Shown: one piece after another, positions 1 through 64,000 of the stretch
How positions within the stretch are numbered: the first letter of the stretch is position 1
How the letters are laid out: each line of letters starts with the position of its first letter
Origin: Bacteriovorax sp. Seq25_V
Lineage (GTDB): Bacteria; Bdellovibrionota; Bacteriovoracia; Bacteriovoracales; Bacteriovoracaceae
Reading direction: 5' to 3'
Assembly (NCBI RefSeq): GCF_000447795.1
Contig: NZ_AUNI01000021.1
Span: 248,001-312,000, forward strand
Length of the DNA: 64,000 nt
The notes under the pieces: model-generated
What the model was told of the DNA's origin: nothing
What the model saw: the letters and a program-made list of their open reading frames with translations, nothing else
Databases searched by the model: none
Translations under genes and position numbers: made by a program

Positions 1-125
1 AGTCTAAATCAGTCATATTCTTTATAAGAAAAACTTTAAAGATCACTACCTTCGAAGTAACATTATACAGAATTAAAATTTTGGCACTCTAATAGGCCAG
101 AAGTCAAATTTGTAGGAGAGACTGT

Positions 126-965
126 ATGCAAAAGTTAGGTATTATTGGTGGAAGTGGTATTTATTCTTTAGATAATATTAAGATTGTTGCAGAGCATATT
201 GTTGAAACACCATTTGGAGCACCAAGTGATGCAGTTATTCAGGCTGAGGTTAATGGAGCTGAGTGTTACTTTTTGCCAAGGCACGCACGCGGTCATAAAA
301 TTCTCCCACATGAAGTAAATTATAGAGCGAATATATATGCCCTTAAAAAATTAGGTGTTGATGTGATCATTAGTGTGTCAGCTGTTGGATCACTGAAAGA
401 AGAGCATGCCCCGACTCACTTTGTACTTCCTGATCAGTTTATTGACTGGACAAAAGGTAAGAGAGAGAGAACTTTCTTTGGTGAAGGTATCGTTGCTCAT
501 GTGTCGACAGCTTACCCTGTAGAAAAAGTTCTTCAAGAAAGAATTCATAAAACTTGTATGGAGCTTGATATTAATGCCCATAAAGGCGGAAGTTATATCT
601 GTATCGAAGGCCCACAATTTTCTTCGAGAGCAGAGTCGGAACTATATCGTTCATTCGGAGCTTCAGTTATTGGTATGACAAACGTACCAGAGTCTTATCT
701 TGCGAAAGAGGCGGGAATTGCTTATGCAACAATTGCAATGGTTACAGATTATGACTGTTGGAAAGAAGAGCATTGTGCTGTTGATGAAATTATGAAAGTT
801 ATGACAACTAATAATCAAACAGTGCAGAAGTTAATTCTAAAGCTCATCCCAGATCTGGTAGCAAACCCAATTTCATTTGTAAAAGAGAATGCTGTGGGTG
901 TGATGACTCCTAAAGACCTTTGGACAGAAGCTCAAAAAGAGTGGATGGAAGTGATTTTAAAATAA
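126..965 (+). CDS. mtnP: S-methyl-5'-thioadenosine phosphorylase
   Basis: Purine nucleoside phosphorylase family enzyme of 279 residues that cleaves methylthioadenosine with phosphate to adenine and methylthioribose-1-phosphate, in the cytoplasmic methionine/polyamine salvage route. Seen: a phosphate-binding GGSG at residues 8-11, PRHARGH at 51-57 followed by PHEVNYRAN at 61-69, the MTN signature at 184-186 and the catalytic TDYD at 207-210. These fit the MTAP branch rather than PNP; a 6-oxopurine-specific relative is the alternative. The start has an AGGAGA ribosome site. Its stop overlaps the rsmH start by one base (TAATG), so it is translationally coupled to the dcw cluster, a place where mraZ often sits. 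Confidence 0.93.
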   Translation: MQKLGIIGGSGIYSLDNIKIVAEHIVETPFGAPSDAVIQAEVNGAECYFLPRHARGHKILPHEVNYRANIYALKKLGVDVIISVSAVGSLKEEHAPTHFVLPDQFIDWTKGKRERTFFGEGIVAHVSTAYPVEKVLQERIHKTCMELDINAHKGGSYICIEGPQFSSRAESELYRSFGASVIGMTNVPESYLAKEAGIAYATIAMVTDYDCWKEEHCAVDEIMKVMTTNNQTVQKLILKLIPDLVANPISFVKENAVGVMTPKDLWTEAQKEWMEVILK

Positions 966-1975
966 TGACATATACGGAACACTACTCTGTATTAAAGAAA
1001 GAATGCCTTGATCTATTGTATGAAGGTATTAGTGATGATCCTTCGTATCGTCCGCTTTTTGCTGACTGTACATTTGGGGGAGGCGGTCACTCACTTGCGA
1101 TTGTCGAAAGAGATAAACGTTCTTCGCTTATTTCTTTTGATCAAGACCCTGATGCATTAAGAAATGGTCGTGAACTAATTGCGGCGAGAAATATTGGGGA
1201 TAGACTTCATCTCGTCGATTCAAACTTTGTTCATTTTGAAGAAGTGGTAAAGAACCAGAAAGCTGAACTTCTCGAAGGCCATGGTGGTCTCGATGGCGTG
1301 TTACTTGATCTCGGTGTTTCCTCTCATCATTTCGATGCTGGTGATAGAGGTTTTTCGTTTCGAATGGAAGCACCTCTCGATATGAGAATGGATTTTGATA
1401 ATGATGAAATCCAAACAGCAAAAGATATTATTAATAACTATAGTGGTGAAGAACTTTCAAAAATCTTCTATGCCTTTGGTGAAGAGAAATTTACAAAGAA
1501 GATTGTTGCAAATATTCTCGAGAAGAGATTAATTGCCCCTATAGAGACAACAACTGAGTTAGCGGAACTTATTCGTGAGAGTTATCCCGCTAAACTACGT
1601 TATGGAAAGATACATCCTGCTACTAAATGTTTTCAGGCCTTGAGAATTGAGGTGAATAAGGAGTTATCGGTATTAACCGACGTGATTCCTCAGATAATTC
1701 CTTTATTAAAAAAAGGTGGTAAACTATTAGTAATAACATTCCATTCTCTTGAGGATAGGATTGTGAAGCATGAATTTAAAAATTATGAACTTAAAGAAGA
1801 TGGTGTTCTTTGTGAAGTGGTGACGAAAAAGCCGATTATTCCATCCGATGAGGAAATAAAAGAAAATTCACGCTCAAGAAGTGCTAAACTAAGAGTGCTA
1901 AGAAGAATCGAAAGCAAAAGAGTAAAGAGCAAGAATAAGTATGCTCAGTTTTCTAAGATAGGAGAACAAGAATGA
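965..1975 (+). CDS. rsmH: 16S rRNA (cytosine-1402-N4)-methyltransferase
   Basis: RsmH/MraW methylates N4 of C1402 in 16S rRNA using SAM and is usually the first or second gene of the dcw cluster. The ATG at 965 (336 residues) is preferred over an in-frame start 45 bases upstream inside mtnP, because it overlaps the mtnP stop as TAATG and gives the expected N-terminus beginning with the H-x-x-V-L-x-x-E pattern. Seen: SAM motif CTFGGGGHS at residues 35-43, DLGVSSHHFD at 115-124 and RGFSFRMEAPLDMRMD at 128-143, all family signatures. The last codons overlap ftsL by four bases. Confidence 0.96.
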   Translation: MTYTEHYSVLKKECLDLLYEGISDDPSYRPLFADCTFGGGGHSLAIVERDKRSSLISFDQDPDALRNGRELIAARNIGDRLHLVDSNFVHFEEVVKNQKAELLEGHGGLDGVLLDLGVSSHHFDAGDRGFSFRMEAPLDMRMDFDNDEIQTAKDIINNYSGEELSKIFYAFGEEKFTKKIVANILEKRLIAPIETTTELAELIRESYPAKLRYGKIHPATKCFQALRIEVNKELSVLTDVIPQIIPLLKKGGKLLVITFHSLEDRIVKHEFKNYELKEDGVLCEVVTKKPIIPSDEEIKENSRSRSAKLRVLRRIESKRVKSKNKYAQFSKIGEQE

Positions 1976-2307
1976 CCTCAGGGACGAGAGCTCAAAGAAG
2001 CAAAAACATCAACGTTACAGGCGCATTTAAAGAGAAATTTAAAAATATCTTTTTTAGTGCTCAAGGAATGCCAATTGTTCTTTGCCTGATCACAGTAACA
2101 ATCCTCTTTGTACTATTTAGAATGAAAGGTGTTGAGATGAATTATCAGATTAACTCAATTCAAAAAGATGTAGAGAAAGTAAAAGTAGAAGGAAAGGAAC
2201 TAAAGGCTAAGAAAGCAAAATACCTTTCAATTAATAACTTAAGAAAAATGGCTAAAAAGCACGATCTTGCTCAACCGAAGCAACATCAGATTATTGTTGT
2301 GCCGTAG
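1972..2307 (+). CDS. ftsL: Cell division protein FtsL-like
   Basis: A 111-residue bitopic protein: basic N-terminus of about 35 residues, one membrane segment near residues 36-52, then a Lys/Glu-rich helical region predicted to form a coiled coil. FtsL sequences are poorly conserved, so the call rests on this topology, the size and the position between rsmH and ftsI, where ftsL is nearly always found. In other bacteria FtsL forms the FtsQLB subcomplex that activates FtsWI at the septum. It overlaps rsmH by four bases and is followed six bases later by ftsI. Confidence 0.85.
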   Translation: MTSGTRAQRSKNINVTGAFKEKFKNIFFSAQGMPIVLCLITVTILFVLFRMKGVEMNYQINSIQKDVEKVKVEGKELKAKKAKYLSINNLRKMAKKHDLAQPKQHQIIVVP

Positions 2308-2313
2308 AGAACT

Positions 2314-4230
2314 ATGAAAGAAATTGAAAAGAAGCGCATACAATTTATTTTTATTTTTTTCTGTTTAGCTTTTACTGCTGTAATATTTAAAGCATTAAAA
2401 GTTCAAGTAGTAGATAAAGAGCACTTACTTTCAAAAGCAAGCAAACAATTTTTTAGAGAAAGAAAAGTATATCCGCGTCGTGGACATATTTATGATAGAA
2501 ATGGGAATCCTTTAGCGATTAACGTTCGTACTTATAGTATCTTTGCGATTCCTAAAAATATCAAATCTGATGAAGCATACACAAAAATTGCTAAAATAAT
2601 TCCAGATGTTAATGCAAAAGAACTGAAAAAAAATGTTGAAGAAAGAGGTAAGTTTACTTGGATCGCTCGTAAAGTAAGTCTAACTTCAGAGCAGTTTGAT
2701 GAGTTAAAAGATATTCCTGGTGTATACGGTGAAGAAATTCCAAAAAGATTTTATCCTAACCATGAACTAGCCGCACAAGTTCTAGGATTTGTTGGAGTTG
2801 ATAACGATGGACTATCTGGTCTCGAACATCAGTTTGATAAAGAACTTCAAGGTGAACCTCAAATTATAAAATATGTAATCGATAATAAAGGTCGTCCCGT
2901 AAGATTTGTTTCACAAAATACTGGAGATCGCGCAAAAGACCTTTATTTAAGTATTGATAAAGATCTTCAGGCCGTAGCTGAAAAGCACCTAAAAGAAGCT
3001 GTTGAAGAAGTTGAGGCATTTCGTGGCGGTGTTGGTGTAATGAATGTTGAAACTGGAGAGATTCTTGCGATGGCAAACTATCCGGCTTTTGATCCAAATG
3101 ATCCAACAACAAGTGAAAGTATTCATAGAAAGCTTCCGTTTGTAAGTGATCCTTTTGAACCAGGGTCAACGTTCAAGTTATTAACAGTAGCTTCTGCTCT
3201 TGAGCATAAGATTGTAAGACCAAATACAAATTATTATTGTGAGCAAGGTCGACTGAAGGTTGAAGATCATATAATCACTGAAGCAGAATCAAGAAAGAAA
3301 TTTGAATGGCTTTCTGTATCTGAGATCGTTCAACACTCATCGAATGTTGGTACAACTAAAATTGCATTTGATCTAACATTTCCAAAGTTAAAAGAAACTG
3401 TTGTGAAGTTTAATATCGGTGAAAAGACAGGAGTAGAGGTTCCTGGAGAATCGCGTGGTATTTTTACCGATGATAAAAATGTCTCTCCACTTTCTTTAAG
3501 TAATATTAGTTTTGGTCAAGGTGTCGCAACGACAGGTATCCAGATGATGGCGGCTTATGCTGCAATCGCTAATGGCGGAAATTATGTTACTCCTACAATT
3601 TTAAAAGTCGATGACCCAAACAAAGTAGTAAAGAAGAGAATTATTTCTGAGAAAACAGCTGAAGAATTAACTCAGATGATGGTTGAGACTGTTGAAAAAG
3701 GAACAGCAACACAGGGAAGAGTTCCTTATTTTACAATTGCCGCTAAGACAAGTACTGCTCAGAGATCAGATGCTTCTGGTATGTATAAAGGTTATATTCC
3801 TGGCTTCTTAGGTTATCCAGTTGGCGTAGAAAATAAATTTGTTGTCTATGTATATATCGATAATCCAGCACCAGGAAAGTCGTATTATGGAAATACCGTT
3901 GCTGGTCCTGTATTTAAAAAAGTTACAGAGTTTTTACTTTATAAGAATAAGGAATTTGAAAAACTTGCAGAGAATAATGAATATAAAAATGCTGATGCAT
4001 TTGATTCTGTAAAGGTAACACAATCATCTAAAAGAACATTTGGTAATGGAAGAATTCCTAACTTTATTGGACTTGACAAAAAATCTGCGCAAAACCTTGC
4101 TGATAAATTAGGTATTGATTTAGTTCATTCTGGAATAGGGGTGGTTACGAATCAATCGATAGAGGCAGGGGGAACAGTATCTAAGAATGATGTTGTGAAA
4201 TTAAAATATACTCCTCCAACTTATGAATAA
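2314..4230 (+). CDS. ftsI: Septal peptidoglycan transpeptidase FtsI (PBP3) with PASTA domain
   Basis: Class B penicillin-binding protein of 638 residues that cross-links septal peptidoglycan together with FtsW. Seen: an N-terminal membrane anchor at about residues 9-30, a dimerisation domain with the R-R-G-x-I-Y-D-R-N-G motif at 55-64, and transpeptidase motifs STFK at 285-288, SSN at 342-344 and KTS at 478-480. A single PASTA domain occupies about residues 573-636. A PASTA domain on the divisome PBP is standard in Gram-positives and less usual in diderms. The gene overlaps murE by eight bases. Confidence 0.95.
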   Translation: MKEIEKKRIQFIFIFFCLAFTAVIFKALKVQVVDKEHLLSKASKQFFRERKVYPRRGHIYDRNGNPLAINVRTYSIFAIPKNIKSDEAYTKIAKIIPDVNAKELKKNVEERGKFTWIARKVSLTSEQFDELKDIPGVYGEEIPKRFYPNHELAAQVLGFVGVDNDGLSGLEHQFDKELQGEPQIIKYVIDNKGRPVRFVSQNTGDRAKDLYLSIDKDLQAVAEKHLKEAVEEVEAFRGGVGVMNVETGEILAMANYPAFDPNDPTTSESIHRKLPFVSDPFEPGSTFKLLTVASALEHKIVRPNTNYYCEQGRLKVEDHIITEAESRKKFEWLSVSEIVQHSSNVGTTKIAFDLTFPKLKETVVKFNIGEKTGVEVPGESRGIFTDDKNVSPLSLSNISFGQGVATTGIQMMAAYAAIANGGNYVTPTILKVDDPNKVVKKRIISEKTAEELTQMMVETVEKGTATQGRVPYFTIAAKTSTAQRSDASGMYKGYIPGFLGYPVGVENKFVVYVYIDNPAPGKSYYGNTVAGPVFKKVTEFLLYKNKEFEKLAENNEYKNADAFDSVKVTQSSKRTFGNGRIPNFIGLDKKSAQNLADKLGIDLVHSGIGVVTNQSIEAGGTVSKNDVVKLKYTPPTYE

Positions 4231-5557
4231 CGCACACACAATTAAATCAGTTACAACGAATATCCAAGATGCAGATAGTAATTCTGCTGTTTTTTATCGA
4301 ATCAACGAAGGGCAGAAAAACAAAGACCTCTTTATTGAGCGATTAAAGAATTCGCAAGCACAAGTCGTATATGTTTATTCAGTAGAACAATGGAATTGTG
4401 AAGACGACCGTGTGGTCTTAGTTAATGAGGATGAATTCTTAAATCTTCAAGAAAAACTTTGTAATGATGTCTATCCAAATTGGTCTAAAGTAAAAGTTAT
4501 TGGAGTAACTGGGACAAATGGAAAGTCGACGATTGTTCACTTGTGTCAGCAAATTCTAAGTGCAAATGGGCAGAAGGCTTTCACTATTGGAACAATTGGA
4601 GTCTTTGATGGAGAGAAGGAACTACTTCCTTCCCCAGGGGCAACAACACCATCAGCAATTGATTTAAAAAGAATTCTACATACTTTATCGACATATGATT
4701 TTGCATGTATCGAAGTGTCTAGCCATGCTTTAGCGCAGGGAAGACTAAAAGGTATTGAACTAATAAGTGCGGGCTTCACTAATCTCACTCAAGATCATTT
4801 GGACTATCATGGGACATTAGAGAATTACTTCTTAGCAAAAGTAAAAATTTTGGAACATGCAAATAAGCTATATATCCCTGCAGGTGAAGATGAGCTTAAA
4901 AACCTTCTTGATAAAGCAAGTATTAAATATACTGTTGCTCCACAAGTAGACGTCTCATATTTAAAAGATAGCTTTCAAATGAGCTTTAACTTAAAAAATA
5001 TAAGTTTAGCGAATTCACTGGTAGTTGAAGCACTGGGAAAAAAAATAGTAATACCTACAGATATTGATTTACCTAAAGGTCGATTCAATCTTTTTTCATA
5101 TGAAAAATCTTCTTACGTTGTTGATTATGCACACACCCCTGATGCAATATTAAATCTTTGCTCAGAAACAAGAAAGGCGTTCCCAAATCATAAGATAATC
5201 ACTGTCTTTGGATGTGGAGGAGATAGAGATCGAGCGAAACGAGTAAAAATGCTTGAAGCAGCACTTCCTAGTTCCGATGAAGTAATTGTAACGACCGATA
5301 ATCCACGTACAGAAGATCCTGAACAAATAATTTCAGATATCGTTAAAGGTCATGAAGATGATAAATGTATTACTATATGTGTAGATAGAAAAAAGGCAAT
5401 TGATTTATCTGTTCGAAGCTATAGTAGGGATACTATTGTCTTAATCGCAGGGAAAGGTCATGAAGAATATCAGGATATAATGGGTGTAAAGCATCATTTT
5501 AGTGATATTGAAGAAGTAAAAAATAAAATTGAGATACTAAAAAATGAAGATAATTGA
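4223..5557 (+). CDS. murE: UDP-MurNAc-tripeptide synthetase MurE (meso-DAP type)
   Basis: ATP-dependent Mur ligase that adds the third stem-peptide residue to UDP-MurNAc-L-Ala-D-Glu in the cytoplasm. Seen: GTNGKST P-loop at residues 97-103, LTQDHLDYHG at 188-197, the lysine expected to be carbamylated at 206, DYAHTP at 301-306 and DNPR at 359-362. The DNPR motif is the established mark of meso-diaminopimelate specificity, as opposed to lysine. At 444 residues it is short for MurE: the N-terminal UDP-binding domain is only about 85 residues and lacks the usual D-S-R signature. It overlaps ftsI by eight bases and murF by 14. Confidence 0.95.
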   Translation: MNNAHTIKSVTTNIQDADSNSAVFYRINEGQKNKDLFIERLKNSQAQVVYVYSVEQWNCEDDRVVLVNEDEFLNLQEKLCNDVYPNWSKVKVIGVTGTNGKSTIVHLCQQILSANGQKAFTIGTIGVFDGEKELLPSPGATTPSAIDLKRILHTLSTYDFACIEVSSHALAQGRLKGIELISAGFTNLTQDHLDYHGTLENYFLAKVKILEHANKLYIPAGEDELKNLLDKASIKYTVAPQVDVSYLKDSFQMSFNLKNISLANSLVVEALGKKIVIPTDIDLPKGRFNLFSYEKSSYVVDYAHTPDAILNLCSETRKAFPNHKIITVFGCGGDRDRAKRVKMLEAALPSSDEVIVTTDNPRTEDPEQIISDIVKGHEDDKCITICVDRKKAIDLSVRSYSRDTIVLIAGKGHEEYQDIMGVKHHFSDIEEVKNKIEILKNEDN

Positions 5558-6881
5558 TTTTAAAAACATTAAAGGTATTAAGTATTCTTTTGGTAGTTTT
5601 AGTGATCGAGAGATTTCACTAACTACTGATTCAAGAAATACTGAAGGAAAGAATGTATTCATCGCTTTGAAAGGTGATAACTTTGATGGATACAAATATC
5701 TCGCTCAAACGCTAGAGTCGGGAGTCGAAGTTGTTGTTTTTGAGTCTGGACCAGAGGAAGAAAATAGACAAGTTAAAGTTAAAAAGCTCTTTGAAAACTA
5801 TGCCGATAGATTATTTATTTGCGTAGAGAATTCCTTGGAATTTTTACAAGCAAGTGCCGCTTATTGGATTAGGAAGTGGCAAAGTGAATGCGATGGAAAA
5901 GTTTTAAGTCTTACTGGGTCAAATGGAAAAACAACAACAAAAGAATTACTTTTAGCTTTTTCTAAAATTATCTTTGATGATTCGGTTATTTCAACAAGTG
6001 GAAATTTGAATAATCATATTGGTGTCCCTTTAACTATATTTGAAGTTAAACCAACTCATCGTTTTGCGATCATTGAAATGGGGACAAACCATCCAGGTGA
6101 AATTGAAGTGTTGTGCAACATTGCCAATCCAAACTTTGGCCTAATAACTAATATTGGTTCAGCCCATATTGAATTTTTAAAAAGTGAAGAAGGAATTCTC
6201 GAAGAAAAAGGTGCTCTTTATAGATATGTTACAAGTTACGGTGAGAAGTTCTTTTTGAATAAAGATGATCCTTATCTATCTACCTTAGAAACGAAATCAA
6301 AGGTGATTGAATTTAATTCTGATGATTTAGAAAAAAGTTTAGTCAATAAAGGTATTAAAGAAGATTACAATCAGTTCAATCTAAAATTTGCATATTTTGT
6401 GATAAAGAATTTATTCCCAGAAGAAAGTGCAAAACTAACAAATAATTTTTCAATGATTAAGCTGCCTGCAAATAAAAGAAGTCAGTGGATTACAATTGGT
6501 GAAAAGAAAATTTTTCTTGATGCCTACAACGCAAATCCTTCATCAATGAGAAAAGCTATTGAGTCAATCTGCACAAGAGAGGACTTGGATTTTGAGAAAT
6601 CTCTTTTTGTTTGTGGGGACATGAATGAACTTGGAGAAAGGGCTCCGTTGTATCACAATGAGATTGGAGAGCTTTTGAAAATGCTTGGTGTAAAACATGT
6701 TGCGTTCGTTGGGCGCTATGCAAAGCATTATAAAGCAGGCTTTGGTGATAATGCTCTAGTTTTTGAACAAAAGTCAGAGTTAGAAACTGATTGGAAAAAA
6801 TTGATAGAAAGCGTTGAATTTATATTCTTAAAGGCAAGCCGCTCTTTACAACTTGAGTCATTAATAGATATAACTTATTAA
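5544..6881 (+). CDS. murF: UDP-MurNAc-tripeptide D-Ala-D-Ala ligase MurF
   Basis: Mur ligase of 445 residues that attaches D-Ala-D-Ala to the tripeptide, giving UDP-MurNAc-pentapeptide. Seen: the N-terminal T-D-S-R signature at about 28-31 with the F-I-A-L-K-G-x-x-x-D-G pattern at 39-49, GSNGKTTT P-loop at 125-132, the ITNIGSAHIEF motif near 195-205, and the C-terminal DAYNANPSSM block typical of MurF. It overlaps murE by 14 bases, so coupled translation is likely. There is no ddl gene in the window to supply D-Ala-D-Ala. Confidence 0.96.
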   Translation: MKIIDFKNIKGIKYSFGSFSDREISLTTDSRNTEGKNVFIALKGDNFDGYKYLAQTLESGVEVVVFESGPEEENRQVKVKKLFENYADRLFICVENSLEFLQASAAYWIRKWQSECDGKVLSLTGSNGKTTTKELLLAFSKIIFDDSVISTSGNLNNHIGVPLTIFEVKPTHRFAIIEMGTNHPGEIEVLCNIANPNFGLITNIGSAHIEFLKSEEGILEEKGALYRYVTSYGEKFFLNKDDPYLSTLETKSKVIEFNSDDLEKSLVNKGIKEDYNQFNLKFAYFVIKNLFPEESAKLTNNFSMIKLPANKRSQWITIGEKKIFLDAYNANPSSMRKAIESICTREDLDFEKSLFVCGDMNELGERAPLYHNEIGELLKMLGVKHVAFVGRYAKHYKAGFGDNALVFEQKSELETDWKKLIESVEFIFLKASRSLQLESLIDITY

Positions 6882-6907
6882 TATTATCTTATTAATTTGG
6901 ATATCTT

Positions 6908-7984
6908 ATGCTCTATCACTTTTTGTATCCGCTGAGTAATCAGTTTTTTGCGTTTAATATTTTTAGATATATTACATTTCGTGCTGTTGTTGCTTTCTTG
7001 TTAGCGACAGTTTTCTCAATTATTTGGGGAAATTTGTTTATCAAATTCATGCAGCGTAAGCAGTTCGGGCAAGTTATTCGTGATGACGGCCCAGAATCTC
7101 ACCTTAAAAAAGCTGGAACGCCGACTATGGGTGGTGTTTTTATCATTGGCTCAATTTTAGGTTCACTTCTTTTCACTGGTAACTTTAATTCTAAGCCATT
7201 ATTAATCTCTATCTTTGTCATGCTTTCATACTTTGCGCTCGGATTTTTTGATGATTATGCAAAAGTTGCAAAGCAGAATACAAAAGGTGTAAGTGCTAAA
7301 GGAAAGCTATTGTGGCAATTTGCAACAGCTGGAGTCGCTTACTGGCTAATGCAGAAGTATGCGATTATTGGAACTGATCTCTACGTACCCTTTGCTAAGG
7401 GCCCGATATTAGAGCTTGGAATTATGTTCTTAGCATTTAGTGCTTTCGTAATTGTTGGCTCAAGTAATGCTGTTAATCTAACGGATGGTCTTGATGGTTT
7501 AGCAATAGGTCCAATTATCACTTCAGCGGCTACTTTTGGGATCTTTGCATATTTTGCGGGGCACAAGGAAATCGCTCAGTATTTACTTGTTCCATACGTT
7601 GAAGACGTGGGTGAGCTTGCTGTACTTTGTGCTGCTATGGTTGGTGCGGGCGTCGGCTTTTTGTGGTATAACTCTTACCCAGCACAGATTTTTATGGGCG
7701 ATGTAGGATCTCTTTCGCTTGGTGGAACACTAGGTACGATTGCGGTTCTTACAAAGAATGAAGTTCTCTTTGTTGTTGTTGGTGGAATTTTTGTTATTGA
7801 GGCCTTGTCGGTTATCTTGCAAGTTTCTTCTTACAAACTTAGAAAGAAGAGAATATTTAAGATGGCACCAATTCACCATCACTTTGAGTTGATGGGATGG
7901 CCAGAGACAAAAGTTATCGTAAGATTTTGGATTATTAGTATATTTTTAGCAATCACTGCGATTGCAACACTTAAAATGAGGTAA
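6908..7984 (+). CDS. mraY: Phospho-MurNAc-pentapeptide translocase MraY
   Basis: Polytopic inner-membrane enzyme of 358 residues that transfers phospho-MurNAc-pentapeptide to undecaprenyl phosphate, making lipid I. Seen: about ten hydrophobic segments, the FFDDYAK motif at 113-119, NLTDGLDGLA at 190-199, the YPAQIFMGDVGSL block in the last third and the IHHHFE motif near the C-terminus, all invariant MraY features. The length matches the family. It sits 26 bases after murF and three bases before murD. Confidence 0.97.
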   Translation: MLYHFLYPLSNQFFAFNIFRYITFRAVVAFLLATVFSIIWGNLFIKFMQRKQFGQVIRDDGPESHLKKAGTPTMGGVFIIGSILGSLLFTGNFNSKPLLISIFVMLSYFALGFFDDYAKVAKQNTKGVSAKGKLLWQFATAGVAYWLMQKYAIIGTDLYVPFAKGPILELGIMFLAFSAFVIVGSSNAVNLTDGLDGLAIGPIITSAATFGIFAYFAGHKEIAQYLLVPYVEDVGELAVLCAAMVGAGVGFLWYNSYPAQIFMGDVGSLSLGGTLGTIAVLTKNEVLFVVVGGIFVIEALSVILQVSSYKLRKKRIFKMAPIHHHFELMGWPETKVIVRFWIISIFLAITAIATLKMR

Positions 7985-7987
7985 ATA

Positions 7988-9370
7988 ATGGAGAGATTTA
8001 GAAACAAGAAAATTCTAATCGTTGGTATTGGGAGAACAGGTTTCAAACTCATCAATTTCTTTAACACTCTAGATTGCGAGATCAGAGTTACAGATATTAA
8101 ACCAATCTTCGATCTTAATAAGCAGGTTAAGAAATTAAAGAAAATTAGACCTGCACTTGAGATGACTTTCGGTGAGCATAGAGATGATGATTTTCTTGAT
8201 GCTGATGTTGTTGTTTACTCTTCTGCAGTTGATCCAAACCTTCCTCAACTAGAACTTGCGAGAGCGAATGGTAAAGAAGTTTACTCTGAGTTCGCTCTAG
8301 GTAATAAACTATGTAGAAAACCAATTATTGCTGTTTGTGGAACTCACGGAAGAACGACAGTTGCACATATGATCGGTTTCTCTCTTAAGCAAGATGGAAA
8401 GAATGTATTTGTTGGTGGAACGGACGATACTCCATTCGTTGAATACTGCATGCTTCCAAATAGAGATGAAATCGATTACGTAATCGTTGAGGTTTCAGCT
8501 GTTCAAATGAGAAGCCTCCCAGAGTTTCACCCGAAGATGGTTGTGTTTACAAGCATTGGTGAAAAATACCCTGCACGTCACTTCACTTCAATGGGTGAGT
8601 ACATGGAAACAAAACTTAGCATCGTGAAGAGCTTATCTCCTGATGATGTACTTGTTTGTAACTTTGATAAATTAGCTAATAATACATTCTTTAGAAACGC
8701 GAACTGCCAAGTTGCTTGGTACTCGAGAAGATCATTTGTTAGCCTTGGCGTGATGGATGAAATTCAAGGAACACATTTCCACGAGAGAAGAATCCACTCT
8801 AATATCAACTACCACTCAGAGTTTATCGTTAGCAAAATGAGAATTGTTGGTCAAAATAATAGAGAAAACTTACTAGCTGCTGTAACTGCATGTAAGGCCC
8901 TTGATGTTTCAGACAAGGCAATCCAACTTTGTATTGAAAAATTCCCTGGAATTCCACACAGACTTGAATTCCTTATGGAGAAGAACGGAGTTTCTTTCTA
9001 TAACGATTCAAAAGCTGAAACTATGGATGACATGGTTGAGTCACTTGAGGCATTTAAAGGTTCTGTTATCTTAATCGCTGGTGGTAAAGATGATGAAGAG
9101 TTTGATTATGAGCCTTACACTGATGCTCTAATCAAGCACGCACGTGTTGTTGTTCTCGTTGGTGAAACTAAAGAGAGAATGAATAGAGCTCTTGGTGATC
9201 ACGACCAAACTTATATCGTTGGATCATTTGAAGAATCTGTCTTATTTGCATATCAGAAATCTCGTACTGGAGATACTATTCTATTGTCACCAGGAAACTC
9301 TGCAACAGACTTTTTTAGAGATTACGAAGAACGTGGAAACTATTTCAAAAAACTTGTTTATCAATTATAA
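7988..9370 (+). CDS. murD: MurD-position Mur ligase with divergent catalytic motifs
   Basis: By position (mraY-murD-ftsW) and C-terminus this should add D-glutamate to UDP-MurNAc-L-Ala. The C-terminal domain is MurD-like: a P-H-R-L-E-F block, Y-N-D-S-K-A, and LLSP...FFRDYEERGNYF at the end. The front half is not standard. The N-terminal YSSAV and the GTHG loop at 118-121 look like MurC. The P-loop lysine is arginine (GTHGRTT, R122, codon AGA at 8351-8353), and the usual N-x-x-x-DH-x-D metal/nucleotide motif is replaced by SIGEKYPARHF at 189-199. Glu168 and Lys209, likely equivalents of catalytic Glu and carbamylated Lys, are kept. It is either a divergent active MurD or a degenerate ligase. 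A terminator follows. Confidence 0.8.
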   Translation: MERFRNKKILIVGIGRTGFKLINFFNTLDCEIRVTDIKPIFDLNKQVKKLKKIRPALEMTFGEHRDDDFLDADVVVYSSAVDPNLPQLELARANGKEVYSEFALGNKLCRKPIIAVCGTHGRTTVAHMIGFSLKQDGKNVFVGGTDDTPFVEYCMLPNRDEIDYVIVEVSAVQMRSLPEFHPKMVVFTSIGEKYPARHFTSMGEYMETKLSIVKSLSPDDVLVCNFDKLANNTFFRNANCQVAWYSRRSFVSLGVMDEIQGTHFHERRIHSNINYHSEFIVSKMRIVGQNNRENLLAAVTACKALDVSDKAIQLCIEKFPGIPHRLEFLMEKNGVSFYNDSKAETMDDMVESLEAFKGSVILIAGGKDDEEFDYEPYTDALIKHARVVVLVGETKERMNRALGDHDQTYIVGSFEESVLFAYQKSRTGDTILLSPGNSATDFFRDYEERGNYFKKLVYQL

Positions 9371-9375
9371 GAGAA

Positions 9376-9398
9376 GGCCAGCATTGCTGGCCTTTTTT
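9376..9398 (+). terminator. Intrinsic terminator after murD
   Basis: A hairpin with arms GGCCAGCA (9376-9383) and TGCTGGCC (9385-9392), realistically a 6-bp stem with a 5-base loop, followed by six T residues at 9393-9398. It begins six bases after the murD stop and should end much of the mtnP-murD transcript, so ftsW needs its own promoter or read-through. Confidence 0.88.
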
Positions 9399-9399
9399 A

Positions 9400-9427
9400 T
9401 TGCTATATTTACTAATTAGTTTAAAAT
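9400..9427 (+). promoter_or_regulatory. Possible promoter for ftsW (weak)
   Basis: Only 35 bases separate the murD terminator from the ftsW ATG. Within them a TTGCTA (9400-9405) and a TAAAAT (9422-9427) stand 16 bases apart, resembling sigma-70 -35 and -10 elements. Initiation would then fall at about the ftsW ATG, and no Shine-Dalgarno sequence is visible. The match is weak and the promoter is inferred mainly from the need to transcribe past the terminator. Confidence 0.35.
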
Positions 9428-9433
9428 TAAAAT

Positions 9434-10552
9434 ATGGAATTTAGAGATAACTTAGAAAAATATTCGGGACTTTTGAAGATTACAATTGGTTTATTGATTT
9501 CAATTGGAGTCATCATGGTGTACTCGGCAAGTTATATGTATTCCAAAGAGCACTATGGCTCGTCTCTCTATTTCTTCATTAGGCAGCTTGGTTTTGCAAC
9601 TGTTGCGTTACTTGGAGCATTTATTGTTTCGAAAACAAAGTACCAATTCTGGTACAAGTATTCATTTTACATCAACATCTTTGTTTCATTTTTAATTATG
9701 TTAACTTATATCCCTGGTCTTGGAGTCCTTGCAAAAGGTGCTAATCGATGGATCGCCATTGCTGGTTTTTCACTTCAACCAGGGGAGTTTGCAAAGTACT
9801 CTACATTACTTTTAGCGCTATATCTTTTTGAAAATTTTGAAACATTAGATTTAAAGAAGAGAATACAATATTCATTAAACTTACTAATGCCGTTAGTTCT
9901 ATTGATTCTACAGCCAGACTTCGGAACATTTTTTATTTGCTCAATTGGAATCTTCTTAGCATGCTTTATTAGTAGTTTCTCACGTAAAGTCTTTTATGGT
10001 CTCACTGGTTTGGGATCTATCGTGGGTGTGATGATCTTATTTGCGCAACCCTATCGAGTTAAGAGATTGACTGCCTTTCTCGATCCTTGGGCAAATGCTC
10101 AGGGAAGTGGTTTCCAAGTAATCCAATCTTGGATTGGATTTGCTAACGGTGGATTTTTTGGAAAAGGCGTTGGGAACTCTCTTGAAAAATTATTCTATCT
10201 TCCTGAGGCCCACAACGATTTTATTTTCTCCGTGATAGGGGAAGAGTTTGGATTTCTAGGGGTGATATCAATGGTTGGCCTCTTCCTAATGTTTGTTTAT
10301 TTAGGGCTTCGTCTTTGTTTTGAAATGAAAGATAGAGTAGCAACACAAATTTGCGTTTTAATAATTAGTATTATTGGCCTACAGGCAGCTCTTAATATGG
10401 GAGTTGTACTTGGCCTTCTTCCAACAAAAGGGCTTAACCTTCCATTTATTAGTTATGGGGGTTCATCACTTTTAGCCAATATTCTAGCTGTAGGTCTGGT
10501 ATTTTCTTGTGTTAACAGAAGTGCTGAACTGAGAAGCTCTGAGTCATTTTAA
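9434..10552 (+). CDS. ftsW: Peptidoglycan glycosyltransferase FtsW
   Basis: SEDS-family polymerase of 372 residues that polymerises lipid II at the septum with FtsI. Seen: about ten membrane segments, the first containing the VMVYSAS motif near residues 28-34, a large central loop with R-W-I at about 110, and the C-terminal G-L-L-P-T-K-G-L-x-L-P-F-I-S-Y-G-G-S-S signature near 335-353. The start has no recognisable ribosome site. It lies downstream of the murD terminator; the next gene is murC, so the murG usually found between the two is absent. Confidence 0.96.
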   Translation: MEFRDNLEKYSGLLKITIGLLISIGVIMVYSASYMYSKEHYGSSLYFFIRQLGFATVALLGAFIVSKTKYQFWYKYSFYINIFVSFLIMLTYIPGLGVLAKGANRWIAIAGFSLQPGEFAKYSTLLLALYLFENFETLDLKKRIQYSLNLLMPLVLLILQPDFGTFFICSIGIFLACFISSFSRKVFYGLTGLGSIVGVMILFAQPYRVKRLTAFLDPWANAQGSGFQVIQSWIGFANGGFFGKGVGNSLEKLFYLPEAHNDFIFSVIGEEFGFLGVISMVGLFLMFVYLGLRLCFEMKDRVATQICVLIISIIGLQAALNMGVVLGLLPTKGLNLPFISYGGSSLLANILAVGLVFSCVNRSAELRSSESF

Positions 10553-10629
10553 AATTCCCTAACAAAATGGGACATCTACGTTAAAAAATGGTAAAAAATA
10601 GCTTCCAAATTAATTTTAAGGGACAGTAG

Positions 10630-12015
10630 ATGTTTAAAGATAATTTCAACGGAAAACTACATTTCATCGGTATCGGTGGGATTGGAATGAGTGGTATTGC
10701 TGAGGTTTTACTTAGCTTTGGATATAATGTAAGTGGTTCAGATATTTCTGAGTCTGCTAATGTGGCGAGGCTTCGCGAACTCGGGGCTGAAATATTTATT
10801 GGTCACGCAAAAGAGAATGTTAAAGAGGCATCTGTTATTATTTATAGCTCAGCAGTTACAGATGAAAATCCTGAAATGATTGGGGCAAGAGAAAAAAATC
10901 TTCCAGTTATGAGAAGAGCAGAGATGCTAGCAGAACTTATGCGTTTGAAATATGGACTGGCGATTGCTGGAACACATGGGAAAACAACGACAACAAGTTT
11001 TCTTGCGACAATACTACAATCTAGTAATTACGATCCAACCTATATCATTGGTGGTATTGTAAAAAATCTTAATGGACACGCAAAAGTTGGAAAAGGAGAA
11101 TTCCTTGTTGCAGAAGCTGACGAGTCTGATGGTTCTTTTCTGCTTCTAAATCCAATTATGTCTGTTGTCACGAATATCGATCTTGATCACATGGACCACT
11201 ATGGATCAGAAGAAAATTTAATTAACAGTTTCGAGCAATTTATTAATAAAGTTCCATTCTATGGTCTTTGTGCACTTAATGCACACGACGAAAGATTAAT
11301 GAATATCGTTAAGCGTATCAAAAAACCATTTTGTACATTTGGAATTGGCGATGAGTTAGATAATCCTGCTGACTTTGAGGCCCGCAATATAACAATGACT
11401 GATTTTCAAGCAACTTATGATCTGTATATCAAAGGGGACAAGAAGACTCAAATCACAATTAATCTTCCTGGAAAACATAATGTTCTAAATTCTCTCGGAG
11501 CTATCGCAGTTGCGACAAGAATGGGAATTAGTGTTGAAACTATTGCACAATCGATTCGTGAATTTGATGGTGTTGGTAGAAGATTTCAGCAGTTGTACAA
11601 AAATGAAGAAGTCGAAATTATTGATGATTATGGTCATCATCCAACTGAAATTTCAATGACTCTTAAGACACTAAGAGAAACGAGAAAAGGTAAAGTTGTT
11701 TGTATTTTTGAACCACACCGTTATACAAGAACAAGAGATTGCTGGAATCAATTTCTGCATTGCTTTAACTATGTTGATAAGCTTTATATTGCTCCAATCT
11801 ATGCTGCGAGTGAGAAGCCTATTGCTGGTATTGAATCAGAGATTTTAGTAAATGATATCAATAAACTTCATCCAAATTTTGCCGTGGCAATGGGTTCTCT
11901 TGAAGATCTTGATCAAGTGATTAAAGAAAACAAAAACTCTACAATTGCAACACTTGGAGCAGGCTCTATTGGAAAGAAGATAAGAGAGTGGGTTCTAGAT
12001 AATGAAGTTAGATAA
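10630..12015 (+). CDS. murC: UDP-N-acetylmuramate-L-alanine ligase MurC
   Basis: First Mur ligase, joining L-Ala to UDP-MurNAc; 461 residues, the usual size. Seen: GIGGIGMSG nucleotide-binding turn at residues 14-22, IYSSAV at 71-76, canonical GTHGKTT P-loop at 114-120, the EADESDGSF motif, NIDLDHMDHYG in the centre, and YGHHPTEI and EPHRYTRT in the C-terminal half. All catalytic motifs are intact, unlike its neighbour in the murD position. The start has an AAGGGA ribosome site. It overlaps murB by 14 bases. Confidence 0.97.
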   Translation: MFKDNFNGKLHFIGIGGIGMSGIAEVLLSFGYNVSGSDISESANVARLRELGAEIFIGHAKENVKEASVIIYSSAVTDENPEMIGAREKNLPVMRRAEMLAELMRLKYGLAIAGTHGKTTTTSFLATILQSSNYDPTYIIGGIVKNLNGHAKVGKGEFLVAEADESDGSFLLLNPIMSVVTNIDLDHMDHYGSEENLINSFEQFINKVPFYGLCALNAHDERLMNIVKRIKKPFCTFGIGDELDNPADFEARNITMTDFQATYDLYIKGDKKTQITINLPGKHNVLNSLGAIAVATRMGISVETIAQSIREFDGVGRRFQQLYKNEEVEIIDDYGHHPTEISMTLKTLRETRKGKVVCIFEPHRYTRTRDCWNQFLHCFNYVDKLYIAPIYAASEKPIAGIESEILVNDINKLHPNFAVAMGSLEDLDQVIKENKNSTIATLGAGSIGKKIREWVLDNEVR

Positions 12016-12901
12016 GCTCTTAGCAAATATAGCTAATTGTGAAGTTGAACTTGATAAGGACTTATCAAAGTTTTCGACAATGCGTCTACAGGCCTCTGGT
12101 GATCTTATCAGTGTAACTAATGAACAGGCCCTGAAAGAAGTGTTGATAACATTAAAAAATAATCAGCAGAAATTTATAGTACTGGGAATGGGAGCAAATC
12201 AACTTTTAAAATCTAAAAGTGAGCTTCCATATCTTATGTTAAAATTCGAATTTGACTCTGCAATACTTAATGAGCCAAGAGAGAGCTATCTCGTTCCTGC
12301 ATCACTAAGGCTTAGTTCCCTAACATCACATGCTGCAAAGTTTGGTCTTAAGGGCTGGGAAGTTTTCACTGGGGTTCCTGCGACAATAGGCGGAGCATTG
12401 TTTATGAACGCTGGAACAGGGCTTGGAGAAATTTGTCAGGTTGTAAAAAAAGTTTGGTACTTAACATCAGAGGGGAAGCGAGTAGAGCACGATGTAACGC
12501 CAGAATCTTTTTCTTATCGCAAGAACAATTTTTTGAATGCAGGAGATGTAATAGTTGCAGCTGAATTAGTTCATTTTGGAATTGATGAAGAAATTAAATT
12601 TTTGATTAAAGATTATTTACAAAAAAGAAATGCAAGCCAACCAATGTCATCTTTTACATGTGGATGTGTTTTTAAAAATAGTTCCTTTGAAGGTGTTTCT
12701 TGCCCTGCCGGAAAATTTATTGATATAATTGGACTTAAGGGACTTCAAGTTGGTGGAATCCGCATTAGTCATAAGCATGGAAATTTCATGGAGAACTTTG
12801 ACAATGCAACTTACGAAGATGTGAAAGAGTTGATTTCAATTGTTCAGCACGAGCTTAAACAGCAGTTTGGAATTAATTTTGAACTTGAAGTAAAGGTATA
12901 A
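12002..12901 (+). CDS. murB: UDP-N-acetylenolpyruvoylglucosamine reductase MurB
   Basis: FAD flavoenzyme of 299 residues that reduces UDP-GlcNAc-enolpyruvate to UDP-MurNAc. Seen: the N-terminal S-T-M-R-L pattern near 25-29, VLGMGANQLL in the FAD domain, and GVPATIGGALFMNAG near 126-140. The proton-donor motif reads CGCVFKN, so the general acid is cysteine where serine is commonest; a Cys at this place is known in other MurB proteins and should still work. The C-terminal Glu of the F-E-L-E-V motif is present. It overlaps murC and is one base from the next gene. Confidence 0.95.
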   Translation: MKLDKLLANIANCEVELDKDLSKFSTMRLQASGDLISVTNEQALKEVLITLKNNQQKFIVLGMGANQLLKSKSELPYLMLKFEFDSAILNEPRESYLVPASLRLSSLTSHAAKFGLKGWEVFTGVPATIGGALFMNAGTGLGEICQVVKKVWYLTSEGKRVEHDVTPESFSYRKNNFLNAGDVIVAAELVHFGIDEEIKFLIKDYLQKRNASQPMSSFTCGCVFKNSSFEGVSCPAGKFIDIIGLKGLQVGGIRISHKHGNFMENFDNATYEDVKELISIVQHELKQQFGINFELEVKV

Positions 12902-12902
12902 A

Positions 12903-13634
12903 ATGAAAGTTGTTATTCTTGCACTATTATCATTATCAATCTTTGCAGCTAAACCAGACTTTAGTGAAAAAAAGATTAGTTATAGAACGGCTTTTGGAAA
13001 ATGTCCTTCGCGTGCAGCAGGAACTTTTACGTTAAAGCTTGTAAAAGAGTTCGAGCAAAATCAATCCCTTAGAAAAGTAAAAAACTTAATTGATAGAGAA
13101 AAGTTAAAAGAGAAACATTTTGTTACCGACTATACAGTTAAGTATGATCCTACTCACAACATGTTAAGCTTTATCTATGATTGTCCAAATCCGTTGATGA
13201 AAGTTCAAATTTATAAAGAAAATGGACTAGAATCTTACGAAGCGATTCTCGTCGATAATGGGAAACTTTTCGATCCAACATATGAAGTACTTCTGCGAAG
13301 TGAGAAAAAGTTAGATTATAATCTTCCGTTCCTTGCAATCCCTGTTGGAGACATGGATCAGGAAATCCAGAAGCGAATCACAAAAATTATCAGCAATCTC
13401 GATCTTGTGTTCAGAAAAAACCTCTCAGAAGTAATCGTAAATGATTCTAGCGAGTTAACGATGATACTTTCACTTAAAGGACAACCATCTAGTGTCTTTC
13501 TTGGGGCCGATGAATGGGATCTAAAAGTGGATAAGTTGACGAAAATAGTAGGTTATATGAGCAAGGGCAAAAAGATACCAACAATTATAAATCTTACAAA
13601 TCCAAAAAAAGTAGTTGTCAAGTTTAACGAGTAA
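12903..13634 (+). CDS. Putative divergent FtsQ-like division protein
   Basis: 243 residues, not recognisable as FtsQ from any strong motif, but lying in the ftsQ slot between murB and ftsA. Seen: a short hydrophobic N-terminus (about residues 2-16) with almost no cytoplasmic part, so it may be a signal peptide or a minimal anchor; a middle region of roughly POTRA size; and a C-terminal beta-rich stretch with a G-x-x-x-x-V-F-L-G-x-x-x-W-x-x-K-V-D-K-L pattern that resembles the FtsQ C-terminal domain. Two cysteines (about residues 38 and 98) could pair in the periplasm. The call is inference from context; a periplasmic protein of unknown role is the alternative. Confidence 0.55.
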   Translation: MKVVILALLSLSIFAAKPDFSEKKISYRTAFGKCPSRAAGTFTLKLVKEFEQNQSLRKVKNLIDREKLKEKHFVTDYTVKYDPTHNMLSFIYDCPNPLMKVQIYKENGLESYEAILVDNGKLFDPTYEVLLRSEKKLDYNLPFLAIPVGDMDQEIQKRITKIISNLDLVFRKNLSEVIVNDSSELTMILSLKGQPSSVFLGADEWDLKVDKLTKIVGYMSKGKKIPTIINLTNPKKVVVKFNE

Positions 13635-13656
13635 TTCTAGAATTTTCATAGATATG

Positions 13657-13727
13657 TGAGGAAAAATTTTCCTCATAACCCTTCAATTTAACAGAATGAT
13701 TCTGTTTGGTAAGAGAAAGGATTCTCT
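13657..13727 (+). repeat. Three short perfect inverted repeats before ftsA
   Basis: The 93-base spacer ahead of ftsA contains three inverted repeats in a row: TGAGGAAAA / TTTTCCTCA (13657-13675), AACAGAAT / ATTCTGTT (13690-13706) and AGAGAA / TTCTCT (13712-13727). The third encloses AGGA as its loop and ends exactly before the ATG at 13728, so the ftsA ribosome site would be displayed in a tetraloop. The first could act as a weak terminator or operator; no T-run follows it. Confidence 0.6.
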
Positions 13728-14966
13728 ATGAAAGAAAAAAATATCGTTGTCGGTCTAGACGTAGGTACTACAAAAGTATGTACAATCGTCGGTATTCAAA
13801 ACCCTGGAAATGAACTAGAGATTATTGGTATTGGAACTCATCCAAGTCATGGGCTTAAAAAAGGTTCTGTCGTTAATATCGATAAGACAATCAAATCAAT
13901 TCAAAATTCACTTGAAGAAGCAAAGCTTATGGCCGGTGTTCAAATTGAACGCGCAACAATTGGTATTGCTGGAAATCATATCTATAGCTTCAATAGTTCT
14001 GGAGTAGTCGCTGTTAAAGGTAACGAGATTACTCAGGATGATGTTGATAGAGTTCTAGAAGCAGCTAAAGCAGTTGTTATGCCAAGTGATAGAGATATTA
14101 TTCATGTAATCGCTCAAGAATATAGAGTTGATAATACAAATGGAATTAAAAATCCAATTGGAATGTGTGGAACGAGACTTGAGGCCCATGTACATATTGT
14201 TACAGGTTCAATTTCTCTAATTCAGAATTTAGTAAAGTGCGTGGAACAAACAGGTATTCACGTCGATCATATTACACTTCAACCAATTGCTTCTTCTGAG
14301 TCAGTTCTTTCTAACGAAGAAAAAGAAATGGGAACACTACTTGTAGATATCGGTGGTGGAACAACTGATCTTGCATTTTGGAAAGATGGTTCATTGATCC
14401 ACACACAGGTTATTCCTGTTGGTGGGAATCACTTCACGAACGACCTTGCTGTTGCACTTAAAATTCCGCACGCTGAAGCGGAGAGAATTAAAGTACATCA
14501 CGGAAGTGTATTAGCAGAAGGGCTAAATCAGTCTGCACACATTACAGTGCAAGGAATCGCTGGAACAAAACCAAGAGAAGTACAATTAAGTTTTATCGCA
14601 AAAGTATTAGGAGCAAGAGCGGATGAATTATTTGATCTTGTAAAAAATATTCTTGATGAGAAAGGATTATCAGACTCAGTTACTGGTGGTGTTGTTATTA
14701 CTGGTGGTGGAGCTCTCATTAAAGGTATGCCTGAACTTGGAGAGTATATCCTAGAAAAACCTCTAAAACTTGGATATCCAATGGCGTTTGGTGGAATGAC
14801 AAATGTTATGCAAAACCCAAAATTCTCAACAGTACTTGGATTACTAATCGAAGCATCACAGAGAATGAGTCCGGTTGCAATAAAAGATAAAGTTGAACAT
14901 GAGCATGTAGATCTTATTGGAAAGCTAGGTGACTCAATTAAATCAGTATTTAAAGAAATATTTTAA
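13728..14966 (+). CDS. ftsA: Cell division protein FtsA
   Basis: Actin-like ATPase of 412 residues that tethers FtsZ to the inner membrane. Seen: phosphate-1 motif VGLDVGTTKVC at about residues 8-18, the FtsA-specific 1C subdomain region, the phosphate-2 motif VDIGGGTTDLA near 206-216, the GGVVITGGGALIKGM adenosine motif near 322-336, and a C-terminal amphipathic helix (SIKSVFKEIF) for membrane attachment. It lies 15 bases upstream of ftsZ, the conserved order. The spacer before it has several hairpins, described separately. Confidence 0.97.
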   Translation: MKEKNIVVGLDVGTTKVCTIVGIQNPGNELEIIGIGTHPSHGLKKGSVVNIDKTIKSIQNSLEEAKLMAGVQIERATIGIAGNHIYSFNSSGVVAVKGNEITQDDVDRVLEAAKAVVMPSDRDIIHVIAQEYRVDNTNGIKNPIGMCGTRLEAHVHIVTGSISLIQNLVKCVEQTGIHVDHITLQPIASSESVLSNEEKEMGTLLVDIGGGTTDLAFWKDGSLIHTQVIPVGGNHFTNDLAVALKIPHAEAERIKVHHGSVLAEGLNQSAHITVQGIAGTKPREVQLSFIAKVLGARADELFDLVKNILDEKGLSDSVTGGVVITGGGALIKGMPELGEYILEKPLKLGYPMAFGGMTNVMQNPKFSTVLGLLIEASQRMSPVAIKDKVEHEHVDLIGKLGDSIKSVFKEIF

Positions 14967-14981
14967 TAGTAAGGGGGAATT

Positions 14982-16526
14982 ATGTTTGAAATCTCTGACA
15001 AGGCAGGTGAAACAGTGACTACAGGAGCAAAAATTAGAGTCGTAGGTGTTGGTGGCGGTGGCTGCAATGCTGTAAATACGATGATTAAGGCGGGACTAAC
15101 TGGTGTTGAATACATCGTAGCAAATACAGATGCACAAGCATTAAATGCATCTCTAGCGCCTACTAAAATTCAACTTGGTGTTGAATTAACAAAAGGTCTA
15201 GGGGCTGGAGCGAATCCAGAAGTTGGAAGAAAAGCTGCTCTAGATGAATATGAAATGTTATCAGAAATCCTAGAAGGATCAGATATGGTTTTCATCACTG
15301 CTGGTATGGGTGGTGGAACTGGTACAGGTGCTGCACCGGTAATTGCAAAACTTGCAAAAGAGCTAGGAGCGCTTACTGTTGGTGTTGTAACAAAGCCATT
15401 TACTTTTGAAGGTAAGAAGAGAATGAGACAAGCTGCTACAGGTATCTCGACTCTTGAGGAAAGTGTAGATTCACTTATTACTATTCCAAATCAAAGACTA
15501 CTTTATCTAGCTGGTGAAAGTTTATCTTTAGTTGAAACTTTCAAAAAAGCGGACGAAGTTTTACTTAATGCGGTTAGAGGTATTTCTGACCTAATCAATA
15601 CTACTGGTCACATCAATGCTGACTTTGCTGACGTTAGTACTGTTATGGCAAACAAAGGACTTGCTCTTATGGGTACAGGTCTTTGCAATGGGCCAGATAG
15701 AGCAATTAAAGCTGCTACTGAAGCAATCTCTTCTCCACTTCTTGAAGATATTTCAATTGATGGTGCGACAGGGATTATTATCAACATTACTGGTGACGAG
15801 TCTATGACTATGCACGAAGTAAATGAAGCGGTTACTTTAATTATGGAAGCAGCTGATGATGATGCAGAAATTATCTTTGGTTCAGTTATTGATAACAATC
15901 TAGAAGATAATATTAAAGTTACTGTTGTTGCAACAGGACTTGGTGGTGCAATTAGAAATGAAACTTTTGCTTCAAGACCAGTTGCAACTGCTCCAGCAAG
16001 ATCAGTTGAAACTGTTCAAATGCAAGCACCAGAAAGACATGTTGCTGTTGAAACGCCTGTACAAAGAACTCAGCAAGTAGAAACAGTTGAGCAAAACTGG
16101 GAAAGTTCGCCAATTTATAGAACAGCACCACAACAAACAGTTGTAGAGCAACAACCAATGCACCATGAAGAAGTTGCGGCGGCTCCAGCTCAACAATCTC
16201 AGGCTCAATTGCACGAAGATAGAATGTTTGATGGTGGAGAAGCACCAAAAACAGGTCTAGCTGATTCAATTAGAGAAGCTGCTACAAGATATGAAACTTC
16301 TAAAAAAGAAGTAGACACAGCTTGGAATGCAGATCCATATGCATCTCACTCAAGAGAGAGAGCAACTGATAAAACTGCAACTAGAACAAGATCAATTGCA
16401 GAAAAATTAGGTTTCATTAACTTTGATGAAGATGAACTAGACACTCCTAGTTATCTAAGAAAAGAGGAAGATGAAACTCATTCAAATCACCAAAGATCAG
16501 AGGTTAATAGATCAATCGATCTTTAA
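14982..16526 (+). CDS. ftsZ: Cell division protein FtsZ
   Basis: Tubulin-like GTPase of 514 residues that forms the Z-ring. Seen: GGGGCNAV near residues 24-31, the GTP signature GGGTGTG at 110-116, and the NADFADV T7 loop at 213-219. The globular domain ends near residue 320 and is followed by a linker of about 160 residues rich in Gln, Ala and Pro, much longer than in E. coli. The conserved C-terminal FtsA/ZipA-binding peptide is DTPSYLRK at about 487-494, with some 20 further residues after it, which is unusual because the peptide normally lies at the very end. AAGGGGG ribosome site. Confidence 0.98.
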   Translation: MFEISDKAGETVTTGAKIRVVGVGGGGCNAVNTMIKAGLTGVEYIVANTDAQALNASLAPTKIQLGVELTKGLGAGANPEVGRKAALDEYEMLSEILEGSDMVFITAGMGGGTGTGAAPVIAKLAKELGALTVGVVTKPFTFEGKKRMRQAATGISTLEESVDSLITIPNQRLLYLAGESLSLVETFKKADEVLLNAVRGISDLINTTGHINADFADVSTVMANKGLALMGTGLCNGPDRAIKAATEAISSPLLEDISIDGATGIIINITGDESMTMHEVNEAVTLIMEAADDDAEIIFGSVIDNNLEDNIKVTVVATGLGGAIRNETFASRPVATAPARSVETVQMQAPERHVAVETPVQRTQQVETVEQNWESSPIYRTAPQQTVVEQQPMHHEEVAAAPAQQSQAQLHEDRMFDGGEAPKTGLADSIREAATRYETSKKEVDTAWNADPYASHSRERATDKTATRTRSIAEKLGFINFDEDELDTPSYLRKEEDETHSNHQRSEVNRSIDL

Positions 16527-16543
16527 CCATTCCCCCTGATAAA

Positions 16544-16575
16544 GCCCTCTAAGGTTCGCCTTAGGGGGCCTTTTT
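16544..16575 (+). terminator. Intrinsic terminator after ftsZ
   Basis: Arms GCCCTCTAAGG (16544-16554) and CCTTAGGGGGC (16559-16569) pair with a single G-T, close on a TTCG tetraloop and are followed by a T-run at 16571-16575. The UUCG loop makes this a very stable hairpin, ending the dcw transcript. Confidence 0.93.
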
Positions 16576-16612
16576 ATTTTACACCTCTAAATTTCTACTG
16601 CAAAATATCAAT

Positions 16613-17155
16613 ATGGATTCAAATACACTCATAATAGTCATTTTATTATTTTTAATATTTATACTTTTATTAGTCATTGGTGGGATCGTTGTTTATCTAC
16701 TGATGAGAAATAAGCAGCGAAAAGAAGAAGCTCCTGTTAATAAAGAGTCTCTCGCTAATTTTGGTCCAAATGATTTCAAAAAACTATTTGAAGATTCTAA
16801 AAAAGATAAAGAACCAATTGTTGGGCTGTGTTCAATATGTGAAAAAGAGTTGATTAAAAGTGATCATTTTGAAACTGATAACCTGCATTTTTGTAAGGAA
16901 CATTTTCAAACGTATACAGAAAATAAGTGGGAACAAATTACAAATCAATTAACAACAGCAGACACTCCGGAAGCTGGAATTTATATTTATAATTTTAAAC
17001 AAAATGGCTGGGAAAAAAACAAGGAACCAATGTATATTCAATGTGAATATAAGATCGATGTAACTAATGATCATATCGAAACATATGTACAGCTTTACGT
17101 AATTAAAGAAAAAGCAGAAGTGTTAAAAAACCAGCTTGAAAAGGAAAGACTTTAA
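16613..17155 (+). CDS. Membrane-anchored protein with putative zinc-binding Cys/His motif
   Basis: Not recognised. 180 residues: an N-terminal membrane segment at about residues 4-30 (very rich in Ile/Leu), then a basic stop-transfer region and a soluble, presumably cytoplasmic part. Residues of about 73-100 contain a C-x-x-C ... H ... C-x-x-x-H arrangement (CSICEKEL, then FCKEHF), which looks like a small zinc-binding knuckle. The C-terminal half resembles no family I can name. It follows the ftsZ terminator and is joined to the next gene by a one-base overlap, so the two probably work together. Confidence 0.75.
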   Translation: MDSNTLIIVILLFLIFILLLVIGGIVVYLLMRNKQRKEEAPVNKESLANFGPNDFKKLFEDSKKDKEPIVGLCSICEKELIKSDHFETDNLHFCKEHFQTYTENKWEQITNQLTTADTPEAGIYIYNFKQNGWEKNKEPMYIQCEYKIDVTNDHIETYVQLYVIKEKAEVLKNQLEKERL

Positions 17156-17541
17156 TGAGTAGTCTTGAAGAGTTAAAAAAGCAGATGAATCAAATCATCG
17201 AAGATAATAAACCGAGCGTAGTTCTGAATTCGAAGGAAGATAGAAGAATTAGAGAATTTGAAACAGAGCTTATTGAAAGTGGAATAAAAGTAGAGTTTTC
17301 AATAACAGTCGCTGAATTAAACCCAGAACTTGCTGAGCACTCTTTTGGTGGGTCAGGCTTTAAAAGAGATCAATATTCTATTTCTTGGAAAAAATGGGAA
17401 GGTGAAAACTTTCGTCTCGTACTAACTAATATTCCACATAATAATGGTAAATTACTACTTAAGACGCCAGAGCAATTTAAAAAAGATGCAGTTGAATTAC
17501 TAGACGAGTTTGCAACTAAATTTAGTGAAAGCTTTAATTAG
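17155..17541 (+). CDS. Hypothetical protein, partner of the preceding membrane protein
   Basis: 128 residues, soluble, mixed alpha/beta by eye: an N-terminal charged helix, strands around residues 40-50 and 75-100, and a C-terminal helix. No signal peptide, membrane segment or recognised motif. Its ATG overlaps the stop of the upstream gene by one base, which argues for joint expression. The stop overlaps the convergent RNase J gene end by four bases, leaving no room for a terminator between them. Confidence 0.7.
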   Translation: MSSLEELKKQMNQIIEDNKPSVVLNSKEDRRIREFETELIESGIKVEFSITVAELNPELAEHSFGGSGFKRDQYSISWKKWEGENFRLVLTNIPHNNGKLLLKTPEQFKKDAVELLDEFATKFSESFN

Positions 17542-19145
17542 CAAATGTGAATAACTGCTACTGGACGATATCCAAGGATATTGCCGAAGTATCTTCTCGT
17601 GAGCACTCTAATTTTCTCTTTCTTTTCATCCATAGGGGCTTTTTTCAAAGCTTGAAACTCACTTAGTAAAACAGATTCAAATTCCGGTAGCTCAGATTCA
17701 ATAAATTCAGGTAAACCTTGAGTTGTAATTTCAAAAGTTGGCTTAAACTTATTAATACTTTCTTTAGAGAAGCTAATTAATATAAGCCCCTGAGTTGCTA
17801 TCTTGCGTCTTTCTGAGATTTTAGCTCTTTCGATCGGAAGATCTTTTCCATGAATGAGAATTGGTTCTGGATGACTGTCTTTATTGATGACCTTGATATT
17901 ATCTGAAACAATGATCTCGTCACCATTAAGAATCATCTGAGCATTATCAGCAAGCTTATTATTATAGATAAAGTTGACATGCTCTTTCAGAAATAAACTT
18001 TCTCCATGAATCGGAAAGGCGTGAGTTGGCTTAAAGGCATGATAGACTTCTTTAAGATCTTCCCTTCCTGGATGTCCAGAAGCATGAATAAGATTGTTGT
18101 CAGGGGTGAAAAGTTCTACACCCTGCTCAACAATATCATTATATATGAGACTAACTTCTTTTTCATTTCCAGGAATAGCTTTGGAGCTAAAGATAACGTA
18201 GTCACCATGAGCGAATTTGAATCGAGAATCTTGCTTCGATACAACTCTTTTAAGGGCCCCTCTAAATTCGCCCTGACAGCCTGAGAGGATAACAATTTTC
18301 TTCTTCTTAACACTTTTGTCATCAGCATCTTTAATAATATCTAGCCCTGTTAAAAACTCTGTCTCTAATGCCGTCTCGATATAACGTTGCATAGAACGAC
18401 CATAAGGTATGACTACACGACCAAGCTCGCGCGCGATATTAATTAGTGTTTGAATTCTATGAATATTAGATGAAAAAGTAGTGACAAATGTAGTGCCGTC
18501 ACATCCTTTGATAATATTTTTTAATGGCTCAATTAAATCCATCTCAGAAGGAGTGTGGATATTTTTGCTGAGGATATTTGTTGAATCGAGTAGAGCAATT
18601 CTTTTTGAATACGACTTCGATGCGTCTTCTAGTATCTTAAAATCAAAAGGGGCTTCGTACTGGTTGTTCTTATCAATTTTAAAATCAGAAATAAACGTAA
18701 TAGCTAGTTCAAGTTTTTTGTGCGTTATTAGAAGTCCTTTCGTGTCAGGGATGGAGTGATTAACATGAAAGGCTTCAATGTTAACATCACCAAAGTCCTG
18801 CTTTGTAAGTATATTAATTTTTTTTGAAATCTTTCTTTGGGAAAGTTTGAATTGGATAAGTTCTTTTGCAAAACGTGGTGCATATATTTCAGCACTTGGA
18901 AATGCTTCTATAAAGTGTGAGACAGCGCCAATATGATCTTCGTGGCCATGCGTGATAACGATTGTATCAATATTATCAATAGCACTTAAGTCAGGAATAA
19001 GATAATTAATGTCAAAAACACCTTCATTTGGAAATAAAATACCACAATCGATTAGTAGCTTCTGTGAAGATGTTTCAATAAGTGTACAGTTGGACCCAAT
19101 TTGCTTAACACCACCAACTGGAGAAATCTTTAAATAATTTTTCAT
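17538..19145 (-). CDS. rnj: Ribonuclease J-family metallo-beta-lactamase RNase
   Basis: 535-residue beta-CASP metallo-hydrolase. RNase J processes and degrades RNA with 5'-exonuclease and endonuclease activity. Seen: the zinc-binding HGHEDHIG at residues 66-73, the H-V-N-H-S-I-P-D motif near 148-155 that supplies another metal ligand, the SGCQGEFRGAL beta-CASP region, and the late HASGHPGREDL and PIHGE motifs near 355-380. Length and motif order fit RNase J rather than RNase Z or ComEC. It is co-directional with and 26 bases downstream of udk. Confidence 0.92.
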   Translation of the reverse strand: MKNYLKISPVGGVKQIGSNCTLIETSSQKLLIDCGILFPNEGVFDINYLIPDLSAIDNIDTIVITHGHEDHIGAVSHFIEAFPSAEIYAPRFAKELIQFKLSQRKISKKINILTKQDFGDVNIEAFHVNHSIPDTKGLLITHKKLELAITFISDFKIDKNNQYEAPFDFKILEDASKSYSKRIALLDSTNILSKNIHTPSEMDLIEPLKNIIKGCDGTTFVTTFSSNIHRIQTLINIARELGRVVIPYGRSMQRYIETALETEFLTGLDIIKDADDKSVKKKKIVILSGCQGEFRGALKRVVSKQDSRFKFAHGDYVIFSSKAIPGNEKEVSLIYNDIVEQGVELFTPDNNLIHASGHPGREDLKEVYHAFKPTHAFPIHGESLFLKEHVNFIYNNKLADNAQMILNGDEIIVSDNIKVINKDSHPEPILIHGKDLPIERAKISERRKIATQGLILISFSKESINKFKPTFEITTQGLPEFIESELPEFESVLLSEFQALKKAPMDEKKEKIRVLTRRYFGNILGYRPVAVIHIC

Positions 19146-19171
19146 GATATTAATTTACACTGAGAATATTC

Positions 19172-19822
19172 TTATGAAAAGTTATTGCGATCAATAAGCT
19201 TTTGCATAGATTCTTCGTCTCTGATGAAATCGTTTAACTTAGAAGCAAGAATATCCGCTGCGACATCTGTTTCTTCTCCAACGATAAAGTCTGCATATTG
19301 CTGTTGAGGGGCGAGAAATTTCTGATACATAGGTCTAACTGTTTCATAGTATTGTGAAGTAACAGACTCAAGAGAGCGACCTCTCTCCTGTACGTCACGA
19401 TTTAGTCTACGAGTAAATCGGATATCTGCATCAACATGGAGGAAGGTTTTGATGTCCAACATATCTCTGATTTCTTGATCAAATAGAGTGAAAATTCCTT
19501 CAAAAAGGAGAATTGACTTAGGCGACATCACTTCAGTATCTTGGAGTCGAGCACTAGTTGTGAAATCATAAAGAGGTACTTCGATCTTACCACCCTCTTT
19601 GAGTGTTCTAATATGTGTACGTAATAAATCCCAGTCGAAAGAACTGGGGTGGTCAAAGTTGGGTTTACCTGATTTAGTAAAGAACTCTTTTGGTTGGTCA
19701 TGAAGATAGTAAGAGTCCATGTGGAGAAGATTGACCTTATTTGCTGGGAGCTTGCTCATAACCTTCATCGCGAAAGTTGTTTTACCTGAACCTGATCCAC
19801 CTGCTATACCTATTAATTTCAT
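19172..19822 (-). CDS. udk: Uridine kinase
   Basis: 216-residue P-loop kinase that phosphorylates uridine (and usually cytidine) with ATP or GTP for pyrimidine salvage. Seen: GGSGSGKTTFA at residues 8-18, the M-D-S-Y-Y motif at about 36-40 and F-D-H-P-x-S-F-D-W-D at about 56-65, the LLFEGIF Walker-B region near 106-112, and a R-x-x-R-D-V-Q-E-R-G-R-S lid signature near 138-149. All are diagnostic for uridine kinase against phosphoribulokinase. It is the first gene of a minus-strand pair with RNase J and divergent from the binding-protein gene. Confidence 0.94.
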   Translation of the reverse strand: MKLIGIAGGSGSGKTTFAMKVMSKLPANKVNLLHMDSYYLHDQPKEFFTKSGKPNFDHPSSFDWDLLRTHIRTLKEGGKIEVPLYDFTTSARLQDTEVMSPKSILLFEGIFTLFDQEIRDMLDIKTFLHVDADIRFTRRLNRDVQERGRSLESVTSQYYETVRPMYQKFLAPQQQYADFIVGEETDVAADILASKLNDFIRDEESMQKLIDRNNFS

Positions 19823-19966
19823 AAATACTCCAACTCTTTTGTTATAACAGAAAATAAGAAATTTAGAACTAAATTTGTAAGAAATATCAATGACCCAATG
19901 AGTGGCATCGAGATATAAAAAATGATAGAATTTTAGATAGTTAATAACATTTTAGGTAGATTTTTA

Positions 19967-21481
19967 ATGAAGAATTTTAAGCTCTTTATCGTATTTAGTT
20001 TTTTTACATTATTCGAGGCCCACGCCTATAAGCTAGCGATTTCTTCTGCTCCGAATAATTTGAGTCCTTTCTTTTCGACAGATGCGAATTCTCAGAATAT
20101 CAATAGACTTGTAAATACATCATTAATTGATTTTGATCAGAAGATGAATATTATTTGTCGACTATGCACCTCTTATAAAGAAAAGCGTGATGGAAATAAG
20201 TACAGCATTGAATTCGACTTAAGAGATGATGTTAAGTTTTGGGATGGTTCAGCTGTTAATGCGGACAGTGTTGTTTTGTCTCACAAATATTTTACGGATA
20301 CAGAAAAGCTCAAATCAGTATTTAGATTTGCCTTTGGGAATATCATCGAAGTAAAAAAGCTGGGCGATTATAAAGTGGAATTAGTTTACAATAAGTTTGG
20401 ACTTGATCATCTTCCAAATCTTGTACTCTTTAAAATTGTTAAAATTACAAATTTTGATTCACTCGAGAAGATTGAGTTAGGTGATATTATTGGCGCAGGT
20501 GAGTATAAGTTTGGTCAGATCGATTCATTTCATGTGAATCTGATACCTCTTGATAAGAAACTTCCAGCTCTTGATTTTGTCGTTGTTAAAGATGAGACAA
20601 CGCTTTCTTTGAAAATGATGAAAGGTGAGATTGATATCTCATTAGCTGAAATGTCGCCTCGAAAAATTGAATTCCTTGAAAAGAGTAATGCTGTTCGAGT
20701 CGAAAAGAAAGAAAGTACAAACTATAATTATATTGGAATAAATCATCAAAAAGATTACTTCAAAGATAAAAGAGTGAGAGAGGCTTTGAGTCTTCTTGTT
20801 CCTCGTGAAAAGATTGTTACTTATAAGTTTAAAAATAATGCAACGATAGCTAATGGATTATTTTCTGAGGCTTTCGAGAACCTCTATATTGATAGAGTAG
20901 AAGAGTACAATCCAAAGAAGGCTGAAAAATTATTTATGCAGGCTGGATTTAAAAAAGTTGATGGAAAATGGATGTTTAATAATCAACCATTGAAGCTTTT
21001 GTGGAAAAGTACAAATAATAAATTTGCACTCGAGTTAGTGGAAATTATCAAAGAAGAAATGAAAAAATTCGGGATCGAAGTTGAACTTGTTGTACAAGAA
21101 TGGGGAACCTTTTTAAGGGGTCTTAAGCGCGGTGAATATGATCTCTTTATTGGTAAATGGGTCGGTTTTACTGGCCCAGATATGCTTAAGTTTGCTTTTT
21201 ACAGCGAGAATATTCCGCCGAAGGGAGCCAATCGTGGTTTCTATAAAAACAGTGAGTTAGATCAGCAGCTTGATCTTGCAGAATCAACAGAAAATATAGA
21301 GAAGAGAAATGAGCTCTATAGACAGGCAAGTATGCTTGTAAATAATGACTATGCATATATTAATTTATGGCATCCAAGCGTTATATGGGTTATGAAAAGC
21401 TGTATTAAAATTGATGGAATGTACCCAAATGGCAATATGCTTGCTTTAAGGAATATTAGTGATGACTGTGGAAAAAGGTGA
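19967..21481 (+). CDS. Oligopeptide-type ABC transporter substrate-binding protein (SBP family 5)
   Basis: 504 residues with a clear signal peptide at 1-20 (cleavage after A-H-A); no lipobox cysteine at the cleavage site, so it is probably soluble in the periplasm. The body matches bacterial extracellular solute-binding family 5 (DppA/OppA type): a F-D-L-R-D-D-V-K-F-W-D-G block near 84-95, which is the family signature, then the N-Y-I-G-I-N region near 258 and a C-terminal W-x-x-F-x-x-P-D block. No permease or ATPase genes adjoin it, so it is an orphan receptor or works with distant partners. It overlaps prmA by 23 bases. Confidence 0.88.
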   Translation: MKNFKLFIVFSFFTLFEAHAYKLAISSAPNNLSPFFSTDANSQNINRLVNTSLIDFDQKMNIICRLCTSYKEKRDGNKYSIEFDLRDDVKFWDGSAVNADSVVLSHKYFTDTEKLKSVFRFAFGNIIEVKKLGDYKVELVYNKFGLDHLPNLVLFKIVKITNFDSLEKIELGDIIGAGEYKFGQIDSFHVNLIPLDKKLPALDFVVVKDETTLSLKMMKGEIDISLAEMSPRKIEFLEKSNAVRVEKKESTNYNYIGINHQKDYFKDKRVREALSLLVPREKIVTYKFKNNATIANGLFSEAFENLYIDRVEEYNPKKAEKLFMQAGFKKVDGKWMFNNQPLKLLWKSTNNKFALELVEIIKEEMKKFGIEVELVVQEWGTFLRGLKRGEYDLFIGKWVGFTGPDMLKFAFYSENIPPKGANRGFYKNSELDQQLDLAESTENIEKRNELYRQASMLVNNDYAYINLWHPSVIWVMKSCIKIDGMYPNGNMLALRNISDDCGKR

Positions 21482-22433
21482 ATTTTTTATCGTAGAGGCC
21501 CGTTTTGGGAATGAAGAAAAAGCTCTTGAGGTTAACGAGTTAGCAATGAATTCATTTCATGTAGATGGAGTTGAAGAATTCTCGATTGATGAAGCGACTG
21601 TTGACGAAATTCTCGGGGAGCGTGCTTACAGTGGTGGAGATGTTCCACTTTCAGTGATTGATGAAGTAGAAGTCGAAGCTAAAGTACGAAATGAATTAAT
21701 ATATAAGTACTACTTTTTCAATGGAGACTTGAAAAGAGCAGAGGATTTTGTTGCATATATTGAAGAAAACCATCAAGAAGTTGCTGTTACAGCAGAGAAG
21801 CAAGAATTCTCTGACTGGAACGAAGAATGGAAAAAACATTACGCTCCAATTGTTGTAACTGAAAATCTTAGTGTTATTCCTGAGTGGTACAAGGAAGAAG
21901 GTCACAAAAGTAATAGAGACAATATTTATATTAACCCAGGTATGGGATTTGGTACTGGTGAACATGAAACAACATTTCTTTGTTTAAAACTTTTTGAATC
22001 AGTTAAAAGTGAGATTAAAGAAGGTGGACTCTGTCTTGACTTTGGATGTGGTTCTGGAATTCTTGGGATAGGTGCAATTAAGAAATTAAAAATGCAAGTT
22101 GACTTCATTGATATCGACCCTGCAGCACTTGATAATTGTCTTACTAATCTAAAACTTAATTTTGAAGATAGTGAACTTAACGGTATCGTCTTAGCTCATC
22201 GTGACCGTTTTGAAGTAACTGAAAAATATGAGCTGGTTTTTGCAAATATTCTTGAGCATGTTCTAATCCTTGAAAAAGAAACATTATTAAGTTCTTTGAA
22301 AGAAGGATCATTTCTAATTCTATCAGGAATTTTAAATGATCAAGTTCCAAATATTAGAGAAGAATATAAGATGCTTACTCATATCGAGACAGTTTCTAAA
22401 GGTGACTGGTCGGCGATTGTTTTCAAGAAATAA
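21459..22433 (+). CDS. prmA: Ribosomal protein L11 methyltransferase PrmA
   Basis: SAM-dependent methyltransferase that trimethylates ribosomal protein L11. Seen: a PGMGFGTGEHETT block near residues 156-168, characteristic of PrmA, motif I LDFGCGSGILGIGA near 188-201, the I-D-I-D motif, and A-N-I-L-E for the N-x-x-[IL] post-motif. The start is either GTG at 21459 or the ATG at 21462; the ATG is the more usual choice. The N-terminal substrate-recognition domain is of normal size. It overlaps the upstream binding-protein gene by about 20 bases and rsmE by one base. Confidence 0.9.
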   Translation: MMTVEKGEFFIVEARFGNEEKALEVNELAMNSFHVDGVEEFSIDEATVDEILGERAYSGGDVPLSVIDEVEVEAKVRNELIYKYYFFNGDLKRAEDFVAYIEENHQEVAVTAEKQEFSDWNEEWKKHYAPIVVTENLSVIPEWYKEEGHKSNRDNIYINPGMGFGTGEHETTFLCLKLFESVKSEIKEGGLCLDFGCGSGILGIGAIKKLKMQVDFIDIDPAALDNCLTNLKLNFEDSELNGIVLAHRDRFEVTEKYELVFANILEHVLILEKETLLSSLKEGSFLILSGILNDQVPNIREEYKMLTHIETVSKGDWSAIVFKK

Positions 22434-23149
22434 TGAGAGCAGTACTTTTAAAAGAAACTGAATCAATTAAAGAAGGTGAAAATTTCGTGTTAAATGACGA
22501 TAGAGCACACCATCTTATCAAGGTTGCTCGCATTAGAAGTGGAGAAGAGGTAAAGCTTCTAAGCGGTCAAGGACAAAGCTATATTTCTGAAGTTGTATCT
22601 TGTACAAAAAGAGAAATCACTCTCTTGATTAAAGATCAAACAGCGACCGAGAAACCATATCAAATTGATATTTGTCTGGGTCTTCCAAAGAGAGAGGCAT
22701 TTGAATTGTGCTTAAAGAACGCTGTAGAACTCGGAGTATCGAATTTCTATCCGTTCACTGCGGAGTACTCTCAGTGGAAAATTAAAAACTTTGATCGAGT
22801 TGATGCTTTAATTGAAAGTGCCACAATTCAATCTAATAACCCATTTTTGATGAAGGTTGAAGAACTTGCACCTTCACTTAAAAGTTATGATGCAATCTTT
22901 AAAAATTATGACTATGTGATTCTATCAACACTTAGAACACAAAATTCAATAAAGGAATTAGAGCTTAATCCAACTCAAAAGATCCTTATCATTATTGGCC
23001 CTGAAGGTGGATTGAGCTCAAATGAAGAAGATTATATTTTATCATTTCCAAATGCATCGACATTATTCACAGGAGGCCCAATTTTAAGGTCACCAAATGC
23101 AGTTTCAACATGTATAGGATATGTGCTCGGAAAATTTGCTGCTTTGTGA
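22433..23149 (+). CDS. rsmE: 16S rRNA (uracil-1498-N3)-methyltransferase RsmE
   Basis: 238-residue SPOUT methyltransferase with an N-terminal PUA-like domain. Seen: the H-H-L-I-K-V-A-R-I-R-x-G block at about 27-38, GLPKREAFELCLKNAVELG near 83-101, IIGPEGGLSSNEE in the knot region, and a final G-G-P-I-L-R-S-P-N-A-V-S motif in place of the usual L-G-x-R-I-L-R-T-E-T-A. It overlaps prmA by one base (TAATG), a common pairing in bacteria. Confidence 0.94.
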   Translation: MRAVLLKETESIKEGENFVLNDDRAHHLIKVARIRSGEEVKLLSGQGQSYISEVVSCTKREITLLIKDQTATEKPYQIDICLGLPKREAFELCLKNAVELGVSNFYPFTAEYSQWKIKNFDRVDALIESATIQSNNPFLMKVEELAPSLKSYDAIFKNYDYVILSTLRTQNSIKELELNPTQKILIIIGPEGGLSSNEEDYILSFPNASTLFTGGPILRSPNAVSTCIGYVLGKFAAL

Positions 23150-23186
23150 AATTTATGTCATCCTAATAATAACAGGAGTATAGAGG

Positions 23187-23870
23187 ATGTTAGACACAAA
23201 TATTAATGATAAGAAAATTGAAGTTGTCGATTTTGATTTAGATGCGTTTGATATTGAAGATATTCCATTTAAGCCAATTAATGAAGGACTAGGTTTTCAC
23301 CATAATGGGCAAGCTCAAAAAAATGAGCTACATATTCATAAAAAAGTATATGACCAAGTGATTCAAAAACCAGCTGTTGAAGAAAGAGCTATCCCTAGTG
23401 AATTAAAAGCTTTTTATTCTCAAACAACTACTGCAAGTCCTAAGGTTAATAAAGAAATAAAAATCTTTGAAAAAGTCGAGAAGGATGCAACTAAAGTTAG
23501 TCGTTTAATGGCATTTATAACTGATGTAATCATTGTTCTAATGCTTGTTTCAGTTATTTTCTCATTGATGTTTATTTCTACAACAATGACAATTTCTGAT
23601 TTTGTGAGCCAGTTGATGCTAACATCGAATATCGTTTTTCCTATTGTCTTATTTGTTTTAATTTATAATATCTACTCACTTGCGATGGGGTTCAGTCAAA
23701 CAGTCGGTCAAAAAATATTTAAGACAAAGACAAAATACAATAGAGAAATGAACATTGGATTTATCGTAAAAAGATCAATGTTAGAGCTGGTTTCAATTCC
23801 AATGATTGGAATTCCATACTTGATGCAAATGGATGCTGAGCTATTAAAAAATAAGGTTATTAGAGCGTGA
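23187..23870 (+). CDS. RDD-family inner membrane protein
   Basis: 227 residues. The first roughly 100 residues are polar and acidic, apparently cytoplasmic, with no signal peptide. The rest carries three hydrophobic segments (about 109-131, 143-168, 200-218). The first begins with an R-L-M-A-F-I-T-D pattern, the R-x-x-A-x-x-x-D form that names the RDD family. Function of the family is poorly known; transport of small solutes or ions has been proposed for some. AGGAG ribosome site; the stop overlaps the rfaE2 start by four bases. Confidence 0.75.
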   Translation: MLDTNINDKKIEVVDFDLDAFDIEDIPFKPINEGLGFHHNGQAQKNELHIHKKVYDQVIQKPAVEERAIPSELKAFYSQTTTASPKVNKEIKIFEKVEKDATKVSRLMAFITDVIIVLMLVSVIFSLMFISTTMTISDFVSQLMLTSNIVFPIVLFVLIYNIYSLAMGFSQTVGQKIFKTKTKYNREMNIGFIVKRSMLELVSIPMIGIPYLMQMDAELLKNKVIRA

Positions 23871-24313
23871 GTTTTGAAACTTTAGAATCAATTAGAGCAA
23901 ATAAAAAAATTGTTTTTACCAACGGTTGTTTTGATATCCTTCATCGTGGTCATGTCGCTTACCTTAATGATGCCCGTGAACAGGGAGATTTACTTGTTGT
24001 TGGAGTTAACTCTGATGCAAGTGTGAAAAGACTTAAAGGTGAAGATAGGCCAATAAATAATGAGCTTGATAGAAAGTTCATGCTTGAAAATTTAAAGGCA
24101 GTAGATTTTGTTTTTGTTTTTGAAGAAGACACACCTTATGAATTAATTAAAAAAATTCAACCAGATGTTCTTGTTAAGGGCGGGGATTGGAAAGTTGAAG
24201 ATATCGTGGGTCATGATATTGTAGCGATGAAAGGTGGAGTAACAAAAAGTTTGCGCTTTGAAGATGGTTACTCAACGACTGGTTTAATTAATCAAGTTCA
24301 AGGTCGATCGTAA
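23867..24313 (+). CDS. rfaE2: D-glycero-beta-D-manno-heptose 1-phosphate adenylyltransferase
   Basis: 148-residue nucleotidyltransferase that converts heptose-1-phosphate and ATP to ADP-heptose, a precursor for LPS core and some glycoproteins. Seen: TNGCFDILHRGHVAYL at 18-33 including the HxGH motif (HRGH, 26-29), R-P-I-N at about 62-65, and V-K-G-G-D-W near 103-108. It corresponds to the C-terminal half of HldE; the kinase half (RfaE1) is not in the window, so the two activities are on separate proteins. GTG start overlapping the previous stop. It could supply ADP-heptose to the GT9 enzymes at 34-37.5 kb. Confidence 0.93.
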   Translation: MSFETLESIRANKKIVFTNGCFDILHRGHVAYLNDAREQGDLLVVGVNSDASVKRLKGEDRPINNELDRKFMLENLKAVDFVFVFEEDTPYELIKKIQPDVLVKGGDWKVEDIVGHDIVAMKGGVTKSLRFEDGYSTTGLINQVQGRS

Positions 24314-24631
24314 TTGTTAGAAATAGATCTTAACGATAAAGATTTTCATGTAATTACTTTCTGTGAAACTCAAGAAAAAGATAGACTGACTTTAAATAGC
24401 TCGAAACAGCTATTTAAAGTAATTTATTCAATATTAAGCTCTAAAAAAAACTGCGTTATTAGAAATCATCGAAATGTTGAAATAAGAGTTTATCCGAGTA
24501 AGCATTTCTATTTTGATGATGAAATCATTTTTCTTAATTTATCTTTGAAAAATAAATTTAAAAATATAGCAATTAAGTCGGACATAAAGAACTTCATAAA
24601 TCTACAGACTTATCTTAAAGAATTACTTTAA
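24314..24631 (+). CDS. Hypothetical protein, TTG start
   Basis: 105 residues from a TTG codon directly after the rfaE2 stop. Rich in Lys, Asn and Phe, no signal peptide or membrane segment, no recognised motif. The immediate junction with rfaE2 suggests co-translation; the sequence has no internal stop and a codon pattern like its neighbours, so I accept it as a gene, but its job is unknown. Confidence 0.55.
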   Translation: MLEIDLNDKDFHVITFCETQEKDRLTLNSSKQLFKVIYSILSSKKNCVIRNHRNVEIRVYPSKHFYFDDEIIFLNLSLKNKFKNIAIKSDIKNFINLQTYLKELL

Positions 24632-24722
24632 TACCCGAGTGTAATACTTAACTACTTAAAATAATTAGGAAAATTGTACCTTTTTCTCTCAAGTAAATTT
24701 CTGAGTATCCGTAATGGTTATT

Positions 24723-24742
24723 GTTACCTAGGGGTAGGTAAC
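24723..24742. repeat. Palindromic operator-like site upstream of flagellin 1
   Basis: Perfect 8-bp inverted repeat GTTACCTA (24723-24730) and TAGGTAAC (24735-24742) around GGGG, about 80 bases before the flagellin ATG. No T-run follows, so it is more like a protein-binding site or a leader hairpin than a terminator. Confidence 0.5.
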
Positions 24743-24801
24743 ATGAGTAAAAAAAGATAGGACAAGGAGTTTTATCTTTAAACAAACACACGGAGGTTTT
24801 A

Positions 24802-24819
24802 ATGATTCGAGGAGATTAG
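24802..24819 (+). CDS. Possible five-codon leader ORF ahead of flagellin 1
   Basis: ATG at 24802 encodes M-I-R-G-D and stops at TAG 24817-24819, one base before the flagellin ATG. It has its own consensus GGAGG five bases upstream (24792-24796), and it contains the GAGGAG that serves the flagellin. Translation of the leader would run over the flagellin ribosome site. Whether it is translated cannot be told from sequence. Confidence 0.35.
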   Translation: MIRGD

Positions 24820-24820
24820 T

Positions 24821-25654
24821 ATGGGTATGAGAATTAACACAAACGTTCAATCGTTAGCAGCACAAAGAAGTTTAGGAAATGTAAAAAGAGCACAGAATAC
24901 GTCTCTTGAAAAACTAGCTTCAGGTAATAGAATTAATAAAGCAGGAGATGATGCAGCAGGTTTAGCAATTAGTGAAAAACTAAAGGCTAACATCAGAGGT
25001 ACTCAACAAGCGACAAGAAACGCTGGTGACGGTATCTCAATGGTACAAACAGCAGAAGGTGGTTTAAACGAGGTATCAAATATCTTAATTAGACTAAGAG
25101 AGCTATCTGTACAATCTGCATCTGATACAGTTGGAGATACTGAGAGAAAGTTTACTGATCTTGAATTCCAAAACCTAGTACAAGAAGTTGATAGAATTTC
25201 TGAATCTACTAAGTTTAACGGAAAGAACCTACTTAATGGTACTGGTGATCAGATGGACTTCCAAATTGGTATTAACAACACAGAAGGGTTAGATAGAATT
25301 GCTTATGACCCATCTCAATCAAGTGCGAAAGCAGCAGATATTGGGATTGAAGGTCTAACAGTAGCATCGAAAGATGGTGCTCAAGGCAATCTCGATGTTC
25401 TTGATACGGCAATTGAGAAGATCTCTGGAAACAGAGCGAATCTAGGGGCGCTACAAAATAGACTACAGTCTACAATTAGCAACCTTGAAGTTTCGACAGA
25501 AAACTTAAGTGCGGCGAATTCAAGAATTAGAGATACTGATATTGCTTCTGAGTCAGCAGAGATGGCTAGAACAAATATCTTATCAAACTCTGCAACTGCG
25601 GTATTAGCGCAAGCTAATCAGTCTAACCAAGGTGCACTGAGATTGATCGGTTAA
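24821..25654 (+). CDS. fliC: Flagellin 1
   Basis: 277-residue filament protein with only the conserved D0/D1 helices and a very small central region, as in short flagellins of deltaproteobacteria-like groups. Seen: the N-terminal RINTNVQSL start and the S-S/A-G-x-R-I-N-K-A-x-D-D-A-A-G-L-A-I block near 34-50, and a C-terminal helix ending in S-N-Q-G-A-L-R-L-I. About 60 percent similar by eye to the second flagellin. The ribosome site is GAGGAG. No clear FliA promoter is visible upstream; a palindrome and a tiny leader ORF are. A terminator follows. Confidence 0.96.
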   Translation: MGMRINTNVQSLAAQRSLGNVKRAQNTSLEKLASGNRINKAGDDAAGLAISEKLKANIRGTQQATRNAGDGISMVQTAEGGLNEVSNILIRLRELSVQSASDTVGDTERKFTDLEFQNLVQEVDRISESTKFNGKNLLNGTGDQMDFQIGINNTEGLDRIAYDPSQSSAKAADIGIEGLTVASKDGAQGNLDVLDTAIEKISGNRANLGALQNRLQSTISNLEVSTENLSAANSRIRDTDIASESAEMARTNILSNSATAVLAQANQSNQGALRLIG

Positions 25655-25690
25655 TCGAAAACACAAAATCGAATTAAAAAACAAAACCTC

Positions 25691-25716
25691 AGAGGCCTCC
25701 AGTAATGGAGGCCTCT
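25691..25716 (+). terminator. Terminator after flagellin 1
   Basis: Perfect 10-bp stem AGAGGCCTCC (25691-25700) / GGAGGCCTCT (25707-25716) with an AGTAAT loop, then TTGCGTTT. The GC-rich stem is symmetric enough to serve both the flagellin and the convergent minus-strand gene ending at 25730. Confidence 0.85.
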
Positions 25717-25729
25717 TTGCGTTTATAGA

Positions 25730-26308
25730 TTAAAAATTTTTCGCAACTCCTATCAAGAGTGTCGCAGTATTTGGCATTACGGCCATCGAAGTCTTGAAGG
25801 TATAATCATCATAGAGTGGTAGTGTTAAAGTCTGTTTAAGGCCAATTATGGGCACGAGAGCAATATTTCTCCCAAGCTTTAAACGAACTGGAAGATTAAT
25901 ATCATTATCTTCCCACACATTTTGTCGAATACCGTACACGCCATAGAAATATCCGACATCAATATATTGATCAATTCGAATACTATAGCCTTTGTTATAA
26001 CCTAGGGCCGGAGATCCTAGAGAGTCATTAAAAATAAAGAAGGCGTTATAACGAAGGTCTTCCCCTTTGATATCAGCCTGCTCATAGCCGAGGAAAGGAT
26101 GAAGGATTAGCTTTCCTTGATCTCCTATGTCCTTCTTAAATTTCCCAGCATCCTCACTGAAATCAAAGAAGTGGTATGTGATAGCACCAGTGAAAAAATG
26201 AATATAGCCTTTTGATGAATTTGCATTAGAAACAACGTTTTCCTGTGCTTTTAGCGCAGTTGAGAATGTTGATAAAAATAGTAATACAAGGAGTCTATAA
26301 AATTTCAT
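25730..26308 (-). CDS. Putative outer-membrane beta-barrel protein
   Basis: 192 residues: signal peptide at about 1-21 (cleavage after L-K-A), then alternating polar/aromatic strands and a terminal phenylalanine (V-A-K-N-F), the usual signature of a small outer-membrane barrel. The size (about 170 mature residues) and the G-V-Y-G-I-R and Y-N-A pieces recall PagP-like or 8-stranded barrel proteins, but I do not see convincing PagP catalytic residues. It is transcribed against both flagellin genes and sits between them. Confidence 0.6.
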   Translation of the reverse strand: MKFYRLLVLLFLSTFSTALKAQENVVSNANSSKGYIHFFTGAITYHFFDFSEDAGKFKKDIGDQGKLILHPFLGYEQADIKGEDLRYNAFFIFNDSLGSPALGYNKGYSIRIDQYIDVGYFYGVYGIRQNVWEDNDINLPVRLKLGRNIALVPIIGLKQTLTLPLYDDYTFKTSMAVMPNTATLLIGVAKNF

Positions 26309-26451
26309 TAAATAAATTTAACACTAAAACAGTGATGTGCAAGGGTGGAAAGTATGTTTGTTACAAGAATAATGCCAAAAAAATATCGCCTATAACCTAT
26401 TAATTTAATAGAGAAAAATAACTTTTTTTAAAAAGTACTTGACGAAAAAAC

Positions 26452-26479
26452 TAAAGAAAAATCCCGAGTGAAACGATAG
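26452..26479 (+). promoter_or_regulatory. FliA (sigma-28)-type promoter for flagellin 2
   Basis: TAAAGAAA (26452-26459) and AACGATAG (26472-26479), 12 bases apart, against the enteric FliA consensus TAAAGTTT-11-GCCGATAA. Predicted transcription start is near 26486, leaving a leader of about 60 bases. The match is good at the -35 TAAAG and the CGATA core. Confidence 0.55.
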
Positions 26480-26484
26480 GTTTC

Positions 26485-26509
26485 TTGTCTGACAAAACAA
26501 CTCAGACAA
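26485..26509 (+). repeat. Leader hairpin of flagellin 2
   Basis: Perfect 8-bp arms TTGTCTGA (26485-26492) and TCAGACAA (26502-26509) with a 9-base loop. If transcription starts as predicted at about 26486, the hairpin is at the extreme 5' end of the mRNA, the place where stabilising stem-loops act. Confidence 0.5.
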
Positions 26510-26548
26510 AAAAATGGTAAAAAACAACGCTTTAGAAAGGAGTACAAA

Positions 26549-27379
26549 ATGGGATTACGAATTAACACAAACATTGCTTCACAAACAGTACAGAAAAACT
26601 TAAGAGAAGTATCAAGTAAAGGACAAGATTCTTTAGAGAAACTATCAAGCGGTAAGAGAATTACAAAAGCCGCTGACGATGCCGCTGGACTTGCGATTTC
26701 TAAAAACTTAGAAGCGACAACAAAAGGTTTAAGACAGGCAACAAGAAATGCTAACGATGGTATCTCTTTAGTTCAAACAGCAGAAGGTGGTCTGAACGAA
26801 ACATCTAACATCTTAACAAGACTTAGAGAGTTAACAGTTCAAGCTTCATCTGACACGATTGGAGACTCAGAAAGAGGATTCTTGGACAAAGAATATCAAC
26901 AGCTAACAACAGAAGTAGATCGTATCGCACAATCAACAACATTTAACGGGTCTAACCTATTAAATGGAGAAGGCGAACAAAAAGATATTCAAGTTGGTGC
27001 ATATGATGGAGAACAAAACAGAATTACGTTTGACTCTTCAGCAACAAATGCAACAGCTGACGCAATCGGAATTTCATCGACAAGTGTAGCAAGTAAAGAC
27101 GATGCACTAGGTTCGATGAGTCAAATTGACTCTGCTATCGAAATGGTATCAGGACAACGTGCAGACTTAGGTTCTATTCAGTCAAGACTACAGTCAACTG
27201 TATCAAACCTAGAAGTACAAGCGCTGAACCAAGATGCAGCAAGATCAGTAATCGAAGACGTTGACGTAGCAGCTGAATCAGCAAAAATGGCTTCAAGCAA
27301 CGTGATCAAGCAAGCTGGGGTAGCAACATTATCGCAAGCTAATGGAATACCAAACGCAGCACTAAGACTAGTAGGATAA
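26549..27379 (+). CDS. fliC: Flagellin 2
   Basis: 276 residues, paralogue of the first flagellin and similarly short. Seen: RINTNIASQ at the N-terminus, the S-S-G-K-R-I-T-K-A-A-D-D-A-A-G-L-A-I block near 33-50, the R-E-L-T-V-Q-A-S-S-D-T region, and a C-terminus ending in N-A-A-L-R-L-V-G. Sequence differences are concentrated in the middle third, as for filament subunits used at different positions. AAAGGAG ribosome site, a FliA-type promoter and a leader hairpin upstream, and a terminator downstream, so it is a single-gene transcript. Confidence 0.96.
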   Translation: MGLRINTNIASQTVQKNLREVSSKGQDSLEKLSSGKRITKAADDAAGLAISKNLEATTKGLRQATRNANDGISLVQTAEGGLNETSNILTRLRELTVQASSDTIGDSERGFLDKEYQQLTTEVDRIAQSTTFNGSNLLNGEGEQKDIQVGAYDGEQNRITFDSSATNATADAIGISSTSVASKDDALGSMSQIDSAIEMVSGQRADLGSIQSRLQSTVSNLEVQALNQDAARSVIEDVDVAAESAKMASSNVIKQAGVATLSQANGIPNAALRLVG

Positions 27380-27395
27380 TTAATTAAGTATAGAC

Positions 27396-27425
27396 CGGGA
27401 GGGGAATTCCTCCCGCTCTTTTCTT
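27396..27425 (+). terminator. Terminator after flagellin 2
   Basis: CGGGAGG (27396-27402) pairs with CCTCCCG (27409-27415) around GGAATT, followed by a pyrimidine-rich tail with T runs. It lies 17 bases past the stop codon. Confidence 0.82.
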
Positions 27426-27541
27426 AAAAGCATAGGTTAAGTTTTTTTTAGCGATGTAAACTTATACCTTTTTTTACCCATTTTTCCTCTGGGTAATTAG
27501 CGTTGCCCAGGGGATTTTGGGAAAAAAGGAATGGATTAGAG

Positions 27542-28228
27542 ATGTTAAAGTTAAAAGGTGAAGAAAAAACATTTGAACAATTAATCGCAGCAGCGGTTAG
27601 TACAAATGCTAAAGCCTTTATCTGGGATCTTGAGGCCAATGAAATAATAAGAGTACCTGTTGAATTAAAGAATTATAATGCATTTAAGAAAGTTGTGAAT
27701 TTTGAAATTGATCACCGTGCGAAAGAATATATCAAAGACCTCATTAGTGGTCCTGGTGTTTTAAAATTTTATATTCCAGATTCTCAACTTTTATTTGTAT
27801 CAAAAGTTGAAATGTATAGAGGAAGCCATTTAGAAGTACGCTACCCAGAAGCATTTCAAAAGCATGATAGAAGAAGAGAAGATAGATTAGAACCACTGAT
27901 TCCAGTACATTTCAAAATGGAAGGGATCAAGAAAGAATGTTATGACGTATCTTTTGGTGGATTTTCATTTATTCTGAATGGGCTAGAATTTAGAAATATG
28001 AGATATGAACCAGGGCAAATTGTAGAATGTCACATCGAATTTCCTACCAAGAAAATTAAAATAAAAGCCGAAATTGTAAATATCGCTAATCTTAAACCAT
28101 TTCAGGTTGAGAGATTTCCTTATGGAGCAAAACGAATTTCTTTTAAAGTCGAATCAAATGATTTTTACAAGGAAAGTGTGGTTAAGCTAGGTAAGGGAAT
28201 GAAGAAATTACTTACAGATTTACTTTAA
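27542..28228 (+). CDS. PilZ-domain protein, probable c-di-GMP receptor
   Basis: 228 residues from the ATG at 27542, chosen over a TTG 39 bases upstream because the sequence before the ATG is untypical. The N-terminal half (about 100 residues) is unassigned. The C-terminal half shows both PilZ ligand motifs: RRREDR near 110-115 and D-V-S-F-G-G at about 135-140, i.e. R-x-x-x-R and D/N-x-S-x-x-G, which bind cyclic di-GMP in the family. A YcgR-like brake on the flagellum or a role in surface motility is plausible from the adjacent flagellins, but that is inference. Confidence 0.82.
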   Translation: MLKLKGEEKTFEQLIAAAVSTNAKAFIWDLEANEIIRVPVELKNYNAFKKVVNFEIDHRAKEYIKDLISGPGVLKFYIPDSQLLFVSKVEMYRGSHLEVRYPEAFQKHDRRREDRLEPLIPVHFKMEGIKKECYDVSFGGFSFILNGLEFRNMRYEPGQIVECHIEFPTKKIKIKAEIVNIANLKPFQVERFPYGAKRISFKVESNDFYKESVVKLGKGMKKLLTDLL

Positions 28229-28246
28229 ATTCGTTATTATCTAGAG

Positions 28247-28966
28247 ATGAATATATACACGATCTCAGATGTCCACATTAAACCAGACGGTCAAAACGTC
28301 GATATAATGAAGAAGTTTCTCGCTTTACCATTCGAGCAAAATGATTCAATTTATTTACTAGGTGATATCTTCGATCTCATGATCGGTCCGCATAATGAAT
28401 ATTATAAAGAGTATGATTGGTTCTTTGGACGAATTAAAGAACTTCTTTCTCAAGGAATAAAAGTTAAATACTTTGAGGGAAATCACGACTTTCATGTTGA
28501 GAAATTATTTCAAAATGTTGGTGTAAAAGTTTATAAGGCACCATTGAAAAAATCATTTCATGATAAAAAAATTCTATTTTGCCACGGCGATGAGATAGAG
28601 ATTGGAAACCCAACCTATAAAAAATATAAGAACTTCATAACGTCAAAACCTCTAAATTTTATAGCGAACAAAATAATGCCATACTCCCTATTAAATTTTA
28701 TTGGAGTTAATGCTAGTAAAAAAAGTAGGAAGAGAAACAAGAGTCGTTACGGTAATCCGCAGGAAAATCTTAAGATTAGAGATTCTTTTAGGGATGCCGC
28801 CGAGATTGCTTCCAAAGAATATGGGGTAGAGGTTGTTATATGTGGCCATAGTCACTATATGGACTATTTTGAGAGTGATACCCTGATCTACGCAAATAAT
28901 GGATACGTACCATATACTCAAAGCTACATTAGAATTAGTGATAAAATAGAGATTTTAAAACTATAA
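28247..28966 (+). CDS. LpxH-like UDP-2,3-diacylglucosamine pyrophosphatase / metallophosphoesterase
   Basis: 239-residue calcineurin-like phosphoesterase. Seen: D-V-H at residues 8-10, G-D-I-F-D near 40-44, G-N-H-D near 79-82, C-H-G-D-E in the middle and G-H-S-H-Y near 200-204; this is the complete dinuclear metal set. Order and spacing match LpxH, which releases UMP from UDP-diacylglucosamine to give lipid X in lipid A synthesis. An LpxH2/YbbF-type relative of other specificity is possible. Convergent with recN across a shared hairpin. Confidence 0.8.
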   Translation: MNIYTISDVHIKPDGQNVDIMKKFLALPFEQNDSIYLLGDIFDLMIGPHNEYYKEYDWFFGRIKELLSQGIKVKYFEGNHDFHVEKLFQNVGVKVYKAPLKKSFHDKKILFCHGDEIEIGNPTYKKYKNFITSKPLNFIANKIMPYSLLNFIGVNASKKSRKRNKSRYGNPQENLKIRDSFRDAAEIASKEYGVEVVICGHSHYMDYFESDTLIYANNGYVPYTQSYIRISDKIEILKL

Positions 28967-28986
28967 AAAAGCGCTCGTTAGAGCGC
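28965..28986 (-). terminator. Terminator overlapping the recN stop codon
   Basis: GCGCTC (28971-28976) and GAGCGC (28981-28986) pair around GTTA. Read on the minus strand, the hairpin starts within the last recN codons, includes the TAA stop and is followed by six T residues. On the plus strand the tail is poor in T, so its effect on lpxH is weaker. Confidence 0.8.
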
Positions 28987-30591
28987 TTGCATTTCTTTAA
29001 TATATTTAGGCATTTTAGGCTTTTCGATATGACGAACTTGAGACTCTGTCCTTACTTCACTATTAATCTCAACTGACTCTTTTTCAACCCACAGCAACTG
29101 ATCAGAAAAATTCGCAATCTGTGGAAGGTGAGTGATCGCAATTACTTGGCTACCTCGTGAAACTTCCTGAAGTGCCTTACCGATAGTAATTGCCGTCTCT
29201 CCACCAATCCCAGTGTCGATTTCATCAAAGAGGAAAACACTAATAGATTCGGTTGTACTGAGTACTTGTCTCAGGGCAAGCAGGATACGTGAAAGTTCCC
29301 CTCCCGATGCAATTTCCTTAATTGGATGATAGCCTTCTCCTGGGTTGGTAAGGGCATAGAAATCCAACTTAGAAATTCCTGATGGCATTAGTGTATTAGC
29401 TTTTGAAATACGAATATCGATAACAGCCCCTTTCATATTAAGAGCTTGGATAAGTTTCGTTAAAGATTTCGAAAGTTCTGCTGCTTTCGTCACCCTATTC
29501 TCGTGAAGCTGTGTAGCTATTTTATTACAGATATCGTGTTGATTGTTAATAGCTTTCATGGTCTTGTTGATTTCTGTATCAACAACTTCAATCTCTGAAA
29601 ATTCTTTTTGATATTTTTCAAGAACTTGAATCAGTCCTTCAGTATCAGTATTGAATTTTCTTTTAAGACGCTGGTACTCATCAAGACGATCTATAATCTC
29701 TTCGACGGAATCTTCTGGAGCCTCATCATTTGAAAGTTTTGTTATTTCAAAAGAAATATCGTCGAGTTCAGCCTTAAGATTTGAAAATCTGGCGTGAATT
29801 GAATCATCAACACTTATAGTATCAAGAAGTCTCTCTGCACGAGACAAAATTTCTGTCGCACTGTTGTTAGACTCACTAAGCATGAAGTTAATTTCATTCA
29901 ATGTCTTTTGATTCTTTTCGTAATTTAAGATTTTATCCTTTTTGGATTTTAATTCATTTTCCTCTGAGGGTTCAGGACTTAATCCTTCAATTTCATTAAT
30001 TTGGAACTCTAAAAAATCCTTTCTTTCAAGAGACTTATTTTTAAATTCTTGAAGATCAATTAATTTAGCTTCAAGTAGTTTAAGTTCGTTATAACTATTT
30101 TTATAATCATTATAAAGCTCACTGTGACCAGAGAAGTTATCTAGTAGTTTAAGTTGATAATCATCTGAAAGTAGTTTTTGATTTTCAAATTGCCCAACAA
30201 GGTCGATGAACTTTCTTGCAACTTGTGTGAGAATATTGAGAGGACAAGATTGGAAGTTTAAGAATGATTTAGACTTTCCATTATTGTAAATAAGTCTCTT
30301 AATTACGATATCATCTTCACAAGGAAATCCGATAATATCAAAGAATGCACGAGACTTCTCATCGTTACAAGTAAAGGTAGCCTCAATTGAAGCGAACTCC
30401 GAGCCAGATCTTACTAACTTCTTATCGGCACGTGCACCAAATATCATTTGAAGTGCGTCGAGGATTAAACTTTTACCCGATCCTGTTTCACCAACAATAG
30501 AATTAAAGTGTTCATTGAAATTAATTTGTTGATTAGTAAAAGTTGCAAAATTTTGTAGCTTTAATGTTTGAAGATTTAATCTTGCGCTCAT
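28978..30591 (-). CDS. recN: DNA repair protein RecN
   Basis: SMC-like ATPase of 537 residues involved in double-strand break repair. Seen: GETGSGKS Walker A at 34-41, a long central coiled-coil region (about 150-350), the S-G-G-E-L-S-R ABC signature, and the F-D-E-I-D-T-G-I-G-G Walker B/D-loop near 455-465 with the I-T-H-L-P-Q-I H-loop. Length is a little under the usual 550. It is the last gene of the minus-strand run, three bases after nadK; nadK-recN is a pairing known in several bacteria. Confidence 0.96.
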   Translation of the reverse strand: MSARLNLQTLKLQNFATFTNQQINFNEHFNSIVGETGSGKSLILDALQMIFGARADKKLVRSGSEFASIEATFTCNDEKSRAFFDIIGFPCEDDIVIKRLIYNNGKSKSFLNFQSCPLNILTQVARKFIDLVGQFENQKLLSDDYQLKLLDNFSGHSELYNDYKNSYNELKLLEAKLIDLQEFKNKSLERKDFLEFQINEIEGLSPEPSEENELKSKKDKILNYEKNQKTLNEINFMLSESNNSATEILSRAERLLDTISVDDSIHARFSNLKAELDDISFEITKLSNDEAPEDSVEEIIDRLDEYQRLKRKFNTDTEGLIQVLEKYQKEFSEIEVVDTEINKTMKAINNQHDICNKIATQLHENRVTKAAELSKSLTKLIQALNMKGAVIDIRISKANTLMPSGISKLDFYALTNPGEGYHPIKEIASGGELSRILLALRQVLSTTESISVFLFDEIDTGIGGETAITIGKALQEVSRGSQVIAITHLPQIANFSDQLLWVEKESVEINSEVRTESQVRHIEKPKMPKYIKEMQAL

Positions 30592-30594
30592 TTT

Positions 30595-31488
30595 TTACCT
30601 GCGTCCGTGTTTGAATTTTTCTTTTAAAGTTCCAAAGTACTCTCTGTTAGGATTTGTTATCAAACTAATTTGAGATTTAGAAGATTTTATAATTTTTACT
30701 TTTTGATTTTTCGATATTGTTATATTTTCTTGTCCATCAAGCGTTAAAGACAATTCACTTTCATCTTTTGGTACCTTGATCCATATGGCCTGGTTGTCTG
30801 GAAGCAGCAATGGCCTATGAGTGAGTGCATGTGGACAAATAGGAGTTAATGTAATTGCTCTAACTTGTGGATGGACAATTGGTCCTCCCGCCGCAAGCGA
30901 ATAGGCTGTCGAGCCAATAGGACTACTTACTATTAATCCATCGCCTGCGAGATTATAGATCGTTTCAGAATCTGTTTCTAGAGTGATAGAGAACATTCTC
31001 GAAATTCCGTTCTTAGAAACAACAGCATCATTGATAAAAATCGCTTCTTTGATTTTCTTATTGCCTTCAAAAATTTCCGCTTTGAAAAGAGGCACTTTAT
31101 TTAGATGGTATTTACCCTTCAAAACAAGCTCTAGATCATCATAAAAATCTTGTCGTGAAAACTCTGTAATGAATCCAAGGTTTCCCATGTTTATTCCAAA
31201 AATGGGAGTCGATTTAGAAGACTTGTGTCTACATACACCAATAAGTGTTCCATCTCCGCCAAGAGTAATAATAAGATCTGATTCTTTTAAAAGTTCTGCT
31301 TTTGAAAGAAAATGAATTTTTGGCTTATTACTTTTAAAGATTTTAGATACTCGTTCTGCTTCTGAGTCATATAGGCAAACTTCAACTTTTCTTCTCTTGA
31401 GCCACTCATATAAGTTTGGGAGCATTGTCATTAAATCATGAACAACTCTAGGTTTTAATACAATTCCAATTTTCTTAATTTGTGTCAT
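30595..31488 (-). CDS. nadK: NAD kinase
   Basis: 297-residue enzyme that phosphorylates NAD to NADP. Seen: the catalytic GGDG at 77-80, the G-I-N-M-G-N-L-G-F substrate loop near 104-112, the F-I-N-D-A-V-V motif near 150, and D-G-L-I-V-S-S-P-I-G-S-T-A-Y-S near 183-197. Full length and all key residues intact. It overlaps the receiver-domain gene upstream by 14 bases and lies three bases before recN. Confidence 0.96.
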   Translation of the reverse strand: MTQIKKIGIVLKPRVVHDLMTMLPNLYEWLKRRKVEVCLYDSEAERVSKIFKSNKPKIHFLSKAELLKESDLIITLGGDGTLIGVCRHKSSKSTPIFGINMGNLGFITEFSRQDFYDDLELVLKGKYHLNKVPLFKAEIFEGNKKIKEAIFINDAVVSKNGISRMFSITLETDSETIYNLAGDGLIVSSPIGSTAYSLAAGGPIVHPQVRAITLTPICPHALTHRPLLLPDNQAIWIKVPKDESELSLTLDGQENITISKNQKVKIIKSSKSQISLITNPNREYFGTLKEKFKHGRR

Positions 31489-31852
31489 TACTTTCTCTTA
31501 ATATGTTATCAATAACTAAATTTACATCTGTAAATGGTTTGCTGTAAATGGCGCAGTTATACATTTTAGCCTTTTCTATGATCTGTGGAGAACTATAAGC
31601 TGTAATTATGCGAAATTTTGTAGCGATATCATCTAATGTGAATTTTGACTTCGACTCCTCAATGATATCAAAGCCTGTTATGTCTTGAAGCATTAAGTCA
31701 CAAATGATCAAATCAAAATTCTCATCGTTAATATGTGCTATCGCCTTCGTTCCACTACTTACAGCAGTAACTTGATGACCTCTTCTTTCAAGAAGCATCT
31801 TTAAAGTTTTTTGAATTAGAGGCTCATCCTCGACTAAAAGTATATTTTTCAT
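31475..31852 (-). CDS. Single-domain response regulator
   Basis: 125-residue CheY-like receiver with no output domain. Seen: acidic pair D9/E10, phospho-acceptor D52, the T of I-T-A-Y near 88 and lysine of S-K-P-F near 105. It lies six bases after the histidine kinase gene and overlaps nadK by 14 bases. Likely phosphorylated by the adjacent kinase; lacking a DNA-binding domain it must act by protein contact, for example on the flagellar motor or on an enzyme. Confidence 0.93.
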   Translation of the reverse strand: MKNILLVEDEPLIQKTLKMLLERRGHQVTAVSSGTKAIAHINDENFDLIICDLMLQDITGFDIIEESKSKFTLDDIATKFRIITAYSSPQIIEKAKMYNCAIYSKPFTDVNLVIDNILRESNDTN

Positions 31853-31858
31853 TTTTAC

Positions 31859-33433
31859 CTATTTTTGAATAGTAATAAGAAACTCTGTCCAACCAGGTAG
31901 ATTTTCAACAAGTGAAATATTTGCATTAATTTTCTCACAAAGACGCTTACAAATAGAAAGACCAAGCCCTGTTCCCGTCTCTTTGGTCGTCACAAAAGGA
32001 TTAAAAATATCTGCCTTTTTATCTGTTGGAATACCTGGACCATTGTCACGAATTGATATTGTGAGATAGTTCTCATGATCTGAAACATCGAGGTGAATCT
32101 CCTTCGATGGAAGATTGCTTTCTTTGAGTGACTGGGAGCTGTTGATAACTAGATTAAATATAATCTGGCTCAAATATGTTGGATTTGTGAGTAGCTCAAT
32201 ATCTTCATTCGTATTAATAAAATTAATATTCTTTTTGAAAAACTTAGACTCACTTTTCGTTAGGGTAATCGTTTCTGTAAGTAGTGATCTAAGGTTAATT
32301 TTTGTATTATGATCATTTTCGTTATAAAGCTCTGAGAAGCTTTTAATAATCATTTGGCAACGACTCGCACTTAAGCCAACTTCTTTGATTGTCGAAAGTA
32401 TATCTTGATCTTTGTCATGAGAGTCATAAGATAACATTTCAGTTGATATGCTAATACCGAAAAGAGGATTTGAGAGTTCATGGCTAAGAGTGTTTAAAAG
32501 TTCACCCATTATCATCAATCTTGCATGATGAAATAGTTCCGCGTCATTAGAACTATCTTCTGTCGTCTCATAGGTAATGGTGACGTATTCGTTGCTTACA
32601 GTTTTTGTTGAGTTCTTGGCCTTCTTGTCTGACTCAAGATTAATGAGTTTGGAAGTAATACTTAAATATATTGGAAAATCTTTGATGATTTTTTCAATTT
32701 GAGTTTTCTGATTAAAAATTAGTGTATTCTTTGCGATTAAGGAAAACTTAATTTTACTATACGCTATTAAATTAGAAAAAAACTCTTTCTCTTCTTTTTG
32801 AGTACTGAATAAATCTCCACGAGAAGCAATGACAACAATCGATAGATCTGTGTATTCTAATTCTTTGGCCAGGAATGATCCAATGACATGTATGTCATCT
32901 GATCCAATATCTTTTAAATCGAAATGCTTGTTTTTACTTTTCTTAATCTTAGAGAAAATATTGTTGTAAGAGGCAACAGTGATAATCTCATGCTGATCAT
33001 TAAAAAAGGAGTGAACATTCGATTGTCCTTTTTCGTGAATAAATACTTGGAAGAAGCTATAGTGTTTGAAATTTGGAATTTTATTAAAGTTAGCAATTAC
33101 TTGATTTATATGGGTAGAGCTTTTAAATAGTCTTTTAGTGATCTCTTCTAAGTTTTCAAGTGTGCTTTTTTCTTCAAGCTCTAAACTAATATTTGAAATA
33201 TTTATTAAATGACCTTTGAGCTCATCTTCTGAGTTAAAGTATATTTCTGAGTTATCAACACTGTTAAATTCTAATGAATTACTTCTTAGAGTATATTGAG
33301 ATATAGATTTTTTTGAATTTATAGAAAATTGAGATGAATCAATGAAGGCTAATTCATGATTAGCCTTCTTATCGATATATAAAGTTAGATCTTTCCGCTT
33401 TCTATCATTAGAGGAATTGCTTTGATTTTCCAC
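31859..33433 (-). CDS. Soluble sensor histidine kinase
   Basis: 524 residues from GTG, no membrane segment. Seen: an N-terminal region of about 270 residues of which roughly 95-235 look like a GAF-type sensor; a dimerisation/phospho-acceptor helix with S-H-E-L-S-N-P at 317-323 (H318); the N-box F-N-L-V-I-N-S-S-Q-S-L; D-N-G-P-G-I-P; and a G2 box T-G-T-G-L-G-L-S. It overlaps the upstream gene by 49 bases, which is unusually long, so the true start may lie somewhat further in. It is next to a stand-alone receiver, its likely partner, in an operon of candidate flagellin-modification genes. Confidence 0.9.
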   Translation of the reverse strand: MENQSNSSNDRKRKDLTLYIDKKANHELAFIDSSQFSINSKKSISQYTLRSNSLEFNSVDNSEIYFNSEDELKGHLINISNISLELEEKSTLENLEEITKRLFKSSTHINQVIANFNKIPNFKHYSFFQVFIHEKGQSNVHSFFNDQHEIITVASYNNIFSKIKKSKNKHFDLKDIGSDDIHVIGSFLAKELEYTDLSIVVIASRGDLFSTQKEEKEFFSNLIAYSKIKFSLIAKNTLIFNQKTQIEKIIKDFPIYLSITSKLINLESDKKAKNSTKTVSNEYVTITYETTEDSSNDAELFHHARLMIMGELLNTLSHELSNPLFGISISTEMLSYDSHDKDQDILSTIKEVGLSASRCQMIIKSFSELYNENDHNTKINLRSLLTETITLTKSESKFFKKNINFINTNEDIELLTNPTYLSQIIFNLVINSSQSLKESNLPSKEIHLDVSDHENYLTISIRDNGPGIPTDKKADIFNPFVTTKETGTGLGLSICKRLCEKINANISLVENLPGWTEFLITIQK

Positions 33434-34005
33434 TGTGCTAGGTTATCGACAAGTTCATACTCTAGCAAGTCACAAAGCATGATTATGTCATTTTTCTCTT
33501 TCGCTGGAATCAAGGCCTTGAGTACAGAAAGAAGGTGAATCTCAAGGTTTCTAATGGTTTCATTATTCTTAAAGAAAGTAGGATTGTGATTTTTTACTGT
33601 GCGATGAACTTTAGAGATCAGTTGAATATAAAGATCAATTAGGTCAATGAGATCAGAGAAATTTGCATTTGCTTCATCTATATTGTTCTCATTATAGAAA
33701 CCAACTATTTCATGAATTTTAGCATTCAATGTATCAATATAAGTATTTGAATCTTGAAGTGCTTCCATCGCTATCTCAACAGAGTTTTTAATCTCTAAAG
33801 TAGGATTACCTAAATTATCTAGATCCACGTCGGCGAACTCACCGAGCAAATCGACTGGAATCGTCTCACCATGAATTGTTACAGCTGTAACGATTTCGTT
33901 GTTCTTAAGCCCTTCTCTTTCGATTAAGTTAATTGCTTCGTGAAGTGTAATCGATTGATTGTCATTAAGCTCGAGAACTTCTCTACTTATACTTACTGTA
34001 ATCAT
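33385..34005 (-). CDS. Hypothetical helical protein in the glycosyltransferase operon
   Basis: 206 residues, acidic, no signal peptide or membrane segment. The first roughly 55 residues look beta-rich; from about residue 75 the protein is nearly all helical with regular hydrophobic heptads, which recalls export chaperones such as FliT/FlgN but without a convincing motif. It is coupled on both sides: ATGA overlap with the GT9 gene upstream and a 49-base overlap with the kinase gene downstream. A structural or chaperone partner of the glycosyltransferases is a guess from position. Confidence 0.65.
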   Translation of the reverse strand: MITVSISREVLELNDNQSITLHEAINLIEREGLKNNEIVTAVTIHGETIPVDLLGEFADVDLDNLGNPTLEIKNSVEIAMEALQDSNTYIDTLNAKIHEIVGFYNENNIDEANANFSDLIDLIDLYIQLISKVHRTVKNHNPTFFKNNETIRNLEIHLLSVLKALIPAKEKNDIIMLCDLLEYELVDNLAQWKIKAIPLMIESGKI

Positions 34006-35693
34006 GCATCTGTCCTTGATGAAGTTAATTTTGTAGTTTTATCTTTTTTGATATTAAGTTTATTTAAGAAATCATAAATAATACTCGAGGATGTTGAGAT
34101 CTCCTGATAAACATAGAAAGCAGACTCAGTCATTTCTACGATATTAGTGCCACTTAAGTTTGATTTGGCAACTTTAGCATAATCAACAATTGGCGAAAGA
34201 AGTGGGTATGACGTAATTAGTACATCAAGTAAGCGGTCAATCTCATCAATCTTTAAAGAGTAGTTTTTAATTGATTGAATATTTGGCGAATTATTTGAAA
34301 TTTCTTCAAGTATAAAACGACTATATTTTTTACCAAATTCTGCAAGCTCGTATAGGTTTTCCGCAGCACCAGGCATCATGGAAAGAGCTTCAGTTGCATT
34401 CTTTGAAAGCTTCGGAAGATTTATAGTTGGTTCAACTTCGCTGAATGAGTATGACCAAATTACGTTATAAAAATCTCTAAATACTTCCTTGGCGCTTTTA
34501 TTCTCATCGAGAAGATTTTTGAGCAGTAACTGGCCTAGATTATTTGTTGTCGTTCTATAAATATCAACAGAATTTAAATTGAACTCAGTTACATCTTTTC
34601 TTAGTTTTTCGATATCAATCACGTTTGCAGTAAGAAGCTGTTTTGACATCGCTATTGCAGTATGAAATGGCACGTCAGCATGACATTGAAAATATGAACA
34701 TTTTGTATCAGGGAAGCAAGGGTAACAGTTTGTTTTTGGTGCTAGTACATAGTTGTTTAAAGAGTAAGGAGCAGTCTCTTGAACTCTAACAGTACCAAGT
34801 GAAATAGTTAAACTCTTCACATTCTTGAAACTAAAAAGATGACTCAACATAGAGTCATGACCGATGAATAAGAAGTTCTCATCAACAAGATCGTAAACTT
34901 CAGTTAGTTTCTTTCCTAATAGGGGTGTAATTCTATCTTTAAATTTTGAAAGTATAGGAGACGCTGTCATTTTCTCGTATGAGGGCGTATCTCCATTTGA
35001 ACCAGCAATATAAACCGTTAAATCGGCATTAGATTTTAAAAGATTATAAATTACCTCTGTCCATTTTGACTCAGCCCATCTTTTTTTATCGAGCGATGCA
35101 AATGGGTGAATTAGGGCTTTGTTTTTTAATTCTTTCGAATACTCTTTTGTATTTAGATGAGTATTGATCTTCTTAACACCAATAATAGCTGCGAAAAGAT
35201 CGACAAGATTAAATGGATTCAAATTTCCTCTCATTACAGATGAGAATAAATATTGTGACCATTTGTCCTGAATAACTTGTTCGTGTTTTTCGTTAAAGAA
35301 TGGCCCAAGTTTATATTCACTTCTTATAAGAGAGTGTAGATATGTTGATGACTTTGAGAACGATAGATTAATACTAGCTGCAATTGGACGCTTGTTGATG
35401 AGTGCAATTTGAGAAGAAATATTTTTTAAAGATCCCTTTACTCCATCTCTAAGATTTATCGCCGTCTTTAGATCAAGAGTAATACACTCATCGAAAACTT
35501 GGTCGATAATAAACTGAATTGGCTCCGCAAATTGCTTTCTTGCAACAAGCTGAACCTTTATTTCTGGATGATTGATCTTCAATAGACGAACTGCTTGTGC
35601 AGTTTGTAGAATATCACCAATCCTAGTTAACTGAAGAATTGATAACCATTTTTCTGCTGTCTCAGTTGTCTTATTCTCCTGTTTTGCACCCAT
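34002..35693 (-). CDS. GT9-family (heptosyltransferase-like) glycosyltransferase with helical C-terminal extension
   Basis: 563 residues. The first roughly 345 form a GT-B fold of the ADP-heptosyltransferase family: L-T-R-I-G-D at 22-27, a nucleotide-sugar region with IHPFASLDKKRW at 195-206, and GHDSMLSH at 278-285, equivalent to the GT9 D-x-x-x-x-H. Four cysteines (C323, C326, C332, C337) sit just after the GT-B core, resembling the metal-binding cluster of protein O-heptosyltransferases. A helix-rich tail of some 200 residues follows and has no counterpart in LPS heptosyltransferases. No signal or membrane segment. Target is probably protein, possibly flagellin; this is inference. Confidence 0.75.
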   Translation of the reverse strand: MGAKQENKTTETAEKWLSILQLTRIGDILQTAQAVRLLKINHPEIKVQLVARKQFAEPIQFIIDQVFDECITLDLKTAINLRDGVKGSLKNISSQIALINKRPIAASINLSFSKSSTYLHSLIRSEYKLGPFFNEKHEQVIQDKWSQYLFSSVMRGNLNPFNLVDLFAAIIGVKKINTHLNTKEYSKELKNKALIHPFASLDKKRWAESKWTEVIYNLLKSNADLTVYIAGSNGDTPSYEKMTASPILSKFKDRITPLLGKKLTEVYDLVDENFLFIGHDSMLSHLFSFKNVKSLTISLGTVRVQETAPYSLNNYVLAPKTNCYPCFPDTKCSYFQCHADVPFHTAIAMSKQLLTANVIDIEKLRKDVTEFNLNSVDIYRTTTNNLGQLLLKNLLDENKSAKEVFRDFYNVIWSYSFSEVEPTINLPKLSKNATEALSMMPGAAENLYELAEFGKKYSRFILEEISNNSPNIQSIKNYSLKIDEIDRLLDVLITSYPLLSPIVDYAKVAKSNLSGTNIVEMTESAFYVYQEISTSSSIIYDFLNKLNIKKDKTTKLTSSRTDA

Positions 35694-35696
35694 GTC

Positions 35697-35843
35697 TTAT
35701 CCTTGCTCTTCAAGAGCGGAGCTCATTAGTAGTAGTGTAAAATCATCGTCATTGAGTTTTTCTTTACGAGCTAATTTAGCTTTAACTTGATTAAGCTTTT
35801 CCATGAACTCTTTTTTGAAAACCTCATTATCATTAGATGTCAT
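35697..35843 (-). CDS. Small 48-residue protein between the two GT9 genes
   Basis: ATG at 35841-35843, stop at 35697-35699, 48 residues, charged and helical with sequence beginning M-T-S-N-D-N-E and ending E-E-Q-G. An AAGGA lies about eight bases before the start. It overlaps the end of the upstream GT9 gene by 11 bases and ends three bases before the ATG of the next GT9 gene, which fills the gap exactly and is why I accept it. Nothing is known of its function; a small adaptor or merely a translational link are both possible. Confidence 0.65.
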   Translation of the reverse strand: MTSNDNEVFKKEFMEKLNQVKAKLARKEKLNDDDFTLLLMSSALEEQG

Positions 35844-37521
35844 ACTGATTTTCCTTTGAGAATTTTGTTCTCTGGGAGTCTTTTGTTCTTCTTACAAAGT
35901 CACTTGCGGTTTTTACAATATCAACTTGGACTTGAATGTCGGCTTTCAGTTCATAAATAAGAGATTCCATTTCTCGAGCTGACTCAAGAAGATTAGAAGT
36001 ATTTAGCGCTTCCACTCTTGCTCTAAATCTTAAAAGTGGGATTGCCATGAACTGTGACTCAACTTCGCATTCTGCTAAAAGCTCTGTTAGATTCTTAAGA
36101 AACTGTCCTGTTTTGGCTTTTGAGCCATCAACTTGTAATAATGATCTCAATGTACCAAGAAGGTTTTTTGAAACTTCTGTAATTGCTAGTTTTGTATCTG
36201 TAAGCCAGCTTTCAAGTTGTGTTGTTCCGTCAATAACAAGTGCATTATAAATTTCTAAATCTTCACTACCTGTAAATTTCTTAAGTAATAGTTGGCGAGA
36301 TATTAGTCTTTCAATTTCTGCATTTTGGTCGACAGCGCCATAAGCTAGCTCATATCTTGTCCCAAGCTCATCGTTATTTACTGAATAGACAGAGATGCCT
36401 TGAGCGAATTTATGATTTGATAAGTCTTCAGCGAAAAGAATGTTTTTAGCAAGAGCAACAATGTCTTCCGTTGAAAGTAGAATGTTCTGAGCCTGTAGAC
36501 TCATATCATTTTCCACAGTCTTTTTACTAAATACGCGTTTTGAAACGGTTGGTGTTACAATGAAGCTTTCTTGGTTTAGACTTCCTTGTTTAAAGAGTGG
36601 TGATTCTCCAAGTGATATTTCTATTGTTGGAGTATTAGTTAAATCAGCGAGATGTTTGATTGCTGTGTCTGGTGTAATTAAAAGATCAAGATTCATTAGA
36701 ACTGAATTAAGGGCCAAGAAGTCTGCTTCAACAGATACGAGGGAGTTATTAAATTCAGAGTTAATGATTGAAACTAAATTTCTCTCTTGCTCTGTTGGCG
36801 CAGCCAGTAAGATAGGGAAGAAATTAGGACTCATATATAGAGCATCGATTAAATTTATTAACTGTTCTTTTGATAATGACTTGTAATCAGTTGAAGCTGT
36901 TAGTTGAATACCAATTAACTTCACGTCATTACCGTTATTTTCTACTTTTCTGAGTTCTGCAAAGTTCGTCGCTGAAGATTTGTTGTATTCTTCTTTAGTC
37001 TTTAGAACAAAAGACTCATTTGCAGGCTTAAGGTTCGCCATGTTTAGATATGTATCAGTGAATGTAACAGGAGCATATTTAACAGATGTTAAAATGTCAT
37101 TCATTACAATTGCCCATTCCGAGCTGTATTCGATGTTACAAGTTTCGTTGAAGCGAATACCAATATGTTTAGAAGACTTTGTTTTAAGAAGAGATGTTAG
37201 GTGCGTAGACACTCTGTCGTTAGATAAGTTGTAAACAGCATCCCAAGTTTTTCCTGTTACCTTTCCAATATCTCTCTGAAATTCATCTAGGGCAAATCCA
37301 TCAGAGAAAATCTTGTTCTTTTTATAAGTTAAAATTTTCTTACGATCGATTGTATGTACTTCAGTGATACCTTTAAGGTTGAGTGCAGCCTTTTCAAATT
37401 CTTTTAACACGAGAAGAGATATTTTAATCTCTGGATATTTTGCGATAAATGATCTGATAATATGTCCCGAAGCAAAAATGTCTCCGTTTCTTTTCAGATT
37501 GATTATTAAGAGTTCTTTCAT
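35833..37521 (-). CDS. GT9-family (heptosyltransferase-like) glycosyltransferase, second paralogue
   Basis: 562 residues, same architecture as the downstream paralogue: N-terminal INLKRNGDIFASG at 7-19, GIQLTASTDYKSLS in the donor-binding half, and ITPDTAIKHLADL at 282-294 as the GT9 signature. It lacks the four-cysteine cluster seen in its partner. A helical tail of over 200 residues follows, ending in basic residues. One base separates it from the Maf-like gene upstream. Two GT9 enzymes of equal length in one operon suggest sequential transfers or a heterodimer. Cytoplasmic. Confidence 0.75.
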   Translation of the reverse strand: MKELLIINLKRNGDIFASGHIIRSFIAKYPEIKISLLVLKEFEKAALNLKGITEVHTIDRKKILTYKKNKIFSDGFALDEFQRDIGKVTGKTWDAVYNLSNDRVSTHLTSLLKTKSSKHIGIRFNETCNIEYSSEWAIVMNDILTSVKYAPVTFTDTYLNMANLKPANESFVLKTKEEYNKSSATNFAELRKVENNGNDVKLIGIQLTASTDYKSLSKEQLINLIDALYMSPNFFPILLAAPTEQERNLVSIINSEFNNSLVSVEADFLALNSVLMNLDLLITPDTAIKHLADLTNTPTIEISLGESPLFKQGSLNQESFIVTPTVSKRVFSKKTVENDMSLQAQNILLSTEDIVALAKNILFAEDLSNHKFAQGISVYSVNNDELGTRYELAYGAVDQNAEIERLISRQLLLKKFTGSEDLEIYNALVIDGTTQLESWLTDTKLAITEVSKNLLGTLRSLLQVDGSKAKTGQFLKNLTELLAECEVESQFMAIPLLRFRARVEALNTSNLLESAREMESLIYELKADIQVQVDIVKTASDFVRRTKDSQRTKFSKENQYDI

Positions 37522-37522
37522 C

Positions 37523-38221
37523 TTAAAATTCTCCGTTACTCAAATGAGTATATGCTAAAAGTAAGTGGTCTAAGTTGTTAGTTAATGCAGGTTTTGATAA
37601 AACATTTTCCTGAATGAAGGAATCTAAGCTTTGTGCGTCTGCATCCGTATATAAATATGATTTTAATTCACGATTAGTAATGTTCATTGCAACATCTTTG
37701 ACCAGTGAAGAAGCTTCATAGTTTAAAAAACTTTTAAAGTAATCAGAGTACAGATTAAATGATGGTGGGTGACTTACCATTACTGGTTTTGTAATTAGAA
37801 ACTTTGCTAGTGTTATATCACTGTAAATAGTCTCTAAATCTTCTCCCGAAAATACTTTGATGTTTTTATTTGGAAAGAGGTGGTTTGCGATACAATCTCT
37901 ATATACTTCTTCGTTTGGTTCTATTACAACAACTTGATAATCATTACCGTGATATGATTCTAGTTTTCTACAAATTTCATAAACGTGATAAGCAAACCCT
38001 AGTCCAAATACAAGAACGTGCTTATTGTTTTGAAGTCTTTCATCGTATGTAGATACAATGGCCTGAGCCTCTTTAGCTGGATTATAAACAGAGTGTAGGT
38101 GTACGTTGTTTATAACAGGTACCTTTAGATTATTACGAGACGTCTTGATCTCATAAGAATCAATCTTAATACTTTTCATGTGTCTTCCTCTAATGGAACT
38201 AGATAAATTGCTTGCTTCCAT
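37523..38221 (-). CDS. Maf/MptE-like (DUF115-type) motility-accessory protein
   Basis: 218 or 232 residues: two in-frame ATGs (38221 and 38179) each have a good ribosome site (GAGGA and AGAGGAAG). Core motif VFGLGFAYH (57-65 counting from 38179) followed about 30 residues later by V-V-V-I-E-P-N-E resembles the Rossmann half of motility-associated factor (Maf) proteins, which add nonulosonic acids to flagellin in Campylobacter, Aeromonas and others. It is much shorter than full Maf (about 600 residues), so only one domain is present. First gene of the nine-gene run, directly after the fliDST-like genes. Confidence 0.65.
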   Translation of the reverse strand: MEASNLSSSIRGRHMKSIKIDSYEIKTSRNNLKVPVINNVHLHSVYNPAKEAQAIVSTYDERLQNNKHVLVFGLGFAYHVYEICRKLESYHGNDYQVVVIEPNEEVYRDCIANHLFPNKNIKVFSGEDLETIYSDITLAKFLITKPVMVSHPPSFNLYSDYFKSFLNYEASSLVKDVAMNITNRELKSYLYTDADAQSLDSFIQENVLSKPALTNNLDHLLLAYTHLSNGEF

Positions 38222-38256
38222 AGTTCCTCATCCTTAAGGTCTTTATGGTTAATAGG

Positions 38257-38277
38257 GGGAACCAATTCTTGGTTCCC
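38257..38277 (-). terminator. Hairpin between the fliT-like and Maf-like genes
   Basis: Nine-base arms GGGAACCAA (38257-38265) and TTGGTTCCC (38269-38277) close on three bases. On the minus strand it lies about 60 bases past the fliT-like stop. The tail after it is not T-rich, so it is at best a partial terminator or an mRNA-stabilising hairpin between the flagellar and glycosyltransferase parts. Confidence 0.5.
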
Positions 38278-38338
38278 TTAGATTCTATTAATGATAGCTT
38301 ATTTTTGCTTCATCTTGCAATGAAGTTTTTATATGGGG

Positions 38339-38740
38339 TTACTTTTTTACATTAGATAAGTCGTAGCCCTTAAATGACTGACGATTCTTGAATACACTAG
38401 CGATTTCTTGAGTAGTTTGCTCTTTTTGATTTGTTAGAATTTCCGTAGTCTCTATGTCAAGTTTATCATTAACGTAAACAATCTGATTAACCTCTTGTGA
38501 CCAAGTCTTAAAGATTTGGATGTGTTCAGGTGTTACAGTCTTTAGATCAAATTTCGCAATCTCTTCTTCTACATTTGTTTGAACTTTTCTGATAATATTA
38601 ATCAGTCTTTCTCTGTTATCGATAATCTGATCAACTAGGTCAACTTTACCGTTTTGAGCCGCTGCTAGAAGTCCCTGACTTGCATTCGTTAGCGCTTCTA
38701 GTAGATCTAGGTGCTGCATGATATTTTCAAATACTTTCAT
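38339..38740 (-). CDS. FliT/FlgN-like flagellar export chaperone (putative)
   Basis: 133 residues, almost wholly helical, acidic, no signal peptide. FliT and FlgN sequences diverge strongly, so the call rests on size, helicity, the N-L-L-x-A-A/L-x-x-A-x-x-G pattern in the first 30 residues and position: its ATG follows the fliS TAG directly in a fliD-fliS-x order, where fliT sits in many genomes. FliT binds FliD and the export apparatus. Confidence 0.65.
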   Translation of the reverse strand: MKVFENIMQHLDLLEALTNASQGLLAAAQNGKVDLVDQIIDNRERLINIIRKVQTNVEEEIAKFDLKTVTPEHIQIFKTWSQEVNQIVYVNDKLDIETTEILTNQKEQTTQEIASVFKNRQSFKGYDLSNVKK

Positions 38741-39139
38741 CTATGCTCCTTGTTTCGTCTGTCCCGAAACTTTAAGTGACTTAATTGCTTCCTGCCATCC
38801 TTCATATAATGTTGTTAAAACATTAAGGCATCCTTCTAGTGGCTCTTTATCAATTTTGATATTTGCTTGAGTACTAGAGAAGAGAATGAAGTCATAAAGT
38901 GAAGATAATTCTTTTGCAATATCCCCACCAACTTCAAAATCTAAGCTGTTGTTTAGCTCGATGACGATGTCCTGTAGTTTTCCAATGGCTTCTCCTTTAA
39001 GAGCAATTTCTCTTTTGTCGATAGCTTCCATTGCTTTCTTGCAATTCTTGATTGCAGCTTGATAGAGCATGAGTAAGATCTGCTCTTTACTCGCAGTGTT
39101 TACATGTGTTTTCTTATAAGCGCCAAGACCGTAGCTCAT
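38741..39139 (-). CDS. fliS: Flagellin export chaperone FliS
   Basis: 132 residues, helical. Seen: the N-terminal Y-x-x-x-x-V-N-T-A-S-K-E-Q-I-L-L-M-L-Y-Q-A-A pattern at about 7-30 (V-N-T-A-S/T-P-x-x-L-I-x-M-L-Y-D in the family) and the D-F-x-x-G-G-D-I-A-K-E-L-x-x-L-Y-D block near 76-90. FliS binds the flagellin C-terminus to prevent premature polymerisation in the cytoplasm. AGGAGG ribosome site; 14 bases downstream of fliD. Confidence 0.93.
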   Translation of the reverse strand: MSYGLGAYKKTHVNTASKEQILLMLYQAAIKNCKKAMEAIDKREIALKGEAIGKLQDIVIELNNSLDFEVGGDIAKELSSLYDFILFSSTQANIKIDKEPLEGCLNVLTTLYEGWQEAIKSLKVSGQTKQGA

Positions 39140-39153
39140 GACTTCCTCCTAAA

Positions 39154-40542
39154 TTACCCAAGTTGCTGTACGTCTGGAGCTCCTGCTCCTAATCCTGCAA
39201 CGCCAGCTCCCTGTGCTCTAATTCTTGATATTGTTCCTTCTAACCTAGAAAATTTATCTTTTAAGTTTTTCTCTTTTTGTTCGAGCATTCTTTCTCTCTG
39301 CTTTATTCTTCTATCTATACCTTCAATGTTCCCTTCTAAGCTTTTTTTTCGTGACTGTAAGATTCCATCAGGGTAACGAAGAGATGAATTTGCAAGATCG
39401 TTTAAGTTATCGATAAAGCCGCTTGTCTTAATTCCACCTTCTTTAAAGTGACCAGTTAGAATTTGCGAAACTTTTTCGTAATTACTCTCAAGCTCAGCTT
39501 TAAATTTTTCCTGATCAAACTTCAATGTACCATCACGTTGAAATGCGACTCCGATATCACCAATGCGAAAATTTCCAAATTGAGTTTCAATATCTTTAAA
39601 AACCGCGCCTCTGATCTTTGACTCTAGTGTTTGCAGAATAATGTCTCCACCTAGAGTTCTCGATGTGTCTGTTTTTTCATCAAGGTTATTCTGTGCTTTG
39701 ATGAAATTTAATACTGCGTTTACTTGGTCTACGACAGTATTAACTTTTTCTCCAACAGCTTGAGTGTCTTCACTAATGTTAATAGAGAATTCTTCACCTG
39801 GTTTCGCTTTTTTGAGATCAATCGTAACACCTGGAATAAGATCACTTGTCTTATTCTCTGGAAGTTCAATTTCAAAACCATCTAGCTTAACTTTTGCATC
39901 TTGAGCTTCTCTTTCGAATTCAACGTAGAGGTCATCAACTCCATCAACGAAATAAAAATATGGGAATTCTGCTTTGTTGGCATCCCCTGTATCTTTTAAG
40001 CTTAAAATTAGTCTGTGTGGATTTTCAGAGCCGCTACCATCGTTGATAACAGAAGCACGTAGTCCGCTTTCAGAATCTTTATTAATTAACTTTGCAATTT
40101 TTGTTAAACTTGAGTTTTCTGAATCAACGTAGATTTCTTTGGTATCACCATTTGGAAGTTTGTATTGAATAAAACCCACTCCAACGTAACTCTCATCAGG
40201 GTCTTCAAATCCTGAGGACATTGCAGATGATTTTTGTGCTAGTTGTACAACTTCAAATTGATAGTTTGCAGGTTCCGCAATATTCTTGTCAGCACTGATG
40301 CCGACAATTTCTTTGTTTGTTTCGATTTTAAGTTCGCGAAGAGATCTGGCGTTACCAGCTTTGTTGAGAGTTCCACGCATTGATTCAACAAGGCCAGATA
40401 GTTCTCCTACGAGACCTTTCTTGTCCTCAATCTTCCCTTTACGAGTCTCCATATTCTTAATAGGGATCCTCTCAGCATTCATAATTTGCTGAACGATATC
40501 TTTTGGAAGACCTGTGTTAATGGAACCAAAGGCAATGCTCAA
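39154..40542 (-). CDS. fliD: Flagellar filament cap protein FliD
   Basis: 462-residue hook-associated protein 2 that caps the filament and promotes flagellin folding. Seen: N-terminal I-N-T-G-L-P-x-D-I-V-Q-Q-I-M near 8-21 and the R-x-x-x-I-K-x-M-E-x-R-K segment, a variable middle, and a long coiled-coil-like C-terminus near 385-440. The start is TTG at 40542, supported by a consensus AGGAGG six bases before it and by the expected N-terminal sequence; no nearby ATG fits. First gene of fliD-fliS-fliT-like. Confidence 0.93.
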   Translation of the reverse strand: MSIAFGSINTGLPKDIVQQIMNAERIPIKNMETRKGKIEDKKGLVGELSGLVESMRGTLNKAGNARSLRELKIETNKEIVGISADKNIAEPANYQFEVVQLAQKSSAMSSGFEDPDESYVGVGFIQYKLPNGDTKEIYVDSENSSLTKIAKLINKDSESGLRASVINDGSGSENPHRLILSLKDTGDANKAEFPYFYFVDGVDDLYVEFEREAQDAKVKLDGFEIELPENKTSDLIPGVTIDLKKAKPGEEFSINISEDTQAVGEKVNTVVDQVNAVLNFIKAQNNLDEKTDTSRTLGGDIILQTLESKIRGAVFKDIETQFGNFRIGDIGVAFQRDGTLKFDQEKFKAELESNYEKVSQILTGHFKEGGIKTSGFIDNLNDLANSSLRYPDGILQSRKKSLEGNIEGIDRRIKQRERMLEQKEKNLKDKFSRLEGTISRIRAQGAGVAGLGAGAPDVQQLG

Positions 40543-40727
40543 CGTTTCCTCCTGAACCCATTATGCGCAATCCTCGCGCACTGGGGCATACTAAATTAGA
40601 TTAGCATAATGAGTGACAAAAGCAATGTGGCGCGCATTTTGGGAAGAATTTGCAGGGAATTGTTACAGGGTAAAGGCTTTGCTCGTGAGGGCTTTTTGAA
40701 TTACTATAGAGTTATATACCTGAAAAT

Positions 40728-40754
40728 AAAAAAGGCCCGCTGGGTAGGCGGGCC
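40728..40754 (-). terminator. Strong minus-strand terminator without an obvious gene
   Basis: GGCCCGC (40734-40740) pairs with GCGGGCC (40748-40754). On the minus strand it is followed by TTTTTT then A-T-rich sequence, a textbook intrinsic terminator. No minus-strand gene ends here; the next rightward gene is on the plus strand and fliD starts 190 bases later. See findings. Confidence 0.8.
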
Positions 40755-40811
40755 AATTCGAGGTAGTTTTTTGGGTAATGTTTTGTTGTACTAATTTTAT
40801 CGGGTATTGGC

Positions 40812-42311
40812 GTGGAAACTTTAGAAAATAAGTCAGGTATTTTATATCAAAAATCGAAATTCTTTTTATATCGAGCACTTACGTACTTTGGTTTTTTGCT
40901 ATTACCTATCTATTTGCAGAAAGAAGTAGAGATTTCGAGACATGTCTCAATCGTTGTAATGGTCCTCTATTGTATGTTTATTATGGGGCAGTGGTTTCTT
41001 TTAGGTAAAGAGATTGATCATCGATTAAAAATTTACTTCAGAGTAAATTCATCAATAGATAGAGTGGTATATCGATTGTTTATGGGGATGTTCTTCATGG
41101 CAATCTACTTTAACATCATAAATCTGTTTCCAGGTAAGTGGGTATACAATATCTTTTGGGCTACTTGGGTATTTCTAGGCTTGTTTTATTCTTGGCCAAC
41201 TCGAGGAAAAATTATTCAAGAATCTGTAAGCTCTAACTTTCATGAGTATAAATACTTGGACAGGTTTGAGAAAACAATTCTATTGCTAATTGTTGCTACT
41301 TTTATTGCATCAGTTCCTGAGTTTCCAAATCTCGCTACAGCAAACTCTTTAAAGCTTTTCTTTGACCCAAGTGAGCGTGTCTCTGGTGCTTTTTGGAGCT
41401 TTATGCAGGTTAATTACTATCCGTTTAAAAAATATCCTGAGCTTTTTAAAATTGCCTGGTGTGTGCATTTTTACTTTCTAACTATTTCAATGTTTCTCAT
41501 GACGTTTTATGCGATCCTTCGTTATTTTGTTTCGAGAAGGCTTGCTGTATTGGGTGTGTTTGCACTTATCTCTTCATGGTCCTTTTCTAAAATACTTGCG
41601 TTAAACTTTGGAAATGCGTTATTGACGACATATTCTATCCTTTGGATGTGGACACTTTTGTGGTGTACAAAGAGTTCGACCTATAGGTCTGGATTGTTTG
41701 TTGGGCTTGTAGGAGCTTGGGGAATCGTTATTGATAAGACGAATATGATTCTGTTTGTAGTTCAGTTATTTGCGCTTCATACTTTGTTTCTCAAGAATAA
41801 AACTTATTGGTATCGCCGACAATTCTTCAAATATAACACATTTGGTGTGATCCTTGCGGTTATGGTCTTCTTGCTTTCAACAAGTACGTTAGAATTTAAG
41901 TTTAGTGATTCTTTTGCAACAGGGTTTTTAGAGCTTTGGGCCCTAATAGAAAGAAAGGCATTCTTTATTTTGAGTATCTTTGGGTTTGCTGTTTTCTTTG
42001 GAAAAGTTCTTTATCAGAAAAAAGATAATAATAAGCTTATCAATTTACCAACGGATAAAATGAATGAATTTGCCTTCGGGTTTGGACTATTATTTTTGTC
42101 AGGTATCATCTTCGAAAGTCGATTCTTTAAAGATTTCTCAATTCTTTGGATTCTGGCATTTTTAAGTGTAATCCCGATAGAGCTTATCTTCCAGAAGATT
42201 AGAAGGCTGAGATCGAGTCGAAACTTTATCTATGTTATTTATATCCTAATTTGTTTGTTGGATTCTCACTTTGAGGGTCGTATTAAGATTCTGTTAAGAA
42301 TGTTTAACTAG
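40812..42311 (+). CDS. Polytopic integral membrane protein of unknown function
   Basis: 499 residues from GTG, with about ten to twelve hydrophobic segments spread over the whole length, separated by short basic loops. Rich in Phe, Trp and Tyr. No motif of known transporters or of the lipopolysaccharide O-antigen polymerase and glycosyltransferase (GT-C) families is clear, although large aromatic-rich membrane proteins with a luminal loop (about 155-205) recall GT-C enzymes. No strong ribosome site. It stands alone between the fliD operon and an intergenic region. Confidence 0.7.
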   Translation: METLENKSGILYQKSKFFLYRALTYFGFLLLPIYLQKEVEISRHVSIVVMVLYCMFIMGQWFLLGKEIDHRLKIYFRVNSSIDRVVYRLFMGMFFMAIYFNIINLFPGKWVYNIFWATWVFLGLFYSWPTRGKIIQESVSSNFHEYKYLDRFEKTILLLIVATFIASVPEFPNLATANSLKLFFDPSERVSGAFWSFMQVNYYPFKKYPELFKIAWCVHFYFLTISMFLMTFYAILRYFVSRRLAVLGVFALISSWSFSKILALNFGNALLTTYSILWMWTLLWCTKSSTYRSGLFVGLVGAWGIVIDKTNMILFVVQLFALHTLFLKNKTYWYRRQFFKYNTFGVILAVMVFLLSTSTLEFKFSDSFATGFLELWALIERKAFFILSIFGFAVFFGKVLYQKKDNNKLINLPTDKMNEFAFGFGLLFLSGIIFESRFFKDFSILWILAFLSVIPIELIFQKIRRLRSSRNFIYVIYILICLLDSHFEGRIKILLRMFN

Positions 42312-42362
42312 ATTTTTTCTATGTTATACTAAATGTAATTAACCTGATGAAAAGGAGTTCAT

Positions 42363-42587
42363 CTGTTTAAGTCACATATCACAAGAACGCTTTACGAAGA
42401 CTTCCTAGAAACCTTTGAACTTAAAGAGACGACTTTAGATTCATCACCATTTGTACTTGTAGACCCAGAGAGCGGTAGTATTACGCTTTTGGCCGGTTCT
42501 AGAGCAAGTTGTGACGGTGACAACTATGATGCAATTTCGATTGCTAGTAGGGGTGATACGGACTTAGTTTCTACTAGAGAAGACTAA
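42363..42587 (+). CDS. Small 74-residue protein with probable CTG start
   Basis: Uninterrupted frame of 75 codons from CTG at 42363 to TAA at 42585-42587. A perfect AAGGAG (42352-42357) lies five bases before the CTG, and there is no ATG, GTG or TTG in frame near it. The product is acidic, begins F-K-S-H-I-T-R-T-L-Y-E-D-F and has a hydrophobic F-V-L-V-D-P-E-S-G-S-I-T-L-L-A-G stretch; no membrane segment or recognised motif. The strong ribosome site and stop-free length in AT-rich DNA support a real gene. Confidence 0.55.
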   Translation: MFKSHITRTLYEDFLETFELKETTLDSSPFVLVDPESGSITLLAGSRASCDGDNYDAISIASRGDTDLVSTRED

Positions 42588-43081
42588 GGTCAGTTGGGAG
42601 ATTTAAACATTTTAGAAGGGCATAAAACATGTCCTAGAGTCCTTTTCGATTAATTCTTAATAAAAACCTGAAATTGATGTAAGAAAAATATTGACATGTA
42701 AGATGCTGTAATTTTTTTTGTTAGTAAATGTCGCTTTGTTGATAACTCTGTGGAAAATGTTTCAAATCTTCATGGCAAGGTGTCAAATATCATAGATTAC
42801 CTTCACGCACCTCGGTAAAACATTGAAAAGACAGGTGTTTTTAACTTGACTTAATCAATAGGGTATAAAGTCGAGAAAATTTGTTAATTGTTGATAAGTG
42901 GGCCATTTTTGTGAACAAAATAGACGAGTCAACAATTATTTTCAAAAAAAGCAGAGTTTTTCACAAAATAATCAAAAACGCTCATGTAAGAATTATAGAT
43001 TCTACTGACAATTGGTGGTATTTTGCACCTCTGTATTATAAGAAGTATTTTGTACAAAAAATTATTAAAAAGTGGATTGTT
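42588..43081. other. Intergenic region with DnaA-box-like motifs
   Basis: About 490 bases between the small ORF and rlmE without a convincing gene. It contains TGTTGATAA at 42737-42745 and again at 42889-42897, and TGTGGAAAA at 42749-42757. In the reverse complement the last is TTTTCCACA, which fits the relaxed DnaA box; the other two are one base off. A TTGACA at 42691-42696 has no matching -10. A TATAAA at 42863 could belong to the rlmE promoter. No tRNA or terminator hairpin seen. Confidence 0.45.
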
Positions 43082-43684
43082 ATGAGTTTCAAAGTCCAAG
43101 ATTACTATTTTAAGAAAGCCAAAAAAGAGAACTTCCTTGCGCGTAGTATCTACAAGCTTGAGGAAATTGATCTAAAGTATGGAATTATAAAGAAAGGCGA
43201 AAACGTACTTGATTTAGGGTATCACCCTGGGTCTTGGATGCAATATACTTCTAAAAAAGTTGGAGAAGAGGGAAGTGTTGTCGGCATTGATATTCGCCCC
43301 TTAAACAAAAAACTTTTACCAATCAAGAATATTAGAATTTTCGAAATGGATATTTTTGATGTTGATGATCTTTCAATGCTAGGTGTTGATAAACCTTTTG
43401 ATACCGTAGTTTCAGACATGGCACCAAATACAACTGGTGTTCGTTCCGTTGACCAAGCACGTAGTTTGAATTTAATTGAACAGGTTTTTTATCACCTACC
43501 AGTCTTTCTTAAAGACGGTGGAAACTTTGTTATTAAAGTATTTGATGGCCATGAGGCGCAAGTCTTTCTAAAATCTCAGAAACATCGATTTAAAGAATTC
43601 CATTTTTTAAAACCAAAATCGACACGATCGGTAAGTAAGGAGTTCTTTGCAATTGGAAAAGGTTTCATTAAGGATGAAGAATAG
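43082..43684 (+). CDS. rlmE: 23S rRNA (uridine-2552-2'-O)-methyltransferase RlmE
   Basis: 200 residues from the ATG at 43082, chosen over a TTG that would add 67 residues with no resemblance to the family. Seen: R-S-I-Y-K-L-E-E-I-D at 21-30, SAM motif V-L-D-L-G-Y-H-P-G-S-W at 42-52 (usually A-A-P-G-G-W), D-M-A-P-N at 112-116 and the catalytic tetrad K25, D112, K152, E187. It modifies the A loop of 23S rRNA during 50S assembly. Overlaps the transpeptidase gene by 11 bases. Confidence 0.92.
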   Translation: MSFKVQDYYFKKAKKENFLARSIYKLEEIDLKYGIIKKGENVLDLGYHPGSWMQYTSKKVGEEGSVVGIDIRPLNKKLLPIKNIRIFEMDIFDVDDLSMLGVDKPFDTVVSDMAPNTTGVRSVDQARSLNLIEQVFYHLPVFLKDGGNFVIKVFDGHEAQVFLKSQKHRFKEFHFLKPKSTRSVSKEFFAIGKGFIKDEE

Positions 43685-44903
43685 AAAGGTAAATATCTGG
43701 GTAGTGCTTGGGCTTTCTGTCCTGGCTACTATCGGTTATTATGCCACTTATAAAGAAGAAGTGGCTCAAATTACGAAAGATCAACAAAAAATCGAATTAA
43801 GCACTCTAAAGAATCATGTAAATTATCATTTAAAAGAAAGTAACCTCTACGAAAATACTTCTATAGACATTGATGGGGAGAAATATTCTCTAGAGTTCTC
43901 TATTGATGATGCTCTTGATAAGTATGTAAAAAAGAGACTTAGATATTATCGCCCTGATATGGCCGCAATAGTAGTTCTCGAAAATAAGACAGGGAAGATT
44001 CTAACTGCTGTTGGCTATGACAGGAAAGAAAAGACATTTAATGATTATCTTCCATTCTCCGGAACACATCCTTCAGCTTCTATTTTTAAGATTGTGACAA
44101 CTGCAGAACTTTTTGAAGATGGAGAAGTATCTCCTGATTCTGAGTTTAACTTTAGAGGAAAGGGAACGACACTCTATAAATATCAACTAAAAGAGAAGAA
44201 AAACGCGCGCTGGGTAAGACATATGAGCTTTGAAAAAGCTTTTGCTTACTCTAATAATGTTGTTTTTGGAAAAGCTGCAATTGAGAACACAACACCATTT
44301 GAGTTGAAAGAAATGGCCGAAAGGTTAGGATTTAATCAAGAACTTATGGAAGAGGTTAGTATTTCAAAATCAACATTTATTATGCCTGAAAGTGGATATA
44401 ACTTAGCTGAGATCGCGTCAGGCTTTAATAAGGATACTCAGATGAGTCCTGTTCACTGTGCGTTGTTATCATCCGTGGTGGCCAATGATGGTGTGTTAAC
44501 ATATCCAAGACTTGTAACCAAAGTTATCGATAATCAGAGTCATATTGCTTGGGAAAACGAAAAGCATACTAAACAAGTAATTAAGAAAGAAGTTTCTGAC
44601 GAACTGAAAGAGTTAATGAGGGCAACTATCGATAAAGGAACTGCGAGAAGAAAATTTAGATCTTTGAAAAAAAGTATAAAGAATAATCTTGATATTGGTG
44701 GTAAGACAGGTTCGATTACAGGTGGTTTTCCTTTTGGTAAGAGAGATTGGTTTACAAGCTTTGCTATTCCATTAGATAAGCCAGATGAGGGTATTTCTGT
44801 TTGTGTTATGAATATCAATTTTAAGAAATGGTATGTTAAATCTGCTAGGCTTGCACAAGAAATTATCCAGTATTATTATAGAGATATAAAAAAATTGGAA
44901 TAA
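43674..44903 (+). CDS. Single-domain penicillin-binding transpeptidase
   Basis: 409 residues from the ATG at 43674, which follows an AAAAGG; an upstream TTG would add nine residues. Seen: membrane anchor at about 8-24, short linker, then a transpeptidase domain with S-I-F-K at 136-139, S-N-N at 193-195 and K-T-G at 344-346. It lacks the large N-terminal domain of class B PBPs, so it is a stripped-down periplasmic D,D-transpeptidase or carboxypeptidase anchored in the inner membrane. It is placed between rlmE and lepB, one base from lepB. Confidence 0.85.
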   Translation: MKNRKVNIWVVLGLSVLATIGYYATYKEEVAQITKDQQKIELSTLKNHVNYHLKESNLYENTSIDIDGEKYSLEFSIDDALDKYVKKRLRYYRPDMAAIVVLENKTGKILTAVGYDRKEKTFNDYLPFSGTHPSASIFKIVTTAELFEDGEVSPDSEFNFRGKGTTLYKYQLKEKKNARWVRHMSFEKAFAYSNNVVFGKAAIENTTPFELKEMAERLGFNQELMEEVSISKSTFIMPESGYNLAEIASGFNKDTQMSPVHCALLSSVVANDGVLTYPRLVTKVIDNQSHIAWENEKHTKQVIKKEVSDELKELMRATIDKGTARRKFRSLKKSIKNNLDIGGKTGSITGGFPFGKRDWFTSFAIPLDKPDEGISVCVMNINFKKWYVKSARLAQEIIQYYYRDIKKLE

Positions 44904-44904
44904 A

Positions 44905-45654
44905 ATGGAATTAGATCAAATAATCAGTAAGCGCAAAATGAGACTTAAAAAGGAAGTTAGAAATATATTTCTAATCGTTTTAAGTTTATTAGTTTTTAGA
45001 TCAGTATTCTATGAACCATATCGGATCCCTACAGGATCAATGATCCCAACTCTTAGAATTGGCGACTTTATTCTTGTAAACAAATTCAAATACGGCTTTA
45101 AACTTCCATTTAGTGACATTGCTATTTTCGAAATGAGCTTCAATCCTATTTATCTTTTTGGTAAATCATCACCACAGCGAGGAGATGTCATTGTTTTTAA
45201 ATATCCTAAAGACACCTCTGTTAACTACATAAAAAGAGTGATTGGTTTACCCGGTGATACTATTGAGATTAGAGAGAAGGTTGTTTATATAAACGATCAG
45301 GAAGTAGGGCAAGCTGAATTTGACGGACATGATCTGATGAAAGATATGGATGAGAAATTCAAATCTACAAACCTTAAGTTTTTCAAAACCAAAATTGAAA
45401 ATCATAATTTCATTATTCAGCAAGACGTCGACAATATTTACTCGACACATCTCGATCGTACGGTAATCCCTGAAGGGAAATACTTTGTAATGGGTGATAA
45501 CCGTGACTTCTCATATGACTCGCGCTTTTGGGGCTTTGTTCCACATGAATATATTCGTGGTGAGGCTATTCTTGTTTGGTTTTCAATGTCGATGCCTGAC
45601 CAAAAAGACCAGTTTAGCGTAAGACTAAACCGCATCTTTAAGAAGATCGAATAA
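44905..45654 (+). CDS. lepB: Signal peptidase I
   Basis: 249-residue inner-membrane serine peptidase that removes signal peptides of exported proteins. Seen: one N-terminal membrane segment (about 18-36), box B P-T-G-S-M-I-P-T with catalytic S45, box D Y-I-K-R-V-I-G-L-P-G-D with K110, and box E G-D-N-R-D-x-S-x-D-S-R in the C-terminal third. All catalytic parts intact. Its last 17 bases overlap the convergent mutS2 gene. It serves the many exported proteins of this region. Confidence 0.95.
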   Translation: MELDQIISKRKMRLKKEVRNIFLIVLSLLVFRSVFYEPYRIPTGSMIPTLRIGDFILVNKFKYGFKLPFSDIAIFEMSFNPIYLFGKSSPQRGDVIVFKYPKDTSVNYIKRVIGLPGDTIEIREKVVYINDQEVGQAEFDGHDLMKDMDEKFKSTNLKFFKTKIENHNFIIQQDVDNIYSTHLDRTVIPEGKYFVMGDNRDFSYDSRFWGFVPHEYIRGEAILVWFSMSMPDQKDQFSVRLNRIFKKIE

Positions 45655-47983
45655 CTTCAATTTTTGTACAACCATCGTTTCCATCTTCAGGTGCCCACGT
45701 AAGATCTTTTTCCTTTCGAAGGTAATCACGTAACCATTTCTTTAAAACGCCGTCCCCATGGCCGTGGACAACAAGTAGATATGGTATATCCCCATTTTGC
45801 AAAGATAGAATTGCACTGAGCACTTCACTTTGAAATTTTTCGAGTCTCATACCTCTACCATTGACGGAAACAGAAGAAACAGCTGAAGATTGAAAGACGT
45901 TAATTTTAACTTTTTCATTTGGTTTTTGTCTCGGAGTATTGTTTAGCGGTGTGTAAAGACTTTCTGTTGGAACAGTAATGTTTTTGCCTCTAAATGTAAC
46001 AGTCGCTTTATTTCTATTTACCGAAACAAGTACACAATCATTTTTTAATAACTCACTAAAGTATGTTTTACCTTCCTGAAGAGTCTCAGTTGGTTGGACG
46101 TCGAAAACTTGCGCTTGATTTTGATTTGGAGATTGTGAGTTAAACATAGATTTAAACTCTGTAGCCTTTTTTTGTTTTTGCTTTACAGTGAGATCTTTGT
46201 CTTCTCGGAGTTCTTGTATCTTTTTAACTTGTTTTTCCATTTGAGACTTGTATTGCTCATACATTTTTTGTTTCTCAAGAAAAAGAACACCCTCCATTGA
46301 TTTACGTTGATTCTTTAGTTGGTTATTTAAATCTCTATTCTCGATAAGCAATGAATCTAATTCTGCTTTTTTTTGAGAAAGATCCTGAAGAAGTTTTTCG
46401 TACGTAATATATTTTTTATCTAAGATTGATTTAGCATTCTGTAGTATGTTGCGGTCAAGATAGTAATCGTGACTTAGTCTTTCGAAAATGGTCAGCGCCA
46501 TCGAACTACCTGGAGTTCCAACAATTAAATTGTAAGTTGGAATATTTTTTTCGAAGTCATAGCCAACATGAGCAGAAATATAACTAGGGTTTTCCTGCAT
46601 TGTCGTTTTTAGTAACTGGTGGTGCGTTGAGATGAGAATCATCGCACTTAAGTTTTGAGTGAGATGATTTATTATTGATATCGCCAAAGACGAAGCCTCA
46701 TCTGAACCAGTAGAGTTGAAAATTTCATCGGCTGCTACAAGACTATTTGGTTTAATCTCTGCAAGCATTTTGAGAATAGCTGTTGTCTCACCCGCAAAGG
46801 AGCTTAATCCATGTGAGAGGTCCTGATAATCACTATCAAAATAGAATATATCTTCTACTGGACGGAGTTTTGCCTTCGTCGCTGGTACAAAGAATCCAAG
46901 TTTCATGAAAACATGACAGAGTACGATTGACTTTATTGTAACCGTTTTTCCTCCAGTGTTTGGGCCTGAGATAATAAGTCCATGGTGTGAAGGCCTAAAG
47001 TCGATTGTGTTTGCCCTGCAGTTTTCAATGAGAGGATGAAAAAAGTTTTCTATATGTTCAGAATTATTTGGAGAAATTTCTGGTCGTACAAAATTGTGAT
47101 GATAGCTATATTTTGCTTGAGTAAGTGTATAATCGAGATCTAGAAAAAAATGATAAAGCGATTGAATTAACTTAGACTCAGATCGAAGTTGATCGGAAAA
47201 ATCTTGGCAGATGCGATTAATAATTTCGTCAATGACTGCGATTATTTGCATTCTTTTATTAGCATATTCTCTAACAGTTGTAGGTTCAACGAATAAAGTA
47301 CTACCAGTACTAGACCTAGATACAATAATACCAATGCTTCCATTGTAGGAGTCGCTACGAATAGGAATGACATAGCGATCGTTGATAATATCAAATGAGC
47401 TGAATTGTAATCTCTTCTCAATGTCTTCAGACTTTAAAATACGGTGAACTTCTTCTCTGATTTTAGCTTCTAAGTTATTTCGTTCTTGTATCTTTACCGC
47501 TAGTAACGGATGCTTTTCTAAATTTGCATACCCATCTTTTTCAACAAAATTTCTGAAGCTTCGAACGAACTTCTGCCTAAGTCTTTGAGTCTTTTCGAGA
47601 AAGAAGAGAATTTCTTCCTTTTGATAATCTTTAAGCGTTGATTTAAGCTCTATTATATTTTCGATTAAAACACAGGCAAAATTTAATTGTTTAAAGTCTC
47701 CGGTAATGTTTTTCGCCAGATTATTGACGAAAAAGTGATTTTCAGGACTATCTGCTAAATTGCCAAAAGCAATTGTATCTATATCAATATCTTGTGAAAT
47801 CAGTGTGTATAGTTCATCGACTCTACCGAGTTGTGATTCTAAATTTGCTTCTTCAATTGGAATAGGGTTTCGTGTAATATGTTCTTTAGTGAGGTTGAAC
47901 TTACTATAGAAAGATATATTTTGACCAATAATTGGCCAATCGATATTTTTAAGAGTTTGATGCAAAATATTGTAGGTATCCAT
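45638..47983 (-). CDS. mutS2: MutS2-type ATPase/endonuclease with Smr domain
   Basis: 781 residues from the ATG at 47981-47983; a longer version with 28 more residues is less likely because they resemble nothing in the family. Seen: N-terminal MutS core and lever, Walker A S-G-P-N-T-G-G-K-T, Walker B region V-A-A-D-E-I-F near the middle, a coiled coil of about 90 residues, and a C-terminal Smr domain with H-G-H-G-D-G-V-L-K. MutS2 proteins suppress recombination, and some split collided ribosomes (RqcU), a point of interest since an NFACT protein lies next door. Confidence 0.93.
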   Translation of the reverse strand: MDTYNILHQTLKNIDWPIIGQNISFYSKFNLTKEHITRNPIPIEEANLESQLGRVDELYTLISQDIDIDTIAFGNLADSPENHFFVNNLAKNITGDFKQLNFACVLIENIIELKSTLKDYQKEEILFFLEKTQRLRQKFVRSFRNFVEKDGYANLEKHPLLAVKIQERNNLEAKIREEVHRILKSEDIEKRLQFSSFDIINDRYVIPIRSDSYNGSIGIIVSRSSTGSTLFVEPTTVREYANKRMQIIAVIDEIINRICQDFSDQLRSESKLIQSLYHFFLDLDYTLTQAKYSYHHNFVRPEISPNNSEHIENFFHPLIENCRANTIDFRPSHHGLIISGPNTGGKTVTIKSIVLCHVFMKLGFFVPATKAKLRPVEDIFYFDSDYQDLSHGLSSFAGETTAILKMLAEIKPNSLVAADEIFNSTGSDEASSLAISIINHLTQNLSAMILISTHHQLLKTTMQENPSYISAHVGYDFEKNIPTYNLIVGTPGSSMALTIFERLSHDYYLDRNILQNAKSILDKKYITYEKLLQDLSQKKAELDSLLIENRDLNNQLKNQRKSMEGVLFLEKQKMYEQYKSQMEKQVKKIQELREDKDLTVKQKQKKATEFKSMFNSQSPNQNQAQVFDVQPTETLQEGKTYFSELLKNDCVLVSVNRNKATVTFRGKNITVPTESLYTPLNNTPRQKPNEKVKINVFQSSAVSSVSVNGRGMRLEKFQSEVLSAILSLQNGDIPYLLVVHGHGDGVLKKWLRDYLRKEKDLTWAPEDGNDGCTKIEVIRSS

Positions 47984-49295
47984 GAATTTAAATTTCTCTG
48001 AATTACATAATAGTATAGTTAATATTCGAAGTGAGTTTATTGTCGGTGACACATGGAAGTTTGGCAAGATTCAAAAGATATTTTCAAGTGGAAATGTTAT
48101 AGTTTTGAATATCAGAGTGCCTGGGAAAACACTATATTTATGTATCGGAAGAGGAAATGAATATTGTGGAGTATGGCTTCTTAATGAGCAAATCCCATCA
48201 CCTTATCGAATTGTGAGGGATTCACTACTCGAGTATATGCGCTCGAATCTTGTTGGGTTGTCCGTCATTAATATCAAAGCTGATGAAAGAGACAAATCGA
48301 TCATGATTGAGTTATTTGATAAATCGATGATTCTGTTTTTTTGGAAAGGTAGAACATTACACTTTAGTCATATCATTAAGGAAAATGGGAAAGCACTGTG
48401 TTTTTCACCATGGCATAGCCTAGATAGATATGAAATAAATAATGATTACTTCAGCGTATTTGATCCTGCTGGAAGAAAGCAGCTGGAGCATAAGCAAGTC
48501 AACGAATCAAATCTCAGTCTTGATAAGGAAAAATTGTTTCCTGATGCTAAGAAAGATAAGCAGCAAATTAAAAAAAACAATAAAAAGATGGCCAATATTG
48601 AAAAGGATTTAAAGGCATGTGCACTGTGGCAGGACCTTCAAGAGCTTGTTATCAATGATCAGCTAGATTTGGAAACTGATATTCTGAAGTATAAAGGATT
48701 GAAACTAAAATTCGAAAGAGGACTTAACTATTATCAAAAAAAGAATAAAGTTTTTGAGAAAATAAAAAAATTGAAAATTGGTGAAGCTTTTTTGAAACAA
48801 AGACTCGAAAATTTTAGAGAAGTTATTAGTGATAAAAAATCTGATCTTCTTATTCAACAAAATATAACATTCCCACTTTGGGTAAAAAAATCAAGAAAAG
48901 TCGTAAAGAAAAATAGTAATGACAATGGGATAGAAGAGTTTGTCATCGATGGACATAAGTTTGCAGTTGGTCTCTCTTCTCATGGTAATGACTTTCTACG
49001 AACGAATTGGTCAACTAAGAATGATTTGTGGATACATTTAGACGGGTATACGAGCGCGCATGTTATAGTAAAAGGTGATAGACTTACTGATCTCAACATC
49101 ATTTCAATTGCAGCATCTATTGTTGCTACATATTCAAATTTCGAAGCAGACGGGATACCGGTTATATTTACTCAGGTTTCTAACTTAAAAGGAATCAAGG
49201 GAAAGCCAGGGTCTGTAAATTATAAGAAAGAAAAACATCTAGTTGTGAAAAAGGTCAATTGGAAGGAAATAATTTCAAGTAGTTGGTTGAAGTAG
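47982..49295 (+). CDS. NFACT-domain protein (RqcH/FbpA-like)
   Basis: 437 residues, short for RqcH (about 560). Seen: N-terminal NFACT-N-like region, a Lys/Glu-rich coiled-coil zone at about 185-300, and an NFACT-R (DUF814) domain near 335-430 with N-D-L-W-I-H-L-D-G-Y and S-A-H-V-I-V-K-G. RqcH adds alanine tails to stalled nascent chains on large ribosomal subunits. The D-R pair typical of active RqcH is not obvious (D-E-R-D-K-S-I near 101-107), so activity is uncertain. Its start overlaps the mutS2 start head to head. Confidence 0.82.
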   Translation: MNLNFSELHNSIVNIRSEFIVGDTWKFGKIQKIFSSGNVIVLNIRVPGKTLYLCIGRGNEYCGVWLLNEQIPSPYRIVRDSLLEYMRSNLVGLSVINIKADERDKSIMIELFDKSMILFFWKGRTLHFSHIIKENGKALCFSPWHSLDRYEINNDYFSVFDPAGRKQLEHKQVNESNLSLDKEKLFPDAKKDKQQIKKNNKKMANIEKDLKACALWQDLQELVINDQLDLETDILKYKGLKLKFERGLNYYQKKNKVFEKIKKLKIGEAFLKQRLENFREVISDKKSDLLIQQNITFPLWVKKSRKVVKKNSNDNGIEEFVIDGHKFAVGLSSHGNDFLRTNWSTKNDLWIHLDGYTSAHVIVKGDRLTDLNIISIAASIVATYSNFEADGIPVIFTQVSNLKGIKGKPGSVNYKKEKHLVVKKVNWKEIISSSWLK

Positions 49296-49304
49296 AACTC
49301 CAAG

Positions 49305-49334
49305 ATAAAATATCCCAAAGCGAGGATATTTTAT
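49305..49334. repeat. Perfect 11-bp inverted repeat over a ribosome site and start codon
   Basis: ATAAAATATCC (49305-49315) and GGATATTTTAT (49324-49334) with an 8-base loop. The right arm contains the GAGGA ribosome site and the A and T of the next gene's ATG at 49333. As RNA it would hide both, pointing to translational control; as DNA it could be an operator. Confidence 0.75.
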
Positions 49335-50121
49335 GAATAAGTATATTGTTGGATTAGTTTTCGTAGTTGTATTTGGAATTACAAATGCCTTGAGTAGTAC
49401 GAGCACAATTTTTGAAGATCATAAATTACAAACATATTCACCGATTGTTGCTGGCGCGAAAGATATCCTATTTGAAATAAGGGTTGATGGGCTCATCGAT
49501 AATATCAAGAGAACAACGGCGATATCAAATATTGAAGATCTATATTTTAGATTCTATTGGGTTTATCCAGGCGAGTATAGAATTGAAGTAGAAGGTCTTC
49601 CTAAAGGGTTTGCTGTTTTAAAGAGTAATCTTAAAAATCAGGTTAAACCTTATGTTGACATGATCTTTTCAGAAGACTTTATTAGGCAATTTGAACGAAC
49701 TCCATTTGTTCAAGATCCAAAAGAAAAAAATTCTTTTATAAAGAAAGAAGAATCTGCATCAAGTGTTTCTAAGGTGAGAGTTAAGTTAAATGAGAAAAAC
49801 TTGTTGTCAGAGATTTATTCTAAATCACCTTATTCTACTGTTCTAAGTAAGTTTGAGTATAAGCTAAGATCATGGTCAAATGGTAAAAATGTACTAACGA
49901 AAATTACTGTTGAAGAAAAGGGAAGTGGAATAGTTAATCTAAAGACCATCGATGTTGAAAGAGAAGTTTTTTCAGGTATCGGTTTGCCATCAGAAATTAA
50001 TGTTGAGGAAGAGGTTTCGAGAGATGGGAAAAGTATTGCTAAGACAAACTTGAAATTGAAATTCTCAAATTACAATATTAATACAGGTAAAGCTGATCGA
50101 TTCATTAGAGATAGTAAATAA
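49333..50121 (+). CDS. Secreted protein of unknown function
   Basis: 262 residues with a signal peptide at about 1-20 (cleavage near A-L-S). The mature part is rich in Ser, Lys and Val and appears beta-rich in its last third, with no cysteine for lipidation. I do not recognise a family. An uninterrupted frame, ordinary codon use and a single-base spacing to the rRNA methyltransferase show it is a gene. The start lies inside a hairpin described separately. Confidence 0.68.
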   Translation: MNKYIVGLVFVVVFGITNALSSTSTIFEDHKLQTYSPIVAGAKDILFEIRVDGLIDNIKRTTAISNIEDLYFRFYWVYPGEYRIEVEGLPKGFAVLKSNLKNQVKPYVDMIFSEDFIRQFERTPFVQDPKEKNSFIKKEESASSVSKVRVKLNEKNLLSEIYSKSPYSTVLSKFEYKLRSWSNGKNVLTKITVEEKGSGIVNLKTIDVEREVFSGIGLPSEINVEEEVSRDGKSIAKTNLKLKFSNYNINTGKADRFIRDSK

Positions 50122-50122
50122 T

Positions 50123-51286
50123 ATGAAGTCATTTGTTTTAGACCAGAAAAGACATTACTCATGGCTTAGCGGTGAAAATGTATTTAATGCAAAAGATCTT
50201 GATCAAAGTATTCGTTCTTGTACTCCTGGTGAATGGGTCGAATTCGAAATTGGAAACTTTAAAACAATTGGTTTCGTAAATCCATTTATTGAAGACTTTG
50301 GAAATGTTACAATTCTTAAAACAACTGAGAGAGAGCCGCTTAAGTATATTGAGAAAGCTATAAAGTCAGCTCATCGTAAGCGGAGTATTCTTGCTTACCA
50401 TGGCGAGCGATTAATATATGGGTTTTCTGATGGGCTTCCTGGATTGGTAGTTGATACTTATGAATCGTGTTCACTTGTTCAAATTAGCTCTGCGGGTTTA
50501 GATCGATTCAGAAACGAGATTAAAGAAATTATAAAGCAAGAAACAGGAAAAGAAGTTATTTTCCTTGATAATAAAAAATATAGAGAAAAAGAAGGACTTC
50601 CCTTCTTTGAAAATGATCAACTTCCCGATGTGATAGATATCAGAGACCTTGGAATTGAATACCAATTAAAAAAAGATGTCTTACAAAAAGTCGGCTATTA
50701 TTATGATCACAGAGAAAATCGATTAAAGCTTGAAAATACCTTAAAAAGAATTAACAAAGAATTTACAAATGGGCTCGATCTTTTTTGTTATATTGGTTCT
50801 TGGGGCATGCATATGCTTAGAGCTGGTGTGAAAAATGTTGAATTTGTTGATCAGGGTAATATGAATGATATTGTCTTGAAGAACATCGAGCTTAATAGTT
50901 TTGAAGGAAATAACAAGTTTGTTCGTGATGATGTATTTGCTTTTCTTGATTCAAAAATCAAAGAAAAAGCTAGGTACGATGTTATAGTATGTGATCCTCC
51001 TTCATTCACTAAGTCAGTTAAAAATAAAAACTCAGCATTAAGTGGGTATGAAAAACTATATCAGAAAAGTTTTCAACTACTTAATAGTGAATCGATCTTA
51101 GTGGCCGCTTCATGTACACAATATATCACTATCGAAGAGTTGGACAAAGTTGTGGTGAAGTCAGCATTAAGAGAAGGAAAGAAGGTTCAGGTGCTAGATA
51201 TTGGATTGAGTAGCTGGGACCATCCTATATCATCTTTAAGTTCAAAATCTAATTACATTAAATATATTTGCTACTTTGTGGAGTAA
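50123..51286 (+). CDS. Class I rRNA methyltransferase (RlmI/YccW family)
   Basis: 387 residues: an N-terminal PUA-like RNA-binding part (about 1-75), a central linker region, and a Rossmann domain with N-G-L-D-L-F-C-Y-I-G-S-W-G near 216-228 (motif I), V-E-F-V-D-Q near 239-244 and D-V-I-V-C-D-P-P-S-F near 285-294. The N/D-P-P-S-F motif suits a C5-cytosine or base methyltransferase of the RlmI family, which modifies 23S C1962. Precise target uncertain. It directly follows the secreted unknown and precedes the Bat operon by two bases. Confidence 0.85.
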   Translation: MKSFVLDQKRHYSWLSGENVFNAKDLDQSIRSCTPGEWVEFEIGNFKTIGFVNPFIEDFGNVTILKTTEREPLKYIEKAIKSAHRKRSILAYHGERLIYGFSDGLPGLVVDTYESCSLVQISSAGLDRFRNEIKEIIKQETGKEVIFLDNKKYREKEGLPFFENDQLPDVIDIRDLGIEYQLKKDVLQKVGYYYDHRENRLKLENTLKRINKEFTNGLDLFCYIGSWGMHMLRAGVKNVEFVDQGNMNDIVLKNIELNSFEGNNKFVRDDVFAFLDSKIKEKARYDVIVCDPPSFTKSVKNKNSALSGYEKLYQKSFQLLNSESILVAASCTQYITIEELDKVVVKSALREGKKVQVLDIGLSSWDHPISSLSSKSNYIKYICYFVE

Positions 51287-51288
51287 GA

Positions 51289-52239
51289 ATGGAAAATAAT
51301 TTACGCGAAAAATTGAATGAAGTATTAACTAGTGCAAAACAAGTAATATACGGTCAGGATGATTTACTTGATTCAATTATTGCAGCACTTGTATGTGAGG
51401 GACATCTGCTCATTGAGGGGATGCCTGGTTTAGGGAAAACACTGAGTGTGGCGACAATGAGTAAGCTATGTGATCTTGCTTTTAAAAGGGTTCAGTTTAC
51501 TCCAGATTTACTTCCATCTGACCTAATTGGAACGATGGTATATAGTCAAAAGAATGAACAATTTACAACAAAATTTGGACCGATCTTTACACAATTACTA
51601 CTTGCTGATGAAATTAATCGTTCTCCAGCTAAAGTACAGTCAGCTCTTTTAGAGGCAATGGCCGAAAAGCAAGTAACAATTGGCGATAATACTCATAAGT
51701 TATCAAGCCCATTTGTTGTTCTTGCAACACAAAACCCAATTGAACAAGAAGGTACATATCCATTACCAGAGGCGCAGTTGGATAGATTTATGATGAAGGT
51801 TGCAGTTGAATATCCAGACTTTGAAGCAGAGAAAAATATTTTAAACCTTGATGATAAAAAGAAATTGAATCATGAAGCGCTTATGACAACAGATGATATT
51901 TTAGAAATTAGAGATGAAGTTGAAAATATCTATGTGGATGAAAAAATTAAAAATTTAATTGTTCGAATTGTAAGAGGGACAAGGCCAGGCGACGAATATT
52001 TTAGTCCAGAGTATGAAGGACTAATTCAAGCAGGAGCTTCTCCAAGGGCCACAATCTGGTTGCAGAAATTAGGACGCTTTATGGCATATCTTGCTCAGCG
52101 AGATTATGTTTCACCTGATGATATTATGAAAGTAATACCAGGTGTATTAGGACACAGAATGATTCTGACTTATGAGGCGAGCATTGATAATATTAATGCT
52201 CGAGATGTAGCTCTTAAAATTGCGAGAAATTTAGTCTAA
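51289..52239 (+). CDS. MoxR-family AAA+ ATPase
   Basis: 316 residues from ATG 51289, which has a GGAG five bases upstream; a longer TTG start inside rlmI is unlikely. Seen: Walker A E-G-M-P-G-L-G-K-T at 43-51, Walker B L-L-L-A-D-E-I-N-R near 110-118, V-L-A-T-Q-N-P-I-E near 149-157, and the family's D-R-F sensor motif near 175. MoxR proteins act as chaperone-like ATPases for VWA partner proteins, here the DUF58/Bat genes downstream. Overlaps the next gene by one base. Confidence 0.93.
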   Translation: MENNLREKLNEVLTSAKQVIYGQDDLLDSIIAALVCEGHLLIEGMPGLGKTLSVATMSKLCDLAFKRVQFTPDLLPSDLIGTMVYSQKNEQFTTKFGPIFTQLLLADEINRSPAKVQSALLEAMAEKQVTIGDNTHKLSSPFVVLATQNPIEQEGTYPLPEAQLDRFMMKVAVEYPDFEAEKNILNLDDKKKLNHEALMTTDDILEIRDEVENIYVDEKIKNLIVRIVRGTRPGDEYFSPEYEGLIQAGASPRATIWLQKLGRFMAYLAQRDYVSPDDIMKVIPGVLGHRMILTYEASIDNINARDVALKIARNLV

Positions 52240-53087
52240 TGATGAATACCAAAGAAATACAAAATATTGTATCTCAAATTAAAACGAGTTTGTTTAAAAA
52301 TGCAAACTCGTACTCTATTGGTATGCTTAAATCACATTTTCGTGGGACTGGATTAAAATTTAAAGAGCATCAAGTCTATTCTCATGGTGATGATGTGAGA
52401 TTTATTGATTGGAAAATGCTTGCGAAAACGAGCAGTCCATACATTAAAACATTTGAAGAAGAGCGTAATGTTATTATTTCTATCGTTATAGATTGCACAT
52501 CAAGTATGTTAATGGGCTATAAAGGCAAGTCTAAGCTCGAAGCCTCTCTGGAAATTGTTTCGCTACTATATCTTTTATGCGCATCAACTAGTGACTATGT
52601 AGAGGTTATAATCTGTACTGGTGATAAGTTAATTCGCGTTCCCCGAAAGCAGGGGGAAGCAGGTATTGTTGCTTTGACAAATGCATTAAGGCAGGAGGAT
52701 GTAATTAACTCTGATGGAAAGATTAATCTTTCATATAATTCGAAAGCAGATATCTCTTCAGTTGTTACCAATGATCTTCTAAAAGAGTTTTATCGTCGTA
52801 GAGAGCTCGTCTTATTAACAGATTTTTATAGTTTCCTTCAAGGTAGAGACTTGAAAAAATTAATGGCAAGAAAGCATGTTCATGCATTTAGACTTTTGAC
52901 TCCTTTGGATTATGCAAATAATTTCAACTACAATGTAAAAGTTGAAAATTTACAAAACCATAAAGCATCTACATTAAATATATCGACAGCCTCAAAGGAG
53001 CTTTTACCAGAAGAGGTCGGGTTTCAAGTTAAGAATCTTTTTTTGGAAAAAAGATATTTGGAAGACTTTATTAAGGAGATGTTATAG
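52239..53087 (+). CDS. DUF58 protein of the Bat/MoxR operon
   Basis: 282 residues, no membrane segment. Seen: R-F-I-D-W-K-M-L-A-K-T near 53-63 followed by F-E-E-E-R-N-V-I-I, the core DUF58 motif, then a VWA-like fold with D-C-T-S-S-M near 83-88 (degenerate MIDAS). A second ATG three bases in is an equally good start (TAATGATG). DUF58 proteins are constant partners of MoxR; the molecular role is unclear. Overlaps the next gene by one base. Confidence 0.88.
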   Translation: MMNTKEIQNIVSQIKTSLFKNANSYSIGMLKSHFRGTGLKFKEHQVYSHGDDVRFIDWKMLAKTSSPYIKTFEEERNVIISIVIDCTSSMLMGYKGKSKLEASLEIVSLLYLLCASTSDYVEVIICTGDKLIRVPRKQGEAGIVALTNALRQEDVINSDGKINLSYNSKADISSVVTNDLLKEFYRRRELVLLTDFYSFLQGRDLKKLMARKHVHAFRLLTPLDYANNFNYNVKVENLQNHKASTLNISTASKELLPEEVGFQVKNLFLEKRYLEDFIKEML

Positions 53088-53839
53088 TGATGCGATATCT
53101 TCTTGTCTTGATATTTTGTTTGAATAGTTTTGCGCTCGATATAAATGGGCGTTTGAGTATTAAAGAAGGTGAAACTAGTTGGCTTGAAGGAGATATAAAG
53201 GAAGTAGAGCTCTTGGTGTGGCCGCTTGCGGATGCAAATATAGAAGATGTCAAAAATGCTATCGAGAATAAAGATTTTTGTGAGTACTTTTTTATAGGTA
53301 AAGTTAAAAAGGTTGTGTTTTCTAAGAATAATCCTGAAGCGTTGGAAATTCATGCAGACGCAACTTTGAAAAAGGCCTTTTCTGAGAGAAAGCTATTGAT
53401 TTGGAGCTATCTGGCCCTAAATATACCTATTGATACAAGTTCTATAAAAACAGTTGCGGATAATCAAAAAATACAAGAATTCATAACTTTAAGTGTAGAA
53501 AGAGCATCGGCTACTCATAATAGTCTATTCATCATGTTAGGGCTGGGCCTTCTATTGATCTTGCTAGTTGGATTTTACATAAGATTTAGAAGAGGTAATA
53601 AAGTTCATGAAAATAATCAAGACTGGAAGAAGATTGTTTTAGCTGCAGAATCTCGCGATGAAGTTGAATATATTTATGCAAATAAAGATGAGGTTGTAAA
53701 ATTTTTTGGTGGTGAGAATCCCAGTTTATTAGAATTGTTCAAGAGAATTAATACACATCAATATAAGAAAGAATGGAATGAGGACGAATTAGAGGATATT
53801 CGATTTGTTCTAGATGAAATAAAAGAGAGCTTACAATGA
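53087..53839 (+). CDS. Bat-operon membrane protein (DUF4381-like)
   Basis: 250 residues: signal peptide at about 1-16, a periplasmic beta-rich domain of about 130 residues, one membrane segment near 145-163, and a cytoplasmic helical domain. This signal-periplasm-TM-cytoplasm layout between DUF58 and BatA is where DUF4381 proteins sit in other bat operons. The start is GTG at 53087 or ATG at 53090. Function unknown, probably a scaffold for the VWA proteins. Confidence 0.72.
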   Translation: MMRYLLVLIFCLNSFALDINGRLSIKEGETSWLEGDIKEVELLVWPLADANIEDVKNAIENKDFCEYFFIGKVKKVVFSKNNPEALEIHADATLKKAFSERKLLIWSYLALNIPIDTSSIKTVADNQKIQEFITLSVERASATHNSLFIMLGLGLLLILLVGFYIRFRRGNKVHENNQDWKKIVLAAESRDEVEYIYANKDEVVKFFGGENPSLLELFKRINTHQYKKEWNEDELEDIRFVLDEIKESLQ

Positions 53840-54828
53840 TTTTCGGGTATGATCTCGCAAACCCTAAGCTAATATTTATTGGTGGTATCGGACTACTGTT
53901 TTGGCTTTTAGATTTTTTTAAAATTTTTAAAACTGCTGAGCTCAAGCTGCCTGCGGTTTTCTTTGCTAAGAAAAAAGCTGTCTCATTTTTGACAATCCTT
54001 TCATTTGTAACTGGAATAATCGCATGGGGATTGATCTCGATTAGTATGGGACAGCCAAGAAAACCACTTGGTCATGCTGAGGCGGAAAAAGAATTAAATG
54101 ACATTTACTTTGTTGTAGACGTATCAAGATCGATGCTCGCTGGTGATTTCCCTCCTAATAGGTTAGAGGCTGCAAAGGATAGGATTAGGAACTTTATCGA
54201 TCTTTCCCCTGTCGATCGTATCGGTATTGTGATGTTCGCAGATAAAGTATTCACCCTGATTCCTGCGACAGTTGATCTAGAACTAGTAAAACAATCTGTA
54301 GATCAAATTAGAATTGGATTTCTAGGTAATGGAACTAATATTGGTGATGCTTTAGGGCTGGCCGTTGCGAGATCAGTAACTTCAATCGCGGAGAATAAGA
54401 CAATTGTGCTTTTAACAGATGGTGCAAGTAATGTTGGTCTTTTGTCTCCTGTTCAGGCAGCAGAAAAAGCCAAAGAAAAAAATATCAAAGTTTACACGAT
54501 TGGTATTGGTGGTGATAAAGATGCAAAATTACCAACCGGACGAGATATATTTGGTAATCAGCAATATCAAAATATTCCAGGCGGAAGTATGGACTTTGAA
54601 ACGCTTGAGAAAATTGCACAAATTTCTGGGGGGAAAAGCTTTATCGCTAGTAACTCAGAAGCACTCGACAATGTACTTCAAGAGATTAACAAGTTAGAAA
54701 GAAAGAAGATTGAGATATCTGGAAGAGTTATCTATGAAGAACTATATTGGTACTTCCTAATTCTTGGTACATTTCTTCTCATTGTAAGTGAAAGTACTAG
54801 AGTATTTTTGAAGCGTGAGGTTTACTAA
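53836..54828 (+). CDS. batA: BatA-like VWA membrane protein
   Basis: 330 residues: membrane segments near 12-28 and 50-70, a periplasmic or cytoplasmic VWA domain with complete MIDAS (D-V-S-R-S at 95-99, a later T near the G-T-N-I-G-D loop, and L-L-T-D-G-A-S-N), and a C-terminal membrane segment near 305-325. This is the BatA layout. BatA was linked to aerotolerance and stress resistance in Bacteroides and Leptospira. It overlaps neighbours by four and one base. Confidence 0.92.
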   Translation: MIFGYDLANPKLIFIGGIGLLFWLLDFFKIFKTAELKLPAVFFAKKKAVSFLTILSFVTGIIAWGLISISMGQPRKPLGHAEAEKELNDIYFVVDVSRSMLAGDFPPNRLEAAKDRIRNFIDLSPVDRIGIVMFADKVFTLIPATVDLELVKQSVDQIRIGFLGNGTNIGDALGLAVARSVTSIAENKTIVLLTDGASNVGLLSPVQAAEKAKEKNIKVYTIGIGGDKDAKLPTGRDIFGNQQYQNIPGGSMDFETLEKIAQISGGKSFIASNSEALDNVLQEINKLERKKIEISGRVIYEELYWYFLILGTFLLIVSESTRVFLKREVY

Positions 54829-56642
54829 TGGGTTTTGAAAGATTTTGGTTTCTCATCGGGTCTGGATTACTTATTGGAATATATTTATTCTATAGAACTA
54901 GACTGTATCGAGGCTTCTTTGCTCGAGTAAAAGACTATTGGTTTTTTAAGCCTACATTAAGTAAAAAGTTATCGATTGTATTATATATTATTGCATTTTG
55001 TATTCTTGCTATTGGTTTGGGTGACCTAAGGGGAAAAGAGGAAATAATAGAAGGTAATATACCTACGCAAAAAACACTCGTTTTAATTGATACTTCCGCA
55101 AGTATGTTAGTTGAGGATATTAGACCGAATAGGATTAAAAAGGCTGTTCTTTTAGCGAGACATTTTATTAGAAATTCGTATGGGCATCAGGTCTCTCTGG
55201 GCGTATTTTCAGATATATTTAAACAGATTGTTCCGTTCACTGATGATATAGAAATTCTGGAGGCGCGACTACAAACTGTGAATGATGCTCAACCTGAAGG
55301 CGGGTCAAATATAAAATTTGCACTGCGTGAAGCCATCCAATATTTCCAATCTAAGAGTGGTTATGTGAAGGGTAATATTTTACTGATAACTGATGGCGAG
55401 GAACATGAATCAATTGATCTTAATATACCGTCTGAAATATCACTCGCCGTTATAGGGATAGGAAGTGAGAATGGTGGAAAGATTCCATTGAGAAGAGATA
55501 GTGGTCAATTTATTAGATATAAGAAGAACAATAACATTGAAGTAATATCTAAAATATCAAAAACTTTCTTTGAAAATCTTGCTAAAACAGGCGAGCATAT
55601 TAAAGTCTGGTATGCACAGTCTTATAGCATGCCTACAAATGAAGTCTTGGCTTTTTTTGCCAAAATCCATGAGGAGTCCTTTACTAAAGGTAGTATGAGA
55701 CAGCGACCAGTAATGGGAATTCCAATTATAATTACGTTTGTTGCGCTCTATTGTTTATATGTGATTTTCTCTCGATTTAAAACATTCTCTACCGCATGTA
55801 TTATTTTTATAGTACTTAGCGGGGCAAATGTTAAGGCGCAGGATGATGATGGAAGGGAAATACCACCAGAGGTTCAACAGAAAATGAGCACTTTGCTGGA
55901 TAAGTTCAAAGAAGGTGCAATATCCAAAAATGAAAAGTTAGAGCTAGCCGAGCTTTTCAGTTCAATAGATGACAATACCAAAGCAAATAGCCTCTATCGT
56001 GGAGCGATGAAGGATCTTGATGAGGAAAAAGTTGAAGATGTTTTTAATTTTGGAACATCATTACTGAAAGAAAAAAAGTTTTCTGATGGTATCGAGCTAT
56101 ATAAGTATCTTGATAAAGAGCGTGAAATACCAGATGAGATGAGGGAGATTGTTCGTAAGAATATTCAATTAGCAATGCAAAGTCAGAAGAATGATTCTAA
56201 TCAATCTCAAGATAGCAAAGACAAGAAAGATCAAAAAGATCAAGGCAAAGATAAAAAGAAAGATAATAAGAAAGATAAGCAAAATAAAAACAGCAAAGGT
56301 CAGAACTCAGGAAACAATCAAAGCCAAGATCAGAAAGATGATGGTGATGATAAAAATAATAAGCCAAAAGATAGAGAAGAAAATAAAGAAAAAGAAGAAG
56401 AGAAAGATAAAGAAAAAGAGAAGCAAGATAAAGACGGTAAGGATGGCAAAGATGACAAAGAGTCAGAAAAAAAGAAAAAGCCAGACTCCTGGGAACAGGT
56501 TCAAAAAGACGCTGAGTTAAAAAAGAAAAAAGAAAGTGTGAAAGGTGTTTTGAAACAAATTATGAATGATGATGGAAATCTTCAAAAGAAGTTTATAAAT
56601 TCAAAGACAAATCAAAACTCGAGAGAGGCTAAGGATTGGTAA
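54828..56642 (+). CDS. BatB-BatC fusion: VWA domain, TPR-like region and charged tail
   Basis: 604 residues. Residues 1-335 are BatB: membrane segments near 5-22 and 47-65, a VWA with D-T-S-A-S at 88-92 and L-L-I-T-D-G-E-E-H near 185-193, and a third membrane segment near 300-333. Residues 340-445 hold a TPR-like BatC region. From about 448 to 565 comes a tail built largely of Lys, Asp, Glu, Gln and Asn. BatB and BatC are usually separate proteins, so this is a fusion. The tail is expected to be disordered. TAATG overlap with the next gene. Confidence 0.88.
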   Translation: MGFERFWFLIGSGLLIGIYLFYRTRLYRGFFARVKDYWFFKPTLSKKLSIVLYIIAFCILAIGLGDLRGKEEIIEGNIPTQKTLVLIDTSASMLVEDIRPNRIKKAVLLARHFIRNSYGHQVSLGVFSDIFKQIVPFTDDIEILEARLQTVNDAQPEGGSNIKFALREAIQYFQSKSGYVKGNILLITDGEEHESIDLNIPSEISLAVIGIGSENGGKIPLRRDSGQFIRYKKNNNIEVISKISKTFFENLAKTGEHIKVWYAQSYSMPTNEVLAFFAKIHEESFTKGSMRQRPVMGIPIIITFVALYCLYVIFSRFKTFSTACIIFIVLSGANVKAQDDDGREIPPEVQQKMSTLLDKFKEGAISKNEKLELAELFSSIDDNTKANSLYRGAMKDLDEEKVEDVFNFGTSLLKEKKFSDGIELYKYLDKEREIPDEMREIVRKNIQLAMQSQKNDSNQSQDSKDKKDQKDQGKDKKKDNKKDKQNKNSKGQNSGNNQSQDQKDDGDDKNNKPKDREENKEKEEEKDKEKEKQDKDGKDGKDDKESEKKKKPDSWEQVQKDAELKKKKESVKGVLKQIMNDDGNLQKKFINSKTNQNSREAKDW

Positions 56643-58291
56643 TGAAAGTACTTAAATATTTGATGATACTACTATTTTCTATATCTGTGTTTTCACTGGA
56701 TGTTGATGTTCAGATGACGGGGAAAGAGGTTGTTCTTGGTGATAAGTTTCAAATGATTTTAAAATTTGAATATAGTGGTGATGTCGAGCCATTTGTAAGC
56801 TTTGAGCCCGTTAACGCAGAGCTTGTTGGAGATAATACAAATTCTAATAGTAGGGTTGAGAGTAGAGTTTTCTTTGCCGCTGGAAAAGCTGTACAGAAAA
56901 AGATTTATCAATTGATATATGAATTTCAACCTGTAAAAGCAGGGTATGTCCACATTAGAGATATTAAAGTCGATACAGGTGGAGAAATTACGAAGGTTCG
57001 TAGTCAGTCGCTGAAAGTTCTTACTGAAGCAAAAGACCTCGGAGACTTTATTGTTCGCGCAGAAGTGTCAAAGGACAAAGTGTTTAAAAATGAAGGGATA
57101 AATCTCAATTACTATTTATATTTTAAAAATGAGATTACTCAGCCAGAGATTAGAAAATTTCCAACGCTCCCTAAATTTATCAAAAGATTTGAACTTCCAA
57201 AAGGTGGAGTTGAAAGAATTAGCTTACAGGGCGAAATATATAAGAGAGTACTCTTGTATAAGGCAAAAGTTTTTCCAGAGGAGTCTGGGGAGCTTAAAGT
57301 TGATCCGATAGAAGTTACTTTTCAATATCCTGAACTAACTAGGACACGACGTGATGTCTTTGGTATGGCACTTATGATGGGGGGAGGAAGATACAAATCA
57401 AAAACACTTCGTTCTAAAACACTAAAGATTGATGTTGAGCCCCTTCCAGCTGAAAATGTACCTAAGAATTTTACAGGCCTTGTTGGAAAACATCAATTTA
57501 ATTTGAAAGTAACTAAAGAAAGGATTTTGGTGAATGATGTTATTGAAGCGAGGCTTGAAGTTACCGGTGATGGCGCACTAGAAAAGTTTGATCCACCGAA
57601 ATTGATTCAAGATGAAAGTTTTGAAGAATTTGATCCAAAAACAGAGATCGTTGAGCTTGGCGAATTATCATCTAAAAAAGTAATCGATTATACTTATCTT
57701 GGTAAGAAGTCCGTAAATCTTACAGAGAGATCTTTGAAGTTAAGTGTGTTTGATCCTGATAAAAGAGCATACGTAGAAGAGGAAATTAAAATTCCGGCAC
57801 TACAAGTTTTTGGCTCTGGAGTAAGTACGCCAACAATTTCAAATGTAAACAATATAGAAAATGAGCAAGAACAGCAATCATCTGCAGAAAAAACTGATGT
57901 GGAGATAGTTGCACCTCTATTTAGTGTCGAAAAGGCGAAGTTGTTCAATTATAAGTGGATTAATATTACAATTTCTTCATTGATTTTATTGGTTTTATTC
58001 TCAATGACAAACATTAGTCATCTCTTAAGCTATAAGGCCGATAATATTAAGATCTCTAAAAAGCTATCTTATAAGAATATACATGAGTTTCTGACTCTAC
58101 ATGGAGAAGGAACTGGTGGGTTGAGAGATCTTGTTGATAGTAAGAATATCAGCCCTGAGGCTAAAAAATATCTACTTGAACTCATTGATAATGCTGAGAA
58201 AAATGAATATAAAGGAAAAAGTATAAAATTGAATTTCAATAGAAAGTACTTTGTTGAGTACGCTAAGGCACAACTAGATGAAAAAGTATGA
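56642..58291 (+). CDS. batD: BatD-like oxygen-tolerance protein
   Basis: 549 residues from ATG 56642 (a TTG six bases upstream is also in frame). Seen: signal peptide at about 1-18, a long periplasmic beta-rich region with the V-x-x-x-x-V-x-L-G-D and F-V-R-A-E-V-S-x-D-K-V patterns typical of BatD, one membrane segment near 438-460 and a helical cytoplasmic tail of about 90 residues. BatD closes bat operons and is thought to stabilise BatA/B. It overlaps ribF by 14 bases. Confidence 0.9.
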   Translation: MKVLKYLMILLFSISVFSLDVDVQMTGKEVVLGDKFQMILKFEYSGDVEPFVSFEPVNAELVGDNTNSNSRVESRVFFAAGKAVQKKIYQLIYEFQPVKAGYVHIRDIKVDTGGEITKVRSQSLKVLTEAKDLGDFIVRAEVSKDKVFKNEGINLNYYLYFKNEITQPEIRKFPTLPKFIKRFELPKGGVERISLQGEIYKRVLLYKAKVFPEESGELKVDPIEVTFQYPELTRTRRDVFGMALMMGGGRYKSKTLRSKTLKIDVEPLPAENVPKNFTGLVGKHQFNLKVTKERILVNDVIEARLEVTGDGALEKFDPPKLIQDESFEEFDPKTEIVELGELSSKKVIDYTYLGKKSVNLTERSLKLSVFDPDKRAYVEEEIKIPALQVFGSGVSTPTISNVNNIENEQEQQSSAEKTDVEIVAPLFSVEKAKLFNYKWINITISSLILLVLFSMTNISHLLSYKADNIKISKKLSYKNIHEFLTLHGEGTGGLRDLVDSKNISPEAKKYLLELIDNAEKNEYKGKSIKLNFNRKYFVEYAKAQLDEKV

Positions 58292-59195
58292 TTCACTAAG
58301 TGAAATAAATGAAGAGTTTGTTTTAACGATTGGTAACTTTGATGGCGTCCATCGAGGGCATCAACGTGTTCTTAGTGAGATAAAAAAGTACTGTGCTAAT
58401 AATGATCTCAAGTTATGTGTTATGACATTTGTTCCACATCCGGTTCAAATTCTTTCACCTCGAAAAAATTACCTTATTAACACATATAAAGAAAGATGTG
58501 AATTACTTGAAAATATAAAAGTAGATTTTCTCGTTGAGGTTGATTTTAATCGTGATATATCCACAATGTCGCCATCCGACTTTATGGATAAATTCATTTT
58601 GAGTTCAAAGAAAATAAAGAAATTTTACGTCGGACATGATTTTGCATTTGGTGCTAATAAGTCAGGAGACTACAAATTCATTGATACATATTCGAAAAGT
58701 CACGGATTAGAAATTGAGTTATTGCCAAGGTTTGATGTCGAAAAGTGTAATGTATCATCGAGTCGCGTGAGAGAAAGTATTCTAGAAGGAAATGTCGAGT
58801 ACGCAAATGAACTTCTTGGAAGAGACTTCTTTCTAAGTGGAAGAGTTGTGAAAGGTGCTGGGAGAGGGAAAACAATTGGTATACCCACAGCTAATTTACA
58901 ATTTGATGATGTGAGAATTACTCCGAAAGTTGGAGTTTACATTTCCACTGTTAATATTGGAAAACAAACTTGGAATTCTATTACAAATATTGGTATTAAT
59001 CCGACATTTGATCAAGGGGAAGCAATTAATATCGAAACCCATATTTTTGACTTCGATAATGATATCTATGGAGACGTCTTAAAAGTTAATTTTAAAAAGC
59101 GTATTAGAGACGAGAAAAAATTTAACTCCGTTAATGAGTTAATTTCGCAAATTAGATCAGATATAGCTGAAGCTAAAGAATACTTAGAGTCATGA
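58278..59195 (+). CDS. ribF: Bifunctional riboflavin kinase/FAD synthetase
   Basis: 305 residues. The N-terminal FMN adenylyltransferase half has T-I-G-N-F-D-G-V-H-R-G-H at 17-28 and the V-S-S-S-R-V-R-E motif near 157-164; the C-terminal riboflavin kinase half has G-K-T-I-G-I-P-T-A-N-L near 197-207. It converts riboflavin to FMN and FAD, used for example by MurB. Full length and intact. Its start overlaps batD by 14 bases and its stop overlaps aroE by four, so it is in the same transcript. Confidence 0.96.
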   Translation: MKKYDSLSEINEEFVLTIGNFDGVHRGHQRVLSEIKKYCANNDLKLCVMTFVPHPVQILSPRKNYLINTYKERCELLENIKVDFLVEVDFNRDISTMSPSDFMDKFILSSKKIKKFYVGHDFAFGANKSGDYKFIDTYSKSHGLEIELLPRFDVEKCNVSSSRVRESILEGNVEYANELLGRDFFLSGRVVKGAGRGKTIGIPTANLQFDDVRITPKVGVYISTVNIGKQTWNSITNIGINPTFDQGEAINIETHIFDFDNDIYGDVLKVNFKKRIRDEKKFNSVNELISQIRSDIAEAKEYLES

Positions 59196-59872
59196 AAAAG
59201 TTGGCCCTTATTGGTAGGAATATCTCACACTCAAAATCTCAATTAATGTATGAAAAAATTTTCAAAGAGAAAATTGATTATGCACTTCTGGATTATAAAT
59301 CATCTAAGGATATTCCATCGATTAAGGAACTCCTTGATAAATTTATGGGAGTTAGTATTACTGCTCCTTATAAAGATCATTTTCTAAGTCAAGTCGAGGT
59401 AGAGAACGATATTTCATCTCTGGGGGCAATTAATTGTATCGCATATCGTGATGGACGATATTTAGGCACAAATACTGATTACCTTGCAGTTCTTGAGATT
59501 TTACAAGATGATCAATTGAGAGGGAGAAATATTATAGTTCTTGGTGACGGAGCAATGTCACGTGTTACAAAGTTAGTTCTTGATAAACTTAATCTAAAAG
59601 CGATATTTTTAAACAGAAAGAAAGATGGAGACTTAAACCTGATTGACTATAATTCTATCTTTTGTAAAAATCTTCTTGTCATCAATTCTTGTGCTCGCCA
59701 GTTTTCATTCACGGCAGATTTGCCTCCAGATTCAATTTTTTGGGACTATAACTACTCACATATTGAGAATAATAGTTTCTTAAAAGATAAATGTAATTAT
59801 GTTGACGGTATTGATCTACTATTTCTTCAAGCAAAGTATGCAACACAATTTTGGAAATTAGATAATAAATAA
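59192..59872 (+). CDS. aroE: Shikimate dehydrogenase-like protein AroE
   Basis: 226 residues, short against the usual 270. Seen: the N-terminal I-G-x-x-I-S-H-S-K-S-x-L-M-Y pattern at 7-20, V-S-I-T-A-P-Y-K at 54-61 (catalytic K61), N-T-D-Y at 94-97 (catalytic D96) and an L-G-D-G-A-M-S-R loop at 118-125 where the NADP-binding motif is normally G-A-G-G-A-x-R. The C-terminal helical part is reduced. It reduces 3-dehydroshikimate to shikimate in aromatic synthesis; the altered cofactor loop leaves some doubt about NADP binding. Confidence 0.82.
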   Translation: MKKLALIGRNISHSKSQLMYEKIFKEKIDYALLDYKSSKDIPSIKELLDKFMGVSITAPYKDHFLSQVEVENDISSLGAINCIAYRDGRYLGTNTDYLAVLEILQDDQLRGRNIIVLGDGAMSRVTKLVLDKLNLKAIFLNRKKDGDLNLIDYNSIFCKNLLVINSCARQFSFTADLPPDSIFWDYNYSHIENNSFLKDKCNYVDGIDLLFLQAKYATQFWKLDNK

Positions 59873-59889
59873 ATTTCACCCCCAATTAT

Positions 59890-59915
59890 TAAACTTATTT
59901 GAATCATGCCGATAA
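59890..59915 (+). promoter_or_regulatory. FliA-type promoter for the pilB operon
   Basis: TAAACTTA (59890-59897) and a perfect GCCGATAA (59908-59915) 10 bases apart, against TAAAGTTT-11-GCCGATAA. Expected start near 59922, 33 bases before the pilB GTG. The -10 is an exact match and the -35 keeps TAAA. Confidence 0.65.
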
Positions 59916-59954
59916 GTAGCTGTAGATAGGTAAAATTTGAGATAAGGGATTATT

Positions 59955-61628
59955 GTGTTTCGAAAAGAATTCGCAGATGTTATCAGTAAAACAGGGATGG
60001 TTCCGTTAAAGGATCTTCGTCCGTTGTTAATGGATAAGGATAAAGACTCCATCTCTGAATTAGGCTTATTAGAATTTTCTTTCTTTGATGATGTAAAATT
60101 TGCAAAACAGGTCGCTGGAAATTATAGTGTACCATATATTGATTTAATGAAGGCCAGTGTACCTGATCGTATCCTCAAGCTTGTTAGACGTACTGACATT
60201 TTAAAATACAGAGCCATTCCAATTCAAAAAACAGGGAAATCAGTAAGCTTAGCGATTTTTGATCCTTCGCTTATTGCACGTCAAGCCGAGCTCCAATCCT
60301 TGTTTCAGCACCCAGTCGATTTTATTTTAACGTCACTAAGAGCTTGGAAAAGATTGTTTGAAAAAATTGAAGTCTCAATTGATGAAGTTCTTGAAACAGT
60401 TAAAGAGGTAAAAGCTGATTCAGGAGTGAATGAAAATCTTGTTGAAGAAGATATCGGTGATGATGTTATTCGTTTCGTAAATAGAATTCTTGCTGATGCT
60501 TTTCTTAGAAAATGTAGTGATATTCATATTGAACCATATGAACACAATTTTAGAGTTAGATTTAGAATTGATGGTACACTTATTGAGGTTGCACAGCCTC
60601 CAAAATCATTAATTGCTCCTATTGTTTCACGTCTTAAAATTCTTGCACAGCTAGATATTTCTGAAAGAAGAAAACCACAAGATGGTAGGATTAAGCTTTC
60701 TGTTGCAGGAAAGCCGATTGATTATCGTGTGTCGACACTCCCAACACTATTTGGTGAAAAGGTTGTACTAAGACTTCTTGACCAGTCCAATCTACAGCTA
60801 GATATGACTAAACTAGGATTTGAGCCAAAACAAATTAAAGTTTTTCAAAATGGTATTCATCAACCATATGGGATGTGCTTGGTGACAGGTCCTACGGGAT
60901 CTGGGAAAACAACAACACTTTATTCGGCACTAGCTGAACTTAATACAGATGATGTAAATATTTCTACAGCGGAAGATCCATGTGAGTTTAACCTCGAAGG
61001 GATCAATCAGGTAAATATTAAAAAAGAAGTTGGTTTGACTTTTCCGGCTGCACTTAAAGCTTTTCTTCGTCAGGATCCCGATATCATCATGGTTGGGGAG
61101 ATTCGAGACTTTGAAGTAGGAGAGATTGCTGTTGAAGCTGCTCTAACTGGTCACATGGTTTTAAGTACACTCCATACTAACGATGCACCATCGACAATTA
61201 CACGTCTTTTAAATATGGGAATTGAGCCTTTTCTTGTAACAGGATCGTTAAATGTTGTTGTTGCACAAAGACTATGTAGGAAAATTTGTACTCAATGTAA
61301 GATAGAGGATACAAAAATCTCAAAAGAAGAGATAATAGCTTGTGGGATTGCTCCTGCATCAGCGGAAAAAATAAAAATATATCGTGGTGCTGGTTGTGAG
61401 CACTGTAACAACACTGGTTATAAAGGCCGTGTTGCGATTTACGAAGTTTTAGATGTTAGTCCAGCTATAAAAGAAATTATTTTAAAGCATGGATCTAGTG
61501 ATGACATCAAGAGACAGGCCATTAAAGAAGGGATGAAAACTTTAAGAATGAGTGCACTTACGAAAGTAGCTTTAGGAGAAACATCTCTTGAAGAGGCAGT
61601 GAGTAACTCTAGTTCTGATAAGTTTTAA
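59955..61628 (+). CDS. pilB: Type IV pilus assembly ATPase PilB
   Basis: 557-residue hexameric ATPase that powers pilus extension. Seen: N-terminal MshEN/T2SSE-N domain (about 20-140), C-S-D-I-H-I-E-P, Walker A G-P-T-G-S-G-K-T-T-T near 312-321, Walker B region P-D-I-I-M-V-G-E-I-R-D, the His box G-H-M-V-L-S-T-L-H, and a C-x-x-C...C-x-x-C zinc site near 438-495. The zinc cysteines favour PilB/GspE over PilT. GTG start. First gene of pilB-pilT-pilC, behind a FliA-type promoter. Confidence 0.96.
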   Translation: MFRKEFADVISKTGMVPLKDLRPLLMDKDKDSISELGLLEFSFFDDVKFAKQVAGNYSVPYIDLMKASVPDRILKLVRRTDILKYRAIPIQKTGKSVSLAIFDPSLIARQAELQSLFQHPVDFILTSLRAWKRLFEKIEVSIDEVLETVKEVKADSGVNENLVEEDIGDDVIRFVNRILADAFLRKCSDIHIEPYEHNFRVRFRIDGTLIEVAQPPKSLIAPIVSRLKILAQLDISERRKPQDGRIKLSVAGKPIDYRVSTLPTLFGEKVVLRLLDQSNLQLDMTKLGFEPKQIKVFQNGIHQPYGMCLVTGPTGSGKTTTLYSALAELNTDDVNISTAEDPCEFNLEGINQVNIKKEVGLTFPAALKAFLRQDPDIIMVGEIRDFEVGEIAVEAALTGHMVLSTLHTNDAPSTITRLLNMGIEPFLVTGSLNVVVAQRLCRKICTQCKIEDTKISKEEIIACGIAPASAEKIKIYRGAGCEHCNNTGYKGRVAIYEVLDVSPAIKEIILKHGSSDDIKRQAIKEGMKTLRMSALTKVALGETSLEEAVSNSSSDKF

Positions 61629-61638
61629 GGGGTAAAAG

Positions 61639-62781
61639 ATGAGTGCTGATACTAAATCAACAAAACTACAGTCAGAACCAACAGCTACGAAAAAGTTAGA
61701 GGTTGGTGAAAACATAAAGATTCAACAATTGTTTAAGTTGATGGTTGATAATGGGGGATCAGATTTACATATCTCTCCTGGGACTTCACCAGCTATGCGT
61801 GTTAATGGCGAGGTCATAAGAGTCAAGGTACCTGCGCTAACACCACAAACTTCTAAGGAACTTGTCTATCAAGTTTTGTCTGAAGAACAAAAAAATGAAT
61901 TTGAAAAAACTCTAGACCTCGACTTCTCTTTTGGTATTAAAGGTCTTGCGCGCTTTAGAGGAAATGTTTTTTACTCAAAAGGTGGTGTTGCAGCTGTTTT
62001 TAGACAGATTCCTAGTATTGTACCGGATTTTAAATCACTAAACCTACCAAAGGTTTTAATGGATATGACAGATGTGTCAAATGGACTTATTCTAGTAACT
62101 GGACCAACTGGTTCTGGTAAGTCGACAACTCTGGCAGCGCTGATTGATAGATTAAATGAAATCGAAGCTGGGCATATCATTACTTTAGAGGATCCAATCG
62201 AATTCGTTCATCCTCATAAGACTTGTATTATGAACCAAAGAGAGATTGGGAGGGATTCACTATCTTTCAAAAATGCACTTAAAGGTCTTTTACGTCAGGA
62301 TCCCGATATTGTTCTCGTTGGTGAGATGAGGGACGCCGAAACGATTGAAGCGGCACTTACTATTGCTGAAACTGGCCACTTAGTTTTTGGAACCCTTCAC
62401 ACAAACTCATGTGTTCAGACAATTAATAGAATGGTTAACGTTTTCCCTTCAGAGCAACAGGACCAGATTAGAACACTACTATCGTTTGTTCTACAAGGAG
62501 TTGTTTCGCAACAGCTCCTTCCAAAATCTTTTAGTCCAGGGCGTGTACTTGGAATGGAGATTTTAAGAACAAATCCTGCGATCAAAAACTTAATTCGTGA
62601 AGATAAAATTCATCAGATATATTCTCAGATGCAAGTAGGACAAGATAAGACTGGAATGGTTACAATGAATCAAAGTATTAAAAGACACTTTGATGCGGGT
62701 CTGATCGATGCTGAAACAGCTATGTCATATTCAACAAACCCTGAGGAACTTGCACCGCAACTTGGATTAAAAGAAAGGTAG
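61639..62781 (+). CDS. pilT: Type IV pilus retraction ATPase PilT
   Basis: 380 residues, hexameric ATPase that retracts pili. Seen: G-S-D-L-H-I-S-P-G near 40-48, Walker A G-P-T-G-S-G-K-S-T near 156-164, the Asp box T-L-E-D-P-I-E, Walker B D-P-D-I-V-L-V-G-E-M-R-D, and the His box G-H-L-V-F-G-T-L-H-T. No zinc-site cysteines, as expected. AAGGGG ribosome site; 10 bases after pilB. Pilus retraction is a known requirement for predatory host attachment in Bdellovibrio. Confidence 0.96.
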   Translation: MSADTKSTKLQSEPTATKKLEVGENIKIQQLFKLMVDNGGSDLHISPGTSPAMRVNGEVIRVKVPALTPQTSKELVYQVLSEEQKNEFEKTLDLDFSFGIKGLARFRGNVFYSKGGVAAVFRQIPSIVPDFKSLNLPKVLMDMTDVSNGLILVTGPTGSGKSTTLAALIDRLNEIEAGHIITLEDPIEFVHPHKTCIMNQREIGRDSLSFKNALKGLLRQDPDIVLVGEMRDAETIEAALTIAETGHLVFGTLHTNSCVQTINRMVNVFPSEQQDQIRTLLSFVLQGVVSQQLLPKSFSPGRVLGMEILRTNPAIKNLIREDKIHQIYSQMQVGQDKTGMVTMNQSIKRHFDAGLIDAETAMSYSTNPEELAPQLGLKER

Positions 62782-62791
62782 GTCGAGTTAG

Positions 62792-64000
62792 ATGGGACTT
62801 TGGAAATGGGAAGGATTAGATAAAAACGGCAAGAGAGCATCTGGTCAAATTGAAGCAACTACTGAAAAAGAAGTACGAAGACTTCTTAGGGGCCAAGGTA
62901 ATCGTCCGAAAAAAATTACTCCGCCATCAATTTTAGAATTTGATCTTGGTCAATGGATGGTTGAACAAGGCTTCGCTAGTGCTTTTGGAACAAAAGAGCT
63001 TTCAAACTTTACTAAGCAGCTTGCGATTATGATTAATGCGGGTGTTCCAATTTTACAGGGACTAGAAATTATTTATAAAACAGAGAAAAATGCTGCTCTT
63101 AAAAACGCAATTCAAAGAATTGCAAAAGATGTTCAGGAAGGAAAAACTCTCGCCGAGAGTATGACCAAACAAAAAGGTTTTGATAAACTATACTGCAATC
63201 TTGTAAAAGCTGGTGAAATCGGAGGGATTCTAGATGTCATCTTGAATAAGCTTTCAATTCACTTAGAGAAACAAGAAAAAACAAAGTCACAGATTAAGTC
63301 AGCTATGACCTATCCTTTTATTGTAACAATGATTGGTATTGGGGTCGTGTGGGGCCTTGTAACTTTCGTTGTTCCTCAATTTGTAGGAATGTTAAAAGAT
63401 ACGGGGAAAGATATCCCTGGTATTACACAATTTGTAATGGATGTCAGTGATCTTTGTGTAAACTACTCTGCATATGCTGTACCTATTGTCATTATTGTCC
63501 TTGTATTGATCTCGAGTTGGATAAAAACACCAGCAGGAAAAATTATTTATGATAAATTTGCCATGAAGATCCCTGGGTTTGGTGTTGTTGTAATTAAAGG
63601 AAATTTAAGTTCATTCACGAGAACTCTTGGGACACTACTTTCTGCAGGGGTTTCATTAATAGATGCATTAGAAATTTGTATTGAGACGATAGATAATGGT
63701 GTTATTTCTCGTGATATTGCCGCAGTTAAAAAATCAGTTATTGAAGGGAAAACTTTAACAGAACCACTTCAGAAAATTGATTATTTTCCCGAAATGGTTG
63801 CACAGATGATTAAAGTTGGTGAGCAGACAGGGTCAATTGACCAGATGCTTGACAAGATTGCTGTCGTTTTTGAAGACGAAGTTAATATGGCCGTTGAGTC
63901 TGCGACAAAGTTAATTGAACCTTTAATCCTTGTCGGCCTCGGTGGAACAATTGCTGTCGTTCTTGTCGCTATTTACCTGCCGATGTTCATGAGTGCAGGT
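62792..64000 (+). CDS. pilC: Type IV pilus inner-membrane platform protein PilC (partial)
   Basis: Reading frame from ATG 62792 to the window end, 403 residues with no stop, cut by the edge. Seen: an N-terminal cytoplasmic region, two copies of the T2SSF/GspF fold with F-T-K-Q-L-A-I-M-I-N-A-G-V-P at about 70-83 and F-T-R-T-L-G-T-L-L-S-A-G-V-S near 275-288, the matching G-E-x-G-G/T motifs, and membrane segments near 175-197, 220-240 and 370-395. Only the last few residues should be missing, since the M-F-M-S-A-G ending is close to the usual C-terminus. PilC links the pilus base to PilB and PilT. Confidence 0.93.
   Translation, partial: MGLWKWEGLDKNGKRASGQIEATTEKEVRRLLRGQGNRPKKITPPSILEFDLGQWMVEQGFASAFGTKELSNFTKQLAIMINAGVPILQGLEIIYKTEKNAALKNAIQRIAKDVQEGKTLAESMTKQKGFDKLYCNLVKAGEIGGILDVILNKLSIHLEKQEKTKSQIKSAMTYPFIVTMIGIGVVWGLVTFVVPQFVGMLKDTGKDIPGITQFVMDVSDLCVNYSAYAVPIVIIVLVLISSWIKTPAGKIIYDKFAMKIPGFGVVVIKGNLSSFTRTLGTLLSAGVSLIDALEICIETIDNGVISRDIAAVKKSVIEGKTLTEPLQKIDYFPEMVAQMIKVGEQTGSIDQMLDKIAVVFEDEVNMAVESATKLIEPLILVGLGGTIAVVLVAIYLPMFMSAG

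Follow-up and report, generated by a model that had tools for sequence, protein, structure and literature searches.

The GT9 genes linked to FliD-FliS-FliT in Bacteriovorax sp. Seq25_V probably constitute an undescribed flagellin-glycosylation module. In the 64,000-nucleotide stretch of DNA that was analysed (hereafter, the window), FliD, FliS and a FliT-like gene are followed by genes for a stand-alone Maf N-terminal domain protein (MAF), two tailed GT9 enzymes (GT9A and GT9B) separated by a 48-residue microprotein, and a helical protein. Our leading explanation, held with somewhat better than even confidence, is that these five gene products form a cytoplasmic module for flagellin O-glycosylation and assembly. 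GT9B, mostly together with GT9A, would move a sugar from a nucleotide sugar to Ser/Thr residues of newly made flagellin, before or during its delivery to the export gate by FliS. Docking of the enzymes onto flagellin or its chaperones would fall to the helical tails, Maf-N and the helical protein, joined in sister families by a TPR protein, and the microprotein may join or tune the GT9A-GT9B pair. Here we infer the acceptor (flagellin, not FliD), the docking roles and which sugar is transferred. The features of the locus are as follows.

39154–40542, minus strand: FliD, filament cap, first gene of the syntenic block (PF07195, 6.6e-43; PF02465, 6.6e-13; position constant in family loci)
38741–39139, minus strand: FliS, flagellin export chaperone (PF02561, 2.9e-37; TIGR00208 over cut-off)
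38339–38740, minus strand: FliT-like protein (PF05400 weak, E = 0.0078; FliT place conserved)
38226–38239, minus strand: candidate CsrA-type hairpin CCTTAAGGATGAGG, with its 3' end 4 nt upstream of the MAF start codon
37523–38221, minus strand: MAF, stand-alone Maf N-terminal domain protein, 232 aa (PF20157 via homologues)
35833–37521, minus strand: GT9A, GT9 domain and helical tail (PF01075, 27.4 bits)
35697–35843, minus strand: conserved microprotein, 48 aa (homologues in GT9A-GT9B gaps; codon-like substitutions)
34002–35693, minus strand: GT9B, GT9 domain and helical tail (PF01075, 51.8 bits)
33385–34005, minus strand: helical protein (AlphaFold2 model; lost with flagella in genus g27)
31859–33433, minus strand: soluble histidine kinase, HK (PF02518, 4.2e-20; PF00512, 2e-7)
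31475–31852, minus strand: stand-alone receiver domain, RR (PF00072, 1.7e-16; travels with the kinase)
30595–31488, minus strand: nadK, housekeeping (PF20143/PF01513)
28978–30591, minus strand: recN, housekeeping, last of the block (TIGR00634, 390.8 bits, slightly below the 407.85 cut-off)
23867–24313, plus strand: rfaE2, heptose-1-phosphate adenylyltransferase, in conserved synteny (TIGR02199, 206.6 bits over 181.5)

The first-pass annotation had described a nine-gene minus-strand run after fliD-fliS-fliT-like genes, and the coordinates and strand of all nine ORFs (28978–38221) were confirmed. MAF begins 117 nt after FliT, and the junctions that follow (gaps positive, overlaps negative) are +1 nt (MAF/GT9A), −11 (GT9A/48-aa ORF), +3 (48-aa ORF/GT9B), −4 (GT9B/helical), −49 (helical/HK), +6 (HK/RR), −14 (RR/nadK), and +3 (nadK/recN). 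The helical/HK overlap is constant at ~49 nt and places the HK start codon inside the helical protein's conserved T/A-Q-W codons; therefore, it is probably an annotation artefact, and the true HK start codon probably lies downstream of the annotated one. The block closes 3' of recN at a bidirectional terminator-like hairpin (28969–28988), and an Rfam search of 26–41.5 kb returned no match.

Comparison with related genomes, as the first-pass annotation had proposed, showed that MAF-GT9A-ORF48-GT9B-helical comes after FliD-FliS-FliT across the family as well as in many more families of the phylum. In the window's family (Bacteriovoracales/Halobacteriovorax-like), the order FliD-FliS-FliT-MAF-GT9A-(ORF48)-GT9B-helical is conserved in ~35 genera. 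Outside it, at least eight families of the same phylum have a simpler form, and the order there is FliD-FliS-FliT-TPR-[MAF-GT9A]-GT9B-helical (TPR assigned by Pfam). The TPR gene adjoins GT9B in sister families and is absent from the window's family. The proposed flagellar role also survived a search for tailed GT9s in flagellum-less relatives: the tail domain is present in 103 of 129 family genomes and in none of the five flagellin-less ones (0/5). The flagellin-less genus g27 has lost FliD-S-T together with Maf-N, GT9A, the microprotein, GT9B and the helical protein, with both flanks of the deleted block intact and HK-RR-nadK-recN still contiguous. This natural deletion fixes where the module begins and ends. 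Genus g26 was excluded as a second independent co-loss because nadK is also missing and the region may be unassembled, and the same applies to genome G005.

Both GT9 proteins exceed the curated PF01075 cut-off (22 bits), and their catalytic residues are intact in the window and in most relatives. GT9B carries RxGD, KxW and DSxxxH motifs together with four cysteines (Cys4: C323, C326, C332, C337), and its catalytic residues and cysteines are invariant or nearly so in a 29-row alignment. Its paralogue GT9A, which accompanies it in most genera, is less well conserved; the window copy has intact RGD and DTxxxH motifs, which are lost in ~13 relatives. Sequence profiles searched against the PDB matched GT9 structures only, and weakly (3tov, 2gt1, 1psw). 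Helical tails were confirmed on both enzymes, starting after residue ~380 (~380–563 in GT9B), with a length of ~180 residues. Structure prediction, suggested in the first-pass annotation, yielded a GT9B tail model with a pLDDT of 87.9. Foldseek found no PDB relative of the tails at E ≤ 0.001; neither Maf nor FliS structures were matched, which counts against the module reading. When the tails were aligned (hhalign) with FliS, FliT, flagellin, FliD and the helical protein, the best E-value was only ~0.01; the sole plausible pairing was between the two tails themselves (E 6e-4, probability 28%). The helical protein was predicted by AlphaFold2 (pLDDT 90.8) to contain a beta-grasp-like N domain followed by a four-helix bundle, with no Foldseek match in the PDB at E ≤ 0.001.

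The initial ‘Maf/MptE-like’ call for the first gene holds for the Maf N-terminal domain and for nothing beyond it. PF20157 (Maf_flag10_N) is matched by 17 of 30 homologues (best 1.1e-6), with no match for the window's own copy. A profile search showed that the Maf catalytic domain (PF01973, Maf_flag10) is absent from the genome; thus, its place appears to be taken by the GT9 enzymes. The 48-residue ORF between the GT9 genes is a conserved coding microprotein gene, in agreement with its original listing. Its homologues, with the motif LsxeDlxxLLLxSLlEEE, occupy ~34 of 39 GT9A-GT9B gaps in family loci, and differences by codon position (137/70/192; nine pairs) follow a codon-like substitution pattern, and together these rule out a spurious ORF.

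The same comparisons bear on two further explanations. The first-pass annotation had coupled the GT9 set to the kinase/receiver pair, and a nine-gene regulated unit in which HK/RR control glycosylation would agree with the tight junctions seen in most family loci. We regard it as very improbable, given that HK-RR-nadK-recN outlive the module in g27 and that several lineages retain GT9B-helical but lack HK-RR (L063, L064 and L070; outside the family, L104, L107, L113 and L115). Because the pair is separable from the flagellar module in both directions, it is not part of it, and HK/RR, nadK and recN are co-transcribed or adjacent genes with other functions. The GT9 family classically comprises LPS heptosyltransferases, and an rfaE2 gene adjoining the flagellin genes and an LpxH-like gene near the locus would suit a role in surface polysaccharide or LPS core, with placement in a flagellar operon arising by chance or serving an LPS-containing flagellar sheath. 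This is improbable, if less so than HK/RR control: flagellum-less g27 drops both tailed GT9s and retains rfaE2 and the LpxH-like gene, and the genome encodes five further GT9s of ordinary size (269–378 aa). Persistence of rfaE2 without flagella marks it as housekeeping, hence the gene was discarded as a sign of heptosylated flagellin. A NeuB-type nonulosonic acid cluster is also present in the genome, as another candidate source of the donor.

A more serious alternative, although still unlikely, is that the tailed GT9s act mainly without catalysis, as chaperones or scaffolds in flagellin assembly that use a glycosyltransferase fold, with enzymatic activity secondary or ancestral. By parsimony, the GT9B catalytic residues were lost at least nine times (~6 on the safest calls) and those of GT9A six times (three-state count, absence included), with tail and position retained. 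Catalytically dead GT9B is still kept in several flagellated lineages, and in g36/g10 a GT9B remnant of 448–452 aa persists, flanked by FliT and the helical protein, with neither MAF nor GT9A present. The repeated catalytic loss with persistent tails and position suggests that the GT9A/GT9B proteins probably also serve a non-catalytic role, and the dead-yet-kept GT9B together with the missing MAF and GT9A in g36 makes sugar transfer an unlikely sole function. However, RxGD, KxW, DSxxxH and Cys4 remain clearly constrained in most genera, where a catalytic reason is needed. A combined reading, to which we give a little less than even weight, is a phylum-wide filament-assembly module whose essential part is a tail-bearing, glycosyltransferase-derived protein, which would glycosylate flagellin in some lineages and would have become, repeatedly, a dead flagellin-assembly scaffold elsewhere, with the microprotein as a subunit of the GT9A-GT9B pair.

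Flagellin O-glycosylation is known via Maf and FlmG enzymes. Like the Maf systems of Magnetospirillum, Campylobacter and Clostridium botulinum, the module places a Maf N-terminal domain beside fliS/fliD and a catalytic part before a helical bundle, whereas here PF01973 is missing, the N domain is its own gene, and GT9 is the sole transferase. The Maf C domain weakly resembles FliS (PMC11339370), and the tails have no detectable homology to Maf C. In FlmG of Caulobacter, flagellin is bound by the TPR part (PMC7591256); sister families likewise combine a TPR gene with an adjacent GT-B transferase (GT9B), which we count in favour of a flagellin-modification module, although the TPR and GT-B parts are separate genes, the transferase is GT9 and not of FlmG type, and the window's family has no TPR gene. 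WaaC/WaaF, the GT9-type LPS heptosyltransferases, share the catalytic domain, its conserved residues and the weak profile matches, but GT9A and GT9B differ in their tails, flagellar operon and loss with flagella. The autotransporter heptosyltransferases TibC and AAH are also GT9-type. These BAHT enzymes are protein O-glycosyltransferases with four metal-binding cysteines late in the C lobe (PMC4358343). A four-cysteine iron finger and a dodecamer characterise the BAHT type; GT9B has four invariant cysteines, whose spacing differs (C323-326-332-337 in GT9B, 339-342-358-370 in TibC), and there is no autotransporter. An ordinary GT9 of the same genome (L001) has a Cys motif resembling Cys4.

If correct, flagellin O-glycosylation by GT9 enzymes would represent a third route, in which the Maf recognition domain was retained and its enzyme apparently swapped. 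The phylum comprises bacterial predators, including Bdellovibrio-like species, whose prey hunting is driven by flagella, and the graded decay seen in nature, from an active pair through a single active enzyme to dead and absent forms, would make the filament's need for glycosylation versus scaffolding directly testable. The locus also yields a microprotein that is conserved and a tail domain for which no structural relative is known.

Flagellin Ser/Thr content was rejected as a tracker of GT9B state, the middle-region values (9.0 in dead-enzyme lineages versus 12.4) forming a weak trend from few, non-independent sequences (5 versus 43); that the drop is so slight counts against the glycosylation reading. 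Upstream of MAF, TTGAC-N15-TGAGGAAAT was rejected as a genome-wide promoter class because its remaining matches in six genomes look chance-like. Hairpins with GGA in the loop are enriched upstream of MAF (45 observed, 16.2 ± 4.0 in dinucleotide shuffles), and the genome that carries the putative CsrA-type element before MAF also has a CsrA gene.

All nine minus-strand genes that the first-pass annotation had placed downstream of FliD, FliS and a FliT-like gene were found there: MAF (a stand-alone Maf N-terminal domain protein), GT9A and GT9B (each a GT9 domain with a helical tail) flanking a 48-codon microprotein ORF, HLX (a helical protein), a histidine kinase (HK), a receiver (RR), nadK and recN, with a hairpin past recN (28969-28988) ending the block. 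GT9A and GT9B both exceed the PF01075 cut-off in a profile search and have lengths of 562-563 aa; the remaining five GT9 genes of this genome have frames of 269-378 aa. For this organism, a presumed member of the Bacteriovoracales, the closest relatives with a name are Bacteriovorax sp. MedPE-SWde (GT9B identity 64%) and Halobacteriovorax sp. ARS37. The search for the same gene order in related genomes, proposed at first pass, bore out its conservation: across 40 loci, each up to ~20 kb, from ~35 genera of the same family, a divergent gene (up499) is nearly always followed by FliD-FliS-FliT-MAF-GT9A-GT9B-HLX-HK-RR-NadK-RecN and then, in the opposite direction, by LpxH-like, (PilZ) and flagellin genes. 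Elsewhere in the phylum (families f2, f8, f11, f12, f15, f17, f20, f24), a tail-bearing GT9B also comes after FliD-FliS-FliT wherever the contig shows the site, and a TPR protein (Pfam TPR; ~330-440 aa) stands behind FliT. Two f11 loci (L116, L117) contain the complete TPR-MAF-GT9A-GT9B-HLX-HK-RR series.

Within the family, flagellin (PF00669) is present in 124/129 genomes and absent from five (genera g26 and g27), whereas the GT9B tail domain occurs in 103/129 genomes and in none of these five. At the g27 site (L181, L182; L185 partly), up499 is followed by HK-RR-NadK-(RecN) and, in the opposite direction, LpxH-like and rfaE2 (heptose-1-phosphate adenylyltransferase) genes; a single block comprising FliD-S-T, MAF, GT9A and GT9B with the microprotein between them, and HLX is missing, along with flagellin and PilZ. 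Genus g26 was left out as independent evidence of co-loss because nadK is also absent from its assembly. Conversely, GT9B-HLX occurs without HK-RR in seven loci (L063, L064 and L070 in the family; L104, L107, L113 and L115 outside it). The glycosyltransferase module therefore excludes the kinase/receiver pair, which had been read as part of one coupled operon. The HLX/HK overlap (33385-33433) is constant at ~49 nt because the HK-frame start codon falls within the conserved Q-W codons of HLX; the actual HK start probably lies further downstream, a caution for operon claims built on overlaps.

The GT domains of GT9A and GT9B are homologous (hhalign 99.7%) and their tails probably so (E 6e-4, 28%); the pair may thus have arisen when an ancestor already carrying a tail was duplicated. 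In a 29-row alignment of GT9B, Q21, N109, W211, S281 and cysteines 323, 326, 332 and 337 are invariant, and R24, G26, D27, K204, W206, D280 and H285 nearly so. The four cysteines recall the iron finger of TibC (C339, C342, C358, C370; PMC4358343), but by themselves they do not mark membership, since they are spaced differently and a similar motif is found in one of this genome's ordinary GT9s. A peptide of 42-75 aa (usually 42-57) bearing the motif LsxeDlxxLLLxSLlEEE is encoded in ~34/39 of the GT9A-GT9B gaps examined (139 nt in the window), with counterparts in f2 and f11. Differences between close pairs (137/70/192 at codon positions 1/2/3) show this ORF to be coding, and it was found only in loci with both GT9A and GT9B.

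PF20157 (Maf N-terminal domain) was matched by 17/30 MAF homologues (best E 1.1e-6), though not by the window's own copy, and the catalytic Maf domain (PF01973) had no match in this genome. The solved structure of Maf has an N domain with a degenerate Rossmann-like fold and, as its C domain, a helical bundle that weakly resembles FliS and flagellin (PMC11339370). The module accordingly resembles a Maf protein whose N domain is a separate gene, whose own enzyme is replaced by a GT9 enzyme, and whose C domain has a helical tail in its place. This last correspondence is an analogy only, as neither sequence profiles nor Foldseek of the tail model related the tail to Maf or FliS. The predicted HLX structure combines a beta-grasp-like domain with a four-helix bundle (pLDDT 90.8) and matched nothing in the PDB at E<=0.001.

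We infer that GT9B, with GT9A, would O-glycosylate flagellins in the cytoplasm ahead of export, with Maf-N, HLX and the tails, joined in sister families by the TPR protein, serving as putative docking parts. What the data show is the operon position, the loss together with flagellin, the conserved residues, the missing Maf enzyme and the microprotein; acceptor, sugar and docking roles are inferences. The closest working parallel is FlmG of Caulobacter, in which the TPR part binds flagellins and the GT-B part by itself does not (PMC7591256); our literature search found no description of such a system. The first-pass annotation had taken rfaE2 as a hint of heptose on flagellin or the cap. Although rfaE2 adjoins flagellins in >20 loci, it is retained in genomes without flagella and therefore cannot serve as evidence for heptose on flagellin. 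Candidate donors are ADP-heptose and also nonulosonic acid, since the same contig carries a nonulosonic-acid type surface sugar cluster (C21:158000-177900; L180) with NeuB, a CMP-sugar transferase, a DegT aminotransferase and an ATP-grasp protein.

Sugar transfer is probably not the only function of the GT9 proteins. Catalytic residues scored per locus and mapped onto a FliD+FliS+NadK+RecN tree (quick search) gave at least nine changes of GT9B state, or ~6 with the safest cases only (L059, L069, L118, L120, the g36/g10/g43 clade and the f17/f24 clade), and six for GT9A in a three-state count, the alignment behind the scoring being less secure in the most distant families. Catalytic motifs appear partly lost in three loci of single-GT9B families (L112, L113, L114), where the alignment is too distant for certainty. 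In g36 and g10, MAF and GT9A are absent, and a GT9B remnant of 448-452 aa persists between FliT and HLX, its tail intact and gaps scattered over its GT domain. It is this repeated decay, with a remnant kept in place, that makes a further function probable.

The FliT-MAF gap (38222-38338 in the window; same gap in ~20 loci) contains in many genera a locus-specific element, TTGAC-N15-TGAGGAAAT, at fixed spacing upstream of MAF; matches elsewhere in the genomes resemble chance. The window's genus lacks it and has a sigma-70-like TTGCAA-N18-TATCAT at 38320-38291 instead. The gap also holds a GGA-loop hairpin, CCTTAAGGAWGAGG, adjoining the start codon or a short leader ORF. Upstream of MAF, 45 hairpins of this kind were counted vs 16.2 +/- 4.0 in shuffles, an excess that extended Shine-Dalgarno pairing could partly explain; CsrA is encoded in this genome. 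In L041, L043, L046 and L047, leader ORFs of 7-23 codons begin right behind the hairpin and in some cases overlap the start codon of MAF; in the window the leader is apparently fused in frame with MAF.

Two features lie on the far side of FliD:
40812-42311, plus strand: up499, divergent from FliD and encoding a 499-aa protein with abundant hydrophobic stretches.
40734-40754, minus strand: in the interval between up499 and FliD, a strong terminator-like hairpin, GGCCCGCCTACCCAGCGGGCC-TTTTTT, directed toward FliD.

The up499 protein had no Pfam or NCBIfam match; its gene adjoins FliD in nearly all family loci and is also present in flagellum-less g27. The hairpin raises the question of an attenuator, an sRNA end or a misplaced start. 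Comparable hairpins, differing in sequence, stand between up499 and FliD in ~17/42 loci.
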